Assembly: GCA_022827275.1 (NCBI GenBank)
Contig: JAJDTG010000022.1
Coordinates: forward strand, 62,001-126,000
DNA: 64,000 nucleotides
DNA from: Candidatus Dadabacteria bacterium
GTDB taxonomy: Bacteria; Desulfobacterota_D; UBA1144; Nemesobacterales; Nemesobacteraceae
Direction of reading: 5' to 3'
Positions 1 to 64,000 of this stretch are shown in pieces; position 1 is the first letter of the stretch, and every line of letters starts with the position of its first letter. A model generated the notes under the pieces. The model was given only the letters and a program-made list of their open reading frames with translations. It searched no databases and had not been told where the DNA came from. Position numbers and translations under genes: made by a program.

Positions 1-1368
1 GGAGTGCTGCTTCCGAAAGACAAGACCAAGGGGGTTGAGCAGAAGTTCAGAAAGGCTCTTGTCTTTCCTGGAGGGATCCAGAAAAAAGAAAAGAACAAGG
101 TTTCCTCAACGCAGGCAGACTTTAAGAAGTACAAGCTCTCAAACGGAATCCGGGTTCTTTTGAAACGCAATCCGGCTGTTCCGCTTTTCTCCGTTCACGC
201 GGCATTTTTGGGCGGCCTCAGGTATGAGGACGAAACCACAAACGGAGTTTCGAACTTCATGTCCGGGATGTTCACCCGTGGCACCTCGAACCGCTCCGCA
301 GAAGATATAGCCACTCAAATAGAAGGGCTAGGGGGAACGGTTGACGGCTTTTCCGGGAAAAACAGCGTCGGGGTGACTCTCTCTGCCTTAAGCGAGAACT
401 TTGAGGGGGCAGTGGATATTTTCTCAGACGTGATACTTAATCCTTCTTTTTCCGATGAGGAAATGGAGAGGGAGAGAAGGGAGATCCTGGCCGCCTTGGA
501 AAAGCAGAAGGATAATCTCACGGGAAAGACGGTCAGGAATTTTCTGAAGACCCTTTTTCTGAAGCATCCCTACAGGCTCAACGTTCTGGGAACCGAGGAA
601 AGCGTAGGCGGGTTTACCTCGGCCGATGTCCGGAGATTTTATAAAAAAGTCATAAGGCCCGAAAACATGGTTATCTCCGTTGCGGGCGACATTGACGCGG
701 AGAAAACCCTCGGCATTCTTGAGAAGCTGTTTGGCGGAATGAAGCAGGGCGGCTTTGAAAAGACCCGGCCGCCCCGTGAATCTTTGCTTTCTGCCATGAG
801 AGAAACGACCGAGTTTGAGAGAGACAAGGCTCAGACCCACATTATCGCGGGCTATCACGCACCGTCTTTTAAAAGCCGGGATCGCTATGCGTTCGAGGTG
901 CTGAATTCGGTGCTCTCAGGTCAGGGGGGAAGACTCTTCATCGAGCTTAGGGACAAAAAAAGCCTTGCCTACGCCGTCACTTCGTTCTATGTCCCCGGGA
1001 TGGAAGGCGGCTATTTCGGCGTCTATATAGGAACTGCCCCACAAAAGGAAAAAGAGGCGCTCGGAGCGATAAAGGAACAGCTCCAGCTTATCTTGGAGGG
1101 TGTCGAGGAGTGGGAACTTGAGAGGGCGAAAAACTACATAGTCGGCAGTTTCGAGATAGGGCTTCAGAGAAATTCCGCTCAGGCGTCCACCGTCGGGTTT
1201 GACGAGCTTTACGGAATAGGTACTTACGAATACAGGAAGTTCCCGGAGAAGATTCTTTCCGTTACTGCTGAGGATGTAGCCAAGGTGGCTAGGAAGTACA
1301 TAAATCCCGATGCGGCCGCGGTCTCCATTCTTAAACCTGAGGAAGATTCCTCAGGGAACAAGCAGTAG
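1..1368 (+). CDS. M16 family peptidase, C-terminal part (5' end outside window)
   Basis: The reading frame is open to the first base of the window, so the gene probably starts upstream. The visible 455 codons form an insulinase-like (M16) unit beginning near KLSNGIRVLLKRNPAVPLFS. Where the zinc motif HxxEH should lie the sequence reads GVSNFMSGMF, so the metal ligands are absent. The later M16 motif with Arg and Tyr (RDKKSLAYAVTSFYV) is kept. This is what is known for the second half of two-domain bacterial M16 proteins, where the first half is catalytic and the second shapes the substrate chamber. I infer a periplasmic or envelope peptidase whose active half is upstream. A terminator follows the stop codon directly. 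Confidence 0.85.
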   Translation, partial: GVLLPKDKTKGVEQKFRKALVFPGGIQKKEKNKVSSTQADFKKYKLSNGIRVLLKRNPAVPLFSVHAAFLGGLRYEDETTNGVSNFMSGMFTRGTSNRSAEDIATQIEGLGGTVDGFSGKNSVGVTLSALSENFEGAVDIFSDVILNPSFSDEEMERERREILAALEKQKDNLTGKTVRNFLKTLFLKHPYRLNVLGTEESVGGFTSADVRRFYKKVIRPENMVISVAGDIDAEKTLGILEKLFGGMKQGGFEKTRPPRESLLSAMRETTEFERDKAQTHIIAGYHAPSFKSRDRYAFEVLNSVLSGQGGRLFIELRDKKSLAYAVTSFYVPGMEGGYFGVYIGTAPQKEKEALGAIKEQLQLILEGVEEWELERAKNYIVGSFEIGLQRNSAQASTVGFDELYGIGTYEYRKFPEKILSVTAEDVAKVARKYINPDAAAVSILKPEEDSSGNKQ

Positions 1369-1370
1369 GG

Positions 1371-1408
1371 AACCCGTTTTGCCCTGATTCAGGGAGCGGG
1401 TTTTTTTA
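1371..1408 (+). terminator. Rho-independent terminator after the M16 gene
   Basis: The arms AACCCG and CGGGTT enclose an inner stem CCCTG/CAGGG, and seven T follow. It starts 2 nt after the M16 stop codon and overlaps the last codon of the convergent MscS gene. Confidence 0.85.
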
Positions 1409-2338
1409 AGGACTCTTAGTCGGAGCATAAAAACGCGTCGTCGGGTAAGCGAGATTGATATTGGGATGCTTTTCAAACTCGGCCAGTATTGCTTCCCAGA
1501 TAGTTTGCTCCGAGCCCCTTTTCTCTCTCGGGTTTATTATGTATCTCATCGAGAACAGCACTCCGCTGTCTCTTGTCGACATGTAAATCGCCGGGGTGAG
1601 CTTCGAGAAATGTATCATGTATCTCTCGGCGGCTAGGTGGAGTTGTTGTTCAGCCTGCTTTGAGGAGGATTCGATTTTTTCTTTAGCTATCCTCTCAAGG
1701 ATTTCGCGGGCCTTTCTCCAGTCGCTCTCAAACGTTATGAGGACCTGTATCTCATTCCATATGTAGTTAAAAGCACCATGGTAATTGGCGGTTCTTTCCT
1801 TCAGCACGTGGCTGTTGGGAATATGTATGATTCTTCCCGTGCTCTGCTCCGCTTCAACCCAGTTTCCGATCTCTACTATGCTGAACTGAAACAGCCTTAG
1901 GTCTATTACGTCTCCCTTTGTGTCTCCTATCTGTATGCGGTCCCCTATTACGAAAGGTTTTCTCCAGAGGATAAAGAACCAGCCGGCAATATTGGCTATG
2001 GTTTCATGAAGCGCTATAGCGAGACCGGCACTTGCGATACCTAGGTAGGTTCCTATGGGACCCAGACCCTTTATCCATATGCTGCCGACCAGTATTATCG
2101 CAAGAAAAGCATAGACGTATCCGATAATGCGTTTTGAGTAATAGACTGTCTTGGGATCTTTCGTGTTTTTGGTTATGACTGAAATGAGGATCTTTCTGAG
2201 AAAGAAAAGAATTGCCACTATCAGAATAGAGAGCAGGAGGCTCTCTATCTGGGTTTGGTAAGCGTTGTGATATTCCCTGAAGTGATTTGTTAGATTTTCC
2301 ACAACTTCAAAAATAAACGATCTTTGGGAAGAGTTCAA
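1406..2338 (-). CDS. MscS-family mechanosensitive channel
   Basis: A 310-residue inner-membrane protein of the small-conductance mechanosensitive channel family, which releases solutes on hypo-osmotic shock. Hydrophobic segments lie near residues 32-50 and 70-92. A Gly/Ala-rich pore helix follows (YLGIASAGLAIALHETIANI, about 98-117). The beta domain continues with PFVIGDRIQIGDTKGDV and IHIPNSHVL, both typical of the family. A C-terminal alpha/beta domain ends near residue 300. Length is close to E. coli MscS (286). It is convergent with the M16 gene and stands alone. Confidence 0.9.
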   Translation of the reverse strand: MNSSQRSFIFEVVENLTNHFREYHNAYQTQIESLLLSILIVAILFFLRKILISVITKNTKDPKTVYYSKRIIGYVYAFLAIILVGSIWIKGLGPIGTYLGIASAGLAIALHETIANIAGWFFILWRKPFVIGDRIQIGDTKGDVIDLRLFQFSIVEIGNWVEAEQSTGRIIHIPNSHVLKERTANYHGAFNYIWNEIQVLITFESDWRKAREILERIAKEKIESSSKQAEQQLHLAAERYMIHFSKLTPAIYMSTRDSGVLFSMRYIINPREKRGSEQTIWEAILAEFEKHPNINLAYPTTRFYAPTKSP

Positions 2339-2415
2339 AAAGGCGGGAGTTTTAGCTGTTTGGGCCTACGGGCGCTTCAGTTTTCATTTATTTTCTTTTC
2401 TGTTATCCTGTTTGC

Positions 2416-2489
2416 GGGCTGCTAGCTCAGTCTGGTAGAGCAGCTGACTCTTAATCAGTCGGTCGTGGGTTCGAATCCCTCGCAGCCCA
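2416..2489 (+). tRNA. tRNA-Lys (anticodon CTT)
   Basis: The acceptor stem GGGCTGC pairs with GCAGCCC, followed by discriminator A. The anticodon loop is CTCTTAA with CTT at its centre. The T arm reads CGTGGGTTCGAATCCCTCG. No CCA is encoded (CAC follows the acceptor stem). Confidence 0.95.
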
Positions 2490-2558
2490 CTTCATTTTGC
2501 GTCTTACGGCGCTATCCGGAGATACGATTCCGGGTGCTTGCCGATTTGACTGTAAAGG

Positions 2559-2640
2559 GCGAGAGTGGCGGAACAGGCAGACGCGCTAGATTTAGGATCT
2601 AGTACCTTAGGGTGTGAGGGTTCGACTCCCTCCTCTCGCA
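2559..2640 (+). tRNA. tRNA-Leu (anticodon TAG)
   Basis: The acceptor GCGAGAG pairs with CTCTCGC. The anticodon stem CTAGA/TCTAG holds loop TTTAGGA with anticodon TAG. A long variable arm is present, as expected of leucine tRNA. CCA is not encoded. Confidence 0.95.
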
Positions 2641-2668
2641 GAAAAACGCTTTACGTGATTCTCAAGAC

Positions 2669-3646
2669 ATGCGCCACTTTGCGCTTTTAGTTCTGCTTTT
2701 TTGTTCCTGCTCCCACGGTACGGAGAATCTTTACGAGAGATCCTTTTACTCGATGGGCTCAACGGTGGAACTTAAGTTCTATTCCCCGAATGAGGAACTT
2801 TTCCACCGGGTTGTTAATGCCTGCGTGGAGAGAACCAAGGAAATAGACCGGCTTTTCAGCAATTACAGGGATGACAGCGTTCTTGCCGAGGTGAACAGAA
2901 ATGCGGGAGTCCGTCCCGTTCCTGTTCCTGGGGAGTTCCTGAGTCTCGTGCGGACCTCCATTAGGTACTCGGAGCTTACCGAAGGGGCTTTTGACATAAC
3001 TATTGGCAGCCCTTTCGAACTCTGGCGGGCTGAGACCAAAGCGGGGCGGCTGCCTGCTCGATCACGGATCAGCGACGCACTTGGGTGTACGGGTTTTCGG
3101 AAAATAAAAATAGACGAAGTTAAATCTCAGGTTTTCCTTGACGGCGACTGCGTCAGACTCGACTTCGGAGCTATAGGAAAAGGCTATGCGGTTGACGAGA
3201 TGGTGAAAATTGCCAGGGAGAGCGGAATTACGAGGGGACTTGTGAATTTCGGGGGAAACATATACGCGATGAATCCTCCCGCAGGCAAAAAGTCCTGGGA
3301 TGTGGGAGTGAGAAAGCCCGGGAGCGGCAGTGAAATCATCTCTAGGCTTGATCTTGCGAACAAGGGTGTTGCGACTTCAGGAGATTACGAGCGCTACTTT
3401 GAGCACGGGGGCAAGAGATACTCTCATATAATTGATCCTAGGACGGGTTGGCCGGCGGAGGACATGACTTCCGTCGTAGCCGTTTCCAAAAACGCTACGG
3501 AAGCTGACGTCTTCTCGACTGCCGTTTCGGTTCTGGGTCCGCGTGGCGCAAAGATGTTTGCACGGAAAGATAAATCCCTGGGTTTTCTTGTTGTCGGGAA
3601 AAACGGGAAGAGAAGATCCTGTTTTGGTTCTTATACGTGCCCCTAA
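2669..3646 (+). CDS. apbE: FAD:protein FMN transferase (ApbE family), lipoprotein
   Basis: ApbE uses FAD and Mg2+ to attach FMN through a phosphoester bond to a Thr/Ser of periplasmic proteins. The 325-residue product starts with a short hydrophobic signal ending in FCSCS, probably a lipobox with Cys14. Family motifs visible are YSMGSTVELKFY near residue 27, DFGAIGKGYAVDEM, NFGGNIYA, the Mg/FAD-binding stretch HIIDPRTGWPAE and EADVFSTAVSVLG. It starts 28 nt after tRNA-Leu. The convergent neighbours encode a protein with the ApbE target motif, which is a likely substrate. Confidence 0.92.
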   Translation: MRHFALLVLLFCSCSHGTENLYERSFYSMGSTVELKFYSPNEELFHRVVNACVERTKEIDRLFSNYRDDSVLAEVNRNAGVRPVPVPGEFLSLVRTSIRYSELTEGAFDITIGSPFELWRAETKAGRLPARSRISDALGCTGFRKIKIDEVKSQVFLDGDCVRLDFGAIGKGYAVDEMVKIARESGITRGLVNFGGNIYAMNPPAGKKSWDVGVRKPGSGSEIISRLDLANKGVATSGDYERYFEHGGKRYSHIIDPRTGWPAEDMTSVVAVSKNATEADVFSTAVSVLGPRGAKMFARKDKSLGFLVVGKNGKRRSCFGSYTCP

Positions 3647-3656
3647 TGTACCGGGG

Positions 3657-4154
3657 TCATCGAGGCGGCTTCGGATACTCCGGTTTTTTTCTGTAGAGAT
3701 AAAACGTTACGAAGATGATCAGGTAAAGAAGAGATACCTGAAGGACAACAAAAGAACCGATTTTAACATAGGCAAATTCGGCGCTTACGTACCTTACGAG
3801 CCAGCCGCCGGCTATATCGAGGAAGGCCGATCCGTAAGATGCTATTATGACGAGAAGCTTTTCTGCGGAGCTTCTGTTAGTGAAAAGAAAAAGATGGTTA
3901 AGCGTCACCAGTAAAATGGCCATTGAGAAAAAATGGAAATGGGCTTCTTCAAGCAGCCCAAAGTAGCTTCTCGGAGGCCTGAAACTTTCTTCGGACCCCC
4001 TGTAGTACTCAACCACGCTATCGAAGCTGAATCCTATCTTCAGAAAAAACAGCAGATTGGTTAGCCACAAAAAGAGAAAGAAAATCGTCGTCAGCAGAAC
4101 GACAAGTTTTAGCAAGTCGTTTTTTCTTATGTCAGCTGAAATAAAGAATTTCAT
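3657..4154 (-). CDS. Small polytopic membrane protein of unknown family
   Basis: A 165-residue integral membrane protein with about four hydrophobic segments (roughly residues 15-38, 72-91, 98-118 and 128-152) and a basic proline-rich tail. His72, His74 and His87 lie in or next to the second segment and could bind haem or metal; this is inference. I do not recognise the family. A Shine-Dalgarno sequence (AGGAGAAAAA) precedes the ATG. The gene starts 20 nt after the stop codon of the FMN-binding gene, so the two are cotranscribed. It may be the membrane electron donor or anchor for the flavoprotein. Confidence 0.7.
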   Translation of the reverse strand: MKFFISADIRKNDLLKLVVLLTTIFFLFLWLTNLLFFLKIGFSFDSVVEYYRGSEESFRPPRSYFGLLEEAHFHFFSMAILLVTLNHLFLFTNRSSAEKLLVIIASYGSAFLDIAGGWLVRYVSAEFAYVKIGSFVVLQVSLLYLIIFVTFYLYRKKPEYPKPPR

Positions 4155-4174
4155 TTTTTCTCCTGGATGGGTAA

Positions 4175-4726
4175 TTAGGAATCAGCCGGAATGTCGAACG
4201 TGACTCTGTAGACCGCGAGAACCCTTCTCGTGGCTTGTGAAAAAGATACCGCACTTATCGTGGCTCCGGTAATGTTGGGAACTCCTTTTCCTACCTTCAT
4301 TCTGTTCATCTTGGTTTTTTCCAGAAACAAGTTTATCCATTTTCCGCTCGGCATGTAGTCTGTAGGTTCGAAAAATGCGAGAGTTTCGGCGTGGCGAAGC
4401 GTCCCGTCAGGATTTATTACGAACAGTACGGTTTCGGTAAGTGTTCGGAGGGCGTGGGTATCGATGACGGCGTAGCCAGCCTCCTTCCCGCCAGATTTTG
4501 CTATGTAGAAAGTGTAAAGTCTTGAATCTACCTCGACCTTTGCCATTGCGCGTACTTTCTCGGCTTGGGGCTTGGTGAGGAAAACATGTCTTTTTTCTAT
4601 TTCTTCCGCTTCGGGGAAAACGAGCTCAAGCGCCTTGCCCTTGGTAAGAAAGACCTTGGCGGAGACATCTCCCGCGCCATGCAGAAAAAACAAAAGCGTT
4701 ATTAAGATAAGTATTCTCACAATCAT
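4175..4726 (-). CDS. Periplasmic FMN-binding protein (RnfG/NqrC-type flavinylation motif)
   Basis: About 183 residues from the chosen ATG: a signal peptide (MIVRILILITLLFFLHGAG) and an FMN-binding domain. The motif GVPNITGATISA near residue 150 fits the [S/T]GA[T/S]xS flavinylation signal of RnfG/NqrC proteins; Thr156 would carry FMN. ApbE is encoded next door. An upstream in-frame ATG at 4801 would add 25 residues, but it lies in the U-tract of the porin terminator, so I prefer the later start. No clear ribosome-binding site precedes it; an 11-bp inverted repeat ends just upstream. Likely role: electron carrier between a membrane donor and a periplasmic acceptor. Confidence 0.85.
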   Translation of the reverse strand: MIVRILILITLLFFLHGAGDVSAKVFLTKGKALELVFPEAEEIEKRHVFLTKPQAEKVRAMAKVEVDSRLYTFYIAKSGGKEAGYAVIDTHALRTLTETVLFVINPDGTLRHAETLAFFEPTDYMPSGKWINLFLEKTKMNRMKVGKGVPNITGATISAVSFSQATRRVLAVYRVTFDIPADS

Positions 4727-4731
4727 GATGA

Positions 4732-4768
4732 AAGAAGGGCAACATTCTATCTGAATATTGCCCTTCTT
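4732..4768. repeat. Inverted repeat in the leader of the FMN-binding gene
   Basis: Perfect 11-bp arms AAGAAGGGCAA and TTGCCCTTCTT with a 15-nt spacer. It lies between the porin terminator and the start of the FMN-binding gene, ending about 6 nt before the proposed ATG. It could occlude ribosome access or act as an attenuator; function is inferred only. Confidence 0.6.
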
Positions 4769-4784
4769 GAATAGAGAGAAAGAG

Positions 4785-4824
4785 AGAAAAAAAAGAAACA
4801 TAAAACCGCGCCCGTTTATCGCGG
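4785..4824 (-). terminator. Rho-independent terminator of the porin gene
   Basis: Read on the minus strand, the stem CCGCG/CGCGG has a 9-nt loop and is followed by a T-rich run (TTTTATGTTTCTTTTTTTT). It begins 17 nt after the porin stop codon. Confidence 0.7.
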
Positions 4825-4840
4825 ATTTATGTCCCGTATC

Positions 4841-6154
4841 CTAAAACACATATCCAAGCCCGAAATTGAATTGATCCGTCGCCTCATCCACGGCATTATC
4901 AAGATTCTGATATTCGGCTTTTATGACCACACTTGGAATTGGTTTGTAATTTATACCGAAAGTATATTGGGTTCTATCATTTGCGGGGTTTCTTTCAAAC
5001 CCGGTTGGAACCTCTTTCTGGGTGTCAAATTTTTCATACCGGAAAAAAGGCGCCAGATACTCCATGTACTTGCTTCCGGAGTTAAGCGCGGAGAAAATGT
5101 TATATGCTCCTAAAACATACCAGCCGGACTGTTCCTCACCGACGGATTTATTGCCTTCATATTCATTAAGTTGGTTTATAAGCGCGGCGTCATCCAACAT
5201 GGTCCAGACTGATAGAGCTCTCAGGTCTAACCCGGCATACTGAAACTGCGCGTCAACTTCGTACATCTGGAAAAGGCCGTCTATGGTCTGGCCGTTGACT
5301 TCTTCGTCCTGTCCTGTGTTGCCGTAGAATATTGACCCACCGACTTTCAGCCCCGGAACAGGGTCATATTCAAGCCTTCCGACAAAAGCTATATCGTCAA
5401 ATCTTGCCCTGTTTCCCTTGATCCGAAGACTTCTGTTGTCCGATGCCTTGAATCCCCGGGCATCGGCGCTCGACATTGCATAGGCCCTGTAAGAAAGCTC
5501 CCCGGCGCTGCCCAGATCAAACGTTCCGTGTGCCCCGGCTCCGGACTCTTTCCATGTACTCGGAATTATCCGTCTCTCAACCTCGGGTCGACCCACTCCG
5601 TAAAATGTCGTCGGCTCGTGAATCTCGTTTGCGATTCCGAAAGGAGTCAGGAGAAGACCGGCTCTCAGGTTGAATTCATCGCTTATAAGAAAATCGATCA
5701 GCGCGAACTCAACCGATGCCGATCCTTCCTTTCCGTCCTTGTTGCTCCCCGTCGTACCGTGTTCGAACTCTATTTCCGAGTTGAAGACTATGTGATCGTT
5801 GTACTTGTAGCCGTTATAGAGAACCAGCCTCAGGGTATCCACTATGTCATGTGAATCCTCTTTTATGTTGCCTATAAGCAACTCGCCGTATCCTCCGAAC
5901 GATACTCCCTGGTCGACTCTGTAGACCTTTGAAGCCGCGGGAGCCACCCCGAATTCCGTTTCGTAGACCGGGGGTTCCGTTACCGAAGCGGATTTTATGG
6001 CTTCTATCTCGTCCGCGAGAATCTTTATCTGTTCCTCAAGCTTTTTAATCCTTTCCTCAGAAGCCGGGCGCGCTTGAGATATCTGCGTGCCTGCGAGTGA
6101 AAAAATCAGAAAAAAAACAAAAAGAATTTTCCACTGTTTTCTATAGTTAAACAT
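4841..6154 (-). CDS. Porin-like outer-membrane beta-barrel protein
   Basis: A 437-residue protein with a signal peptide (about residues 1-28) and a short coiled coil rich in Glu/Lys/Ile (about 32-57). A long amphipathic beta-strand region follows, starting near YGELLIG and ending in the outer-membrane C-terminal signature FNFGLGYVF. The layout resembles phosphate-selective porin O/P (OprO/OprP-like) proteins. The substrate cannot be told from sequence. A strong ribosome-binding site (AAAGGAGGATATC) precedes the ATG. It is divergent from the cytochrome c-FTR1 gene and upstream of the FMN-binding gene, which suggests a role in passage of a metal or electron-acceptor substrate. Confidence 0.85.
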   Translation of the reverse strand: MFNYRKQWKILFVFFLIFSLAGTQISQARPASEERIKKLEEQIKILADEIEAIKSASVTEPPVYETEFGVAPAASKVYRVDQGVSFGGYGELLIGNIKEDSHDIVDTLRLVLYNGYKYNDHIVFNSEIEFEHGTTGSNKDGKEGSASVEFALIDFLISDEFNLRAGLLLTPFGIANEIHEPTTFYGVGRPEVERRIIPSTWKESGAGAHGTFDLGSAGELSYRAYAMSSADARGFKASDNRSLRIKGNRARFDDIAFVGRLEYDPVPGLKVGGSIFYGNTGQDEEVNGQTIDGLFQMYEVDAQFQYAGLDLRALSVWTMLDDAALINQLNEYEGNKSVGEEQSGWYVLGAYNIFSALNSGSKYMEYLAPFFRYEKFDTQKEVPTGFERNPANDRTQYTFGINYKPIPSVVIKAEYQNLDNAVDEATDQFNFGLGYVF

Positions 6155-6207
6155 CCGTTGATATCCTCCTTTTGGGACCTATTAGGGTTGCAGAACTAAT
6201 AGATATT

Positions 6208-6226
6208 ATGGATATTTGATATCCAT
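6208..6226. promoter_or_regulatory. 19-bp palindrome between porin and FTR1 genes, candidate operator
   Basis: ATGGATAT-TTG-ATATCCAT is a perfect 8-bp inverted repeat with a 3-nt centre. It lies 54 bp upstream of the porin ATG and 214 bp upstream of the FTR1 ATG in an AT-rich divergent intergenic region. The 19-bp length equals that of a Fur box, but the sequence does not match the Fur consensus closely. Confidence 0.5.
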
Positions 6227-6439
6227 GATGGAGATTAATAACATTCTGGAGTTATGATGTCAAGAATTTTTTAAAAAATATTTGCAGACAACAGAATCAA
6301 CGAAATTCTCCGTCTGATTTTCTTCACGGAACCATATATAAAGGCGAAGATGACGACTATAAGAATTATTGACAATAAAGGTCTAGAATGGTAGAAAGTA
6401 CCTTCCCTGACCCCCAAGATGGGGAGATATCCGCGGACT

Positions 6440-8374
6440 ATGCTTAAAAGAAGTTTCTTCTGTTTGTCAGTTCTCATCTTTTTTCTTTTTCCTGCGCTTT
6501 CTTCTGCCGCGGAGATAGACAGGATTCTCTCTCTTGTTGATTACATAGGGGGAGATTACGCAAACGCCGTAAAAGAAGGGAAGATCATCAACGAATTTGA
6601 GTATCAGGAGATGCTGGATTTCTCTTCCACAACGGTTGAATTGTGGGAAAAGATCCCTGAGAAAAAGATAGAAACCACGGATTTTTCCGAAAAATTTGCT
6701 CGTCTGCACTCAATTATAGTGTCCAAGGGGCCCGCCTCCGAGGTGGAAGGCCTTGCCGGTGAACTGAAGGGGCGGATCATTTCAGCCTATGACATCAAAC
6801 CCTATCCGGCGAATATACCGGATTACGAGAGCGGAAAAGAGCTTTACGTAAAGAACTGCTCCTCCTGTCATGGGATTTCAGGAAGGGGAGACGGGGATCT
6901 CTCTAAAAACCTTAATCCTCCCGTTATGGATTTCACCGATCCCGACGTCAATCTCGGGCTTTCCCCTTTTAAAGTTTACAACACCGCAACTTTCGGGATC
7001 GAAGGGACTGCCATGGCCTCGTTTGAAGAGGTGCTTGACGAAGAACAGAGATGGGATGTTGCATTTTACGTTCTTTCTCTCGGGTATCCGGACATTCCCC
7101 CGGGCGGTGGCGCTTCGGGTCTTTCCACGAAGAATATTCCCCATGATGTAAGGAAACTTGAAAATCTTGCCCTAGCCAGCAATGCGGAGATTCTTCTTAA
7201 TGCAGAAGCCGGGGGCAGTGATCAGGATGTTCTTTTTTACCTTAGGACTGCCTATCTTCGTGATGGAATTGCTGGAGGTGCATCCGAAGCTATAGCCCAT
7301 ACTATTAGAAAGCTTGAAGAAGCAATAGATCTTTATGAGGCCGGCAGAAAGGACGAGGCATTCAAGGAGGCCCTTGACGGGTACCTAGAAGGCTTTCAGA
7401 AAATCGAACCTGCCCTGATATCAAAAAAAAGACCGCTTGTTCTCGAAGTCGAGAAAAAGATGGGATTTTTCAGGTCATTGGTAATGTCCGATCGGGATTC
7501 ATCCGAGCTTCATGACCTGAAAGCTAGCATAGAAGAGGATCTTCGTGAATCGGAACGTATTCTTGAGGGCGGTTCATCGCTCGGCAAGTACCTGAGTTTC
7601 GTTAACTCCTTTGCAATAATACTGAGAGAAGCACTTGAAGCTCTGCTGATAATCGCGGCCATTATCGCCGCTTTAGCACATTCAGGTAACCGCGGGATGA
7701 TCAGATACGTTCACTACGGATGGGTGGTTGCCATCTTTGCGGGTTTGGCAACTTGGGTTGCGGCAAGAACCGTGATAGATATCTCGGGAGCGAGAAGGGA
7801 GATCGTCGAGGGCGCAACCTCTCTTCTTGCGGCAGCGATTCTTTTTTACGTGAGTTACTGGCTTGTCTCAAAAGCGGACGTAAAAAAATGGAAGGAATAT
7901 GTCCGTTCGAAAACCAAGGGTGCGCTTACCCGCAGAAGCGGACTTACCCTTGCCTTTGTTTCGTTCCTGGCAGTATACAGAGAAGCTTTCGAGACGCTCC
8001 TTTTCTACCAGGCGCTTTTCTACCAGACGGGTTCCTCCACGCCCCATGTTATCTACGGGCTTGTTGCGGGAGTGGCAGTCGTGTTCGTAATAGCTTTTCT
8101 CATGTATAGGTTTACACTTAGGCTTCCTCTTAAATATTTCTTTTCTTTCACGAGTGTTTTTCTCTATCTGCTCTGTTTCATACTTCTCGGCAAGGGAATA
8201 CTTGAACTCCAGGAGGCGGGAATTATTTCCTCGACTACGGCGGATTTCATTCCCTACATGGATACTCTCGGGATATATCCTTCTTATGAGACCGCGATTC
8301 CCCAAGCTGTCCTGCTTCTGCTTGCCTTTTCGTTGTTCGCACGAAATTACGTATACCGGGAAAAACATTCGTAA
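6440..8374 (+). CDS. Cytochrome c-FTR1 family iron permease fusion
   Basis: From the chosen ATG (644 residues): a signal peptide (MLKRSFFCLSVLIFFLFPAL), then a periplasmic region with one haem c site CSSCH near residue 140. A helical linker leads to a C-terminal polytopic FTR1 domain. Its two iron-permease REXXE motifs are REALE (about residue 396) and REAFE (about 513). An ATG 21 nt upstream adds MGRYPRT, which fits a signal peptide less well. FTR1 permeases move Fe3+ coupled to oxidation of Fe2+; the fused cytochrome would take the electron. The gene is divergent from the porin/FMN-binding operon. Confidence 0.92.
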   Translation: MLKRSFFCLSVLIFFLFPALSSAAEIDRILSLVDYIGGDYANAVKEGKIINEFEYQEMLDFSSTTVELWEKIPEKKIETTDFSEKFARLHSIIVSKGPASEVEGLAGELKGRIISAYDIKPYPANIPDYESGKELYVKNCSSCHGISGRGDGDLSKNLNPPVMDFTDPDVNLGLSPFKVYNTATFGIEGTAMASFEEVLDEEQRWDVAFYVLSLGYPDIPPGGGASGLSTKNIPHDVRKLENLALASNAEILLNAEAGGSDQDVLFYLRTAYLRDGIAGGASEAIAHTIRKLEEAIDLYEAGRKDEAFKEALDGYLEGFQKIEPALISKKRPLVLEVEKKMGFFRSLVMSDRDSSELHDLKASIEEDLRESERILEGGSSLGKYLSFVNSFAIILREALEALLIIAAIIAALAHSGNRGMIRYVHYGWVVAIFAGLATWVAARTVIDISGARREIVEGATSLLAAAILFYVSYWLVSKADVKKWKEYVRSKTKGALTRRSGLTLAFVSFLAVYREAFETLLFYQALFYQTGSSTPHVIYGLVAGVAVVFVIAFLMYRFTLRLPLKYFFSFTSVFLYLLCFILLGKGILELQEAGIISSTTADFIPYMDTLGIYPSYETAIPQAVLLLLAFSLFARNYVYREKHS

Positions 8375-8530
8375 GCTCCAGGTAGCACTCAAACCGTGAT
8401 TTGTAAAGGGTGCGGCGTTTGGTTCTTAGTTTTGAATTCGAAGATCCACTCTGGGCTATGGGGCATACTGGTATTTTGCGAATAATGATATATTGTTACC
8501 TGAATTCTTTGCCGAGGGGTTTTAGATTAA

Positions 8531-9838
8531 ATGAAGATAGATATTGAGGATATTGACAGCACTAGAAAAAAGATAAGGGTTTCCCTCTCCTCAGAGCAGG
8601 TTGCGGAAAAAAGAAATTCCGTGTTCCGTGATGTTATGGGAGGGGTGAGCGTCAAGGGGTTTAGAAAGGGAAAGGTTCCCCGCCACGTGGTCGAGTCCAT
8701 GTACGGAAAGGAGGTTGATCAGGAAACCGCATCTAACCTTGTCTCAGAGACCCTGTCAGAAGCCCTCGCGGAGCGCTCGCTTTTGCCAGTGACGCGTCCC
8801 GACATTACGGAGATGGATGAGGTAAAGATTGGGGAGGAATTCGGTTATTCGGCTGAATTTGAGGTTGTTCCCGACTTTGAGCTTTCCGATTACAGTTCGA
8901 TTCCCGTGAAGAAAACCGTCCGCCAGGCGACCGAGGAGGATATAGACGCCGAGGTAGACAAACTCAGGGAAAGGTCTGCGCAGTCAAGGCTTACCGAGGA
9001 GGACCGCCCGGCCAAGGATGGCGACTATGTTTTTGTAGACTACAGCGGCACGTTTGAGGACGGGGAGACCATAGACGATCTTAACAGGCAAAACGTAAGA
9101 TTTCTGCTGGGTGAAGAGCAGTTTGCCCCCGAGTTCGAAGAAAACCTGCTTGGGAAGAAGGCGGGCGAGGAAGCCGAATTCTCTGTTTCCTATCCGGAGG
9201 ATTTCCTGATAACTGAGGCCGCCGGAAAAACGGTCAGTTTCACCGTCAAGGTAAATGAGATTCACGACAGGATTCTGCCCGAGGCGGACGATGATTTCGC
9301 GAAGGATTTTGACGTTGAGAGCATCTCTGAACTGCGAGAGGCCATAAAGGAGCAGCTTGAGCGCCTTCACGAAGACGAACAGCTCTCATCCATGAGGGAT
9401 CAGATAGTCGATGATCTTCTCTCGAAAAACCAGTTCGACGTTCCTCCGTCGCTGCTTGAAAAGGAAGAGGAGAGTCTTAAGGAGAGATTCCTCTCCGACA
9501 TGCAGAGAGGCGGAGTCGCGGAGCCCGAAATCGGGGAGGACGTGGCGCCGAAATTCACCGAGAAGGCCGCCGAGAGCGTAAGGACCTCAATAATTCTCGG
9601 CCGCATCGCTCAGAAAGAGAACGTGAGAGTTACACGCAAACAGTTAAACGAACACATAGACCGCCTTGCCGCTTCATACAATCTTCCCCCGGATCAGGTG
9701 CACAAGGCTTACGAACAGCCGGGGACTATGGAGCATCTGGAATCCCAGATCAGAACCCGTGGAGTTCTGGATCTTCTTGTGGAGAGGGCCCAGATTGAGG
9801 AAGTGGAGCCCGAACCCGCACAGATTGACAAGGAATAA
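8531..9838 (+). CDS. tig: Trigger factor
   Basis: A ribosome-associated chaperone and peptidyl-prolyl isomerase of 435 residues, the usual length. The ribosome-docking signature [15 protein letters not shown] is near residue 38. An FKBP-type domain follows at about 155-245 ([17 protein letters not shown] and [10 protein letters not shown]), then the helical C-terminal chaperone arms. It heads the conserved tig-clpP-clpX order; clpP starts 23 nt downstream. Confidence 0.97.
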
Positions 9839-9851
9839 CCCGCTTAGTTAT

Positions 9852-9874
9852 AATCGGTTTAATGATAACCGATT
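9852..9874 (+). promoter_or_regulatory. Hairpin enclosing the clpP start codon
   Basis: AATCGGTT and AACCGATT are perfect 8-bp complementary arms around a 7-nt loop TAATGAT that contains the clpP ATG. No Shine-Dalgarno sequence is visible at normal distance. Translational control is an inference; chance cannot be excluded for 8-bp arms. Confidence 0.5.
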
Positions 9875-10464
9875 TCATACCTTACGTTATTGAGCGTACG
9901 AGCAGGGGCGATCAGGGCTACGATATTTTCTCAAGGCTCCTTAAGGACAGGATTGTCTTTATAGGTTCCGATATAAACGACGCGGTAGCCAATGTAGTTA
10001 TCGCCCAGCTTCTTTTTCTTGAATCCGAGAACCCCGAGACGCCTATTTACCTCTACATAAATTCCCCCGGAGGGCATGTCACTTCCGGTCTTGCCATCTA
10101 CGACACCATACAGTACGTGAAGCCCGAAGTCTCTACCATATGCATCGGGCAGGCCGTGAGCATGGCAGCGGTTCTTCTGGCAAGCGGCGCGGCGGGCAAA
10201 AGGTACGCGCTACCTCACTCTAGAGTGATGATTCACCAGGTGCTCGGAGGCGTTTCCGGACAGGCAAGCGACATAGAGATACACGCAAAGGAGATTGTCA
10301 GGGTGAAAAAGCAGCTCAATTCCATACTTGAGAAGCACACCGGGCAGACTCTTGAGAAGATAGCGAGCGATACGGACAGAGATTTTTTCATGACCGCTCA
10401 GGATTCTATTAATTACGGTATAGTGGATGCCATAATTACCGAAAGGGAGGAGGCAACCGGATGA
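9862..10464 (+). CDS. clpP: ATP-dependent Clp protease proteolytic subunit
   Basis: A serine protease that forms the ClpXP degradation barrel in the cytoplasm. It has 200 residues with catalytic triad Ser100 (IGQAVSMAA), His125 (RVMIHQ) and Asp174 (TDRDFF). The N-terminus [20 protein letters not shown] matches mature ClpP axial loops, so little or no propeptide is expected. The start codon sits in the loop of a hairpin. The stop overlaps the clpX start by 4 nt (ATGA). Confidence 0.97.
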
Positions 10465-11753
10465 GTCCTAAAAAAGGCAAGGAAGAAACGAAGCACTACT
10501 GTTCTTTCTGCGGGAAAAATCAGGAAGAAATCAACAAGCTCATAGCAGGCCACGGAGTCTACATTTGCGATGAGTGTATAGATCTCTGCAACCAGATCAT
10601 AGCGGAAGAAAAGACCAAAGACAGCGCTTTTCCGAAACCTAAAAAATCCTTTCCGACTCCCCAGCAGATGAAATCCTTTCTTGACGGATACATAATAGGT
10701 CAGGAAAACGCCAAGAAGGTGCTTTCTGTCGCCGTCTACAATCACTACAAGCGGATGCAGTTTAATGAATCCGGCAGGAGAAGAAGCGACAAAGTGGAGG
10801 TGGAGAAAAGCAACATACTTCTCATAGGCCCCACGGGTTCGGGGAAAACCCTGCTTGCGCAGACTCTGGCCAAGATTCTCGATGTTCCCTTTACCATAGT
10901 GGACGCTACCTGCTATACGGAAGCCGGCTATGTGGGCGAGGACGTGGAAAACATGATCGTGAGCCTGCTTCAGGCGGCGAACTACGATGTCGAAAAAGCT
11001 TCCCGTGGAGGCATTATCTATATAGACGAGATAGACAAGCTCACGCGCAAATCAAGCGACAGTCCCTCGATCACTAGGGATGTCTCGGGAGAGGGTGTGC
11101 AGCAGGCGTTGCTCAAGATAATGGAAGGGACACTGGCAAATGTTCCTCCCAAGGGGGGAAGGAAGCATCCGCAGCAGGAATTTACCCAGGTGGATACCAC
11201 GAACATCCTTTTCATATGCGGCGGCGCTTTCTGCGGCCTTGAGGATATTATCCGCGCGAGAATCGGAGAGAAATCCATCGGATTCGGGGCCAAATTGTCG
11301 GATAGGGCTGCTGAGGATGAGAGCAACTTTCTCAACAAGGTCCAGCCTGAGGATCTTGTTCAGTTCGGGCTGATTCCCGAATTTGTCGGGAGGGTTCCGA
11401 TTATCGCCACTTTGAGCGAACTTACCGAAGAGCATCTGGTCGAAATTCTGACCGAACCTAAAAACGCTATCGTTAAGCAGTTTGAGAGGATGATGGAAAT
11501 CGAGAAGGTGCAGCTGGAGATAACAGAAGACGCGAGAAAAGCCATTGCCAGTGAAGCCGTCTTGAGAAATACTGGGGCCAGGGGGCTTAGGGCCATCATA
11601 GAATCGATTATGCTTGAGGTCTTCTATGAGGTGCCTTCGCTGGAGGGAGTGACACGCTGTGTCATTGACGAAAGCGTTATAGCCGGGCGTAGCGACCCCA
11701 AGTTTTATTTTGAAAAATCGGATGAAGAAGCCCAGAAGCTGCTGGGAACATAG
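10461..11753 (+). CDS. clpX: ATP-dependent Clp protease ATPase subunit ClpX
   Basis: A AAA+ unfoldase that feeds substrates to ClpP. It has 430 residues: an N-terminal zinc-binding domain with CSFC and CDEC pairs (about residues 14-40), Walker A GPTGSGKT near 122 and Walker [10 protein letters not shown]. The pore loop GYVGEDVE and the C-terminal RGLRAIIE sensor-2 region are also visible. It is translationally coupled to clpP by the ATGA overlap. Confidence 0.97.
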
Positions 11754-11830
11754 AAGGTTTCTTGCAAGCGGGAGTTCCACTGCACTCGTATCCCAAGGTC
11801 TCCCCTCGGAAAACGTTAATCTCGAAACCG

Positions 11831-12079
11831 ATGATTGATAAGGAATTGCTTGAAATTCTCGTGTGTCCTGAGACCGGGGAACCTCTTGAAGAGGCCGGTC
11901 GGGAGATCATTGTGCGGCTTAACGAACTTGTTGAGCGCGGAACTCTCGTTGACAGATCGGGATATCAGGTTTCCGAGAAAATCGAGGGGGGTCTTATCTG
12001 CCGCGGTGGGGAATATCTCTACCCCGTGAGGGAAAACATACCGGTTCTGTTAATCGAAAACTCTATTCCAGTTGCTTGA
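11831..12079 (+). CDS. Trm112-like zinc-ribbon protein
   Basis: 82 residues of the Trm112/YcaR family: MIDKELLEILVCPETGEPL at the N-terminus, a variable middle and the family C-terminus YLYPVRENIPVLL. Only two of the usual Cys positions remain (Cys12 and the Cys of GLICRGGE), so zinc binding is doubtful. Eukaryotic and archaeal Trm112 activates methyltransferases; the bacterial role is less clear. It starts 77 nt after clpX and may belong to the same transcript. Upstream in-frame codons back to 11762 look non-coding. Confidence 0.85.
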   Translation: MIDKELLEILVCPETGEPLEEAGREIIVRLNELVERGTLVDRSGYQVSEKIEGGLICRGGEYLYPVRENIPVLLIENSIPVA

Positions 12080-12194
12080 TTTATCGCTTGTATGATGAAG
12101 CACAATGTGCGCCTGCTGCAACCGAGCGTTTGATGTCGCATTGTAAGTTCCGTTACGTCCTAATCTGATGACTTCGATTTTTCATGCAGTATTA

Positions 12195-12203
12195 TGTTAT
12201 AAT
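12195..12203 (+). promoter_or_regulatory. Extended -10 promoter element of the TonB receptor gene
   Basis: TGTTATAAT, a consensus TATAAT with the upstream TG of extended -10 promoters, lies 24 nt before the receptor ATG. The -35 region is poor, as is common for this promoter type. A ribosome-binding site (AAGGGGGC) follows. Confidence 0.5.
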
Positions 12204-12226
12204 CTCTGACAAAAGGGGGCGTCGAA

Positions 12227-14581
12227 ATGATTAAAAGAAAATTCCAGTCTGCAGTGAGGAAGTTTTTGTGCCTGCTTCTTGCAAGTGTGCTCTTGGCATC
12301 GCTCGGAGGCGGTGACGCAGTTGCACAGGACGATGACACAGCTGCACAGGATGTGTTCGGGGTAAGCGGTGTACTTCTCAAAAAAATCACGGTCACCGCC
12401 CGAAAACGAGAAGAACTGATTCAGAACGTTCCTCTATCGATCACCCATTTCAGCTCGGAAAAAATTGAAGCCTTAAAGGTAAACGACCTTGAAAGTCTCG
12501 CAGTGCAGATGCCCAATGTGGCACTTGACGATGCTGTCTCGGGAATGGCGCTTGCCAACTTTTCCATCCGCGGTGTCGGAATAAACAACTCCATAGCGTC
12601 TGTTGATCCGACCGTGGGAGTGTTTGTCGACGGCGTGTATCAAGGGCAGATAAGCACCGTTTTGTTTGATACCTTCGATATTGAAAGCATAGAGGTGCTG
12701 AGGGGACCACAGGGAACCCTTTTTGGGCGGAATGTCACAGGGGGTGCCGTACTGATTAACACGAAGAAACCGGGAGACACCCTTGAGATGTCCGTTAGCA
12801 CCTCGTTTGAAGGAGGGGGCGAGAGTCTTAACAGCTATTACATGGCCACAGTTGGAGGCCCGATTAGCGAGACCGTCGGTGCGAAGATAAGCGTGTACAC
12901 AAATCAGGATAACGGCTGGTTTAAGAATCTCCACACGGGCAAGGCTTTCGGAGAGAACGACACGCGAATGGTACGATCAGTGATTACATGGAACCCGACG
13001 GATGACGTAAGCCTTGTTCTGCGCTACCGGCACGAAACTTCGGAAAGCGATGGCACCGCGTCACAGAACTGGCGCGACTTTGATCTCAATAGTCACGATT
13101 TCAGCATCGACGAGGAAGGCTTCAGAGAGCATAGAAATCACTTTGTCTCCGCTCAGGCGGACTGGGATGTGGATTTCGGAAATGGCACAATAACCAACAT
13201 ATTTGGTTTTTACGACGGAGACGGGACCGCCTTGATTGATACCGATGCTTCGCCGCAAAGCATTTTGCATATACAAGGATGGACCCCTTACCGCCAGTGG
13301 AGCAACGAACTGCGCTACGTGGGCAGATTTTTCGAACGTCTGCACGTGACGACAGGTTTTTATTACTTTACAAGCGAGATAAATTATCATGACCGCCGTT
13401 ATCTGCTTGGAAGTCATATCGACGGACTTATTGCGGAAGGGGCGTTGCCCGCCGGATCGCATTATACCCAGGACGTGGGGGGGAATTATTACGTTGATAC
13501 GCAGGGTGTGTTTCTCTCTTTTGATTACGACCTTACGGATCAGATAATGCTTATCGCGGGCACCCGCTACAGCTATGACAAGAGGAAAGCCGAGACGGCC
13601 TCCGGCTTTAACAACACAAGCGGCGCCGTGTTCCCAACAATAGAAATGCCATGCAACGTTGCGGTCGGACCCGCATGCGAGTTTGATTTCACCGACGAGG
13701 AGACCTGGCACAGCTGGTCGCCCAAGCTCGGCGCTGTTTACTATCTAGGCGGCGGAGCGGACTTTGAAGCGAATGTTTACGGGCACTGGACCAGAGGATT
13801 CCGCTCTGGAGGCTATAATCTGCGAAATACCTATCCCCCATCAACTGCGGTACCTGGGATACCTGTGGAGCTCCCGGGACCGTATGACGAAGAAAAGATC
13901 GACACCTTCGAGGCGGGATTCAAGATATCAACAAACATAGGAATCCTGAACGGTGCGGTTTTCTATAACATGATCGATGATGTGCAGAGGGTGATAACTC
14001 TTCCTTCTGACTTTGGCGGCATAGCACAGGAGGTTCGCAACACCGTGGACATAGAGTCCTTCGGCTTTGAACTTGACGGACTGGTTGCCGTTACCGATGC
14101 CCTTTTTCTTCTGGGTTCGGTCGGATATGTAGACCCCGAGTACATCAAAGTAAAACATGATCTTAATCTAGACGGCACTGTCGACGAAAAAGATGGAGCT
14201 TTAGAGCTTCCCCGGGCCGCTAAGTTGACATGGAGCCTCGGCGCGACCCATAGCACTGGACTTGCTAGCTGGGCGGAGATGACTTCAAGAATAAGCTACT
14301 CATATCGCGACAAATCATATCTTACAGATGACAACAAAGGATATACTCCCGAGCAGAGAATTCTTGACGCCGGAATTGACATCACCCCGATGGACGGCAG
14401 GTTTTCAGTTGGGTTTTACGGAAAGAACCTTCTTAACGAGGTCAAACACGGAAGCTATGTCGAGCTTCCCGAAACCATAGACACTTTCGCGTTGCCAAGC
14501 GCGCCTGTGGGAGGTTCATTCGTGCCAATCTCCAGGGGCAGAACCTTCGGTGTCCAGCTGACTTACAGACACCGGTCATAG
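12227..14581 (+). CDS. TonB-dependent outer-membrane receptor
   Basis: A 784-residue receptor with a signal peptide ending near AVAQ (about residue 36). A TonB-box-like stretch KKITVTARKREE precedes the plug domain, which carries VPLSITHFSSEKIEAL, FSIRGVGINN and the plug signature IEVLRGPQGTLFGRNVTGGA. A 22-strand barrel follows, with SPKLGAVYYLGGG and GRTFGVQLTYRHRS at the end. Such proteins import iron complexes, vitamins, sugars or other ligands using TonB-ExbB-ExbD. The substrate is unknown and no TonB or transport gene is nearby. It is a single gene with its own promoter. Confidence 0.95.
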   Translation: MIKRKFQSAVRKFLCLLLASVLLASLGGGDAVAQDDDTAAQDVFGVSGVLLKKITVTARKREELIQNVPLSITHFSSEKIEALKVNDLESLAVQMPNVALDDAVSGMALANFSIRGVGINNSIASVDPTVGVFVDGVYQGQISTVLFDTFDIESIEVLRGPQGTLFGRNVTGGAVLINTKKPGDTLEMSVSTSFEGGGESLNSYYMATVGGPISETVGAKISVYTNQDNGWFKNLHTGKAFGENDTRMVRSVITWNPTDDVSLVLRYRHETSESDGTASQNWRDFDLNSHDFSIDEEGFREHRNHFVSAQADWDVDFGNGTITNIFGFYDGDGTALIDTDASPQSILHIQGWTPYRQWSNELRYVGRFFERLHVTTGFYYFTSEINYHDRRYLLGSHIDGLIAEGALPAGSHYTQDVGGNYYVDTQGVFLSFDYDLTDQIMLIAGTRYSYDKRKAETASGFNNTSGAVFPTIEMPCNVAVGPACEFDFTDEETWHSWSPKLGAVYYLGGGADFEANVYGHWTRGFRSGGYNLRNTYPPSTAVPGIPVELPGPYDEEKIDTFEAGFKISTNIGILNGAVFYNMIDDVQRVITLPSDFGGIAQEVRNTVDIESFGFELDGLVAVTDALFLLGSVGYVDPEYIKVKHDLNLDGTVDEKDGALELPRAAKLTWSLGATHSTGLASWAEMTSRISYSYRDKSYLTDDNKGYTPEQRILDAGIDITPMDGRFSVGFYGKNLLNEVKHGSYVELPETIDTFALPSAPVGGSFVPISRGRTFGVQLTYRHRS

Positions 14582-14703
14582 AAAAGAAGGGAATACACAT
14601 GTACAGTGGCTGCGTTTTCTAAGGCGGGCAGGGAGAGACTCGCAGGACCTCAATCGATTACAGAATAGAAACCGCGGCCGTTTTTGGAAACGGTTCTGTG
14701 TAG

Positions 14704-15495
14704 CTAGTCTTTCGTGAGAAAATCAAGCGCGGCTTTATCCGCCTCGGCTTGGCATTCTCTCCAGAATCCGTGTCCGACGTCCGCAAACGCCTTTTCAACC
14801 GCGTTCGGTATAAGTTCCACGAGCTTTTTCGATCTTTCGGGAGGAGTGACGATATCCCTCTCTCCATACATGACCAGGGTTTTTGCGGAGATCTTCCCGA
14901 GTTCGGCCAATACGTCGTGGTTCTCGCACGCGTAGCTTTGGTTCCTGTATCCGGCGGCCGTATCGGGGTCAACGGGAATTTCCTCAATTCTGCTTATTAA
15001 AGAGTCGTAGTTCTCTTCAATATATTTCCTTCGGTATCCGAGAAAAAGCGCAAAAATCCATCCCGCCCCGGGCCCTGTCTTATCAACTATGTCCCTTGCA
15101 GTTTTAATAAGCAGGTTTCCCACCTCGTCCCTGTGTGCTGAGGAGCATCCCATGATGAGCCTGTTGACTCTCTCGGGGTATTTTATACCCAGCCACTGGC
15201 ATATCATTCCGCCCATTGATTTTCCAACAAAGTGGGCTCTTTCTATCTTGAGAAAGTCCAGCAGCCCCGCGGCGTCATCCGCCATCTGTTCCATCGTATA
15301 GGGATAATCGGGTTTCTCAGAGCGGCCAGAGCCCCTGTTGTCGAGCACTATTACGCGGAAATGTTCCGAGTAAATTGGAATCTGTGTTGCCCAGCTCTCA
15401 AGACTGCTTCCAAGACCGTGGATGAGCACGAGAGGATTCCCCTCTCCGTATTCTTCGTAATAAAGATTTATTCCGTTTGTCTTTGCGTATGGCAT
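14704..15495 (-). CDS. Alpha/beta-fold hydrolase
   Basis: 263 residues with the full catalytic set: oxyanion-hole HGLGSS (about residue 26), nucleophile Ser93 in GKSMGG, Asp in MYGERDIVTPP and His in DVGHGFW. The N-terminus MPYAKTNGINLYYEEYGEG and DNRGSGRSEKP are typical of esterase/3-oxoadipate-enol-lactonase-like members. The substrate cannot be assigned. It lies 23 nt downstream of ruvX in the same operon. Confidence 0.9.
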   Translation of the reverse strand: MPYAKTNGINLYYEEYGEGNPLVLIHGLGSSLESWATQIPIYSEHFRVIVLDNRGSGRSEKPDYPYTMEQMADDAAGLLDFLKIERAHFVGKSMGGMICQWLGIKYPERVNRLIMGCSSAHRDEVGNLLIKTARDIVDKTGPGAGWIFALFLGYRRKYIEENYDSLISRIEEIPVDPDTAAGYRNQSYACENHDVLAELGKISAKTLVMYGERDIVTPPERSKKLVELIPNAVEKAFADVGHGFWRECQAEADKAALDFLTKD

Positions 15496-15518
15496 ATCAG
15501 GTCTAACCCGAGACTTAC

Positions 15519-15965
15519 CTAGTTTCTGCTCAGAAGATACTCTTCCAGTATTACTGTAGCGGCCATCTTGTCTATTACCGTTTTTCGCTTCTTTCTTCCC
15601 ATCCCGGCTTCTATAAGTGCTTGCTCTGCGGTCTTTGTGGAAAAGCTCTCGTCCCAGTATTTCACCGAAAGTTCCAGGGAATCTCGAATGCGTTCGGAGA
15701 ATTTTTTTATGGCTTTTGCCCTGTTTCCAAGGGAGCCGTCCTGGTTATAGGGTATCCCCACGAGGATTTCGCAAGGGGAATACTGCTCTATTATATCGCG
15801 AAGCTGCGCAAGATCTTTTTTTTCGTTCTCGCGACTTATGGTACAGACGCCGTTTGCCGTGATCCCCAGCTCGTCGCTTACGGCAACCCCTATCGTCTTG
15901 GTTCCTATGTCAAGCGAGATTGTTCTTCCCGAAGTTCTGTCTTGCTTTTCATCCGGTGTTTTCAT
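15519..15965 (-). CDS. ruvX: Putative Holliday junction resolvase / pre-16S rRNA nuclease YqgF
   Basis: 148 residues with the RNase H-like fold of the YqgF family: catalytic Asp in [15 protein letters not shown], the strand [13 protein letters not shown], and Glu/Asp in [11 protein letters not shown] and [15 protein letters not shown]. In E. coli YqgF acts in 16S rRNA 5' end maturation; a recombination role was first proposed. The ATG overlaps the last 17 nt of a decayed symporter reading frame. Its ribosome-binding site (GGAG) lies inside that remnant. Confidence 0.93.
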
Positions 15966-16080
15966 CGGGCTCCAGTTTTTCTATGACTGCCGCTCCTATG
16001 CTGTCTCCCCATACGTTTACGGTAGTGCGGAACCTGTCCAAGAACCAGTCAATCGCGATTATTCCCAGGACCAGTCTGTT
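15949..16080 (-). pseudogene. C-terminal remnant of a sodium:dicarboxylate (DAACS) symporter
   Basis: The reading frame ends with [18 protein letters not shown] followed by [20 protein letters not shown]. This matches the last core helix of glutamate/dicarboxylate:cation symporters, with the conserved D-x3-D-x-x-R-T-x-x-N-V-x-G-D pattern that holds sodium-binding residues. Only about 43 of the expected 400 or more residues remain. The DNA upstream (to 16176, where an opposite-strand gene begins) shows no further homology that I can read. An internal or 5' deletion is likely. The remnant supplies the ribosome-binding site for ruvX. Confidence 0.75.
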
Positions 16081-16176
16081 TTTTGATATGAGGGATTCCA
16101 TGGATGTTGATTTTCTTCCTAGGTTTAGGTTAACTAACCACATGGGGCTTTTTTGTAAAGCCTGCCGGGAGCGAAA

Positions 16177-16575
16177 ATGACTTTCCTGCCAAAAAAGTAT
16201 CACGCCGCGCTTTTGTTTTTACTTGCAGTTGTTTTTTCTTCGGGTTGCGTGCTCGTGATGGGCGGCGTGGTCGGCGGCGGTACCGCGGCTTATCTCAAGG
16301 GAGTTCTAAAGAGCAAGGAGCCCACCTCATTTGACAAGGTCTGGTTTGCGGTGGTGGAGGTGGTGGAACAGCAGGAGTTTGAAGTAACCAAAAAAGAAAG
16401 CAAGGTGGGCAAGGCGCTTGTCGAAGCCAAACTTCGCGACCAGGATAAAATGGTCTATATAACCGTCAAGTACGACAAGCCCGAGATAACCGATCTGATT
16501 ATCCGCGTGGGTATCTGGGGAAATGAGGAAGAATCAAGGCGTATACTCAAGCTTATTCACGAAAAGCTCTATTAG
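16177..16575 (+). CDS. DUF3568 family lipoprotein
   Basis: A 132-residue lipoprotein with a signal peptide and lipobox FSSGC (about residue 24). A glycine-rich stretch follows ([15 protein letters not shown]), then a small alpha/beta domain ([51 protein letters not shown]). This order is that of DUF3568 proteins, whose function is not known. The 3' end overlaps the stop of the convergent DUF1152 gene by 4 nt. Confidence 0.8.
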
Positions 16576-17513
16576 TTTTTCCCGAGATTCTTATAAAGTT
16601 CCATTTCAATATCGAGTTCCGTTCTGATCCCCGCTTTGTTAAGCTTTGCGTTTGCTTCCCCTATTGTTCCACACCCGTAGACCGCTTGCGCCGGTCTTGA
16701 CACCTTTTCGTAAACCACCCGGGGGTCTACGTAGAAGGTTACTGTGGAACTTATGTCGAGTTCGACTTTTCTTCTGCCGTCCCTTATTGAAGTGGCGCTG
16801 AAAACCCCTTTTGCGTATTCAACGGGGCCCCTGCTCGCCTCGGTGGGTATTACGCTTATCGCCTTCTCCATTAATTCCAGAGTGTTTGCAGATACCCCCC
16901 AGCTCCCGAGAATTCCGTCGTTCCGTGCTATGATGCCGAATGACCTCTCAAGTTCTTCTTTGGAGAGTTCTCCGTCGCTTCCGAAGCCGAATACTCCCAT
17001 TACTGTAGGCATCCGGAAACTCTGTCTGTAAAGCGCCGCGGTCATTATGGCATCGGCAAGCGGACTCATGAGTCCCTTTTCATCTCCGAACCCAAGCACG
17101 TCTCCTCCGACGTCTATTCCCACCACCAGATCTGCGCCGAGTCTCTCGGCGGCGTCCGTTATTCCCTCAAAAACCTTCTCCGGACCGTAACTGATATCGA
17201 CAAGAAGAGTCTCCTCTCCCAGAACTTCGGCCATGCCTGCTTCGGCGAACCTCGCTCCACCTCGGGTGGTGGAATCTTTATTGCATCTCCAGACCACGTC
17301 GTTTATCTCACGGACGTTATGTGATTCTTCAAGTTTCCTGGGCCCCGGATCGGGGTCTATTGTGAAACGTTCCCAGCTGAGCCCTCCCAGAATGCATTGC
17401 GTTCCGTTTATCTCGAGCAGGTTTGCCGTCGGAAGGGTTCCGACTATATCGCCGCCTCCTCCTATTCCGAGCAGAATAGCTTTCTTCGAATTTCTAAGGA
17501 TTTCCTCAAGCAT
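16572..17513 (-). CDS. DUF1152 domain-containing protein
   Basis: A 313-residue cytoplasmic protein. Visible features are an N-terminal glycine loop (AILLGIGGGGDIVGTLPTA), LGGLSWERFTIDPDPGP, GADLVVGIDVGGDVLGFGDE and MGVFGFGSDGELSKEEL. These are hallmarks of DUF1152, a family known in archaea and bacteria without a proven activity. The Gly-rich loop and Asp-rich motifs suggest nucleotide or sugar-phosphate binding (inference). It is divergent from the BtrH-like gene; the two starts are 142 bp apart. Confidence 0.8.
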   Translation of the reverse strand: MLEEILRNSKKAILLGIGGGGDIVGTLPTANLLEINGTQCILGGLSWERFTIDPDPGPRKLEESHNVREINDVVWRCNKDSTTRGGARFAEAGMAEVLGEETLLVDISYGPEKVFEGITDAAERLGADLVVGIDVGGDVLGFGDEKGLMSPLADAIMTAALYRQSFRMPTVMGVFGFGSDGELSKEELERSFGIIARNDGILGSWGVSANTLELMEKAISVIPTEASRGPVEYAKGVFSATSIRDGRRKVELDISSTVTFYVDPRVVYEKVSRPAQAVYGCGTIGEANAKLNKAGIRTELDIEMELYKNLGKN

Positions 17514-17655
17514 GCTGATTTACCCGTGGCGGTGATTACTAATATCCGTTCTAGCGCAATGATCAAGGCGGTTTCCCCAAGTGATTGGTGTGCCGGGGTC
17601 TTTATGGAATATCGATTTCCGGCTATATTTAGTCTGCTCGGTCCTGCGGCTTCTT

Positions 17656-18699
17656 ATGAAGAAGATAATAAATGGCTGGAAACACTTAAAAGGAGTGCAC
17701 TGCGGTTCCGCAGCCCTGAGAGATATATGCCTCTACTACGGACGCGGTCTCTCAGAGCAGATGTGTTTCGGGCTGGGAGCCGGGCTCGGTTTCTATTACT
17801 CCTGTGAGGAGGGAATGAACCCGAGCAGGATTATACAGCCTCGCGGCCCCCTCATGGAAATTAATTTCTTAAGAAGTTTCGGTGTTGATGTCACCGACTG
17901 GAAATACGAGGACGACAACGAGCAGGCCTCGGCTGAACTCAGGGAGTTTATTGACAGGGATGTTCCAGTGCTGATACAGGCCGATATCTGCTACCTTGAG
18001 TACTTTGACTCCAAGACCCATTTCCCCGGACACATAATAGCGGTGTGCGGATACGACGACTCCGAATCCGTTTTTTACGTTGCGGACAATTCGTTTGAGG
18101 ACCTCCAGACTGTCTCTTTTGAGAACATGGCGAAAGCGAGAAGCTCAAAAGCGAGGCCGTATCCCCTCTCCAACAACTGTGTTGAAGTGAAGTCTCTTGA
18201 AAATGGCTTCGATGCTGAAGAGATGGTTCTCGATGCCGTGAGAAGAAACGCCGAGATGATGCTCGAAGGCAGGACAACTCTAAGAGGAACTTCAAGCGTT
18301 GAGGTTATAAGGGGATGGGCTGAGGATCTTCCTAACTGGAAGGACCTTGCTGACTGGAAGTGGACCTCGAGGTTTACTTACCAGGTCATATGCAGAAGGG
18401 GGGTCTGCGGCGCTGCTTTCAGGTGGTTTTACAGGGATTTTCTCAAAGAAGTCTCCCCGGTGCTTTCCCCTTCTTACGGAGCGGGACTTCCCGACGAGAT
18501 GAACACTATCGGTCAGAAGTGGTACGACATGGGAATGTTTTTTAAGGAGATAAGCGAGAGCCCTTCATGTGGAGGGGGCTTCGAGCGGGCTTCGGAACTT
18601 GCTTTTGATATATATGATCTTGAAAAGCAGTATTTCTCTTTCGTGCTTGAGAACTTTCCCGTTGCCTCCGTGGCGGGTGAGATGAATCGGAGTGGTTGA
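17656..18699 (+). CDS. BtrH-like protein (BtrH N-terminal domain plus DUF4872)
   Basis: 347 residues from the chosen ATG (MKKIINGWKHLKGVHCGSAA). The N-terminal half resembles BtrH of butirosin biosynthesis, a papain-like acyltransferase: Cys16 with its HCGSAALRDICLYYG context, GLGAGLGFYYSCEEG, and a later His in HFPGHIIAVCGYD. Asp and Asn follow in FYVADNSF. The C-terminal half resembles DUF4872. BtrH moves an acyl group from ACP to an aminoglycoside; no ACP or antibiotic cluster is nearby, so the substrate is unknown. The start was chosen because homologues begin about 15 residues before the Cys. No clear ribosome-binding site is visible. Confidence 0.75.
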   Translation: MKKIINGWKHLKGVHCGSAALRDICLYYGRGLSEQMCFGLGAGLGFYYSCEEGMNPSRIIQPRGPLMEINFLRSFGVDVTDWKYEDDNEQASAELREFIDRDVPVLIQADICYLEYFDSKTHFPGHIIAVCGYDDSESVFYVADNSFEDLQTVSFENMAKARSSKARPYPLSNNCVEVKSLENGFDAEEMVLDAVRRNAEMMLEGRTTLRGTSSVEVIRGWAEDLPNWKDLADWKWTSRFTYQVICRRGVCGAAFRWFYRDFLKEVSPVLSPSYGAGLPDEMNTIGQKWYDMGMFFKEISESPSCGGGFERASELAFDIYDLEKQYFSFVLENFPVASVAGEMNRSG

Positions 18700-18846
18700 G
18701 CATTGTACGGGCATTTGAAAAACCTCTGCGCGATATCGCTTGAGAATTTTGAGTTTTCAAAGAGTTACGTTTTCCCAAGTAATGGGGATATTGCCAAAAA
18801 ATAAGGTATTTTATTAAGTTACGTAAAATTAATTTAGGAATTTGCT

Positions 18847-19794
18847 ATGCTTTTATTTGTCTTAAGAAAATATGTCTGGGTTGTGAATGTCCTGCTGATA
18901 GTTGCCATTGCGTACTCGGTTTCGGCCACTATTAACAACGGCCTGCGCGACAAGATAGAGTCCGACAAGGGTGGTCTGACAGGCGAACACGTCTACAAGG
19001 AGAAGTACGGGCGGGTTAAGATTCCCTATCGTTCAAGGGAGTACTATGACTCTATATTGAAAACGAATCTGTTTGGAGCGGGCGGTTATGCTGGAGAGAT
19101 GGAAACGGGTGATTTCTCGGAAGTTTTCGAGGGGGACATTGCCCCGAAAACTTCTCTCAAGCTTGGGCTTCTTGGAACTTTCATACTCAAAAGCCGCGCT
19201 AATTCTGCGACCAACAAGAGCATTGCCGTGATAAAGAATATGGAAAATAGCAAAATAAAGGGTTATTCTGAAGGGCAGTTGGTTGATCTTGTAACATCCG
19301 AGAAAGTGGAGATAGTGAAAATAGACGACTGCCGAGTAACTATAAGAAGAGCGGAAGGTCCCGAATTGATCACCTGCGGAAACGAGCTTGAGTCCGTTTT
19401 TGCAAAAAGTCCCGCGAGTTCCTCTGGAAGGAACAGAACGCCTGTTAAGTTAAAAAAGTCGTCGGCTTCAGGGGTTAGCAAAGTCAGCGAGGGCTTGTAC
19501 CAGATAGAAAGAAGGATGTTTGACGAACTGCTCGCCGAACCTAGCAGTTTAATAACCGAGGCTAAGATTGTCCCGCGCGATGACGGTATCAAGATATTCG
19601 GAGTGAAAAGCCGGAGCGTGTTTTATAAAATGGGTCTTAGAAACGGGGATATAGTTCACCAGATAAATGAAGTTGCTTTAAACGACGTACAGAACGCTCT
19701 TTCGCTTTTTACCGACTTGAAGGGCCAGAGTGAGTTTACCGTTGATTTCACGAGAAAAGGTAAAAGAAAGAGCAATCGGTACACGGTTTACTAG
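18847..19794 (+). CDS. gspC: Type II secretion system protein C
   Basis: A 315-residue inner-membrane protein: one N-terminal helix (YVWVVNVLLIVAIAYSVSA), a periplasmic homology region (YYDSILKTNLFG, LLGTFI), a linker and a C-terminal PDZ-like domain (IFGVKSRSVFYKMGLRNGD). GspC links the secretin to the inner-membrane platform and may help select substrates. It is the first gene of the gsp operon; an AGGAA site precedes the ATG and a 147-bp AT-rich leader lies upstream. Confidence 0.9.
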   Translation: MLLFVLRKYVWVVNVLLIVAIAYSVSATINNGLRDKIESDKGGLTGEHVYKEKYGRVKIPYRSREYYDSILKTNLFGAGGYAGEMETGDFSEVFEGDIAPKTSLKLGLLGTFILKSRANSATNKSIAVIKNMENSKIKGYSEGQLVDLVTSEKVEIVKIDDCRVTIRRAEGPELITCGNELESVFAKSPASSSGRNRTPVKLKKSSASGVSKVSEGLYQIERRMFDELLAEPSSLITEAKIVPRDDGIKIFGVKSRSVFYKMGLRNGDIVHQINEVALNDVQNALSLFTDLKGQSEFTVDFTRKGKRKSNRYTVY

Positions 19795-19837
19795 GCCCAG
19801 CACGAAAAAATTCAGTTTCTTAAGGTTAAAACAGGTT

Positions 19838-22354
19838 ATGAGATACTTTCTGAATAAAAATCTTTTCCCATTTCTGTCAGCGGTTCTCGTTTTTTCTGCT
19901 TTCATTCTCTGTCCTCAAGTGGCTCCTGCACAGAAGACCGAGCCGCTTCCGGATCTTACGAGGGCTAAGGTTGTTGTCGCTCCGGGCACGAAGCTTAAAA
20001 AAGCGAACGGAGAGAATAAACCCGCTGATATTGCCGAGGAAGCCACGGAGTTGCTGGCCGAGGAGGCCGCAGAAGATCCAGGCAAGCAAGACTTAAGGCC
20101 TCTCGGAAAAGATGCGGTGAAAGTTTCTGGCAACGAGACTTTGAAAGACTTGGTCGAGGACCCCGGCCTACCGCTCGATTTAGCTAAGGAAGAAGTTGTT
20201 GCCGAAATTGAAGGAGCTCCTGAGCTGGAGAAGCCTGAGGAAACGTTACCTGCGGTTGCCGGGGATTCGGGTGAGGAGACAGTTGCGGTCTCAGGCGATG
20301 AGATTCTCGGTGAAGAGGGCGAGCAAATTCCCGAAGGCGAGGGAATGGTCAACCTTCGTGCCAACATGACGCTTAACGAGATGGTAAAGACCATAAGCGA
20401 GATCACCTCCGAGGTCTATCTCCTGAGTGACAAGATCAGGGACAAGAACGTGACGATCATAACTCCCGAGGGTGGTTTCGAGAGGGAGAATGCGTTTAGA
20501 ATTTTTGAAATACTGCTCGATATGAACGGCTATTCGGTCATAAGCGCAGAGGGAGTTAACAAGATCGTCCCGAAAAAGGGGATAAAGTCAGAGAGCATAC
20601 CGTTAAGACTGGATTTCGACCCTGCGGAGTCTTCCCAGAAATATGTGATGAAGCTGATAAAGCTTAAGAGTGTAAAGGCCAAAGGAGTTTCCAATGTCCT
20701 TCGAGCTCTGATTAGCAAGGATGGGTTTATGAAGGCTCACGAACCATCGAATACCCTGGTGGTGGTTGATAATGAACAGAACGTGAACAAGATAGCCGAA
20801 GTGATTGCAAATCTTGATTACGAAAAGAAAATAGAGTTCGTCAAAGTGGATAACACAAGCTCGGCGAACGTCATTCTTAAGCTGCTTGAGATCTTCAACC
20901 CTAAGAGCAGCAAGGCCAAGCCGTCAAAGGGCAAGGATGCCGGTTTCATATCCGGAAGTTCTGATCTCTTAGGGTTTAAAGTGATAAACGACGAGAGGAC
21001 AAATTCCATCATAGTGATTGCTGATCCGAGGGATCTTCCCCTGATAAAGGAGACAATCGCCGTTTTGGATATCGAGAGCGAGCACGCAGAACAGGACGTC
21101 TACGTTATACCAGTTAAAAATGCCGACGCCGAGCAGATAATCGAAGTTCTGGGAAATCTGTTTGTGGAGGGAAAAGGAGCTGCGGTGTCTTCAGCTTCCT
21201 ACAGTGACCGGACGCGGCAACCCGGCAGAACCGGCCAGTCTTCAAACCGTCTTGGAGAGGGGAAAGCGGGCGGCAGCGGAAATGTCGGTGGTCTGGGTTC
21301 CCAGGGCGGGAAAATCCAGAGGGGAGGGAGCGAGCAGGCCAGCGCCTCCGTCATTGTGTCTTCGGACGACGGACTTAAGATAACTTCGGACCCGGCGACA
21401 AACTCCATCATAGTGATCGGTTCTCTCACGCAGTACAGAATGGTCAAACAGATAGTGGACAAGCTTGACGTAAGAAGAAGGCAGGTGTTCGTGGAAGCCG
21501 CCATACTTGAGGTGGGTCTTGACAACCTTAACGCGCTGGGAACCAATTTTGGTCTCGGTGTCACAGTCGAGGGCGACAACCTCGGTTTTCTCGGACAGCA
21601 GCTGCCGGGCATCCCGAGCCTTCTCGGAGTTGCGGCCGACCCCACAATTGCAGCCACTTCCATAGGCAGTCTTTCGGGGCTCTTTCTCGGAGTAGTGGGA
21701 GAAGAAGTTGACCCCGACGGTTCGGGCCCGCTTCCGTCTCTTCCTTCGTTCTCCGCGGTGTTTCAGGCGCTGAGCTCCGTAACCGATGTCAACGTCCTCT
21801 CAACTCCGAGCATCATTACAACCGACAACGAGCCGGCCGAAATAGTGGTGGCTGACATAATACCGTTTCCGATGGGCAGCACCGTGGGAACAAGCGGTGT
21901 AACGGTTCAGACGATTGAGAGGCTGCCGGTAGGAATAAGGCTTAGCATCACCCCCCAGATAAGCGAAGGGGAATACCTTAACCTTGACATAGTGACCGAG
22001 GTTTCCTCTACCCGGGAGGCCCCCGCGGGACTTAACACTGCCCAGTTCGGTATTGCGACTACAACAAGAAGTGCCGATTCGTCGGTTATAGTCAAAAATG
22101 GGCAGACCCTCGTTATAGGCGGGCTGGTTCAGGACAGAGAAGAAGTGCTTCACAACAAAACACCTTTGCTCGGAGATATTCCGCTGATTGGGAACTTGTT
22201 CAGGTTCAAGCGCAATCAGAGCAGGAAGCTTAACCTGATGATACTTCTTACCCCGCGGATAGTTGAAACGGAAAGCGATATGAAGCAGTTACTTATGGAT
22301 TACCAGAAACGAAAGACCTTGCTTCACAGAAGGGATCTGAATACGCTTGAGTAG
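19838..22354 (+). CDS. gspD: Type II secretion system secretin GspD
   Basis: 838 residues from the ATG that opens the signal peptide (MRYFLNKNLFPFLSAVLVFS). A Glu/Ala/Pro-rich low-complexity stretch of about 130 residues precedes the N0 domain (VNLRANMTLNEMVKTISEIT); such a linker is unusual in length. N1-N3 repeats follow (NTLVVVDNEQNVNKIAEVI, TNSIIVIADPRDLPLIKE, TNSIIVIGSLTQYRMVKQ). N3 holds a Gly/Ser-rich insertion. The secretin domain ends with VIGGLVQDRE and PLIGNLFRFK, both diagnostic. It forms the outer-membrane channel. In-frame codons upstream to 19730 overlap gspC and are not needed. Confidence 0.95.
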   Translation: MRYFLNKNLFPFLSAVLVFSAFILCPQVAPAQKTEPLPDLTRAKVVVAPGTKLKKANGENKPADIAEEATELLAEEAAEDPGKQDLRPLGKDAVKVSGNETLKDLVEDPGLPLDLAKEEVVAEIEGAPELEKPEETLPAVAGDSGEETVAVSGDEILGEEGEQIPEGEGMVNLRANMTLNEMVKTISEITSEVYLLSDKIRDKNVTIITPEGGFERENAFRIFEILLDMNGYSVISAEGVNKIVPKKGIKSESIPLRLDFDPAESSQKYVMKLIKLKSVKAKGVSNVLRALISKDGFMKAHEPSNTLVVVDNEQNVNKIAEVIANLDYEKKIEFVKVDNTSSANVILKLLEIFNPKSSKAKPSKGKDAGFISGSSDLLGFKVINDERTNSIIVIADPRDLPLIKETIAVLDIESEHAEQDVYVIPVKNADAEQIIEVLGNLFVEGKGAAVSSASYSDRTRQPGRTGQSSNRLGEGKAGGSGNVGGLGSQGGKIQRGGSEQASASVIVSSDDGLKITSDPATNSIIVIGSLTQYRMVKQIVDKLDVRRRQVFVEAAILEVGLDNLNALGTNFGLGVTVEGDNLGFLGQQLPGIPSLLGVAADPTIAATSIGSLSGLFLGVVGEEVDPDGSGPLPSLPSFSAVFQALSSVTDVNVLSTPSIITTDNEPAEIVVADIIPFPMGSTVGTSGVTVQTIERLPVGIRLSITPQISEGEYLNLDIVTEVSSTREAPAGLNTAQFGIATTTRSADSSVIVKNGQTLVIGGLVQDREEVLHNKTPLLGDIPLIGNLFRFKRNQSRKLNLMILLTPRIVETESDMKQLLMDYQKRKTLLHRRDLNTLE

Positions 22355-22369
22355 GGAAGTTTTTAGAAA

Positions 22370-24052
22370 ATGAAGGCTCTTGACGAAATAATAGGCAGAC
22401 GTTACCCCGAGGTTATGGGGAGGATTGAAGAGCTTAAAGGGAAAAACGGCCGGAACACAGAAGACATACTGCTCAAAACTGATGTACTCAAAGATTCCCC
22501 GGCTCTTGATGTCCTTTCCGAATTCTACGGAGTCGAGAAAATCGAATCGATTCCCGAAGGCGATATAGATTTTGAACTGATAAAACAGTTTCCGATCAGT
22601 TTCGCTAAAAGATTCAGAATACTCCCCATAAGCAAGGATAACGGAACGCTCAAAATCGTATTCGCTCCGCCCCAGGAGCTCTACGCCCTTGATGAGGTCC
22701 GCTCTCGCTTTAACTGCTCGCTTGAAACTTACATTACTCTTGAACGCGTGCTGACTGACAGCATTAACAGGGTTTACGAGCAGGGCAAAGACGTTGTATC
22801 AGAGGATATAAATGAAGGTTCCGGACTCTCCGAAATGGAGTTTACCGAGCCTCAGGACCTGATTGAGGCCGAAGATGAAGCCCCGATCATAAAATTCATA
22901 AACACTCTTCTTTTTCAAGCGGTAAGGGAGCACGCAAGCGATATTCACATAGAGTGTTTCGAAAAAGAAGTGCTGGTGCGGTTCAGAAAAGATGGCATTC
23001 TGCACGACGTGACGAAAGTTCCGAAGACGGTGCAGTCTTCAGTGATCTCGCGCGTAAAGATTATGTCTGAACTTGATATAGCCGAGAGAAGAAAGCCTCA
23101 GGACGGAAGCATAAGGCTTAAGATCGGGGGAAGGGATATCGACGTAAGAGTTTCGACGGTTCCCACTTCATGGGGAGAGAGCGTGGTAATGCGGCTGCTT
23201 TACAGGTCTTCGGTGCTGATGAGCTTTGAGCAGCTGGGCCTTGAAGGGGAAAAACTCGAAACGGTGGACTCCCTTATCAAACGTCCCCACGGGATCATTC
23301 TCGTTACGGGACCCACGGGAAGCGGAAAGACAACAAGCCTCTATGCCGCCCTGCAGAGAATCAATCTTCCCGACAAGAAGATAATCACTATAGAAGACCC
23401 GGTTGAATATCAGATACAGGGGATCAACCAGATCCAAGTCCACACCAAGGTCGATCTTACGTTCGCAAACGGACTTCGCTCAATACTCAGGCAGGACCCC
23501 GACGTTATACTGGTCGGAGAGATAAGGGACAGGGAAACCGCCGATATTTCCATGAATGCTTCACTCACGGGGCATCTCGTATTTTCCACGCTGCATACCA
23601 ATGATTCGGTAAGCGCCGTGACCAGGCTTGCCGATATGGGAGTGGAATCCTTTCTTATAGCTTCTACCCTCTCGGCGGTAATAGCTCAGAGACTTGTCAG
23701 GATTCTTTGCATGCGGTGCAGAGAACAGTACGTGCCGATTGATGAGGAGATTAACCGTATAGGACTTGCTCGTAATGCCTGTCCAGAAGGAAAGATATAC
23801 AGAGCCAAAGGATGCCAAGAGTGCATGGAGACGGGGTTTTCGGGGAGAATAGCGATTTTTGAGATACTGCTTATCGATGATGAACTTAAAAACACTATCC
23901 TTACACACCCGGATTCTTCAACGCTTAAGGAAAAGGCCCTGAAAAACGGACTCGTCACCCTTAGAATGGACGGTGCCGACAAAGTTGCAAAAGGCATAAC
24001 GTCAATTGACGAAGTGCTCAGGGTTACGGAAGAGGAACTGGCGGAGAGCTAG
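22370..24052 (+). CDS. gspE: Type II secretion system ATPase GspE
   Basis: A 560-residue cytoplasmic AAA+ ATPase that powers pseudopilus assembly. It has an N-terminal MshEN-like domain (FPISFAKRFRILPI), Walker [11 protein letters not shown], Asp box (KIITIEDPVEYQI), Walker B ILVGEIRD and the His box (GHLVFSTLHTND). Two Cys pairs (CMRC, CQEC) form the tetracysteine zinc site of the family. It starts 15 nt after gspD. Confidence 0.96.
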   Translation: MKALDEIIGRRYPEVMGRIEELKGKNGRNTEDILLKTDVLKDSPALDVLSEFYGVEKIESIPEGDIDFELIKQFPISFAKRFRILPISKDNGTLKIVFAPPQELYALDEVRSRFNCSLETYITLERVLTDSINRVYEQGKDVVSEDINEGSGLSEMEFTEPQDLIEAEDEAPIIKFINTLLFQAVREHASDIHIECFEKEVLVRFRKDGILHDVTKVPKTVQSSVISRVKIMSELDIAERRKPQDGSIRLKIGGRDIDVRVSTVPTSWGESVVMRLLYRSSVLMSFEQLGLEGEKLETVDSLIKRPHGIILVTGPTGSGKTTSLYAALQRINLPDKKIITIEDPVEYQIQGINQIQVHTKVDLTFANGLRSILRQDPDVILVGEIRDRETADISMNASLTGHLVFSTLHTNDSVSAVTRLADMGVESFLIASTLSAVIAQRLVRILCMRCREQYVPIDEEINRIGLARNACPEGKIYRAKGCQECMETGFSGRIAIFEILLIDDELKNTILTHPDSSTLKEKALKNGLVTLRMDGADKVAKGITSIDEVLRVTEEELAES

Positions 24053-24083
24053 ACCGCAGTTATCTTTAACATCGGTATTTCAA

Positions 24084-25292
24084 ATGCCTGTTTATAACTA
24101 TAAAGCCATTAACGACAAGGGCGAATCGGTAAAGGGAGCTATAAGCGCGGAATCGGTCAAGATCGCAAGCGACAGGCTCAGAAAAGGCGGCATCTATCTT
24201 TCCTCTATAAAAGAGGCGAGCGGGTCTCGCCGCTCGTCGGTGAGCCTCCCGTGGAACAGGGTGAGCGTCTCGGAACTCGCTGTTATGACAAGACAGTTCT
24301 CAACTCTTATTTCATCAGCTCTTCCTCTTGAGACGTCGCTTGTGATCCTCTACGAGCAGACTGATGACCAGAAGCTCAAGGGAATTCTCTCTCAGGTGCG
24401 AAGCCGAGTGAGTGAAGGCAGTTCTCTTCACGCCGCACTTGAAGAACATGAAAGTGCTTTTTCCGATCTTTACGTGAGCATGGTTCGTGCCGGCGAGGCT
24501 AGCGGTACTCTTGATGTTGTGCTCGACCGTCTTGCGGATTTTCTTGAAAAACAGCTCGAACTGACTTCGAAGATCAGGGGTGCCATGATATATCCGGCGA
24601 TAATGTTTGTCGTAGGGCTCGGTGTGCTGGTTTTCATGATGACTTTCGTAATTCCCAAGGTTGCCGATATATTCGAGGCCAGCAACAAGGCTTTACCGTT
24701 TATTACCGTAGTGCTTATAGGTGCAAGCGATTTTCTGAGGGAGAATTTCGTCTTCCTGCTGGTCTTCTTGGCCGTCGTACTCTTTTTTGCGCACAGGTAC
24801 GTAAAAACTCCTTCCGGGAAGAAAGTCTACGACAGGGTTTCCCTGAGGCTTCCGGTGTTCGGGAAAATGTCTTCAAAAGTGATGATCTCCCGTTTCACAA
24901 GAACGCTTGCCACGCTGCTTTCAAGCGGCATTCCTCTCCTTGAATCCATCAGGGTGAGCGAATCGGTTATGGGTAACAGTCTTTATGCCGACAATATAAA
25001 GGATGTGCGGGTCAAGGTTGCAGAAGGGGCGGCGTTTGGAGGCTGTCTTGGACAGACCGGGATTTTTCCTCCAATGATGGTGAGAATGGTGTCCGTGGGC
25101 GAAGAGGTGGGTAAAATGGAAGTTATGCTGTCGAAAGTGGCCGATATGTACGATACCGAGGTCGACGGCATGCTTGCCACGCTGACTTCTCTTCTTGAAC
25201 CGGTAATGATACTGATTATGGGCGTCGTGATGGGTTTTATAGTTTTTGCTATACTTTTACCCGTGTTGAACCTAACTTCTGTAATAAGCTGA
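24084..25292 (+). CDS. gspF: Type II secretion system inner-membrane platform protein GspF
   Basis: 402 residues from MPVYNYKAINDKGESVKG, the normal family start. Two T2SF domains (about 65-190 and 270-390) each end in membrane helices (IMFVVGLGVLVFMMTFVI; VMILIMGVVMGFIVFAILLP). Motifs SVSELAVMTRQFSTLISSAL and FTRTLATLLSSGIPLLES mark the two repeats. GspF is the platform on which GspE works. No clear ribosome-binding site precedes the ATG. Confidence 0.95.
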   Translation: MPVYNYKAINDKGESVKGAISAESVKIASDRLRKGGIYLSSIKEASGSRRSSVSLPWNRVSVSELAVMTRQFSTLISSALPLETSLVILYEQTDDQKLKGILSQVRSRVSEGSSLHAALEEHESAFSDLYVSMVRAGEASGTLDVVLDRLADFLEKQLELTSKIRGAMIYPAIMFVVGLGVLVFMMTFVIPKVADIFEASNKALPFITVVLIGASDFLRENFVFLLVFLAVVLFFAHRYVKTPSGKKVYDRVSLRLPVFGKMSSKVMISRFTRTLATLLSSGIPLLESIRVSESVMGNSLYADNIKDVRVKVAEGAAFGGCLGQTGIFPPMMVRMVSVGEEVGKMEVMLSKVADMYDTEVDGMLATLTSLLEPVMILIMGVVMGFIVFAILLPVLNLTSVIS

Positions 25293-25311
25293 ACAGGGAG
25301 GTAGAGAAAAA

Positions 25312-25731
25312 ATGAGATCCCAGATGGGGTTTACTCTGATTGAAATTATGGTGGTCGTGCTTATCATAGCGGGGCTTGCCTACATAGTGGGAACAAATGT
25401 TATAGGTCAGGGAGAGAGGGCAAAGGAAAAACAGGCCATGATTCAGATCAAGCAGTTTGAGCAGGCGCTCCAGCTGTTTAAGTTTGATAACGGTTTTTAT
25501 CCTGAAACCCAGCAGGGGCTGCGTGCTCTGGTCGAACCGGTAACGGTGGGCAGGGAGGCCAGGAGGTGGAGACGTTATCTTGAATCCGCGAGCGTACCGC
25601 TTGATCCCTGGGGGAACGAGTTTGTGTATCTCGGGGTCGACCAGACCGAGGACGGATTGTATTATATAAGATCTAACGGTCCGGATGGGATAGGAAACTC
25701 AGACGATGATCTGTCCAGCAGAGACAGATGA
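25312..25731 (+). CDS. gspG: Type II secretion major pseudopilin GspG
   Basis: 139 residues. The prepilin-peptidase site is MRSQMG|FTLIEIMVV with Glu at +5, then a hydrophobic helix, FDNGFYPETQQGLRALV and the C-terminal calcium-site region SNGPDGIGNSDDDLSS. It polymerises into the periplasmic pseudopilus. A strong AGGGAGGT site precedes the ATG. It shares 4 nt with gspH. Confidence 0.96.
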   Translation: MRSQMGFTLIEIMVVVLIIAGLAYIVGTNVIGQGERAKEKQAMIQIKQFEQALQLFKFDNGFYPETQQGLRALVEPVTVGREARRWRRYLESASVPLDPWGNEFVYLGVDQTEDGLYYIRSNGPDGIGNSDDDLSSRDR

Positions 25732-26261
25732 AAAGAAATTCCGCTGGTTTTACTTTAGTTGAACTCCTTGTGGTTGTTTTTCTGCTCGGAGCTTTTTTCT
25801 CCGTGGCCATGCCCAGAGTCCTCAAAACGGGTGACATGAACCTACGCAGCGCTTCAAGAGGGCTTGTCACTACGATAAGACACCTTTACAGCAAAGCAAT
25901 TTTTGAAAAACGGGTATACAAGCTTTCCTTCGATATCGATACCGGGGAATACTGGGCAGAGTTTCTTGAGGGAAACCAGTTCCGCTTGGAGGAGGATTCT
26001 GCGTCCGGGCTCAGAAAACTTCCCAGCGAGGTTTCTTTCAGCGATATACAGACGGAGAGAACTCAGGGGAAGATTGCTTCCGGAAGAGACGCATTCATAC
26101 TTTTTCTGCCGACGGGGATAGTTGACTCGGCGGTTATTCATCTGAGAACTGGTAAGGACAATTTTTTCACGCTCTCCACAAACCCCTACACCGGGGCCAC
26201 TAAAGTTTTTAACGAGTATGTCGAATTTAACGACCGGCTTCAGAACGTGGCGGAGCGGTAG
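25728..26261 (+). CDS. gspH: Type II secretion minor pseudopilin GspH
   Basis: 177 residues with leader MKRNSAG|FTLVELLVV (Glu at +5), one helix and a beta-rich globular domain. It overlaps gspG by 4 nt (ATGA). The H assignment rests on position in the operon and size; pseudopilins of this group are hard to tell apart by sequence alone. Confidence 0.85.
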   Translation: MKRNSAGFTLVELLVVVFLLGAFFSVAMPRVLKTGDMNLRSASRGLVTTIRHLYSKAIFEKRVYKLSFDIDTGEYWAEFLEGNQFRLEEDSASGLRKLPSEVSFSDIQTERTQGKIASGRDAFILFLPTGIVDSAVIHLRTGKDNFFTLSTNPYTGATKVFNEYVEFNDRLQNVAER

Positions 26262-26273
26262 GATGAGAACTGG

Positions 26274-26648
26274 ATGAGGGCTTCAAAAAACAGCGTTTAT
26301 GGGTTCACGTTGCTTGAAGTCATGGTTGCCGTGGGATTGCTTGCCTTTGCGATGGTGTCAATCCTCGGCATTGTAAGTCACAATATAAATCTTGCCACAA
26401 AATCCACCAACTACCTGATAGCCACCAGTCTAGCCGACGACATGGCTTCACGGATCGATGCCGAAGGGCTCCCGGCGGGCTCGGAGAGAAGCGGGAAATT
26501 TGAAAACCATCCGGGCTTTGAGTGGTATATCACAATTACACCTTACAATTTGCCCCAATTCGAAGCGAAAATGAACATTGTCAGTGTTCTTATAACCTGG
26601 AACGACGGGGAGGAGAGCTATGAGATCAGCTTCGTCGATTCGGGATGA
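26274..26648 (+). CDS. gspI: Type II secretion minor pseudopilin GspI
   Basis: 124 residues with the cleavage site NSVYG|FTLLEVMVAVG and Glu at +5. The small size and YLIATSLADDMASRI fit GspI (typical A-x-x-x-A helix end). It is part of the pseudopilus tip complex with GspJ and GspK. The 3' end overlaps gspJ by 29 nt. Confidence 0.88.
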   Translation: MRASKNSVYGFTLLEVMVAVGLLAFAMVSILGIVSHNINLATKSTNYLIATSLADDMASRIDAEGLPAGSERSGKFENHPGFEWYITITPYNLPQFEAKMNIVSVLITWNDGEESYEISFVDSG

Positions 26649-27294
26649 TAAAAGCGGCTTTACCCTTATAGAGGTTCTTGTCGCCGTTGCCATAACGGTC
26701 ATCGTGCTTACGATGCTCTATAGTTCCTTTTCCCAGCTTACGACAGCCAAACGCAGGGTGGAAACGGAAAACGAGTTGATTCAGGAAGCAAACACGATCC
26801 TGCTTAAGATGCGCCATGACCTGGTGAATGTTTTTCCCAGGGGGAGTATCAATTCCGAGGTTCCTCCTCCCTCCGCATATAGTTACTTTTCCGGAAGGCT
26901 CGAAGGGGATAACAGCAGGATTGTATTCACCTCTTTTGCGAAGGACCCCACGCATTATTCCACCCAGTCCGGCCAGAGCGAGATCTCATACTATCTGGTT
27001 CCACTCCGCGGCGAGCGCGAAGACATGTTTGCCCTTATGAGGAAGGATAATTACTGGATTGGAAACGATGAGGCCGGAGCCGCGTATCCGATCTCGGAAA
27101 GGGTGCTGAGTTTCAGAGTGAATTTTCTTTCCGAACGATCCCCGGACTCGGTCGCCGAGCAAAGGGTCTGGGAGTGGGATTCGTCAGTAATGCGGGGATT
27201 TCCCAAAGCGGTTCAGGTCCACATCATTCTCTTGGGAGACGGGGGCCATGAGGAAGTCCATTCCATGATTGTTGCTATACCGGTGGCTGACTGA
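26620..27294 (+). CDS. gspJ: Type II secretion minor pseudopilin GspJ
   Basis: 224 residues with the prepilin site DDKSG|FTLIEVLVAVAI and GspJ-like TTAKRRVETENELIQE after the helix. The C-terminal part (KAVQVHIILLGDGGHEE) matches the GspJ fold end. The start lies inside gspI (29 nt overlap) and the stop abuts the gspK ATG, so translation is coupled. Confidence 0.9.
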   Translation: MRSASSIRDDKSGFTLIEVLVAVAITVIVLTMLYSSFSQLTTAKRRVETENELIQEANTILLKMRHDLVNVFPRGSINSEVPPPSAYSYFSGRLEGDNSRIVFTSFAKDPTHYSTQSGQSEISYYLVPLRGEREDMFALMRKDNYWIGNDEAGAAYPISERVLSFRVNFLSERSPDSVAEQRVWEWDSSVMRGFPKAVQVHIILLGDGGHEEVHSMIVAIPVAD

Positions 27295-28386
27295 ATGCGC
27301 AGAGCAGATTCAAAAACAACGCAGAAGGGAATAGTACTTGTTATCATTGTCATAACGATTGCGATACTTTCCACCATCGTGATTGATTTCATATACTCGA
27401 CCCGCGTGAGTTACGAAATTTCCGTGAACAGTTCCAAAGATGTCCAGGCGAGGCATATCGCGAAATCAGGGGTGAGGGTAGTGAGAGGGGTGCTGAGGAG
27501 GAAAACGCCAGAAGACCTCCCGCTACTAAGGGGAATGATTGGGCAGGCAATAAGTTCAGAAAACGGTGCCGACGGATGGAAGCTTTCCATCACCTCCTTT
27601 CCCATCGGAGAAGGAAACATATCACTTCAAGTCGTAGACGAGAGATCCAAGGTCAATCTCAACGCTCTTGTGGACCAGAGATCGGGCCGGGTGGATTTTC
27701 AGGTCCGAACGCAGCTAAATGAACTTTTCCGCTTTCTCGGAGTGGAGACAGATAAGGCTGATCTCTTCGTGGCAAGCCTAGTGAACTGGCTTGACGGGGC
27801 GGAGCCGGGCAGCGGAAACGATCAGGAACCCGATGGAGCCGGTGGGAACTATTACGCAGGGCTTGAGAACCCTTATTATATTAAGGACGGACCGCTTGAC
27901 AGCGTTGAGGAAATTAGGATGATTGAGGGGATGGATAAGGACTTCTTTTTCAAGGTTAAAGACTATCTCACCGTTTACCCTAAAGACAAGAAGGTGAATT
28001 TCAGCACTGCTTCAAAAGCAGTGATAATGGCTGCCATTAAGGCCGCGGGGGTTTCGGTCAATGAGAGGCAGAACGATCCCCGGGAGATGAAAGACAGCGT
28101 AGTCGGGAGAATGGCCGACGAGATAATTATTCGCAGGAGCACCAAGAGAGTCATATCTGCCGGTGAGACCACAAAAATCTTAAAGGAAGTGGATTCCGGT
28201 CTGAAGATAACCTCCGGTATTTCGGGAGTGGTTCTCAAGGGGGGAAAAAGCGATGTGTACACCGCTGTCTCCACAGGCATAGTGGGAGAGCAGATTCCCG
28301 TTACAAGGCAGATTCAGGCTGTTATCCGTAAAAACCTGAAGAAGAAAAATTCGTATCCGACTGTGGCATCTTGGAGAGAAAGATAG
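27295..28386 (+). CDS. gspK: Type II secretion tip pseudopilin GspK
   Basis: 363 residues. The leader is TTQKG|IVLVIIVITIAIL, with Ile instead of Glu at +5, as known for GspK, which caps the pseudopilus. The body shows VVDERSKVNLNAL, LVNWLDGAEPGSGNDQE and SVEEIRMIEGMDKDFF, all GspK hallmarks. It is the last gene of the operon; a tRNA-Leu begins 2 nt after its stop codon. gspL, gspM, gspN and gspO are not in the window. Confidence 0.93.
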   Translation: MRRADSKTTQKGIVLVIIVITIAILSTIVIDFIYSTRVSYEISVNSSKDVQARHIAKSGVRVVRGVLRRKTPEDLPLLRGMIGQAISSENGADGWKLSITSFPIGEGNISLQVVDERSKVNLNALVDQRSGRVDFQVRTQLNELFRFLGVETDKADLFVASLVNWLDGAEPGSGNDQEPDGAGGNYYAGLENPYYIKDGPLDSVEEIRMIEGMDKDFFFKVKDYLTVYPKDKKVNFSTASKAVIMAAIKAAGVSVNERQNDPREMKDSVVGRMADEIIIRRSTKRVISAGETTKILKEVDSGLKITSGISGVVLKGGKSDVYTAVSTGIVGEQIPVTRQIQAVIRKNLKKKNSYPTVASWRER

Positions 28387-28388
28387 GA

Positions 28389-28473
28389 GCCGAAGTGGCG
28401 GAATAGGCAGACGCGCAGGATTCAGGATCCTGTGGGCATTGCGCCCGTGGGGGTTCGACTCCCCCCTTCGGCA
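28389..28473 (+). tRNA. tRNA-Leu (anticodon CAG)
   Basis: The acceptor GCCGAAG pairs with CTTCGGC. The anticodon stem CAGGA/TCCTG holds loop TTCAGGA. A long variable arm (TGGGCATTGCGCCCGT) is present. CCA is not encoded. It is so close to gspK that it is either cotranscribed or has its promoter inside gspK. Confidence 0.95.
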
Positions 28474-28480
28474 GAGCATA

Positions 28481-28519
28481 AAAAAAAGGGGTGTCCTTCG
28501 AAAAGGCACCCCTTTTTTT
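28481..28519. terminator. Bidirectional Rho-independent terminator
   Basis: An A-run, then stem GGGGTG/CACCCC with a short loop, then a T-run of seven. The symmetric A and T runs serve both the gsp/tRNA transcript (+) and the glnA transcript (-). Confidence 0.85.
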
Positions 28520-28536
28520 ATCAGTTCTTTTCTTGC

Positions 28537-29988
28537 TTATACGTCGTAATAAAGCATGAACTCATACGGTACGGGTCTCAGCCTAATCGGGTTGATCTCG
28601 TTTTCCGTTTTGTAGTCAATCCATGTCTCAATTACGTCCTCTGTGAAAACTCCCCCTTTGAGCAGAAACTCGTGGTCGTCTTCAAGAGCTTTAATGGCTT
28701 CTTCAAGTGAACCTGGCACGGAGGGGATGTCACTTAGCTCCTCGGGTCCCAATGCGTAGATATCCTTATCCAGCGGGTCTCCCGGTTTGATCTTGTTCTC
28801 GATTCCGTCAAGTCCGGCCATCAGCAAAGCGGAAAACGTCAGGTAACCGTTGCATGAGGGATCCGGGAACCTGGTCTCTACTCTTTTTGCCTTGGGGTTT
28901 GGAGAATACATGGGGATCCTTACCGCGGCGCTTCTGTTTCTCGCCGAATAGGCAAGGTTAACAGGAGCCTCAAACCCGGGAACGAGTCTTCTGTATGAAT
29001 TCGTTATCGGATTGCTGAACGCGCATATGGCCCTCGCATGCTTCAATACTCCGCCTACATAATACATCGCAAGGTCGCTCAGTCCCGCATACCTTTTTCC
29101 TGCGAAAAGAGGCTTTCCGTTCTTCCACAAAGACTGATGAATATGCATTCCGGAACCGTTATCGTCAAAGACGGGCTTTGGCATGAAAGTGGCTGTTTTC
29201 CCATGTTCTCGGGCAACGTTTTTTACGACATACTTATACCATTTCATGTTGTCTCCCATGTCGACCAGCGGCGCGAAACGCATGTCAATCTCAGCCTGTC
29301 CTGCTGTTGCAACCTCATGGTGATGGGCTTCAACGGAAATACCGAGGCTTAGGAGCGTGCTTACCATTTCGGAACGTATATCGTGCATGCTGTCGGAAGG
29401 AGGCGTTGGAAAGTAGCCTTCCTTGTGCCTGAGCTTGTGAGCGAGATTGGGCTGTTCATCGGCCCCAGAGTTCCAGATACCTTCTTCTGAATCTATGAAG
29501 TAATATCCGGCGCGTGGACTCTGATCGTACCTGACGTCGTCAAGAATGAAGAATTCCAGTTCTGGACCGAAGTAGGCAGTGTCCGCGATCTTTGTGCCCT
29601 GCATGAAGGAAATAGCTTTTCTTGCTATGTTTCTCGGGTCTCTCGTATAAGGTTCCCTTGTTATTGGATCCTCAATGTTACATATTATGGCGAGGGTCTG
29701 GGCCTGCATGAAAGGATCGACCTTGCAGGTGGCGGGGTCCGGCATAATCAGCATATCGCTTGTGTTAATCGCCTGCCAGCCCCTGATGCTTGAACCGTCA
29801 AAGCCAAGGCCATCTTCAAAAAGTGACTTGTCAACTTCCTCCGCCGGAATGGTGAAGTGCTGCCACATCCCTATAAAATCAAGAAACCTGAGATCAACGA
29901 ACTCAATCTCGTAATCTTTTATGAATTTCATTACTTCAGCCGCCTTCTTCGGAAAAGCGGACTGATCCGACTTGCTGTCAGTAGCCAT
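28537..29988 (-). CDS. glnA: Glutamine synthetase type I
   Basis: 483 residues. It makes glutamine from glutamate, ammonia and ATP. Signatures: [54 protein letters not shown] and [10 protein letters not shown]. Tyr411 in [11 protein letters not shown] matches the adenylylation site of the enterobacterial enzyme, so control by GlnE is possible. A strong ribosome-binding site (AAGGAGGATT) is present. glnB lies 63 nt upstream in the same operon. Confidence 0.97.
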
Positions 29989-30051
29989 GATTAATAATCC
30001 TCCTTAATGAGATTGTTTCCAGAGAAAAATTTCCTTGGGTGCGAGCGCTAA

Positions 30052-30735
<684 letters not shown>

Positions 30736-31392
30736 ATGACTCACCGAAAACTTGGCTATGAGTTCAAAGATCCCTCTCTGCTTGAAACGGCGCTTACCCA
30801 CAGTTCATATGCAAACGAGTTTTCATGTCCCAGCAACGAGAGACTTGAGTTTCTCGGAGACGCACTGCTTGGATGCGTGGTTAGCGTACTGCTTTACGAA
30901 AAACACCCTTCATATACAGAGGGAGACCTCTCAAAAGTCAGAAGCCGGGTGGTAAGCGGTGCGAATTTCGCGAAATACGCCGAGATGCTGGGCCTAGGAG
31001 AGCAGATAAGGCTTGGAAAGGGCGAAGAACGCACTGGGGGGAGGGAAAGGGAGTCAAACAACGCTAATGCTTTTGAGGCACTTATAGGGGCGCTGTATCT
31101 TGACGCCGGCTACGAGAAAACTTTCGAGGTGGTGTCTCGGCTGTTTCGAGACGCTATTGAAGAAGACGATTTTCCCTGCGACAGCAAGACGCAGCTTCAG
31201 GAAGTTTCCCAGAGTGTCCTCGGAAAGACGCCCGAGTACAGGGTTCTGAGCGAAGAAGGTCCACCGCATGAAAGGACTTTTACGGTGGAGGTCAGGATTC
31301 CTTCCTCACTGACGGGTACTGGCAAGGGCAGAAGCAAAAGGCAGGCCGAGCAGTCCGCGGCACGTGATGCGCTCGGGAAGCTTGGATATTAG
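30736..31392 (+). CDS. rnc: Ribonuclease III
   Basis: 218 residues. It cleaves double-stranded RNA in rRNA and mRNA processing. The signature NERLEFLGDALLGCVVS carries the metal-binding acidic residues; NAFEALIGALYLDAGYE holds the second set. The C-terminal double-stranded-RNA-binding domain begins near DSKTQLQEVSQ and ends with KRQAEQSAARDALGKLGY. It is a single gene, convergent with ntrC. No clear ribosome-binding site is visible. Confidence 0.96.
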   Translation: MTHRKLGYEFKDPSLLETALTHSSYANEFSCPSNERLEFLGDALLGCVVSVLLYEKHPSYTEGDLSKVRSRVVSGANFAKYAEMLGLGEQIRLGKGEERTGGRERESNNANAFEALIGALYLDAGYEKTFEVVSRLFRDAIEEDDFPCDSKTQLQEVSQSVLGKTPEYRVLSEEGPPHERTFTVEVRIPSSLTGTGKGRSKRQAEQSAARDALGKLGY

Positions 31393-31395
31393 GTC

Positions 31396-32811
31396 TTAAC
31401 CCTTTTTTACTCCAAGGTCATTTATCTTTTTTGACAGGGTGTTTCTGTTTATCCCCAGTATTGCTGCCGCCTGTTTCATGTTTCCGTCAGTTTTTGCGAG
31501 AATGGCTTTAATTAGCTGTTTCTCAACTTTCCCGATTACCTTCTCGTGGACGTTGTGCAGGGACAGGTCCGAATTCTCTACCATCATGTGAACAAGCTCT
31601 TCGGTTTTCTTCTCCGCCGTCTCCATTTCTCCGTAGCTGGTTTGCGAATCAATGGCTTCTTTTATCTCCTCACCGCTTATTATGCTGTCGGGAGTTAAAA
31701 CCAGAAGACGTTTTATGGTGTTTTCAAGTTCTCTTACGTTTCCGGGCCAACTGTGGCTGATCAGTAGCTGCTCCGCTTCGGGTGAGAGGATCTTTTTCTC
31801 GGTGCCGAACTCAGCGGAGTATTTTTTCAGGAAGTGTTGAACCAGTTCCTTTATATCCTCTTTTCTTTTCCTGAGAGGGGGCAAGTCTATGCTTATGACG
31901 TTTAGTCTGTAAAACAGGTCCTCTCTGAAGGAGCTTTCCGCGACGGCATCTCTTAGGTTCTTATTCGTGCTTGCGATTATTCTGGGGTCAACAGAGACCG
32001 GTTTTTCACTGCCGAGCCTGTAGATCTGTTTTTCCTCGATGGCCCTTAGTAGCTTTGACTGCAGGTCGGTTGAAAGTTCCCCTATTTCGTCTATGTGGAG
32101 GGTCCCGCCGTCGGCTTCTTCAAATCTTCCTTTCTTTAGGGCGGTGGCGCCGGTGAATGCTCCTTTTTCGTATCCGAACAGCTCACTTTCGATAAGTTCC
32201 TTGGGGATCGCGGATATGTTTACGGATACCAGTCTTTTCTTTCTTCTCGGACTGTTGTAATGGATGGCTCTTGCGATAAGTTCTTTCCCGGTACCGCTTT
32301 CTCCTGTTATCAGCACGGTGATGTTCTTGGAGGCGGTGCGGCCGATAAGCTTGTATACGTTCAGCATGTCGGGTGAACTGCCGACTATTTCTTCGAGCGA
32401 AATACTCTCCTCGGAATCCTGAGAGAGCCTTATTTCTCTCCCGGCCTCGTAGTTTTTTATGGCCCGCTCGGCAAAGAGTTTTACCTCTTCGAGGTCAAAC
32501 GGCTTGGTCAGATAATCATAGGCCCCAAGCTGTATTGAATCTATAGCGTTGCTGACGGTATTCTGCGCGGTAATGAATATTATGGGCGAGTCGATTTCTC
32601 TGTTTCTAAGCTGGTTGAGAACTTCAAACCCGTTCATATCCGGCATGTTTATGTCAAGAAGAATCAGGGAGTATGGATCCTCGCACGCTTTTCGGACGGC
32701 GTCCTCCCCGTTTTCGGCGCACTCGACTTCAAAGCCCGATTTTTTAAGGGATGTCTCGAGTATCCACCTGATGTCCTCTTCGTCGTCGGCTATTAGTATG
32801 CGATTTTTCAT
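31396..32811 (-). CDS. ntrC: Nitrogen regulation response regulator NtrC
   Basis: 471 residues from [18 protein letters not shown]. The receiver domain has the phosphorylatable Asp in [15 protein letters not shown]. The sigma-54 AAA+ domain shows Walker A GESGTGKE, the GAFTGA loop ([15 protein letters not shown]) and Walker [12 protein letters not shown]. The C-terminal Fis-type helix-turn-helix is [16 protein letters not shown]. The NtrC name rests on this order, the adjacent NtrB-like kinase and nearby glnB-glnA. An in-frame ATG 30 nt upstream is less likely because the receiver domain starts at once from the chosen ATG. It lies 63 nt downstream of ntrB. Confidence 0.9.
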
Positions 32812-32874
32812 GATCTGGTTTCTCTGGGTGCCAAGTTGCAATTGCGTTGTCTGTCCCCAAAAGCTCGTAATTCT

Positions 32875-33969
32875 CTAGCTTGCCGGGAGCTGTATCTTGA
32901 ATTCTGAGCCCGTTCCTTCTGCGCTCTCCGCGGTAATTATTCCTCCGTATTTGGCTATTACCTGGCTTGATATGAAAAGACCAAGCCCTGTTCCTTTCTT
33001 TTTGCTCGAAAAAAACGGGGTGAATATTTTTTTCAGGTCTTTTTTCTGTATCCCAGTTCCGTCGTCCTTTACCGATATCATGACGGTGTGTTTATTTCGT
33101 ATCTTGTAATCCGTCACCCATCTTGTGCTGACCGTTATCTGCCCGTTGCCCTTTATCGAGCTCACCGCGTTTTGGATAATGTTTATGAACACCTGTTTCA
33201 GGGAGTTGTAGTCTCCTGGTATGGGGGGAATGGTAATGTCGAGCTTGTGCTTGAATTTTATGTTTTTATTTAGATTCGATTCGAGAAATATTATGTCAAT
33301 CAGGATCTCGTTTATATCCACCGACATCAGATGCTGCGTTGATACCGACGACGGTTTGACGAGCCTGTCGACCAGGTCTTTCAGTCTCTCCACTTCCTTT
33401 ATTATTATCTTGGAACACCGGTTTTTCTCCGTTTTTGACAAAGTGCCTTTTAGAAGCTGTGCCGCCCCCTTTATGCCACTCAGGGGATTTCTTATTTCGT
33501 GCGCGAGCCCTCTTACAAGGGTTTCGTAATTTTCTTCAAGGCTGCAGTTCCTGCTGATGATGGACATCATGTTCATCTTCTCTGTGTTTCTTATCTGTAT
33601 TACGAGTCCACTCATTTTCCCGTCGTTTCCGTGTATGGGAGATGCCGTGCATTCCACGTTGATCGACGAGTCCTTTGATATGCGGAAAAGCAGGTCGTTT
33701 TCCTGCACAACCCTTTCCTCGTTCACCGCCCTTGAGCAGAGGTTGGTTATTTCTTCAGGCAAAAACCTTGAGATATGCTCTCCGACGGTTTTTCGCCTTG
33801 AGATATTGAGTATGCTCTCCGACGGTTCGTTAACGGAGATTATATTGAGATCCCCGTCGGCTATTATCACTCCCTCGGGAAGGGAATCCAGAAGATTCCT
33901 GTAGAACATTAGATGTTTCTGCAGTTCTATGTCCGTAACTATCTTCCTCGCGGTTGCCTGTTCTCTCAT
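32875..33969 (-). CDS. ntrB: NtrB-like sensor histidine kinase
   Basis: 364 residues with no membrane segment, so cytoplasmic. A PAS domain lies at about 18-125 (LLDSLPEGVIIADGDLNIIS). The H box is GLAHEIRNPLSGIKGAAQLL (His about 158). The N box is FINIIQNAVSSI, and the G boxes are VKDDGTGIQ and GTGLGLFISSQ. This is the domain order of NtrB, which phosphorylates NtrC under nitrogen limitation and is controlled by P-II. A GAGGAG site and a 4-nt overlap couple it to hom upstream. Confidence 0.88.
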   Translation of the reverse strand: MREQATARKIVTDIELQKHLMFYRNLLDSLPEGVIIADGDLNIISVNEPSESILNISRRKTVGEHISRFLPEEITNLCSRAVNEERVVQENDLLFRISKDSSINVECTASPIHGNDGKMSGLVIQIRNTEKMNMMSIISRNCSLEENYETLVRGLAHEIRNPLSGIKGAAQLLKGTLSKTEKNRCSKIIIKEVERLKDLVDRLVKPSSVSTQHLMSVDINEILIDIIFLESNLNKNIKFKHKLDITIPPIPGDYNSLKQVFINIIQNAVSSIKGNGQITVSTRWVTDYKIRNKHTVMISVKDDGTGIQKKDLKKIFTPFFSSKKKGTGLGLFISSQVIAKYGGIITAESAEGTGSEFKIQLPAS

Positions 33970-35267
33970 ATCTCCTCGATCCTTATAAAAATCGCATCGG
34001 CAACGGATGTCATGGACTTTCTTATTCTATCAAGAGCTTTTCTGAGGCTTTTCTCAACCGACTCGTGGGTCATTATTATGATGGGGACCTCCCCGCCGTT
34101 TGTTTCCCTTGTCTGCTGAATTATGGACTCTATGCTTATTCCGTACTTCCCGAGAATCGTGGTTATTTTCCCGAGCGTGCCGGGCTTGTCCTCGACCTGG
34201 AATCTGAGGTAGTAACGGCCCGAAAGACTGTCGGTGCCGACAAGAGACCTGCGTCCGGCGTCTTCCGCGTAAAGCATGGGAGGAGCAGGCTGCGAACCGT
34301 TTTGGGCGGTTTTCGCGATTGAGACCAGATCGCCCACGACGGCGCTTGCCGTCGGGAGCATTCCCGCCCCCATTCCATATAGCATTGTCGGACCTACCTT
34401 GTCTCCCACAATGTGGATCGCGTTAAACGCGTCTTTTACGTCGGCAAGCTGAGTGTTCTTTCTTATAAGAGCCGGATAAACCCCGGCCTGTATGCCCGAG
34501 TCGGTTAACTTGGCTATGGCAAGCAGTTTGATCTTGTAGCCGAGCTGCTCGGCGAAGCTTATGTCGGTTGAGGAGATGTTTCTTATTCCCTCGACGTATA
34601 TGTTCTCGAATTTCGGAAAAAATCCGTAGGCGAGCATTATCAGGATCGAGAGCTTGTGCGCGGCGTCAATGCCGTCTATGTCAAACGAGGGGTCGGCTTC
34701 TGCGTATCCCTCTTTCTGGGCGCGCCGCAGCATCTCGTCAAACCCTTCTTTCTGCTCCGACATGTTATGGAGTATGTAGTTGCACGTCCCGTTCATTATT
34801 CCGTGTATGGAGAGAATGTTGTTTGCCACATAGCTCTCATGTGCCGCCTTGATTACGGGTATTCCTCCTCCGACGCTTGCTTCAAACGCCACGTGAACCC
34901 CGTTTGCGGCCGCTTCCCTGAAAATTTCGCCGCCGTGGTGGGCCAGAAGGGCCTTGTTTGCGGTTACGACGTTTTTCCCGCTCCGTATCGCGGCCAGGAC
35001 CAGTTCGCGCGCTGCCGTAGTTCCGCCGATAAGCTCGATTATTATCGAGATGCTCTCGTCGTCGATGAGCTCGCGCGCGTCGGTGGTAAAAAGCTTCTTG
35101 GGGATTTTTACCGGGCGTCTTCTCTTTATGTCGATATCCGCCACTTTTTTGATCCTGAGCTTTATCCCGGTTCTTTTTTCTATGATGTCCTTGTTTTCGC
35201 TTATCGTCTTATAAACTCCGCAACCTATCGTTCCGGCGCCTATAAGACCTATTTCTACGGAATTCAT
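33966..35267 (-). CDS. hom: Homoserine dehydrogenase
   Basis: 433 residues. It reduces aspartate semialdehyde to homoserine for threonine and methionine synthesis. The Rossmann fold GLIGAGTIGCGVYKTI is at the N-terminus. The central signature includes IHGIMNGTCNYIL, EGYAEADPSFDIDGIDAAHK and a catalytic Lys. A C-terminal ACT domain (FQVEDKPGTLGKITTILGKY) suggests threonine feedback. The ribosome-binding site is AAAGGAG. It heads a hom-ntrB-ntrC operon. Confidence 0.95.
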   Translation of the reverse strand: MNSVEIGLIGAGTIGCGVYKTISENKDIIEKRTGIKLRIKKVADIDIKRRRPVKIPKKLFTTDARELIDDESISIIIELIGGTTAARELVLAAIRSGKNVVTANKALLAHHGGEIFREAAANGVHVAFEASVGGGIPVIKAAHESYVANNILSIHGIMNGTCNYILHNMSEQKEGFDEMLRRAQKEGYAEADPSFDIDGIDAAHKLSILIMLAYGFFPKFENIYVEGIRNISSTDISFAEQLGYKIKLLAIAKLTDSGIQAGVYPALIRKNTQLADVKDAFNAIHIVGDKVGPTMLYGMGAGMLPTASAVVGDLVSIAKTAQNGSQPAPPMLYAEDAGRRSLVGTDSLSGRYYLRFQVEDKPGTLGKITTILGKYGISIESIIQQTRETNGGEVPIIIMTHESVEKSLRKALDRIRKSMTSVADAIFIRIEEI

Positions 35268-35403
35268 CCGGCAATCTCCTTTCTTTAACGCATAAAAAGA
35301 AAATTATACATAATTAGCTATACAATACAGAGGGACCACTGTCTTGGGGAAGAGGTTTGACAGTCATGTTTCCTGAAATAGACTAATTATTCCTGTTTTT
35401 CGT

Positions 35404-35480
35404 GGGGCCGTAGCTCAGACTGGGAGAGCGCATGAATCGCACTCATGAGGTCGCGGGTTCAAATCCCGTCGGCTCCACCA
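35404..35480 (+). tRNA. tRNA-Ala (anticodon CGC), CCA encoded
   Basis: The acceptor GGGGCCG pairs with CGGCTCC (one G-T pair). The anticodon stem CATGA/TCATG holds loop ATCGCAC. The T arm reads CGCGGGTTCAAATCCCGTCG, and ACCA ends the gene. Confidence 0.93.
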
Positions 35481-35540
35481 CTCTTTACAGGGTTTGACAT
35501 GCACTTGCCTTGAAACTAGATTTATAACTCTGTTTTGTGT

Positions 35541-35616
35541 GGGGCCGTAGCTCAGCTGGGAGAGCGCATGAATGGCATTCATGAGGTCGCGGGTTCGACT
35601 CCCGTCGGCTCCACCA
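35541..35616 (+). tRNA. tRNA-Ala (anticodon GGC), CCA encoded
   Basis: Nearly identical in sequence to the preceding tRNA-Ala, with loop ATGGCAT in the same CATGA/TCATG stem and a D loop one base shorter. ACCA is encoded. Its 3' end lies 4 nt from the stop codon of the convergent periplasmic-binding-fold gene. Confidence 0.95.
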
Positions 35617-35620
35617 TTCC

Positions 35621-36739
35621 TCAGATTATTAATCTCGAATTCGAATATTCCTTCGGAAAAACTATTTTTTTCTCCCCGTCCTGCCACTGGGTTACCAGCA
35701 TGCGGTGTCCTGTCTGGCGCAGGGTCTTGGGGTCGACGCGAAAATCTCCGTAAAAAGTCGTGAACCGGGAGCGCAACGCTTCGCGCAAAAGCGCCTGTTC
35801 ATCCGTCCCACCTGTCCTCTTGATGAACTCTTCGATTATAAGTCCCATGTTGTAGGACTGTGCGGCTGTGTAGTCGGGAGTGTGTCCGTAGGCGCGGGCG
35901 AACCTGTCTGAAAACTCCTCGGGACTCGGACCGAAATCCGGGGAGAAAGAAAGAGTCGGTTCCCACTGGCTTGTCGAGACAAAACCGTCTGTCTCCCGCC
36001 CGAGACGTTTTTCAAACTCGTTTACCGCTGCCGCAAGCGTTGCCACTACCCCGAAGTCAAAGTCTGAGTTCCTCCGTATCCACTTGGCGAGATTTATGTC
36101 GTCTTCCATACCCCCGCAGCAGAGCACGCAGGAGGCCTCTCGGCTTTCTGGGTGGGTGAGTACGGCGGAGAAATCTTCTGTGCCGGAGGAAAAATCATAA
36201 ACGACTGCCGAAATACCTAATTTCTCCGCCCGAAGCAGAGCCCCTTCGCACACGGTTTGGGAAAACTTGCTTCCCTCGAGACGCAAAACGGAGATTTCCA
36301 CAGCCTCGGCATAGCAGCCGTGGATCATATCCACAACTGCTTCGAAGTAAGAAGATGCCCCGGTTATCGCGCTTACCGTTTTGCCCCGGGCGCGAGAAGG
36401 AATGTCGTCAAGCGACCCGCCGTAATTCCACACTACTTTTTGGGCCTTCTCTGCGGTCTCAACGCACGCAAGCGTGAGGCTGCTTGAATACGGCCCCAGC
36501 AATATGTCTACCCTGTCTTTTGCTATAAGGCGGAGGGTATTCTCCCTTGTTTTTTCAGGGATACTCTCGTCGTCGTAGAAAACGAGTTCCGGAACTAGGG
36601 ACTTTCCGCCCCGCGTCTCTATTCCGCCCCTGGCGCACAGTTCCTCGATAAAAAGTTTTATTCCTTGGAGGCTTTCCCTGCCCTGGATCGCGTGGCGTCC
36701 TGAGAGCGTTGCGGGAAGGCCGATTTTAAAGGAGTCCAT
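35621..36739 (-). CDS. Periplasmic-binding-protein fold (Leu/Ile/Val-type) protein without signal peptide
   Basis: 372 residues of the type I periplasmic binding fold used by branched-chain amino-acid binding proteins: KIGLPATLSGRHAIQGRESLQGIKLF, LAIDDES-like LVFYDDESIPEKT, DILLGPYSSSLTLA, VSVL and YTAAQSYNMGLIIEEF. The protein starts at MDSFKIG with no hydrophobic leader, so it may be cytoplasmic, like the AmiC sensor. No permease or ATPase gene is adjacent. It starts 6 nt after the aspC stop codon, within the rsmD-coaD-aspC operon. No clear ribosome-binding site is visible. Confidence 0.8.
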   Translation of the reverse strand: MDSFKIGLPATLSGRHAIQGRESLQGIKLFIEELCARGGIETRGGKSLVPELVFYDDESIPEKTRENTLRLIAKDRVDILLGPYSSSLTLACVETAEKAQKVVWNYGGSLDDIPSRARGKTVSAITGASSYFEAVVDMIHGCYAEAVEISVLRLEGSKFSQTVCEGALLRAEKLGISAVVYDFSSGTEDFSAVLTHPESREASCVLCCGGMEDDINLAKWIRRNSDFDFGVVATLAAAVNEFEKRLGRETDGFVSTSQWEPTLSFSPDFGPSPEEFSDRFARAYGHTPDYTAAQSYNMGLIIEEFIKRTGGTDEQALLREALRSRFTTFYGDFRVDPKTLRQTGHRMLVTQWQDGEKKIVFPKEYSNSRLII

Positions 36740-36745
36740 TTTGAA

Positions 36746-37939
36746 TCAGAGCAGAGTTCTTACCGCCTCTTCGATTCTGTTTAAGCCTTCTTCTATGTTC
36801 TCCATGGATGTCGCGTAGGATATCCTGAGGTAGTTTTCCTTTCCGAAGGCTATGCCAGGAACGACGGCTACTTTCGCTTCTTCGAGCAGGAATTCGGTAA
36901 ACGAAACGGATCCGTCGATTCTCTTGCCCCCGTATGCTTTACCCACAAAACCGCTTATGCTTGGGAACACGTAGAACGCTCCCCTGGGGTCAAAACACGT
37001 GAATCCCGGGATTTCGTTAAGCCTTTTTACTATGAAGTTCTTTCTTCTCTCAAATTCCCTTGCCCTTTTACCGAGCAGCTCCTGCGGTCCTTTAAGCGCC
37101 TCAAGGGCTGCCATCTGCGAGATTGATGAGGGGTTTGAAGTTGACTGGCCTTGCAGCTTCGCCATCGCGCTTATTACTCTTTTGTCTCCGGCAGCGTATC
37201 CTATGCGCCATCCGGTCATAGAGTACGATTTGGATACCCCGTTCACGAGTATGGTGGATTCCTTAGCCTTGTCGCTGAGAGAGCAGACTGATGCGTGCTC
37301 GGTGTCCGCGTAGATTATCTTTTCGTATATTTCATCTGAAACTATGATCAGGCCGGCGTCGAGAGCGACTTTTACTATCTCTTCAAGTTCCCCGCGCGAA
37401 TAAGTAGTTCCCGTTGGGTTAGAAGGATAGTTAAGAATAAGGGCCCGCGTCCTTTCGTTTATTGCTGCCTGAAGCTGCTCCGGGGTGATCTTGAAAAGCC
37501 CTTGTTCGTCTGTGTCTAAGATCACCGGAGTCGCGCCCGTAAGTGCCACCTGGTCGGGGTAGGAAACCCAGTAGGGGGCCGGAATTATGACCTCGTCTCC
37601 GGGTTCTAGGAGTGCCTGGGTGATGTTGTATATCGAGTGTTTTGCCCCGCAGGAAACCAGTATTTCGTCCCTTGAGTACTCAAGGCCGTGGTCTTTTTTC
37701 AAAGATTCCGCTATAGCGTCTTTTAGCTCGTCGATTCCGCCCACGGCGGTGTACTTCGTAAAACCGCTTTTAATCGCGGCCATGCCTTCTTTTTTCACGT
37801 TCTCTGGGGTGTCGAAATCAGGCTCCCCCGCTCCGAACCCTATGATGTCGACTCCCTGTGCGCGAAGCGACTTGGCCTTTGCTGTTATGGTCAGAGTCGC
37901 TGATGGCTTGAGATTGGTTACCCTTTCTGAGAGTCTCAT
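36746..37939 (-). CDS. aspC: Class I aspartate aminotransferase
   Basis: A 397-residue PLP enzyme that interconverts aspartate and oxaloacetate with glutamate. The N-terminal family mark is FGAGEPDFDTPENVK. NYPSNPTG and SDEIYEKIIY contact PLP, and SKSYSMTGWRIGYAAG carries the Schiff-base Lys. The length and motifs fit the bacterial AAT I-gamma (thermophile-type) subgroup. The ATG follows the coaD stop by one base, with a GGAGG site. Confidence 0.93.
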   Translation of the reverse strand: MRLSERVTNLKPSATLTITAKAKSLRAQGVDIIGFGAGEPDFDTPENVKKEGMAAIKSGFTKYTAVGGIDELKDAIAESLKKDHGLEYSRDEILVSCGAKHSIYNITQALLEPGDEVIIPAPYWVSYPDQVALTGATPVILDTDEQGLFKITPEQLQAAINERTRALILNYPSNPTGTTYSRGELEEIVKVALDAGLIIVSDEIYEKIIYADTEHASVCSLSDKAKESTILVNGVSKSYSMTGWRIGYAAGDKRVISAMAKLQGQSTSNPSSISQMAALEALKGPQELLGKRAREFERRKNFIVKRLNEIPGFTCFDPRGAFYVFPSISGFVGKAYGGKRIDGSVSFTEFLLEEAKVAVVPGIAFGKENYLRISYATSMENIEEGLNRIEEAVRTLL

Positions 37940-37940
37940 T

Positions 37941-38447
37941 TTATTTCTTCCTCCGCTTTTTTGCCGGGCGGAGTTTCTCGATCAGTTTTTCCTCAACCAC
38001 TGCCGGCACGAAACCCTTCGCGGAACCTCCCAGGGAAATGATCTCCTTTATAAGAGAGGAGCTTATGTGGGAGAACTGGCTGTCGGTTACCATAAACAGC
38101 GTTTCCACCTCTTCGTTCATAAGCTTGTTCGCGGTGGCCATCTGGAGTTCGTATTCAAAGTCCGAGTGGCATCTCATTCCGCGCAGTATGGTGTTTGTTT
38201 CCTTTTCTCTTATGTAGTCGGCCAGCAGTCCCTCGAAGCTTTCAACCTCGACGTTGGGGAAATCCTTGGTCACCTCGGCAATGAGAGATACTCTTTCTTC
38301 GGTCGAGAGCGTCGTTTTCTTTGAAGTATTGTGTCCGACCGAGATTACTATTTTCTCGAATATTCCCGCCGCCCGGGTGATTATGTTAAGGTGCCCGTTT
38401 GTGAAAGGGTCAAAGGAACCCGGATAGATTACAGTTTTGCCGTTCAA
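37941..38447 (-). CDS. coaD: Phosphopantetheine adenylyltransferase
   Basis: 168 residues. It catalyses the fourth step of coenzyme A synthesis. The nucleotidyltransferase motif YPGSFDPFTNGHLNIITRA is at the N-terminus, LRGMRCHSDFEYELQMATAN in the middle and FSHISSSLIKEIISLGG near the end. The start codon is TTG with a strong AAGGAGG site; it overlaps the rsmD stop codon (TTGA). Confidence 0.96.
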   Translation of the reverse strand: MNGKTVIYPGSFDPFTNGHLNIITRAAGIFEKIVISVGHNTSKKTTLSTEERVSLIAEVTKDFPNVEVESFEGLLADYIREKETNTILRGMRCHSDFEYELQMATANKLMNEEVETLFMVTDSQFSHISSSLIKEIISLGGSAKGFVPAVVEEKLIEKLRPAKKRRKK

Positions 38448-38992
38448 TCTAGCCTCCTTAGAAAACTTATGGAAGTGCCTCCGTATTTTCTGGTTCTCAC
38501 GTCAAGTCCTTCAGAATCAATAACGTTTCCCGACGGATGTTCAATAACCATCACTCCTTTCTCCCCGACGACGCTTTGTATATCGTGGGCAAGCTCATGA
38601 GGCCCCGTCTTTTCGTAAAGCTCATACGGGGGATCGACGAAAACAAGATCAAACCCACAATTTTCCGCACTTAACATACTCAATGCTTTTCTGAAATCAA
38701 AATTGAGTATTCTCGATTGTTCCGTGTATCCCAAGGAACGCAGATTCTGGGCGATTATTCCCGCTGTGGCGGGGTTCTTTTCAACGAAGACACAAAATGC
38801 GGCTCCTAGGCTCAGAGCCTCGATTCCCAGATTCCCCGTTCCTGAGAACAGGTCAAGCACCCTTGTTCCCGCCACTTCGGGACCCAGTATGTCGAAAATG
38901 GATTTTTTTATTCTGGCCGCAGTGGGTCTAAGCGATTTTCCCCTTGGGACCTTCAGTCTTTTTCCCTTGGATTGTCCTGTAAGTACACGCAT
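38444..38992 (-). CDS. rsmD: 16S rRNA (guanine(966)-N(2))-methyltransferase RsmD
   Basis: 182 residues from MRVLTGQSKGKRLKVPRG, the family start. The SAM-binding loop is VLDLFSGTGNLGIEALS and the catalytic motif is VFVDPPYE. An upstream in-frame ATG adds nine residues with no family support. It is the first gene of the rsmD-coaD-aspC operon; rsmD next to coaD is a common bacterial order. Confidence 0.95.
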   Translation of the reverse strand: MRVLTGQSKGKRLKVPRGKSLRPTAARIKKSIFDILGPEVAGTRVLDLFSGTGNLGIEALSLGAAFCVFVEKNPATAGIIAQNLRSLGYTEQSRILNFDFRKALSMLSAENCGFDLVFVDPPYELYEKTGPHELAHDIQSVVGEKGVMVIEHPSGNVIDSEGLDVRTRKYGGTSISFLRRLD

Positions 38993-39352
38993 GTTGATTA
39001 TGTCGATTTTCTCGATCAAGCCGGATTTGCTCCAGATCCGTAATCAAATTGCAGTATTTATGCATTTTAATTAGCTTCTTGCTCTTTCCCCCTGATTATA
39101 TCACGAATTACTTCTGTTGAAGTTGATAGACTGATGCGTCTTTACTTAAAACGTTTCAGAACCTTAATGCGCTACTTAAAATTCGAGGTCATTGATCGAT
39201 CGAACTTGATCGCCGTTTTTTTGAAAAATGGTATGGGCTGGCAGGTAAGGGTTGCTCCTTTGTGAATTTACTCGTTTTCCAAGGCCATGCACGTGCGCAT
39301 AGGGATCCCTCTATTTTTGTCTCAAGAACTGTTAACGGCTAGAAATCGGTAT
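38993..39352. other. Intergenic region between rsmD and the Rieske module
   Basis: About 360 bases without a credible gene on either strand. I see no convincing tRNA, terminator or repeat apart from short palindromes (GATCGATC, GCACGTGC). It marks the left edge of the accessory Rieske/TetR module. Confidence 0.5.
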
Positions 39353-40501
39353 TCATTTCTTCCCTTCTAGCCAATTGAGTATTATCTCCTGATGGCCGAT
39401 AATGGGACTTTCTCCAACAGACGCCGGGCCAACTTCAAAATAGGGGCTCTGGAGGGATTTCTGCTGCTGCTCGCATGCGTAAACATCTTCAGCGACGAAA
39501 TCGCCACTGCTCATAGGGTCGTCTTTGTTCTCTGGATCAGGTTTGTATTTGCCACCAAAACTGCTGGACCAAAACGAGCTGGATCGTAGTGCCTGCTTCC
39601 CAAATTCCCAGATCGAAGCACTTGCGACCCGAACTCGATTTTCAACCCTAGTAAGGTCCGGAGCGAGCGGCTTTACGATGAATGTTGTCCAAGTACTTTC
39701 TGTTTCTGCTAACCCGATGCCGGGAAACAACATTGGAACCCACGCACCGGCTTGTTCGCTGGGTATAACTAGCGGGTAGGGTGCGTTAGCCTTAATATCC
39801 GCGCCATATCGCTCGGAAAGAGGCTCCCAGAAAGCGTAATGAGGACCAACAAACCCGTACTTTGCTTTGGCATGGTCATACATACTAAGGGTTCCGGAGT
39901 GCAAGTGTGACAGGTGATACACGTCGATGTAGTTCTCAACCACAATCTTCCAGTTCGCTTTGATTTCATAACTGGTGCGCGCATCTCTATACTCGGGAAG
40001 CTTATCTACGGCATGTGGCCCGAGTTTCGGTTCAAGATCGCCAACCCACTCCGTAATAGATCCGGCATCTGGGTCCGGATGGATAAATATCATGCCTCGC
40101 CAAACATCTACAGCAGCTGGCTTAAGTCCCAGGCATGACTTGTCTATTCCTTTGAATTCCCGTTTTTCATCGGGCACCGAAATAAGGTTGCCATCTAGAT
40201 CATATGTCCAGTCATGGTATGGACAAGTCAATACTTTTTTGGTTTTACCGACTGCTCTAATCAGTTGCGTTCCGCGGTGACGACAAATATTATGAAACGC
40301 GCGCAGGCGCCGGTTGTGCCCCATTACAATAAAAATATTGTTAAGACCGGCTTGCACGGAGATATAATTGCCAGGCTCTGCAACATCCTCAATAAAACCA
40401 GCATATCGCCATGTTTTGGAGAATATCTCTTTCTGTTCTCGATCAAACCAGTCCTGACTCGTATATGCGGATATAGGCAGTTTGTGCATCATTCTGGTCA
40501 T
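39353..40501 (-). CDS. Rieske-type aromatic-ring-hydroxylating oxygenase, alpha-subunit-like
   Basis: 382 residues from the ATG with AAGGA upstream. The Rieske [2Fe-2S] site is CRHRG (Cys73, His75) and CPYHDW (Cys93, His96). The catalytic domain has the mononuclear iron site DVYHLSHLH (His196, His201) after NWKIVVENYI. Family members use oxygen and electrons from a reductase for dihydroxylation, demethylation or similar reactions. No reductase or ferredoxin gene is adjacent and the substrate is unknown. An in-frame ATG 39 nt upstream overlaps the previous gene. It is the last gene of a tetR-membrane-protein-oxygenase operon. Confidence 0.9.
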   Translation of the reverse strand: MTRMMHKLPISAYTSQDWFDREQKEIFSKTWRYAGFIEDVAEPGNYISVQAGLNNIFIVMGHNRRLRAFHNICRHRGTQLIRAVGKTKKVLTCPYHDWTYDLDGNLISVPDEKREFKGIDKSCLGLKPAAVDVWRGMIFIHPDPDAGSITEWVGDLEPKLGPHAVDKLPEYRDARTSYEIKANWKIVVENYIDVYHLSHLHSGTLSMYDHAKAKYGFVGPHYAFWEPLSERYGADIKANAPYPLVIPSEQAGAWVPMLFPGIGLAETESTWTTFIVKPLAPDLTRVENRVRVASASIWEFGKQALRSSSFWSSSFGGKYKPDPENKDDPMSSGDFVAEDVYACEQQQKSLQSPYFEVGPASVGESPIIGHQEIILNWLEGKK

Positions 40502-40520
40502 ATTTGTCCTTCGTTCCAAG

Positions 40521-40760
40521 CTAGGAAAAATCCCCGGCAATCATTACCAGACCTAAAGTCACCCAAGCGATTTGGATGGCCCAAAAGAGAAAAGGGTCGG
40601 TCTTGCGAGTAACGTAGGTTAGCAGAAGAGTATTTCCTGAACGGAAACTAGAAATCGTCCAGAACAGGAACAATATTCCCCAGAATAATTGATATCCCAA
40701 AGCGGTGGATATCATCAGGATTGCAAAGGTTACATAGTTTAAGGTGCGTGAATTATTCAT
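40521..40760 (-). CDS. Small membrane protein in the Rieske operon
   Basis: 79 residues with two hydrophobic segments (YVTFAILMISTALGYQLFWG region and FWAIQIAWVTLGLVMIAG). I do not recognise the family. The start overlaps the tetR stop by 8 nt and the stop is 19 nt before the oxygenase ATG, so all three are one transcript. It may handle substrate entry or hold a partner at the membrane; this is inference. Confidence 0.7.
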   Translation of the reverse strand: MNNSRTLNYVTFAILMISTALGYQLFWGILFLFWTISSFRSGNTLLLTYVTRKTDPFLFWAIQIAWVTLGLVMIAGDFS

Positions 40761-41355
40761 ATTTCGTTGTTTCCTTTAACGAATTAACAAGTTTTTCCAT
40801 TGCAAGGCGTGAACGCTGATAGAAGTTTTTTGAAAAGGACAATGATTCAAGTGACACTACATTGAAGTAGATAGATACTAATCCGTTTGAGACGGCTTCA
40901 ATGCTTCCTTTGTCATTTTCGGGATATTCACTCTTAATGAGCTGGCAGAGCGCATGCTCAAACCTTTCAATTGATGCTCTAATCCTTTCAGCTAGCTTAG
41001 GGTTATTGCCGCACTTCATCGTTAGTGCTGCAAAAGCAAGAATAAGTTCTGGGTCGGAATCTTCGTGAGGCGTCGTCATAAACTTAATCAATGTTTTTAA
41101 GTCCCCTTTCTCGGGTAAAGATGTAAGTAATTGCGAAGCCGCTTCGTCGAACTCACTCAACACATGAGATGTTAACATCTCACTCATCTCAGCCTTGTTA
41201 CCGAGGTGATGCCGAATGAGTGATCGAGAAAGCCCAGCTGTTTTCGCAATAGTTTCCAGTGTTGTCCCGTCGAGACCGTACTTAGCGACGGCCGAAACGT
41301 AGGCCTTCATCACTTCTGACTGTCGTTGATCTTTGTTAGACGGTCGTCCGGCCAT
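40753..41355 (-). CDS. TetR-family transcriptional regulator
   Basis: 200 residues from MAGRPSNKDQRQSEVM. The N-terminal helix-turn-helix is GTTLETIAKTAGLSRSLIRHHLGNK, followed by a ligand domain. Members usually repress and are released by a small molecule, here possibly the oxygenase substrate. A 40-bp palindrome overlapping a promoter lies 38 bp upstream and is the likely operator. BetI-like helix spacing is suggested but not certain. An in-frame ATG 36 nt upstream is closer to the promoter and less likely. Confidence 0.9.
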   Translation of the reverse strand: MAGRPSNKDQRQSEVMKAYVSAVAKYGLDGTTLETIAKTAGLSRSLIRHHLGNKAEMSEMLTSHVLSEFDEAASQLLTSLPEKGDLKTLIKFMTTPHEDSDPELILAFAALTMKCGNNPKLAERIRASIERFEHALCQLIKSEYPENDKGSIEAVSNGLVSIYFNVVSLESLSFSKNFYQRSRLAMEKLVNSLKETTKYE

Positions 41356-41382
41356 GATTCCTCTGGTTATTGTTTGGGGGGT

Positions 41383-41411
41383 ACAATACATAAGCCTGAA
41401 TATATTGTCAA
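41383..41411 (-). promoter_or_regulatory. Sigma-70-type promoter of the tetR-Rieske operon
   Basis: On the minus strand a -35 box TTGACA is followed by a 17-nt spacer and TATTGT (4 of 6 matches to -10). The -35 box lies inside the palindrome, so a repressor bound there would block RNA polymerase. Confidence 0.55.
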
Positions 41412-41432
41412 TTATGACAATATATTCAGGCT
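41393..41432. promoter_or_regulatory. 40-bp palindrome, likely TetR operator
   Basis: AGCCTGAATATATTGTCA and TGACAATATATTCAGGCT are perfect 18-bp arms around ATTA. It lies 38-77 bp upstream of the tetR ATG. Length and place fit an operator bound by one or two TetR dimers. A terminator is unlikely as no T-run follows either arm. Confidence 0.75.
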
Positions 41433-41688
41433 ATCTGCCAAAATGTTTGAGCGGGTGGTAGTGCACTGAGCCTCGAAATCTATTCATCGATGTATTCAAG
41501 CTCTGTCACATATTGTCGATACGGCAATTCAATTACGTCTTTTCACGACTTTCTCTATAACCTGAGCAATTTACCGATAAAGTCCGCGTTTTGTTCTGGA
41601 AGACATGGATTTATTCATGTAAAATACTGATCTAACCGGTTTATCCTGCAAGCGTTCTTTTTCTTTCCTCCGGAGGGTTTTTTCAGTA

Positions 41689-44121
41689 ATGGACACTTCA
41701 TCCAGAGTGCAGACTGTAAACATTGAAGATGAGATGAAGGAGTCCTATCTCAGCTACTCAATGAGCGTGATAGTCGGAAGGGCTCTTCCCGACGTGCGTG
41801 ACGGGCTCAAGCCCGTTCACAGGAGAATTCTCTACGGAATGAACGAGGTTGGAAATGTTTGGAACCGTCCCTACAAGAAATCCGCCAGAGTGGTGGGGGA
41901 TGTCATGGGTAAATACCACCCTCACGGAGACTCGGCGATCTACGACTCCCTTGTCCGGATGGCCCAGGATTTTTCCATGAGAATTCCGCTTGTCGACGGG
42001 CAGGGCAATTTCGGTTCCGTTGACGGCGACAGCCCGGCGGCCATGCGCTACACCGAAGTAAGGCTCTCGAGAATCTCTTCTGAGATGCTTGAGGATCTGG
42101 ACAAGGAGACGGTCGAATTCTACCCGAACTACGACGGGGGGGAACTCGAACCAAGCGTGCTGCCGACCAAGGTGCCGAACCTTCTTTTAAACGGTTCCTC
42201 GGGAATCGCGGTGGGCATGTCGACCAATATACCTCCTCACAACCTCGGGGAGCTTCTAGATGCCGTGGTGGCCCAGATACGCGACCCCCAAATTACTATG
42301 GACAGGCTTATTGAGATCATGCCGGGGCCGGATTTCCCGACAGGGGGATTCGTAAGCGGTCGGGATGATATACGTACTGCCTACGCCACTGGCCGCGGAA
42401 TAGTCAGGATGAGGGCTAGGGTACGCATAGAGAAGCAGAAAAAAGGGGACAGGGAAGTGATAATCGTTACAGAGCTTCCCTACCAAGTTAACAAGGCGCG
42501 CCTAGCCCAGAAAATCGCCGAACTCGTGAGAGAGGAGAAGATAAAGGGCATCTCCGACATAAGGGATGAATCTGACAGGGAGGGAATAAGGCTTGTTATC
42601 GACGTTAAAAGCGGAGAACACGCCCAGGTGGTTTTAAACCAGCTCTACAAGCATACGCAGATGTACACTTCTTTCGGCATCATAATGCTCGCGCTTGTGA
42701 GAAACCAGCCGAAAGTTCTTAGCCTGAAGGAACTGCTAGCCCACTTCATAGAACACAGAAAGGAAGTTATTACCCGAAGAACGCAGTATGAGCTTCGCAA
42801 GGCCGAGGAGCGGCTCCACATTCTCGAGGGGTTCAAGATCGCTCTTGATAACCTGGATGAAATCGTGGAACTCATAAAAGGTTCCGAGAGTCCGGCAGCC
42901 GCGAGAGCGGGCCTTGTTCAGACGTTTGCGCTTTCTGAGCGCCAGGCTCAGGCCATTCTGGAGATGCGCCTTCAGAGACTTACGGCGCTTGAGAGGGACA
43001 AGATACTTGAGGAAAGGCGGGAACTTATCGCAACCGTGGCAAGGCTCAAGGAAATACTAGGAAGCGAAAAGCTCATACTTGATCTTGCGGTCGAGGAACT
43101 TACTGAGCTCAGGGAGAAATTCGGGGACGCGAGGAGAACCGAGATTGTTGAGGATGTGGGAGAGATATCCATTGAGGATCTTATAACCGACGAGGAGATG
43201 GTGGTTACCACCACCTACGGGGGCTACATAAAGAGCATACCGCTTAGCGTGTACAGGAACCAGAGAAGGGGAGGCAGGGGAAGAACCGGAATGAGCACAA
43301 GGGATACCGATTTCGTTAACGACCTGTTCACGGCGTCAAGACACAACAGCATTCTGTTTTTCTCAAGCCTCGGAAGATGCTACTGGCTTAAGGTTTATCA
43401 GGTGCCGGAGTCTTCCCCGGCGGCGCGCGGAAGAGCCATGGTGAACCTGCTCAACCTTGATAAGGGGGAGAAGGTGGCGGCCGTGCTGCCCGTAAGGGAC
43501 TTCTCGGACGATGTCTCCATAGTCATGGCTACTCGAAACGGAGTCGTCAAGAAAACGAAGCTTAAGGCGTATTCAAATCCCCGCGTGGGGGGAATAATCG
43601 CCCTTAACATACGTGATGGCGACGAGCTTGTGGGGGCGGAGCTTGCGTCTGAAGAAGACGAGGTGCTTCTCACTTCAAGGAACGGCAAGGCGATCAGGTT
43701 CAAGGGCACTGACGTAAGGAACATGGGCAGGGTCTCGACTGGAGTCAAGGGCATAAATCTCAGAGAAGGCGACGAGGTGGTGAGCCTTGAGGTCATAAAG
43801 AACCAGAATGCTCAGATACTTACCATAACGGAAATGGGCTACGGCAAGCGCACCAGCATATCCGAGTACAGGCTTGCGAAAAGGGGAGGAATGGGAGTAA
43901 AGACCGTCAACATAACCGAGAAAAACGGAGATGTAGTCGGAGCGTTTCAGGTGGATGACGACACGGAAATCATGATTATAAGCGACCAGGCGGGGAAGCT
44001 GATAAGAACGAGCGTTTCCCAGATACGCAACACGGGGCGCAGCACCCAGGGGGTGAAGGTCATAAACCTTGAGCCCGAGGAACTCGTGGCTGCGGTCGCA
44101 AAAGTCGCAGAAGGGGACTAG
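41689..44121 (+). CDS. gyrA: DNA gyrase subunit A
   Basis: 810 residues. It is the breakage-reunion subunit of gyrase. The N-terminal signature is [20 protein letters not shown] and catalytic Tyr121 is in [10 protein letters not shown]. The C-terminal beta-pinwheel holds the GyrA box QRRGGRG, which marks gyrase rather than topoisomerase IV. The quinolone-determining region reads [19 protein letters not shown], with Ser82 and Asp86 equal to the sensitive E. coli residues. A GGAGGG site precedes the ATG. Three small genes follow without a gap. Confidence 0.97.
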
Positions 44122-44616
44122 ATGATAAAGGAAGTCGAAAACGTGCTCTCCGGTTTTCCCGGCTATAACTGCTTTGCGTGCGGTCCGCACAACGAGCACG
44201 GCCTTCGCCTCAAGTTCTTTCATGACCAGGAAACCGACGAGGTTTTCACTACCGTCTCTGCCGAAGAGCACTTCTGCGGCTGGCCGGGGATAGTGCATGG
44301 GGGAGTGCAGTGTACCCTTGTCGACGAGGTTTCTTTCTGGGCAATGTTCAATGAAACCCGCAAGATCGCCTTTACGGCGAAAATAGACATTGCTTATATG
44401 AAGAAGGTCCCAAGCGGCAGAACTTTGGACGTGAGAGCAAAGATAAGGGAAATCAGGGGAAGGCGGGTCGAGGTCGATTCGGTCATAAGGGATGAGGACG
44501 GAACCGAACTCGCAAGCGCCGCAGTGACCTACGTGTTTCCCCGAAAGGAGACTCTGCTCGAGATACTGGGACCTGAGCTTCTGAGTGAAGAATTTCTACA
44601 ATACGTGAGGGACTAA
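44122..44616 (+). CDS. PaaI-like hotdog-fold thioesterase
   Basis: 164 residues with a hotdog domain: NCFACGPHNEHGLRLKF, FCGWPGIVHGGVQCTLVDEV (catalytic-loop HGG) and TAKIDIAYMKKVPSG. Such enzymes hydrolyse acyl-CoA esters; the substrate is unknown. The ATG follows the gyrA stop codon directly and the stop is 1 nt before the next gene, so it is cotranscribed with gyrA. Confidence 0.85.
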   Translation: MIKEVENVLSGFPGYNCFACGPHNEHGLRLKFFHDQETDEVFTTVSAEEHFCGWPGIVHGGVQCTLVDEVSFWAMFNETRKIAFTAKIDIAYMKKVPSGRTLDVRAKIREIRGRRVEVDSVIRDEDGTELASAAVTYVFPRKETLLEILGPELLSEEFLQYVRD

Positions 44617-44617
44617 A

Positions 44618-45223
44618 ATGATAAGACTGTATGAACATCCGCTTTCCGGAAACGCTTACAAGGCGAAGCTTCTGCTGCACCAGCTCTCTGTCGAATACGA
44701 GGGGGTGACGGTGGATATATTCGCGGGGGAACATAAAAAAGAGGAGTTCTCCGCGCTTAACCCCAACTGCAAGATCCCGGTTCTTGCGGACGGGGATTTC
44801 GTCATGTGGGAATCAAACGCGATACTTTTCTATCTGGCGAACAAGTTTTCTCCGAACCCCTACCTGTCAGATGATCCGGAAATCTACGGTCTGATTGCGC
44901 AGTGGACTTTTTTCGGGAAGACGACTATAGATCCGAACCTTGCGCTTGCGAGGTATTTTGTGAAGTTTCTGCCCCCTGATCAGGTGCCGCCGGGAATGCT
45001 TGAGAAGCTTCACGCGCAAGGAAATGTCGCGCTTGCGATTCTTGAAGACCATCTCTCCCGGACCGAGTTTCTCTGCGGGGATTACTCCATAGCCGACATC
45101 GCGTGCTATCCCTACACGATGCTTTGCGGGGAAGCGGGGTTTGACCTTGAGATTTATCCGTCGGTCAGGAGATGGTGCGGGAGCGTCGAGGGAACTCCCA
45201 ACTTCATTGCTTTTGCCGGTTAG
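44618..45223 (+). CDS. Glutathione S-transferase family protein
   Basis: 201 residues. The N-terminal thioredoxin-like domain shows IRLYEHPLSGNAYKAKLLL, NPNCKIPVLADGDFVMWESNAI (cis-Pro and the glutathione-binding Glu-Ser). The C-terminal helical domain shows YSIADIACYPYTMLCGEAG, with the N-capping Asp of GSTs. A stress or detoxification role is likely; the exact class cannot be set. It is part of the gyrA-thioesterase-GST-sirtuin run. Confidence 0.9.
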   Translation: MIRLYEHPLSGNAYKAKLLLHQLSVEYEGVTVDIFAGEHKKEEFSALNPNCKIPVLADGDFVMWESNAILFYLANKFSPNPYLSDDPEIYGLIAQWTFFGKTTIDPNLALARYFVKFLPPDQVPPGMLEKLHAQGNVALAILEDHLSRTEFLCGDYSIADIACYPYTMLCGEAGFDLEIYPSVRRWCGSVEGTPNFIAFAG

Positions 45224-45237
45224 TGCCGGGCGTATTT

Positions 45238-45975
45238 ATGGAAAGAGAAGTAAAGCTTTTTCTGGAACTGCTTGAGGGAACCAACAGCGCGGTTGCCTTC
45301 ACGGGAGCCGGAATAAGCACCGAATCTGGAATACCCGACTACCGTTCCCCTGGGACGGGCATGTGGGAAAAAATGGACCAGTCGGTGGTCTCGCTCTCCG
45401 GGTTTTTGAGAAACCCCGAGAATTACTACTCCTACGCCATGGAATCCTATCCTGTGAGAGCGGCCGCCGAACCCAACGCGGGCCATTACGCGCTTGCGCG
45501 TCTTGAGAAAAAGGGCTGGCTCAGGGGTGTTATAACGCAGAACGTGGACGGCCTGCACACGAAGGCGGGTTCTGAGAGCGTGTTCGAGCTCCACGGTTCC
45601 GTAAGGCGGGTCGTTTGCCTCCAGTGCCGGGAGTACTATCCGATGGAAGATGTAATGAGCAGGGTTTTTGAAGGGGAGAATCCTCCGCTCTGCCTGCAGT
45701 GCGGGGGGATTCTGAAGCCCGATGCCGTTTTTTTCGGAGAGGCTCTTCCTGAAGAACCGTGGGAGAGATCGATCGATCTTGTTTCAAGCTCCGAGGTGCT
45801 CATCGTTATGGGCTCTTCACTCCTGGTCGCCCCGGCAAGCGGACTTCCCCGTCTTGCTCTTTCCAAGGGGGCCGCGCTTGTGATCATAAATCTGATGCAG
45901 ACTCCTTTTGATGACGAGGCGGATATAGTAATTCGCAAGAAAATCGGGGAATTCTTTGAAGAAACCGGAATATGA
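45238..45975 (+). CDS. cobB: NAD-dependent protein deacylase (sirtuin, CobB-like)
   Basis: 245 residues from MEREVKLFLELLEG. The NAD-binding motif is GAGISTESGIPDYRSPG; catalytic His is in FELHGSVRR after TQNVDGLHTKAGS. The zinc pairs are CLQC and CLQC, with GGILKPDAVFFGEALP after them. It removes acyl groups from lysines. An in-frame start 66 nt upstream would overlap the GST gene and lacks family support. It ends 18 nt before tRNA-Gly on the other strand. Confidence 0.92.
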   Translation: MEREVKLFLELLEGTNSAVAFTGAGISTESGIPDYRSPGTGMWEKMDQSVVSLSGFLRNPENYYSYAMESYPVRAAAEPNAGHYALARLEKKGWLRGVITQNVDGLHTKAGSESVFELHGSVRRVVCLQCREYYPMEDVMSRVFEGENPPLCLQCGGILKPDAVFFGEALPEEPWERSIDLVSSSEVLIVMGSSLLVAPASGLPRLALSKGAALVIINLMQTPFDDEADIVIRKKIGEFFEETGI

Positions 45976-45993
45976 ACGGAACAGTGTGGGGAA

Positions 45994-46070
45994 TGGAGCG
46001 GGAAACGGGATTCGAACCCGCGACCTTCTCCTTGGCAAGGAGACGCTCTAGCCAACTGAGCTATTCCCGC
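45994..46070 (-). tRNA. tRNA-Gly (anticodon GCC), CCA encoded
   Basis: Read on the minus strand, the acceptor GCGGGAA pairs with TTCCCGC, discriminator T, then CCA. The anticodon stem TCTCC/GGAGA holds loop TTGCCAA. The T arm is CGCGGGTTCGAATCCCGT. Confidence 0.95.
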
Positions 46071-46156
46071 GGTGAAAGCGAACTGAAAAGATATCAAGAC
46101 CCGCTTTTATTGTCAAATAGGATGGATTTTTGTATTTGGGTACAATAGAAACCGCC

Positions 46157-47296
46157 ATGAGCGAGCAGGAAAGAAAAAATCTCATTGAGAAGGTAAAAAT
46201 TGCTGTTGTTAAGGTAGGAAGCAGCGTGCTTACCCACGACGACGGATCTCTTAACGAATCTGTTTTTAAGGAAATAGCAAAGCAGGTCTTTAACCTTAAG
46301 CAGAGAGGAGTGAGGACAATCATAGTTTCTTCGGGAGCCATAGCGTCGGGCATGAAGAAACTGGGTCTTTCGAGCAAACCCATAGAGATAGATGTAAAAC
46401 AGGCGATCTCCGCTTGCGGTCAGACAGAGCTTATCAGGAATTATGAAGAGGCTTTTTCTGAGTTCGGACTTAATGTCGCGCAGATTCTGCTTACCCGTGA
46501 CGGATTCTCCGACAGGAAAAGATTCCTTAACTCGAGAAAGACCATCCGGCGGCTGCTTGAGATGGAGATAATTCCCGTCATAAATGAAAATGACACGGTT
46601 GCTTTCGAGGAGATAATGTTCGGAGATAACGACAACCTCGCGGCGCTTGTGATTTCTCTTACGGAGGCGGATATTCTTGTGCTGCTAAGCAATGTGGAGG
46701 GCTTCTTCGACAAGGATCCGGCAAAAGACGAAAACGCGAAACTGCTTTCCACAATCGCGGAGATAGATTCCAGAATAGAGTCTTTTGCCGGAGACACTTT
46801 TGGCAAGACCACTTCCGGGGGGATGAGAACCAAGATCCAGGCTGCAAGGTCCGCTGCGGCCTTTGGAGTGCCGACTATAATTGCAAACGGGAAAAGAAAA
46901 GGTTCTCTTCTTAGTATCTTTAACGGCCAGGAGTACGGAACCGTGATACTTCCGACAAGGGAAAGACTCACAGGGAGAAAACACTGGATTGCCTATACGC
47001 TTAAGCCTCAAGGGAAACTTATATTGGACGATGGGGCGGCCGAGGCTATTACCCAAAAAGGCAGAAGTCTCCTTCCTTCGGGAATAAGGGAAGTTCAGGG
47101 GGAATTCGAGATAGGAGAGCTTGTCAGCTGCTTTAACTCCTCTGAGGTTGAGATATCAAGGGGGCTTTGTTCCTACGGTTCTTCAGAGGTGAGAAAGATT
47201 CTCGGAAAGAAATCATCTGAAATAGAGAGTGTGCTCGGGTACAGATACAGCGATGAGATAATCCATCGAAACGAGATGGTGATACTTTCCAGATGA
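46157..47296 (+). CDS. proB: Glutamate 5-kinase
   Basis: 379 residues from MSEQERKNLIEKVKIAVVKV. It phosphorylates glutamate in the first step of proline synthesis. The amino-acid-kinase domain shows VGSSVLTHDDGSLN, IIVSSGAIASGMKKLGL, PVINENDTVAFEEIMFGDND and GTGGM-like TSGGMRTKIQAA. A C-terminal PUA domain (about 285-370) is present, as in E. coli ProB. The stop overlaps the mltG start. proA is not adjacent. Confidence 0.96.
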   Translation: MSEQERKNLIEKVKIAVVKVGSSVLTHDDGSLNESVFKEIAKQVFNLKQRGVRTIIVSSGAIASGMKKLGLSSKPIEIDVKQAISACGQTELIRNYEEAFSEFGLNVAQILLTRDGFSDRKRFLNSRKTIRRLLEMEIIPVINENDTVAFEEIMFGDNDNLAALVISLTEADILVLLSNVEGFFDKDPAKDENAKLLSTIAEIDSRIESFAGDTFGKTTSGGMRTKIQAARSAAAFGVPTIIANGKRKGSLLSIFNGQEYGTVILPTRERLTGRKHWIAYTLKPQGKLILDDGAAEAITQKGRSLLPSGIREVQGEFEIGELVSCFNSSEVEISRGLCSYGSSEVRKILGKKSSEIESVLGYRYSDEIIHRNEMVILSR

Positions 47297-48294
47297 GTGA
47301 GACTCGTGGATTTAACCGGTTCTCAAAGGGACTTGCGATTTTTGTTTTCGTTCTGTTGGCTTTGTCTGCCTGGTTTTATTTCCTAGACGGTTTCTCAACT
47401 GAGACAAAAATTGTGGAGATACCGCAAGGCCTTGGCCTGTCAGCTATAGCGGAGAAGCTTGAAGGGGAGGGAGTGATAAGAAAAGCGGAGATTCTTCTCC
47501 TCTCGGCTTTTTTAAGCGGAACCCAGAGAAAGCTTAAGCACGGAGAATACGTGTTCTCAGCTGGCGAGGCGCCCTATACTGTTCATAGGAAGCTGCGCCG
47601 CGGCGAAGTGTCTTTAAGGAAGGTTACTTTCCCCGAAGGGATTACCCTTGTGCAGATAGCAGGGATTCTCGAGGCCTCCCAGATAGTTCCCCGCGAAGAG
47701 TTCCTCGCGCTTGCCGAAAACGGTGAGTATTCGACCAAAAAACTTGGCATGGACGTTTCGAGTCTTGAGGGGTTCCTTTTTCCCGACACTTATTTCTTCG
47801 CGCGTGACTGCTCCGCGGATAAAGTAATTGAAACGATGCTCGACAGGTTTCGGGAAGCTTGTGTGACGCTTGGTATCGCAAGTATGCAACCCGATATCAA
47901 GGAGATTGTGACTATCGCCTCACTGATAGAGAAAGAAACGGCTTTTCCCCCTGAGAGGCCTCTTGTATCCGCCGTAATACGCAATCGGCTTTGCAAAGGG
48001 ATGAAGCTTGAGTTCGACCCGACGGTGATTTATGCTCTTGGGGAGAAGTTCGACGGCGATATTAGAAAAAAAGATCTGAGTTTTCCTTCTTCCTATAATA
48101 CCTACGTGGTTTCGGGACTTCCTCCGGGTCCGATAGCTGCTCCCGGTCTTGATTCAATCCGCGCGGCACTTGAGCCGGCGGATGTTGACTATCTTTACTT
48201 CGTTTCAAACGGAGACGGGGTCCATGTTTTCTCAAAGACATATGGGGACCATCAGAATGCCGTGAAAAGGCTTCTAAAGAAGGAAAAACAGTGA
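47293..48294 (+). CDS. mltG: Endolytic transglycosylase MltG
   Basis: 333 residues of the YceG family, which cuts nascent glycan strands and limits peptidoglycan length. One N-terminal membrane helix (LAIFVFVLLALSAWFYFLDG) is followed by a LysM-like region and the catalytic part. IASLIEKETAFPPERPLVSA holds the catalytic Glu; GMKLEFDPTVIYAL and YNTYVVSGLPPGPIAAPG are the other family motifs. It is translationally coupled to proB by an ATGA overlap. Confidence 0.95.
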   Translation: MSETRGFNRFSKGLAIFVFVLLALSAWFYFLDGFSTETKIVEIPQGLGLSAIAEKLEGEGVIRKAEILLLSAFLSGTQRKLKHGEYVFSAGEAPYTVHRKLRRGEVSLRKVTFPEGITLVQIAGILEASQIVPREEFLALAENGEYSTKKLGMDVSSLEGFLFPDTYFFARDCSADKVIETMLDRFREACVTLGIASMQPDIKEIVTIASLIEKETAFPPERPLVSAVIRNRLCKGMKLEFDPTVIYALGEKFDGDIRKKDLSFPSSYNTYVVSGLPPGPIAAPGLDSIRAALEPADVDYLYFVSNGDGVHVFSKTYGDHQNAVKRLLKKEKQ

Positions 48295-48327
48295 CTTTAT
48301 GCGTCCAGAGACCTTTGATCAGGCGGG

Positions 48328-49482
48328 CTAGAATTCTCCCCTGAATGCTTTTGCGAAGCCGTCATGCTGTGATCTGGCAATTTTCTCCTGCTCGGCCTGC
48401 AGGTAAGCCCGGTCCTTCCTCTCTATACGTATTATGTCGTCCCGACCCTTGGATGCCATGAACTGTGTTCCTACTGTTTCTTTTGAAATTATTTCAAGTA
48501 TTGCCGGGTAGTTTTTCGATCCGATGAATATGGAATGTATGCATACGCCTATGCTCTTTGCGCGCTCTCTCTGCGCTTCGACATTGGGATCACCGGAAGT
48601 TGGAATCCCATCGGTTATAAAGAGTATGTGCTTGTTCCTAAGCCCCCTGCCTCGGAACTCCTTCAGGGCTTCTCCCAGTGCTTCTTCGTAATTTGTGTTT
48701 CCGGAGCAGTCCGTGCTTTCCGCCAGCCTTTCTATCCACCTGTAGTCTCTGGTGAAAAAGCGGGAGTTTTTCGTGTGCTTTCTTGAGCGGTGGTTAAACT
48801 CCAGATAACCGATTCTCATTCTTTTTTTTCTCGCAAGCTCTATTACTCCCTTCACGACGGATGAAGACCACTCGCTGTACACTCCCATCATCGAAGTGCT
48901 TATGTCCCTGAGAATTGCTATTTCCCCTCCGAGCGTTTCCTTTTCCCGAAGGTGAACTCTGGGCAGCTTGGGAGAGGTGTGCTCGGACCATATGAACGCC
49001 TCAACGGGATCTATGTCCTCAATCTCATCAAAAGAGGACATGCGCTTCCATTTCCTAGGAGATCCTCCAGGGTGGGAGGTTTTTTTGGCCATGCTTTTCT
49101 GGAAATTGCCTTCAAGCACTCTCATGATGCGTTTTATGTTCTCGGCGGTTTCCGTATTTCCCCTTCCCGGGATTACCGTTTCGTCGTCTTCTCCGGCCTT
49201 GGATGACTTGCTGCTCATGTATGCGCGCGCAGACTTGTCCTCTCTCTCGGTGTTTCCGCTGTCCTGTGGATTTCCGGTGGGGTCGCTCGGCACGTCTTGG
49301 CCTTCTGGAGGAGCCATTTCGCTCTGATTGTTGTCGAGGTTCTGCTTAAGATCCTTGAGCGCGTCAAAGAAGGTTTTCTGGGCCTCGGCGAGCGGATTCT
49401 CAGTCTCCTTGTCCGCTTCCTCGTCAGGAATTTCCCCTTTTGGTTCTTGGGAGAAATCCTGATCGAATTCCGAATCAGGCAT
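48328..49482 (-). CDS. VWA domain-containing protein, partner of MoxR ATPase
   Basis: 384 residues. The first 130 residues are acidic, Gln/Pro-rich and probably disordered. A von Willebrand A domain follows with an intact MIDAS motif DISTS (Asp193, Ser195, Ser197), the Thr in CSGNTNYEEAL and the Asp in ILFITDGIPTSG. It is the second gene of a moxR-vwa pair, 17 nt after moxR. Such pairs (RavA-ViaA, CbbQ-CbbO, MoxR-like) remodel or insert metal into partner enzymes. No target enzyme gene is adjacent. Confidence 0.85.
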   Translation of the reverse strand: MPDSEFDQDFSQEPKGEIPDEEADKETENPLAEAQKTFFDALKDLKQNLDNNQSEMAPPEGQDVPSDPTGNPQDSGNTEREDKSARAYMSSKSSKAGEDDETVIPGRGNTETAENIKRIMRVLEGNFQKSMAKKTSHPGGSPRKWKRMSSFDEIEDIDPVEAFIWSEHTSPKLPRVHLREKETLGGEIAILRDISTSMMGVYSEWSSSVVKGVIELARKKRMRIGYLEFNHRSRKHTKNSRFFTRDYRWIERLAESTDCSGNTNYEEALGEALKEFRGRGLRNKHILFITDGIPTSGDPNVEAQRERAKSIGVCIHSIFIGSKNYPAILEIISKETVGTQFMASKGRDDIIRIERKDRAYLQAEQEKIARSQHDGFAKAFRGEF

Positions 49483-49499
49483 CTGATCCGGATCCGGGG

Positions 49500-50456
49500 T
49501 CAGCTTGTCATCTGGCTTTTTTTTTTATCCTGAACGATATTCCGGAGAATATTGTCCATCTGTTCGTAGACGTCGGGAGGAACTCTGAAAGCAGTCATGT
49601 ATCTTAAGACATCAAGGTCTTCTTTCGAGCATACATCCCTTTCGTTAAGAAGTGCGTGGGAACGAATAAGCTTGAGTGCTTTTACGAAGAATGTCCTGTC
49701 GGAAATAAGCGAGTTGGTCTCGTTAAGCCCGAAGTCCTCGATCATTATGGTTGCGAAATTCGCAAGACCTTCCTGCACTTCGGGTGGAATCAGGATTTTT
49801 TCAAGGGTTTTGTAGCTTTTGTCGAAAAGCTTTTTGCTTACCCTTTTCGGTATCTTTTCTTCAAACGGTCTTTCGGAGTAAAGCTCGATAACCTTTCTGG
49901 CCTCGTCCCATTTTTTCCCGTAGGAGATTCCCAAGGCTTTTACCTGGAGAATGAAACGGTCGAGATTGGCCGGATCAAGGGGTTCATTGTAGTATTCGTC
50001 AGCCGTTGGATTGCTCGTTGCTATAGCGGTCAGGAGGGGAATGGGTTCGTTGAAGAATTTCCTTTCGTTAAGTATTCGAAGAAGTATGTTGAGCGATTCC
50101 CCGGGCGCGCGCGATATGTCGTCTAAAAGGCAGATCTCAGACGTCAGTATTCCGCCCTTTACAATATCCTGCTTTATCCTCTCTCCGAGTTCGGTTTCCT
50201 CCTTCACTATTGTCAGGTCTCCGACGAGTTCTGAAAGCCTGGTGTCCCTGTGAAGCTGGTAGAAAAAGAAGTTAAGCTGGGCTGCTTTGGAAACGATTTC
50301 CGAAAGCATGGTCTTCGCTGTACCAGGAGGACCTTCAATGTAGATGTGTTCTCTTGAGATTATTCCGAGAAGAAGGGCGGTTTTTACCTCGTCGTGTCCG
50401 ACGACATGCTTATCCATTTCTTCCCGAAGGGATGCAAAAGGGTTAGCGGGGTTCAT
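49500..50456 (-). CDS. MoxR-family AAA+ ATPase
   Basis: 318 residues: Walker A GPPGTAKT (about 42-49) and Walker B EICLLDDISRAPG, with Asp-Asp instead of the usual Asp-Glu. Sensor 1 is TAIATSNPTADEYYNEPLD and arginine-finger LDRF follows. The C-terminal lid is VKALKLIRSHALLNERD. It is a hexameric chaperone-type ATPase by family, acting with the VWA protein encoded downstream. An A-run near the 3' end (KKKSQMTS) abuts the partner gene. Confidence 0.9.
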   Translation of the reverse strand: MNPANPFASLREEMDKHVVGHDEVKTALLLGIISREHIYIEGPPGTAKTMLSEIVSKAAQLNFFFYQLHRDTRLSELVGDLTIVKEETELGERIKQDIVKGGILTSEICLLDDISRAPGESLNILLRILNERKFFNEPIPLLTAIATSNPTADEYYNEPLDPANLDRFILQVKALGISYGKKWDEARKVIELYSERPFEEKIPKRVSKKLFDKSYKTLEKILIPPEVQEGLANFATIMIEDFGLNETNSLISDRTFFVKALKLIRSHALLNERDVCSKEDLDVLRYMTAFRVPPDVYEQMDNILRNIVQDKKKSQMTS

Positions 50457-50698
50457 TCATCCACTCCTGAAAAAGGCAATGAGCGTTATTATTACATAAA
50501 GGGATACTTTTTTCAATCTGTTTCGGCGTGCGCAGGTGCTGGAGATTTTGACGGACTTGGCGCGAGGAAAGCCACGGGAACGGATTCACACGGGATATCG
50601 AGCCGACGGTTCTCTCTCGAGTTTCGCAAGTCACCAAGGGAGAAACCATCTTTTAGGAAAAACCGAGAGGCTTTGCAGGACGAATGACCGAGGGCCGA

Positions 50699-51526
50699 TC
50701 AGAAGTATAAAACCGCTTTTACTGAAAAACCGGTTTCGCTTCCGTCAAGCGATATGGGAACCTTGACCTCTTCCTCCGAAAAAGTTCCCCGATCTTCTTT
50801 TCCGTACTGCGTGTGGCGCACTTCGCCGCGGATTCCTATCTTGTCCCCGATCATCTTTTCAAGTCCCCCTCCTACCGTAAACGCGTAGAAACTTTCGTCG
50901 TGGGAATCCGTGCCTGACTCGAACTCGCCTGGCCCGCAAAGCTCGCTGGGATTCAGACAGCCGTTGTAGTCAACAGTTAACTCCGCGTCCATGCGGCGTA
51001 CTCCGCCGAGGACATAGACACCAGCGCCCGGGCCCAAAAGCGAAATCAGAAACGGGGGACTCACACCGAACATCAACGTCGCGCCATAGCTGTTTTTTCT
51101 CTCTGCGCTCCACTCATCGGGCCAGGCTTCTCCGTACTGGTTTCGGCCCTCGGACTGTCCGTCTCCGGGAAGGGTTCCGCTTGCCGTGCCGCCGTGGAAC
51201 TGTCCGTCAATCTCGAAGCCTAAATAAAAGGTGTCGCTTGGATCCAGATTAAGCCGGTAGCCGACAAGAAGCCCGCCACTAAAACCCGTTTTGCTTGCCG
51301 AATCGCTTGTGTCGTAAATGTTTCCGCTCTGCAGATAATTGGCCGGGACACCGGTACTGTCAACAGTTTTTGCGTGTTCGAAGCTTACGCGTTCAATCCC
51401 GGTCGAAGCGCCGACGTAGAAACTACCGCTTTGTGCAACCGCGTTTCCGGAAACACCGAAAATCATCGCCATCGCGATCATTAAAGCCCAAAAACCTGTC
51501 TTCTGATTCTTGAGTATTCTGCCCAT
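50699..51526 (-). CDS. Outer-membrane beta-barrel protein
   Basis: 275 residues with a signal peptide (FWALMIAMAMIFGVSGNAVAQ). A small barrel of about eight strands follows: SFYVGASTGIERVSFEHA, TGFSGGLLVGYRLNL, GIRGEVRHTQYG and a C-terminal VKAVLYF. It resembles OmpA-like or OmpW-like surface antigens. One Cys pair (CLNPSELC) may form a disulfide in a loop. Function unknown. The ribosome-binding site is CAGGAGAA. The 242 bases between it and moxR hold no gene that I can support. Confidence 0.8.
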   Translation of the reverse strand: MGRILKNQKTGFWALMIAMAMIFGVSGNAVAQSGSFYVGASTGIERVSFEHAKTVDSTGVPANYLQSGNIYDTSDSASKTGFSGGLLVGYRLNLDPSDTFYLGFEIDGQFHGGTASGTLPGDGQSEGRNQYGEAWPDEWSAERKNSYGATLMFGVSPPFLISLLGPGAGVYVLGGVRRMDAELTVDYNGCLNPSELCGPGEFESGTDSHDESFYAFTVGGGLEKMIGDKIGIRGEVRHTQYGKEDRGTFSEEEVKVPISLDGSETGFSVKAVLYF

Positions 51527-51787
51527 AGTCTTTTCTCCTGAATAGTTCTTATTACGAGGTTAAGTCCTTGCTCCGGAAGGGGCCTGAAAACCTTCTAGTC
51601 CTAATATTTATAGCTTGAAGAATGCACATTGTAAAATGAAGTGGCTGAGGGACTTTGGCGATGGTGCGTACTGGCGTCTTCCAGCGGAAACTGCGCTTGT
51701 GGGAAAAGCGGATATTACGGTTATAATCTGCCTGCGAAGGCAGTTCTTTGCCGTTTTGCAGATTCTTTATCTCCGGGGCGCGACTTT

Positions 51788-52360
51788 ATGGACGCGGAAA
51801 AAATATTTTACGGGATAGATGAAGTAAAAAAGAGAAAGTCCCCCCGCAGGTTTATCCTGATAGCGGTTGTTTTCGTATTCGGTCTCGGGGTCTTTAAATT
51901 CGGGTTCTTCCCCGAGCAGTGGTTCTGGGAGAGCGACGATATTTCCCGAAAACTGATTGTGAGGAACACTGAATCCCGGTGGATAACCACCAAGAAAGGG
52001 TATCTCTTTTTCGTTCGCGGGGAGATCATGAACGAAAGCGACGTTCCCGTCAGCTACATAAAGCTCAGGAGCAGTTTTCAGGTGTCGGGGCAGACCGTTT
52101 ATGTTCAGGACTTTTACTCGGGCAACACTCTTTCGATGCGGGATCTTAGAAACGCCGACACGGATCATCCTCTTCAGAAATTAAGCAGGAAAAGCGGGGA
52201 TGACCTCTCGGTGCTTACCGGGACCGAGGCCTCGGCCAATTTCAACATAAAGCCTGGCAATACTGTTTTCTTCAACACTTTCTACCTTTCCGTGAACAAG
52301 ATACTTGGCCTTAAGTATCAGATTGAGATTACGGATTTCGAAGTGATGTCCGAGGGTTAA
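51788..52360 (+). CDS. DUF3426-like single-pass membrane protein
   Basis: 190 residues from MDAEKIFYGIDEVKKRKSPR. One helix (RFILIAVVFVFGLGVFKFGFF, about 22-42) is followed by a domain like DUF3426: YLFFVRGEIMNESDVPVSY, YSGNTLSMRDL and FNIKPGNTVFFNTFYL. Many relatives begin with an MJ0042-type zinc ribbon. The upstream in-frame codons (to 51641) contain NCACGKSG and VLCRFAD, which might be a decayed ribbon, but the second Cys pair is missing. I therefore start at the later ATG. Function unknown. Confidence 0.65.
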   Translation: MDAEKIFYGIDEVKKRKSPRRFILIAVVFVFGLGVFKFGFFPEQWFWESDDISRKLIVRNTESRWITTKKGYLFFVRGEIMNESDVPVSYIKLRSSFQVSGQTVYVQDFYSGNTLSMRDLRNADTDHPLQKLSRKSGDDLSVLTGTEASANFNIKPGNTVFFNTFYLSVNKILGLKYQIEITDFEVMSEG

Positions 52361-52719
52361 AGGGAGCCGTTTAGGACTTCGTTCTGATGGGAGCGAAAGA
52401 GGCATTTGCACTGCTGAATATGTATATATAGAACAAGGGTTTTCGCATGGGGCAAAGACTTTTTACCCCATAATTTCCGTAAAAACCTTTGAGAACCGGC
52501 TGATCCTGTGAGAGTCAGCACCGTATTGTGTCTGAATCGAGGAATCCGGCTGTTGGATCACTCTAATAGTGCCGGTAGTTTGCCAATTCTGTTCTCATTA
52601 TGGGAACCAACTCCCCGGGAGTCGTCACAGTAAAATGATTTGGGAGGGCTTAAATTGCTTTATTAAGCAGTTTTTAGTACACTATAGCCCCTTTATAGAA
52701 ATAATCCGGTGGGTAAGCG
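52361..52719. other. Intergenic region upstream of the small gene before guaB
   Basis: 359 bases without a credible gene. Two weak hairpins are visible: TGGGG/CCCCA near 52450-52472, and GCTTAA/TTAAGC near 52649-52669 followed by a T-run, which could be a terminator. A CTCCCCGGGAG palindrome lies near 52610. Confidence 0.45.
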
Positions 52720-53097
52720 ATGAAGTCTACACGAATAAAGATAAGCATAAGTCAGGACGGTTCACTTTCAAAAGAATCCGTCGAGACTGTTGATTTTGAA
52801 TTTCCACTCATTCCAAGAAAACTCCTGAAATCCATGGGGTTTGAAAAGGTGGATGACACGACTTACGTGGGTATCGTGTCAGTTTTTCTGAATCTTTTGG
52901 AAAAGGAGCAGGAGATAGAGATTGAACTAGGGGTGGAGGCTTCCGACGCGAGAAAGAAAATCCTGGATCTTTTTGCCAAGGGTTTTCAAAGCATGAGCGG
53001 GAGCGAGGCCCCTCAAGCTGGAAAAAAACCAAAACCCGCCCCGAAAACAAAAAAACCGAGGGCAAGGAAGGTTTCCGCCACGAATAAGGCCGGCTAA
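52720..53097 (+). CDS. Hypothetical protein with basic Lys/Pro-rich tail
   Basis: 125 residues, not recognised. The first 85 form a small mixed domain ([52 protein letters not shown]). The last 35 are rich in Lys, Pro and Ala ([19 protein letters not shown]), a nucleic-acid-binding-type tail. The stop is 5 nt before the guaB ATG, so it is probably cotranscribed with guaB. Confidence 0.65.
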
Positions 53098-53102
53098 CTG
53101 CT

Positions 53103-54572
53103 ATGCAGGATTTTGTTTTTGAAGAAGCGCTTACCTTTGACGACGTAATACTATCTCCGTGCTACTCCGAAGTTCTGCCGAGCGAAGTTGACGTTTCGGT
53201 AAGGCTTACCCGGCGCATAAACCTTAATATTCCCATGCTGAGTGCGGCCATGGATACCGTAACGGAATTCCGCACGTCAATTGCCATGGCACAGGAAGGC
53301 GGTATAGGAATAATCCACAGAAACCTCTCCATCCCTGCACAGGCGGGAGAAGTCGAGAGAGTAAAGAAATACGAAAGTGGAATGATAGTTAATCCCCTGA
53401 CTGTACGTCCTGGAACCCGGGTTAGCGAAGCCCTTGAGATAATGGTTGAAAACGATATCTCCGGTCTTCCCGTCGTAAAGCCCAACAATACCCTTCACGG
53501 AATAATCACCAACAGGGACATAAGGTTTGAAAAGAACATGGACCTTAAGATCGACAAGGTCATGACTCCCAGGAAGAGTCTCGTCACCGTCAAGGAGGGT
53601 ACCACCCTTCTTGAAGCCAAGGAGCTTCTTCACAAGTTCAAGATAGAGAAACTCCCGGTCGTTGATAACAGTTTCAAGCTTCGCGGCCTTATAACCATGA
53701 AGGATATAGAGAAAATAGAGAAGTTTCCCAAGGCGTCTAAGGACGCGATGGGAAGACTCCTTGTGGGAGCCGCAGTCGGGGTTGATAAGCACAGCCAGGA
53801 GCGGGTGGACGAGCTTGTTGCAGCAGGGTGTGACGTAATAGTGGTCGATACTGCACACGGACATTCGAAGAGGGTGCTCGACAGCTTGGCCCGTATAAGA
53901 AAAAAGTACCCGGATATAGCTTTGGTGGCCGGCAACATAGCCACTTCTGAAGCAGCCGAGGATCTTATAAAAGCCGGTGCGGATTGTCTAAAGGTGGGGG
54001 TGGGTCCCGGATCGATATGCACGACGCGCGTGATAGCCGGTATAGGAGTGCCGCAGATAACCGCCATAAGAAAAGTCTGTTCCGTGGCGAAAAAGCATGA
54101 CATACCCGTAATAGCCGACGGAGGGATAAAATACTCGGGGGATATAACAAAGGCGCTTGCCGCCGGAGCAGATTCTGTGATGATAGGAAACCTGCTCGCC
54201 GGGTCGGACGAAGCCCCCGGGGAAGTTGTTCTCTATCAGGGGAGAACCTACAAAGTTTACCGTGGGATGGGTTCCATTGAAGCGATGAGGGCCGGGAGCA
54301 GGGACCGCTACGCTCAGGACGATGAGATGATGGAGGCCAAGCTTGTTCCCGAAGGAATAGAGGGAAGGGTTCCTTACAGGGGCAATATAGGGGCCATAAT
54401 TTACCAGCTTGTCGGAGGACTTCGTGCGGGAATGGGCTACACCGGTTCCGCGACGATAAAGCAACTTCAGGAAAACGCGAAGTTCGTGAAGATTACCAAT
54501 GCCGGGCTTCAGGAAAGTCACGTTCACGATATCGTAATTACCAAGGAATCTCCCAACTACAGGATCGGGTGA
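53103..54572 (+). CDS. guaB: Inosine-5'-monophosphate dehydrogenase
   Basis: 489 residues. It oxidises IMP to XMP with NAD, the committed step to GMP. The start [22 protein letters not shown] is the family N-terminus. Two CBS domains (about 95-205) are followed by the barrel with VDTAHGHSK, the catalytic-Cys loop [26 protein letters not shown] and the flap YRGMGS. guaA follows after 96 nt. Confidence 0.97.
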
Positions 54573-54668
54573 TAACGGTTTTCTTATCTCGTAAAGTCAA
54601 CTTCAAAAAGGGCGGTTTACCCTTCAGGGTCCTTCGGATTTTATCGCAACGGGGGAGGCGGCCTTAGA

Positions 54669-56201
<1,533 letters not shown>

Positions 56202-56204
56202 AGC

Positions 56205-56417
56205 CTAGCTGACTCTTCTTTTGAATATGGCGAATTCACCCGTAATGGTGGCAAGTTCCCAGCCTTCCTCCCCAAGTGAGACCAGGGAATCTTCAAGGTT
56301 TCCCCTGGTGCTCTCTCTCCTCGAATCGACCTCTTCCTTGTAGACGGCTATATCGTGATCCTGAGGCCTTTTAACTAGTACGTCGGTCGAGACTACCTTA
56401 TAATCCCAGCGTTCCAT
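56205..56417 (-). CDS. Small DUF4177-like protein
   Basis: 70 residues: RWDYKVVSTD at the N-terminus, then LVSLGEEGWELATITGEFAIFKR. This is the pattern of DUF4177-like small proteins (WEYKVV, then GWEL, then KR); function unknown. Its ATG shares the A of the preceding gene's TAA stop (TAATG), so translation is coupled. Confidence 0.65.
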   Translation of the reverse strand: MERWDYKVVSTDVLVKRPQDHDIAVYKEEVDSRRESTRGNLEDSLVSLGEEGWELATITGEFAIFKRRVS

Positions 56418-56590
56418 TATTCTTCTTGCTCTCCGGTCTCCTCTTCTTCGTCGATGACGAGGGATGTTGCCTTGTCACTTACGTCAGGCAGGGATTTCAT
56501 GTGTTTTTCGTAATCCTTCCGGGTAATATGCCCTTCTTCTATATATCTTTTGTAAATCCGCACATCAAAAAATTCTTCGTTATCCTTCAT
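56417..56590 (-). CDS. 57-residue conserved-looking small protein
   Basis: Translation begins MKDNEEFFDVRIYKRYIEEG, continues HITRKDYEKHMKSLPDVSDK and ends in an acidic tail (EEEETGEQEE). A strong GGAGG site lies 8 nt before the ATG. The stop overlaps the start of the DUF4177-like gene (TAATG). I recall similar short proteins with a KR-I-x2-G-x-I-x4-Y and LPD-x2-DK pattern in deltaproteobacteria, but have no function for them. Confidence 0.7.
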   Translation of the reverse strand: MKDNEEFFDVRIYKRYIEEGHITRKDYEKHMKSLPDVSDKATSLVIDEEEETGEQEE

Positions 56591-56663
56591 TATCCATCCT
56601 CCGAAAGAAAAAGAATTCTAACCACGAGCGAGGTTTTTTCAAAACGGAAGCTTCAGGCGGCTG

Positions 56664-57590
56664 TTAATCTCTTCTCCGCGAAAACCAGCCCCAGGTGCTG
56701 GAAAGCCCCTCGTGCAAGGTTGCCTGCGCGCTCCATCCGAGCTTTTCGGCCACAAGGGAGCAGTCAAGACTTATTCTTCTTACTTCCCCGGGGCGCTCTT
56801 TTTCATGGATGGTGGTGAATTCGATTTTAGTCACCTCCCCCAGTATGCGCACTATGTCGTTTACAGAGATCTCGATCGAGGTTCCTATGTTGAAAGTCCC
56901 TTCTTCCTTGAGGGTCGCGGCGAGCAGGTTTGCCCGCGAGACATCGGAGACGTGCACGTAATCCCTAGTCTGTTCTCCATCTCCGAATATGAGGCAAGGT
57001 TCCCCGCTGATTATTTTCTCGCAGAAAATCCCTATTACGCCGGCTTCCCCCTCGGGATTCTGTCTTTCTCCATACACGTTCGCGTATCTAAGGATAACGT
57101 GTCCGAAACCGTGGTTTTTCGAATGATATCTTACGTAATTTTCCGTTGAGAGTTTCGAGATTCCGTAAGGGGAGAGGGGGAGGGCTGGGGTCGATTCACC
57201 TGCGGGAAGTTTTTCCGGTTCTCCGTAGAGGGCGCCTCCGGTCGATGAAAAGATAAATTTTTCGGCTTTGTGTTCCGCGCAGAGCCTAAGAACGTTAAGG
57301 GAACCGCCTATGTTTACATCGGCGTCAAAACCGGGGTTCTCAACCGAGCTTCTTACGTTTATCTGCGCTGCGTGATGATTAACGATTTGGGGGCGGAATT
57401 GGCGAAACGCCTTTTCAAGTCGGGCGAAATCCCTTACGTCGCACTCGATGAATTCGGCTTCGGGAGGAATGTTGTCCTCAGATCCCGTTGAGAGGTTGTC
57501 GACCACTAGAACCTCGTGGCCCTCGGAAATATAGGCTTCGCATACCCAGGAGCCTATGAAACCCGCTCCGCCTGTGACTATTATTCTCAC
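56664..57590 (-). CDS. NAD-dependent nucleotide-sugar epimerase/dehydratase (GalE-like)
   Basis: A 308-residue extended short-chain dehydrogenase. The NAD loop is TGGAGFIGSWV, with VVDNLSTGS after it. The catalytic set is SSTGGALYGE and YGISK (Tyr and Lys). ILRYANVYGERQNPEGEAG and DYVHVSDVSRANL are typical of UDP-glucose 4-epimerase relatives. It probably makes a sugar nucleotide for surface polysaccharide. No glycan cluster is adjacent. Confidence 0.88.
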   Translation of the reverse strand: MRIIVTGGAGFIGSWVCEAYISEGHEVLVVDNLSTGSEDNIPPEAEFIECDVRDFARLEKAFRQFRPQIVNHHAAQINVRSSVENPGFDADVNIGGSLNVLRLCAEHKAEKFIFSSTGGALYGEPEKLPAGESTPALPLSPYGISKLSTENYVRYHSKNHGFGHVILRYANVYGERQNPEGEAGVIGIFCEKIISGEPCLIFGDGEQTRDYVHVSDVSRANLLAATLKEEGTFNIGTSIEISVNDIVRILGEVTKIEFTTIHEKERPGEVRRISLDCSLVAEKLGWSAQATLHEGLSSTWGWFSRRRD

Positions 57591-57690
57591 TTTTTTTCCT
57601 TCCGGATGCCGTGAAATAATAGTTTTCCCCTAGGGTTTTGTCAAAAAGCAGCTTAGTGCGAAGCTTAGAACTGGTTTAATCGTTCAGCGG

Positions 57691-57737
57691 ACAAAAAACG
57701 GGCATGCAGGTTTGTTGTTAACAACCTGATGCCCGTT
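57691..57737 (-). terminator. Rho-independent terminator of the lipoprotein gene
   Basis: On the minus strand a long stem (AACGGGCAT/ATGCCCGTT plus CAGGTT/AACCTG with one bulged base) is followed by TTTTTTG. It starts 36 nt after the stop codon. Confidence 0.88.
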
Positions 57738-57772
57738 GTTACGTTATGCTCCGCCGTTTCGCGGTATTCCAA

Positions 57773-58492
57773 TTACCGTTTCATGGGAGACAGCACGCCG
57801 TCAGCATCCAAGAGATCATGGCAATCCTTAAGAGAACCGTCATCGTCTGTCAGATATTTTGCCAATGCGGGGTGCACATCGTCTCCGCCCATTTCACCGC
57901 AGTGGGTATCTCCTATGTCCGCTAACTCAGGAGTCCCTGCCGGTACCATTACATATGGACAAATTACTACAGGTTGGTAGCCTGTGGCGTCATCGGCGCG
58001 ACGGTAGGCATAGCCGGCCCAGTAACCGGTATATATCGTGTCTGCTTGGATGTCAGAGTCGGTTCTTGCTACAAGAAAATATGATCCGGGCCTGTCAAAA
58101 TTTCCATCCGTTTCACTCACGTAATAGGTTGAAATAGTTTCGGCATTTGTATCGCTTTCGTCTACTTTTACTCCTACCTGTACAAAGGTTGCAGATCCGA
58201 AAGCAACACCACTTGCGGTGATCCTGACATTAGGCTCACTAAGGTCTCCAGGTTCTTCCTCGCGCAGGTCGACTTTTTCATTCGTACAATCCACTGTACC
58301 ATCTGCATTAACACTGGAATAGAATCCCCTCATCTCAATCGGTTCCACTTCATCATCATCGTCATCTAGAAGATCACAAGATGAAAGCGCTAGCAATCCT
58401 GTAAGGCCAAATGCTACCGATAAAGCAAGAATTCCGAGACCACGTAACCCTTGAAAACGGCGCAACGCAAGGCTGTTGTAAAGCTTCCACAT
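57773..58492 (-). CDS. Hypothetical lipoprotein
   Basis: 239 residues. A signal peptide with lipobox LALSSC (Cys about 39) is followed by an Asp run (DLLDDDDDEVE), which may keep the lipoprotein at a given membrane or bind cations. The rest is acidic and soluble with four Cys residues that could pair. No family recognised. It has its own GAGGAGGG ribosome-binding site, a promoter and a strong terminator, so it is a monocistronic, possibly well-expressed gene. Confidence 0.7.
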   Translation of the reverse strand: MWKLYNSLALRRFQGLRGLGILALSVAFGLTGLLALSSCDLLDDDDDEVEPIEMRGFYSSVNADGTVDCTNEKVDLREEEPGDLSEPNVRITASGVAFGSATFVQVGVKVDESDTNAETISTYYVSETDGNFDRPGSYFLVARTDSDIQADTIYTGYWAGYAYRRADDATGYQPVVICPYVMVPAGTPELADIGDTHCGEMGGDDVHPALAKYLTDDDGSLKDCHDLLDADGVLSPMKR

Positions 58493-58524
58493 AATAAGAT
58501 CCCTCCTCTAAGAATAATAACTTC

Positions 58525-58530
58525 ACTATA
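58525..58530 (-). promoter_or_regulatory. -10 element of the lipoprotein gene
   Basis: On the minus strand TATAGT preceded by TG (extended -10, TGTTATAGT), 32 nt before the ATG. No good -35 box is visible. Confidence 0.4.
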
Positions 58531-58751
58531 ACACAATTCGTATAGGAAAGGTTGTAGAATTTCTGTTTGTTTTAGGGGTCTGTTTTCGTATCAATATCCA
58601 AGGAAGTTTTAATGCTTCGGTTTATCCGGTTTTTAAGTTATACTCCCCTCGAAACCGGTCTTTTCTGCCGGAATAAAGATGTTTCATCGTTTCGGAGCAC
58701 CTGTGGCTTCCGGTCAACAGGCCGGATCAAAATAATCAGGTTTAATTCGCT

Positions 58752-59528
58752 ATGCTTCTCGCAATTGACGTCGGCAACACGAGCATAATGGTCGGAATAT
58801 TTTCCGGAGAGGATCTCGTATACAGTTTCAGAATTGATACCGACAGAACCAAGAGTCCTGATGACTACGGAATTATCTTATTCGGGAAGATGGACGAGAA
58901 AGACATATCTCCCTCTTCGTTCAGCGGTTCCATACTCTCCTGCGTGGTCGCCGAGATGGAGGAGGGGGTGGCGAAACTGGTGGAGAAATATTTCGGTCAC
59001 CGGCCCATAATCGTGGGTCCTGAGACAAGAACGGGAATGCCAATTCGGATTTATAATCCCGAGGAGCTCGGAGCCGACAGAATAGCAAACGCCGTCGCAG
59101 CCTACCACCGCTTCGGCGGAAGCGTGATAGTGGTTGATCTGGGTACGGCGACCACTTTTGACTGTGTTTCTGAAAAGGGAGAATACCTGGGCGGAGCTAT
59201 AGTTCCGGGGATCGAGCTTTCTACGGTGGCGCTTTACCACGGAACTTCCAAGCTTCCGAAGGTTGATCCCGAGAAGCCCGAACAGGTAATTGGCAAAGAC
59301 ACTGTAGAGTGCATACAGTCAGGGCTGTTTTACGGTTACGCCTCGATGATTGACGGGCTTTGTGAGAAACTCAAGGAGGAGATGGGCTCCTCTCCCGAGA
59401 TCGTGATGACCGGGGGATTCGCCGAAGCTATCTCTGAGGAGTGCGCCTGCACGAACCGGGTCGATAAGGACCTTGCTCTCCACGGCCTGAGACTGCTCCA
59501 TGAACTCAACTCTCAGATACTCTGTTAG
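58752..59528 (+). CDS. coaX: Type III pantothenate kinase
   Basis: 258 residues. It phosphorylates pantothenate, the first step of coenzyme A synthesis. ASKHA-fold motifs: LLAIDVGNTSIMVGIF (phosphate loop), GADRIANAVAAYHRFGG, VVDLGTATTFDCV and GGAIVPGIELS. It complements coaD at 38 kb. The start lacks a strong ribosome-binding site. The 259-bp upstream region holds no other gene. Confidence 0.96.
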   Translation: MLLAIDVGNTSIMVGIFSGEDLVYSFRIDTDRTKSPDDYGIILFGKMDEKDISPSSFSGSILSCVVAEMEEGVAKLVEKYFGHRPIIVGPETRTGMPIRIYNPEELGADRIANAVAAYHRFGGSVIVVDLGTATTFDCVSEKGEYLGGAIVPGIELSTVALYHGTSKLPKVDPEKPEQVIGKDTVECIQSGLFYGYASMIDGLCEKLKEEMGSSPEIVMTGGFAEAISEECACTNRVDKDLALHGLRLLHELNSQILC

Positions 59529-59892
59529 GAAAATCGTCTCGGAAACCACCTGTTTTGTCCTTTCCCTTGAACTCAAAGACGGTTATCGCCACTGGGTTTT
59601 TCCAAACGCGGAATGGATGGACAAGAGAAAAAAGGCTATCGGGATTGAATTTGAGGAAAACGATCTTTGGCTTTTTCTCCGCGGGCAGTGCTGCTCGGCA
59701 AAAGCCGATTTTTTCGTTTCCGGGAGCTATGTTTCGAGTCACGAAGGTCCTTCCAGACTCTCTTTTCGTCTCGATGCCTTGCCGCTCCTTTGGGGCAATT
59801 ACGTCTTGCTCTCTCCCAGCTGGGGACGTCACTCGGAAAGAAAGATGTGGCTTCTAATTCCCTCTTCGGGACGGGAGCGCGGGCGGCAATAA
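59500..59892 (+). CDS. LigD 3'-phosphoesterase-like protein, catalytic residues missing
   Basis: 130 residues overlapping coaX by 29 nt. The sequence CFVLSLELKDGYRHWVFPNA, then KKAIGIEFEEND, then RLSFRLDALPLLWGNYVLLS and KMWLLIP, follows the order of LigD phosphoesterase domains (DLRLE-dG-SWAVPKGP, krLAvEVEDH, F-L-G-L-G-w-LVR, WLLIK). The His residues of the usual HxxR/LHYD and EDH motifs are absent, so activity is doubtful. Likeness is by eye; it could be an unrelated small gene. Confidence 0.5.
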   Translation: MNSTLRYSVRKIVSETTCFVLSLELKDGYRHWVFPNAEWMDKRKKAIGIEFEENDLWLFLRGQCCSAKADFFVSGSYVSSHEGPSRLSFRLDALPLLWGNYVLLSPSWGRHSERKMWLLIPSSGRERGRQ

Positions 59893-59902
59893 GGGGGCTA
59901 TT

Positions 59903-62629
59903 TCAAGCCAGATCAGGAGGTGCTTGCGTATGGGTTTGCGTTTCCGGAAGAATTTTAATCTGCCCTTTAGGTTCCTCAGGTCCGGGGTCGTAAAAAATTT
60001 CCTTTTCGTTTGCTAGGAACACACCTTTCCATAACGCGTATCCTTTTCTGCTCATGTGAAGGCCGTCTTCAGTGAACAATTCCTCCCTTATATTCCCGCT
60101 CTCATCCAGCATGTGGTCGTAGACATTCAGGTAAAAGGTGTTGGGCTCTCTTGACAGAAACTGTCTTGTTAGATCGTTTGACGCCTCGATTCTGTCAAGG
60201 AAATGGAACCTTGCGGGACTCGGTTTTATTGAGACGAAGGTAAATTTCGTGTGAGGGTAGGATTCTCTGAAGCGGTAGTAAAAATCCACAAAGAAATTCA
60301 GTACCTGTCTTGGTATGCAGCCGTCCCCTATATCGTTATCGCCCGCATAGAAAACCAAGGATTTAACGTCATTCGGTTTTATAAGTCGCTCGAAATAATG
60401 CAGACAGTAAGAGATTCTGGCGCCGCCGAAACCAAGGTTCACAATGTTATATCCGGGGAAATTCCTCGCAATGCCCCTCCAGAGGCGGAAACTGGAGCTG
60501 CCATAAAATACCGTTGCGTCATCCTTTTTCCCCACGTGGCGTCTCTCAAGGATCCTTACGTCCTGCTCAAACAGGTTTTTATCAATTGCCGGGGATTCTT
60601 TTTCGACCTGCTCGAAAGTTTTTAAGTTTATCTTGGTGGATTCTGCTCGCCTTGCAAGTCCCGCTGCCTCTTCCACATATTTTCTGTACTCGTTTCCATA
60701 TTCCCTGACGAACTCAAAGAGCCTGTCTTTGTTCTCCTCCGGGTTTTTTACGTAATCGGATACCCTGAAGGGTTTTTTTATCACTAGGGAGAACACGTTG
60801 TGGTTTATTCTTTTGTCGAAGTTCGCCACCGCTACGGGAACGATGTAGGGCTCAGGTGAGACGGATGCGGCCAGAAGAAAAGCGCCGAGCTTGAACGGAC
60901 CGGGCGATTCCTCCGTTGTCATGCTGGTTCCCTCTGGACTTATTACTATGTTAAATCCTTTTCCTAGATGCTCCTTGGCCGTTTCATAGAACTTTTTCCT
61001 CCAAGCTTTTCTCCGCTCGGGGGTTTCTTGGGAGAGATCGGATTCGTCGGTGTAGACATTTATGTGTCCAAGCCTTTTATAGTAGTATTCATGTCCGTAT
61101 TCTTCCGCCCTTGGAACGCGTACGACGCGTATCCCGGCCTCGCCGTACTTGGCGTAGAGAACCATCGAGCTTATGAAGTGAGAATCGAGCGTAATCTGAA
61201 AATGGTTGGGAAGGGTGTTATAGGGATGGTTAAGCAGGTGATTGTATATGAAGATGTGTCCAGGCTCATCTGGCAGATTCTCCCAGCCTTCAATTACGTA
61301 GGGAGTGCTGTTGAAGACTCCTGCGAACTGCTTGGCCGCCATGGTCCTTATTTCGGTCGGAGAAAGTGACTTGGGCGCCGCGGTCACGGACTGATAGACG
61401 TTTTTTAAGCCCTCGAAAAAATTGTATTCCTTGTAGATTTTTCCGAGGATGTCGAGGCTGAGACGGGACAGTTCCCTCTCGAGGCTCTCGCCTTCTTTCT
61501 CCAGTCTGAACAGAAGCCGGAAAGCGTCATCTAGCGTGAGAGGGCTGTTTAGCAGATGGGGAAGCTTATGAATGGGGGAGTTTACGCTTAGCTGCATGGA
61601 GTTTTGCTCGATAAGGTTGCTTATAGCCAGTATTTCTCGTTCGTATCTTTGCGATATGAGCCCCGCGCGGGCATTTCGAAGCCGGATCGACACCAGCCAC
61701 AGAAGTCTTCTGGCCAGAGCCAGCGCCGATTGGGGGTCCTTGTTCAGGATTTTATGAAGGTTGCGGGCGCTTATGTGATAGATAACCGAGTTTCTGCTCG
61801 CAACAGCGGTAACGTCGTTTGATCCGGCGGGGGCGGCACCCATCCATCCGACCATGTATCCCGGGAGGTTGATCAGGTGAAGTGCGGCGGATTCCTCGAT
61901 TCCTCCCTGCGCCCCGTCGGGAGAGAAGCACAGTGCCGCCTTTCCATAAGCCAGTATGTCTATTCCTTTCGAAGCATCCCCTTGGTTGAATATGGGTTCG
62001 TTGTTTAGATAGTATTTTTTCTGGGTCGCTTTTGCCAGCTGGCGCAGCGTTTTATCAGGGAAAACCTCGAAAAAAGGAGATTGCCTCAGAAGCTGAAGCG
62101 AGGTAGGTACGGATATGTATTTCCCTTCCTGGGAAAAGTCGCCCGTTTTTCCCGTCTCAATGTCCCAATTAACGTTGTTGTATTCTGCAAGCTCGGTTCT
62201 CACATGCCTTAAAAGGTTTATGCTTTTGCCGAGAACGAACAGCAGGAATTCGCGCCCAAGAAGGGGTTCCTGGTCAAAGAATTTTTCAAGATTCTGGTGA
62301 TTCCACTTTAGCAGGACGCAGGGCCTTTCACATGTGATTGTTGTGTAGTAGCGTTTGGGAGAGCGAAAACCCGACCAGCCTACGGGAGTGAATTTCTCAT
62401 CACTTTTTCCCACCGAGAATTCCTTGGTTCTGTCTTCGACGCTGATTGAGAAATTCACCAGGCCCTCTATGAGAAAGTAGAAAGAATGGCTGGGTTCGAA
62501 CTGTTTGGTGAGAACATAGCGTTCCGGCACTTCTATCAGTTCGCCTATCTTAAGCAGGAAATCGGTTTTGTCTTTCTCGAAATTCGAAACGAACGGAAGT
62601 TCGTTGAATATCTCTCTTTTTTCCCACAT
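59903..62629 (-). CDS. Fusion protein: two cNMP-binding-like domains, PlsC-like acyltransferase, SGNH hydrolase
   Basis: 908 residues, no signal peptide or obvious membrane helix. Domain 1 (about 11-130) and domain 2 (about 175-315) look like cyclic-nucleotide-binding folds (FEPSHSFYFLIEGLVNFSI; NNEPIFNQGDASKGIDILAY), but the phosphate-binding Glu/Arg cassette is not kept. A helical linker leads to a PlsC-like acyltransferase (about 440-650) with IFIYNHLLNHPYN and VISPEGTSMT; the usual HX4D Asp is absent. The last domain (about 700-880) is an SGNH/GDSL hydrolase: FYGSSSFRLW, NLGFGGARIS, GDND (Asn765) and Asp855/His858 in EDGLHMS. I infer a regulated lipid- or acyl-remodelling enzyme. It is convergent with the LigD-like gene and has no operon partner. 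Confidence 0.85.
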   Translation of the reverse strand: MWEKREIFNELPFVSNFEKDKTDFLLKIGELIEVPERYVLTKQFEPSHSFYFLIEGLVNFSISVEDRTKEFSVGKSDEKFTPVGWSGFRSPKRYYTTITCERPCVLLKWNHQNLEKFFDQEPLLGREFLLFVLGKSINLLRHVRTELAEYNNVNWDIETGKTGDFSQEGKYISVPTSLQLLRQSPFFEVFPDKTLRQLAKATQKKYYLNNEPIFNQGDASKGIDILAYGKAALCFSPDGAQGGIEESAALHLINLPGYMVGWMGAAPAGSNDVTAVASRNSVIYHISARNLHKILNKDPQSALALARRLLWLVSIRLRNARAGLISQRYEREILAISNLIEQNSMQLSVNSPIHKLPHLLNSPLTLDDAFRLLFRLEKEGESLERELSRLSLDILGKIYKEYNFFEGLKNVYQSVTAAPKSLSPTEIRTMAAKQFAGVFNSTPYVIEGWENLPDEPGHIFIYNHLLNHPYNTLPNHFQITLDSHFISSMVLYAKYGEAGIRVVRVPRAEEYGHEYYYKRLGHINVYTDESDLSQETPERRKAWRKKFYETAKEHLGKGFNIVISPEGTSMTTEESPGPFKLGAFLLAASVSPEPYIVPVAVANFDKRINHNVFSLVIKKPFRVSDYVKNPEENKDRLFEFVREYGNEYRKYVEEAAGLARRAESTKINLKTFEQVEKESPAIDKNLFEQDVRILERRHVGKKDDATVFYGSSSFRLWRGIARNFPGYNIVNLGFGGARISYCLHYFERLIKPNDVKSLVFYAGDNDIGDGCIPRQVLNFFVDFYYRFRESYPHTKFTFVSIKPSPARFHFLDRIEASNDLTRQFLSREPNTFYLNVYDHMLDESGNIREELFTEDGLHMSRKGYALWKGVFLANEKEIFYDPGPEEPKGQIKILPETQTHTQAPPDLA

Positions 62630-62784
62630 AAAAACAAATCATACCTTTTTTGCTGCCATAATATACTTTATCGGCGGAAGTCGGCTGACTGCCAGGATAA
62701 GATCAAGGACTCTTTCGCAATTTTGCTAAAAAGAATTTACACTGATTCGAAAAAACTACAGAAACTTTTTCCAAGGAGACTCAG

Positions 62785-63087
62785 ATGATAAAACGTATGG
62801 TGATGTGGAAACTGAAGGATTCACACGAAGGAATGGGCAAGGATGAGCTTATTGCCGAGTTCGAACAGGAAATAGAGGGACTGAAAAGCGCCGTTCCGGA
62901 GATAAAGACTATGGAGCTTGGCAAGAGTTTCAGCGAGCTTCCCGTCACGTACGATGTAGCCCTCTATTCTGAGTTCGACTCAAAGGAAGATTACGAAGTT
63001 TTCCTGAAGCATCCCGAGCACTTAAAGGTTGGGAAGTTCATCCGGCAGATAAGAACGGATGTGGCTCTTGTCGAATACGAAACGTGA
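62785..63087 (+). CDS. Dabb-family (stress-responsive A/B barrel) protein, copy 1
   Basis: 100 residues: MIKRMVMWKLKDSHEGMGKD, IEGLKSAVPEIKTMELGKSF, YDVALYSEFDSKEDYEVF and HPEHLKVGKFI, the dimeric alpha/beta-barrel (Dabb) pattern. Function in bacteria is mostly unknown. A strong AAGGAG site precedes the ATG. About 56 of 100 residues equal copy 2 without gaps. Confidence 0.88.
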   Translation: MIKRMVMWKLKDSHEGMGKDELIAEFEQEIEGLKSAVPEIKTMELGKSFSELPVTYDVALYSEFDSKEDYEVFLKHPEHLKVGKFIRQIRTDVALVEYET

Positions 63088-63165
63088 TTTTCCTGGTTCA
63101 GCCTTGCGGTTGAATAAGGGAATATATCAAGCACAGACACCCTGTTATCCGCTTTTATCGGCATA
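63085..63165 (-). pseudogene. Duplicated fragment of the tsaD 3' end
   Basis: On the minus strand the frame reads ADNRVSVLDIFPYSTARLNQ then ENHVS. The C-terminus of the tsaD gene at the window end reads ADSRVSALDISPYSTARRNQ then KNHVS: about 20 of 25 residues are equal. The fragment lacks a stop at the matching place and has no start, so it is non-functional and was carried along by the Dabb duplication. Confidence 0.75.
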
Positions 63166-63291
63166 ATATATACTCTCTGTTGCCAAAAGCCGGATAACTG
63201 TCTGGATAGGATAGGGACTTTTTCGCAATTCCATAAAAAATAATTTATACTGTTCAATAGAGCTAAAGACACCTTTTCCAAGGAGACTAAA

Positions 63292-63594
63292 GTGTTAAAG
63301 CATATAGTGATGTGGAAAATCAAGGATTCGCACGAAGGGATGGACAAAAATGAGATCATGGACAGGGTCAAGAAGGATCTCGAGGGCCTCAAAAATTTTA
63401 TCCCTGAGATAAAGACCATGGAGATCGGCAGGAATTCTAACGAACTTCCCACATCGTTTGATATTGCTCTTTATTCCGAGTTCGAGTCGATGGAAGATCT
63501 TGAGATCTACAAAGAGCATCCCGAGCACGTAAAGGTCGCGCAGTTCATCCGGCAGGTAACGGCAGATGCGGTTGTTGTAGACTACGAAACGTGA
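63292..63594 (+). CDS. Dabb-family (stress-responsive A/B barrel) protein, copy 2
   Basis: 100 residues starting at a GTG with an AAGGAG site: LKHIVMWKIKDSHEGMDKN, IPEIKTMEIGRNSNELPTSF and HPEHVKVAQFIRQV. It arose by tandem duplication with copy 1. Its end overlaps the tsaD stop codon of the convergent gene by 13 nt. Confidence 0.88.
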   Translation: MLKHIVMWKIKDSHEGMDKNEIMDRVKKDLEGLKNFIPEIKTMEIGRNSNELPTSFDIALYSEFESMEDLEIYKEHPEHVKVAQFIRQVTADAVVVDYET

Positions 63595-64000
63595 TTTTTT
63601 TGGTTCCGTCTGGCGGTTGAATAAGGGGATATGTCAAGTGCGGATACCCTGCTGTCTGCGTACATGTGGTAACCGAGCGTGGCTATCATGGCCGCGTTAT
63701 CGGTGCAAAGGGCAGGCGAGGGGATAAAAACATTTATTCCTTCGCTTCTTATTCTCTCTTCGCTTAGTTTCCTTAGCCTTGAGTTGCATGCTACACCACC
63801 TGCTAAAACGACGCTTCCCACTCCATTCTTTCTCGCGGCGTTAAGCGTCTTGTCAATAAGGGTTTCCACTATGGCTTCCTGATACCCGGCGCATACGTCA
63901 AAGAGATTTTCTTCGGTTTCGACCGGGTTTTTCCTTATGTGATTAAGAAGAGCGGTTTTAAGCCCGCTGAAACTGAAATCAGGGGATTCATTGTTAAACG
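63582..64000 (-). CDS. tsaD: tRNA threonylcarbamoyladenosine modification protein TsaD (3' part; 5' end outside window)
   Basis: The frame stays open to the window edge. The visible C-terminal 139 residues include SPDFSFSGLKTALLNHIRKN, VLAGGVACNSRLRKL and FIPSPALCTDNAAMIATLGY, which are diagnostic of TsaD/Gcp. The protein transfers threonylcarbamoyl to A37 of ANN-reading tRNAs with TsaB and TsaE. The last 25 residues are duplicated further left. The stop codon lies inside the end of the second Dabb gene. Confidence 0.95.
   Translation of the reverse strand, partial: FNNESPDFSFSGLKTALLNHIRKNPVETEENLFDVCAGYQEAIVETLIDKTLNAARKNGVGSVVLAGGVACNSRLRKLSEERIRSEGINVFIPSPALCTDNAAMIATLGYHMYADSRVSALDISPYSTARRNQKNHVS

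Follow-up and report, generated by a model that had tools for sequence, protein, structure and literature searches.

A single gene in the genome of a Candidatus Dadabacteria bacterium joins two cNMP-type (CRP-like) domains, an LPLAT/PlsC-like acyltransferase and an SGNH/GDSL hydrolase in one chain, and the two halves of this protein have stayed together across two phyla, in two cases as neighbouring genes and in one case or more as a fusion. We tentatively favour, at somewhat short of an even chance, a cytoplasmic, membrane-peripheral enzyme that would remodel lipid acyl chains by deacylation and reacylation, in which the CRP-like barrels would bind a non-canonical ligand or serve in assembly. 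The anatomy of the protein, its conservation and the coupling of its halves can be read directly from the genomes compared. The window, that is the whole 64,000-nucleotide stretch of DNA analysed, carries the gene and its features at the following positions.

59903..62629, minus strand: entire gene from its ATG through the stop, 908 aa
62270..62533, minus strand: cNMP-type (CRP-like) domain 1, residues 33-120; PF00027, 27.6 bits against a cut-off of 27.5
62339..62392, minus strand: ligand cassette in domain 1 (residues 80-97), FTPVGWSGFRSPKRYYTT, without an acidic residue
61736..62017, minus strand: cNMP-type domain 2, residues 205-298; PF00027, 34.1 bits against a cut-off of 27.5
61799..61864, minus strand: ligand cassette in domain 2 (residues 256-277), VGWMGAAPAGSNDVTA; W262 for Glu and N271 for Arg in the phmmer alignment with 4ev0
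61310..61669, minus strand: helical region, residues 321-440; dN/dS 0.028, helices from a low-confidence model
60827..61282, minus strand: LPLAT/PlsC-like acyltransferase, residues 450-601; PF01553, 35.8 bits, E 8e-9, cut-off 23
61175..61243, minus strand: altered motif I, residues 463-485, NHLLNHPYNTLPNHFQITLDSHF; H464-X17-D482 replaces HX4D, hhalign probability 96.6
60878..60937, minus strand: motif III, residues 565-584, PEGTS...FKLGAF; S569 where canonical PlsC carries Arg
60560..60652, minus strand: junction, residues 660-690, corresponding to a stop, an intergenic gap and a new ATG in G013 (same family, other genus) and in Persicobacter
60032..60496, minus strand: SGNH/GDSL hydrolase domain, profile match 712-866; S712, G735, N765, D855, H858
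59906..59989, minus strand: variable C-terminal tail, residues 881-908; dN/dS 0.32, missing from the homologue of another family (G019)

Open-frame translation of 59903-62629 on the minus strand runs from its ATG without an internal stop over 908 residues, and a search of the whole chain against Pfam recovered cNMP_binding (in two stretches), Acyltransferase (PF01553) and Lipase_GDSL_2, each above its cut-off; with the domains cut out, the hydrolase scored 47.2 bits against 32.9, and the first cNMP domain was marginal. The initial annotation, which named no strand, had described one uninterrupted frame of this length, these four domains in this order, and a complete SGNH set, found here at G710-S711-S712, G735, N765, D855 and H858; all of this is confirmed, as is its supposition that the fusion is real, given the full-length forms in related genomes described below. 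It knew of no described system with this order of domains, and among the matches listed in a search of the open-licence literature for this combination, none describes it; the architecture is probably undescribed so far, though built of known domains. No real family was recognised in the stretch of about 120 residues between the second cNMP domain and the acyltransferase, where the sole Pfam match was at chance level (E 0.22). AlphaFold models built from nine rows were too low in confidence for use, both for the whole chain (mean pLDDT 45.4) and for residues 395-680 (mean pLDDT 40.0).

Full-length fusions are present in 12 of the 13 genomes of the genus, our own included (a 25-contig assembly of 1.77 Mb at 96% completeness), and their conservation at 82-94% identity to the protein under study in 11 of the 12 further genomes argues that the gene is neither a chance product nor a sequencing artefact. 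Sponges or other marine animals are the hosts of this genus. In the thirteenth genome (G003), where the chromosomal position is unchanged, an internal deletion leaves only residues ~4-64 and ~808-907, from which the gene seems dispensable, an assembly fault in this MAG being possible. Survey at class level matched 16 of the 57 genomes examined, the sixteenth (G017) through a single weak cNMP-only match (E 8e-4). The fusion recurs in G019 at 59% identity, with an open frame of 896 aa; a TAA flagged in that sequence is apparently the stop codon of the gene itself. In G013 the protein is divided into two genes, of 697 aa and 199 aa, 17 nt apart. Beyond the phylum, 51 of 72,556 plasmid records had a tblastn match, and one of these reached at least 80% query coverage: Persicobacter sp. 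JZB09 (Bacteroidota), at 34.6% identity over query residues 39-868. There, a 655 aa gene (cNMP, cNMP, PF01553) is followed by a 209 aa gene (SGNH), the TAG of the first being separated from the ATG of the second by 1 nt. Because the same parts form two neighbouring genes in so distant a bacterium, a joint action on membrane lipids is probable.

Purifying selection acts on all four domains. Mean dN/dS between our gene and the 12 genus sequences was 0.069 and 0.109 for the first and second cNMP domains, 0.028 for the helical region, 0.067 for the acyltransferase, 0.101 for the linker and 0.076 for the SGNH domain, rising to 0.318 in the C-terminal tail and falling to 0.018 in motif I (residues 460-490) of the acyltransferase.

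This acyltransferase is related to the PlsC/LPLAT family by a profile score above cut-off and by NH, PEGT and FK.G.F motifs which align with those of its own genome's PlsC, and departs from the family in carrying HX17D for HX4D and EGTS for EGTR, with two sensors in front and an SGNH domain behind. In the ACYLTRANSFERASE domain canonical HX4D is not present at normal spacing; in NHLLNHPYNTLPNHFQITLD, the motif His and Asp are alignable to HX4D yet lie 17 residues apart. When five aligned rows were compared by hhalign with six PlsC-like proteins of the group (seven loci were taken, and L072, which gave no frame under the rule applied, was left out), NH464 was matched to NH and TLD482 to the [LF]D of HX4D, and a joint MAFFT alignment returned the same pairing of His and Asp, although the two methods disagree on the placement of motif II. 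The 13 extra residues between H464 and D482 form an insert, N[HY]PY[NY]TLPN[HN]FQI, that is nearly invariant across two phyla. EGTS occurs in all five rows, against EGTR in five and EGTT in one of the six comparison proteins. The PlsC-like label of the initial annotation stands as a profile assignment (35.8 bits against 23), without HX4D at normal spacing, a point that the annotation had overlooked, or EGTR. In G019, PF01553 scored 21.4 on the whole chain, below the cut-off of 23, and 24.2 in another search. Among solved structures, the 20 chains found with a whole-chain profile include no acyltransferase, and the acyltransferase domain alone drew only three unrelated chains at chance level (E 0.46-5.6).

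It might be supposed that this fold is a dead scaffold or a lipid-binding module and that the SGNH domain alone is catalytic, as would suit both the lack of HX4D at normal spacing and the substitution of EGTS for EGTR; such decay is, however, distinctly unlikely for the domain most conserved between phyla, whose motif I is under the constraint given above and whose H464, D482 and E566 are invariant in the five rows. Identity to Persicobacter reaches 49% in the acyltransferase, compared with 36% in the SGNH domain and 23% in the cNMP region, and on this basis the acyltransferase is probably active. As the same genome also encodes a canonical PlsC, a 260-aa open frame on another contig, the acyltransferase of the fusion would be an extra enzyme. 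The Arg of EGTR helps to bind the acceptor phosphate, and its replacement in EGTS points, weakly, to an acceptor other than lysophosphatidic acid. If this is right, NHxxNxPYxTLPNxFQITLDSHF would offer a searchable signature of an LPLAT subfamily with a putative new acceptor.

The catalytic residues of the SGNH domain are retained in fused and split forms alike; GSST replaces GSSS in G019 and Persicobacter, leaving the nucleophile Ser unaffected. The domain shares every catalytic residue with SGNH/GDSL hydrolases (PF13472; 6njc, 7pzg, 2hsj, 4iyj), and differs from them in being fused to, or encoded beside, an acyltransferase. Its nearest solved chains are 6njc (E 4e-10) and 7pzg (E 5e-10), followed by 2hsj, 4iyj and 3p94, and the nearest solved relatives carry the names sialate O-acetylesterase or lysophospholipase L1. 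Esters of many kinds are substrates of SGNH domains, and the residues preserved here leave the choice of ester wide. One PHROGs family without an assigned function matched over the SGNH end of the protein. No secretion signal was seen by eye in the split SGNH forms, and the fusion contains no long hydrophobic stretch (best 19-residue mean of 1.46, against 1.99 in the canonical PlsC of the same genome).

Acyl groups are known to be relayed between an AT3 or MBOAT acyltransferase and an SGNH partner. By analogy, the SGNH domain here could accept an acyl group from LPLAT, or from the LPLAT product, and hand it to a further acceptor, the domains working in series and not in opposite directions. 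We regard this as the main rival of deacylation and reacylation, because the SGNH partners of AT3 and MBOAT proteins belong to transfer systems, and the fused or adjacent arrangement of the present halves would suit it. AT3-SGNH and MBOAT-SGNH acyltransferases are reported as paired transfer systems (PMC9833829, PMC12148441, PMC7448272), and resemble the present protein in pairing or fusing an acyltransferase with an SGNH domain; their acyltransferases, however, are membrane proteins acting on cell-surface polymers, whereas the LPLAT domain has no long hydrophobic stretch. Nor was an acceptor pathway recognised beside the gene in the neighbourhoods examined (by eye, partly with Pfam), and we consider such a relay unlikely.

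Those neighbourhoods vary between lineages. Within the genus it is a solitary gene: Dabb-domain genes point away from it on one side, and on the other it converges with genes for a 130-aa unknown protein and a type III pantothenate kinase. All seven genus loci compared, as well as G003, share this arrangement. A patatin phospholipase lies directly downstream of the split pair in G013, and a PAP2 phosphatase ~540 nt upstream of that in Persicobacter. The fusion of G019 has genes for an HTTM protein and an alginate-export-type protein as neighbours, none of which was recognised, by eye and partly by Pfam, as a lipid gene. Of the three contexts from outside the genus, two have a connection with lipids, which is no more than suggestive.

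The joining of a CRP-like sensor to an enzyme in one chain is also seen in mycobacterial PatA, in which a cNMP domain exerts canonical cAMP gating over a GNAT, and in neuropathy target esterase, which combines cNMP and patatin domains; the enzyme domains of the present protein are different. In cyclic-nucleotide binders, the Gly, Glu and Arg of the phosphate-binding cassette hold ribose and phosphate (PMC11224242 and PMC6717892). Here, in contrast to cNMP-binding domains generally, the cassettes read VGWSGF..P.R in domain 1 and VGWMG... in domain 2, with Glu in neither. The phmmer alignment with 4ev0 places W262 at the Glu position and N271 at the Arg position of domain 2, and the latter is Asn or Cys in the aligned sequences. 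Cassette 1 is strongly maintained, TPxGWSGF..P.R..TT being invariant in all five rows, Persicobacter among them, and including R93, the register of which is uncertain as the phosphate-binding Arg. The twin cNMP-like sensors of the initial annotation are upheld by the PF00027 profile in both domains, but lack the ribose Glu in both and the Arg in the second, which that annotation had not noticed, and these residues make it unlikely that they are able to read ordinary cyclic nucleotides.

The same annotation had proposed cyclic-nucleotide gating, which is not borne out. On such a view, cAMP, cGMP or a cyclic pyrimidine would bind the sensor pair and switch the enzymes. The two PF00027 matches are compatible with it, as is the resemblance, by PADLOC, of domain 1 to the sensors of TIR/PycTIR (Pycsar) effectors (E 2e-6 for our protein, 6e-10 for G019 and 2e-9 for G013), and the invariant R93 could be the phosphate-binding Arg; that resemblance and the retained cassette Arg leave a cyclic pyrimidine some probability. 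Class III nucleotide cyclases (PF00211), two in G013 and one in G019, also speak for it; they lie on contigs other than the gene's. Against this, PF00211 was matched in none of the 13 genus genomes (5 of 14 control genomes in the same search), 12 of which keep the gene; the Persicobacter protein has no PADLOC match; cassette 1 has no acidic residue, and cassette 2 has exchanged Glu for Trp and Arg for Asn. Further, family 2B encapsulins offer a parallel, in that those of their sensor domains whose sites are divergent bind no cyclic nucleotide (PMC12407261). Together these observations leave gating by cyclic nucleotides improbable.

The likeness to Pycsar TIR effectors and family 2B encapsulin domains consists in the PF00027 profile, the PADLOC matches and weak NCBIfam similarity (cyc_nuc_ocin, encapsulin 2B, AGP acyltransferase and others, all far below cut-off). 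The PADLOC similarity of domain 1 could be taken to indicate a Pycsar-like defence effector, in which a sensor would be coupled to a lipid-attacking enzyme. We hold this to be very improbable, given that no class III cyclase was found in the genus, that those of G013 and G019 are on contigs other than the gene's, that none was recognised by eye among the Persicobacter neighbours, and that the gene keeps one chromosomal place in 7/7 genus loci, unlike a mobile island. The barrels exemplify CRP-like domains which, like those of family 2B encapsulins, are under selection without the textbook ligand residues.

For the favoured deacylation and reacylation enzyme, we infer substrates, reaction direction and control as follows. 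H464 and D482 would be brought together in the LPLAT domain despite the 13-residue insert, and the domain would use acyl-CoA or acyl-ACP as the donor of a fatty acyl group, with a lysolipid-type molecule other than lysophosphatidic acid as the acceptor. The SGNH domain (S712/N765/D855/H858) would open esters in the same lipid pool, such that one chain might run a Lands-type exchange, both adding and removing acyl groups as the initial annotation had proposed; the bulk of phosphatidate synthesis would fall to the separate canonical PlsC of the genome. Together with the helical region, the pair of CRP-like barrels may set activity or oligomeric state in response to a small ligand other than a canonically bound cyclic nucleotide, or may serve in assembly only. 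It is conceivable, though doubtful, that the barrel pair no longer reads cyclic nucleotides and switches deacylase and reacylase in answer to some other metabolite, such as a lipid precursor, with the H-X17-D form acylating an acceptor that lacks a terminal phosphate; this would constitute an undescribed class. Deacylation and reacylation of membrane lipids would then share one allosteric switch in one chain.

Scanning the named genome collection with the single protein reached close relatives only, namely eight named relatives, all MAGs of Candidatus Dadabacteria. A whole-alignment profile (E 1e-12) matched 30 of 386 genomes and no further member; 15 were the Dadabacteria already known, and the others matched by the SGNH part only (14) or the cNMP part only (G105). 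An N-terminal profile found nothing in the groups around G110 and G117 (0/23, 0/394 and 0/395, the last two sets overlapping, with no positive control in any); these centres were picked since SusD, a Bacteroidota-type family, matched 3 of 18 genomes, a Persicobacter neighbour protein having earlier matched 18 of 80. A stricter search for Persicobacter's own group gave 0/68, so its order was probably never reached by the profile searches. Viral contigs gave 37 pattern matches and no relatives. In a tree of seven sequences, the branch that decides between fusion-first and split-first has 54% support. Two frames of about 900 aa, considered as further fusions, were set aside on translation: named by eye, that in G191 is an SGNH-esterase-like fusion, and that in G105 an antiporter-like protein with a cNMP domain.

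In a PF01553 search of G006, a genome that is 91% complete and held in one contig, the sole match was the four-domain fusion and canonical PlsC was not found, in contrast to genomes G000, G005, G013 and G019, in which the same search recovered the canonical enzyme. Its absence from G006 could reflect either assembly loss or real replacement. In G003, the gene is reduced to a relic at about 915-1350 of locus L062 (contig C3), which occupies the same chromosomal place as the intact gene and retains the two ends, with approximately residues 64-808 gone. Although the absent middle may stem from an assembly fault, this smaller genome appears able to do without the four-domain gene.

The following genes lie near the fusion in the window, or beside its split forms in G013 (patatin) and Persicobacter sp. 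JZB09 (PAP2):

57776-58492, minus strand, lipoprotein-like protein in which LSSC is followed by a stretch of Asp residues
59500-59889, conserved 130-aa ORF that shares sequence with the end of the pantothenate kinase gene through an overlap
62785-63084 and 63292-63591, a tandem pair of Dabb-domain genes
L060 4881-5918, patatin gene
L053 4481-5341, PAP2 gene

Pfam returned no family for the lipoprotein-like protein or the 130-aa ORF. Across seven genus loci, the former retains 52-84% identity, most neighbours being higher, and the latter 81-90% (74% in G003). The Dabb-domain gene is single-copy in loci L022, L026 and L062, rather than paired.

A related SGNH domain is a promiscuous fusion partner, given its fusion, in unrelated genomes, to an esterase-like enzyme (L054 4370-7066) and to a cyclase-like hydrolase (L056 3669-5213), both named by eye. 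Separately, a Na+/H+ antiporter-like protein (L055 3318-6017; also named by eye) carries a canonical cNMP cassette, GEMAL..PRTA, close to its C-terminus.
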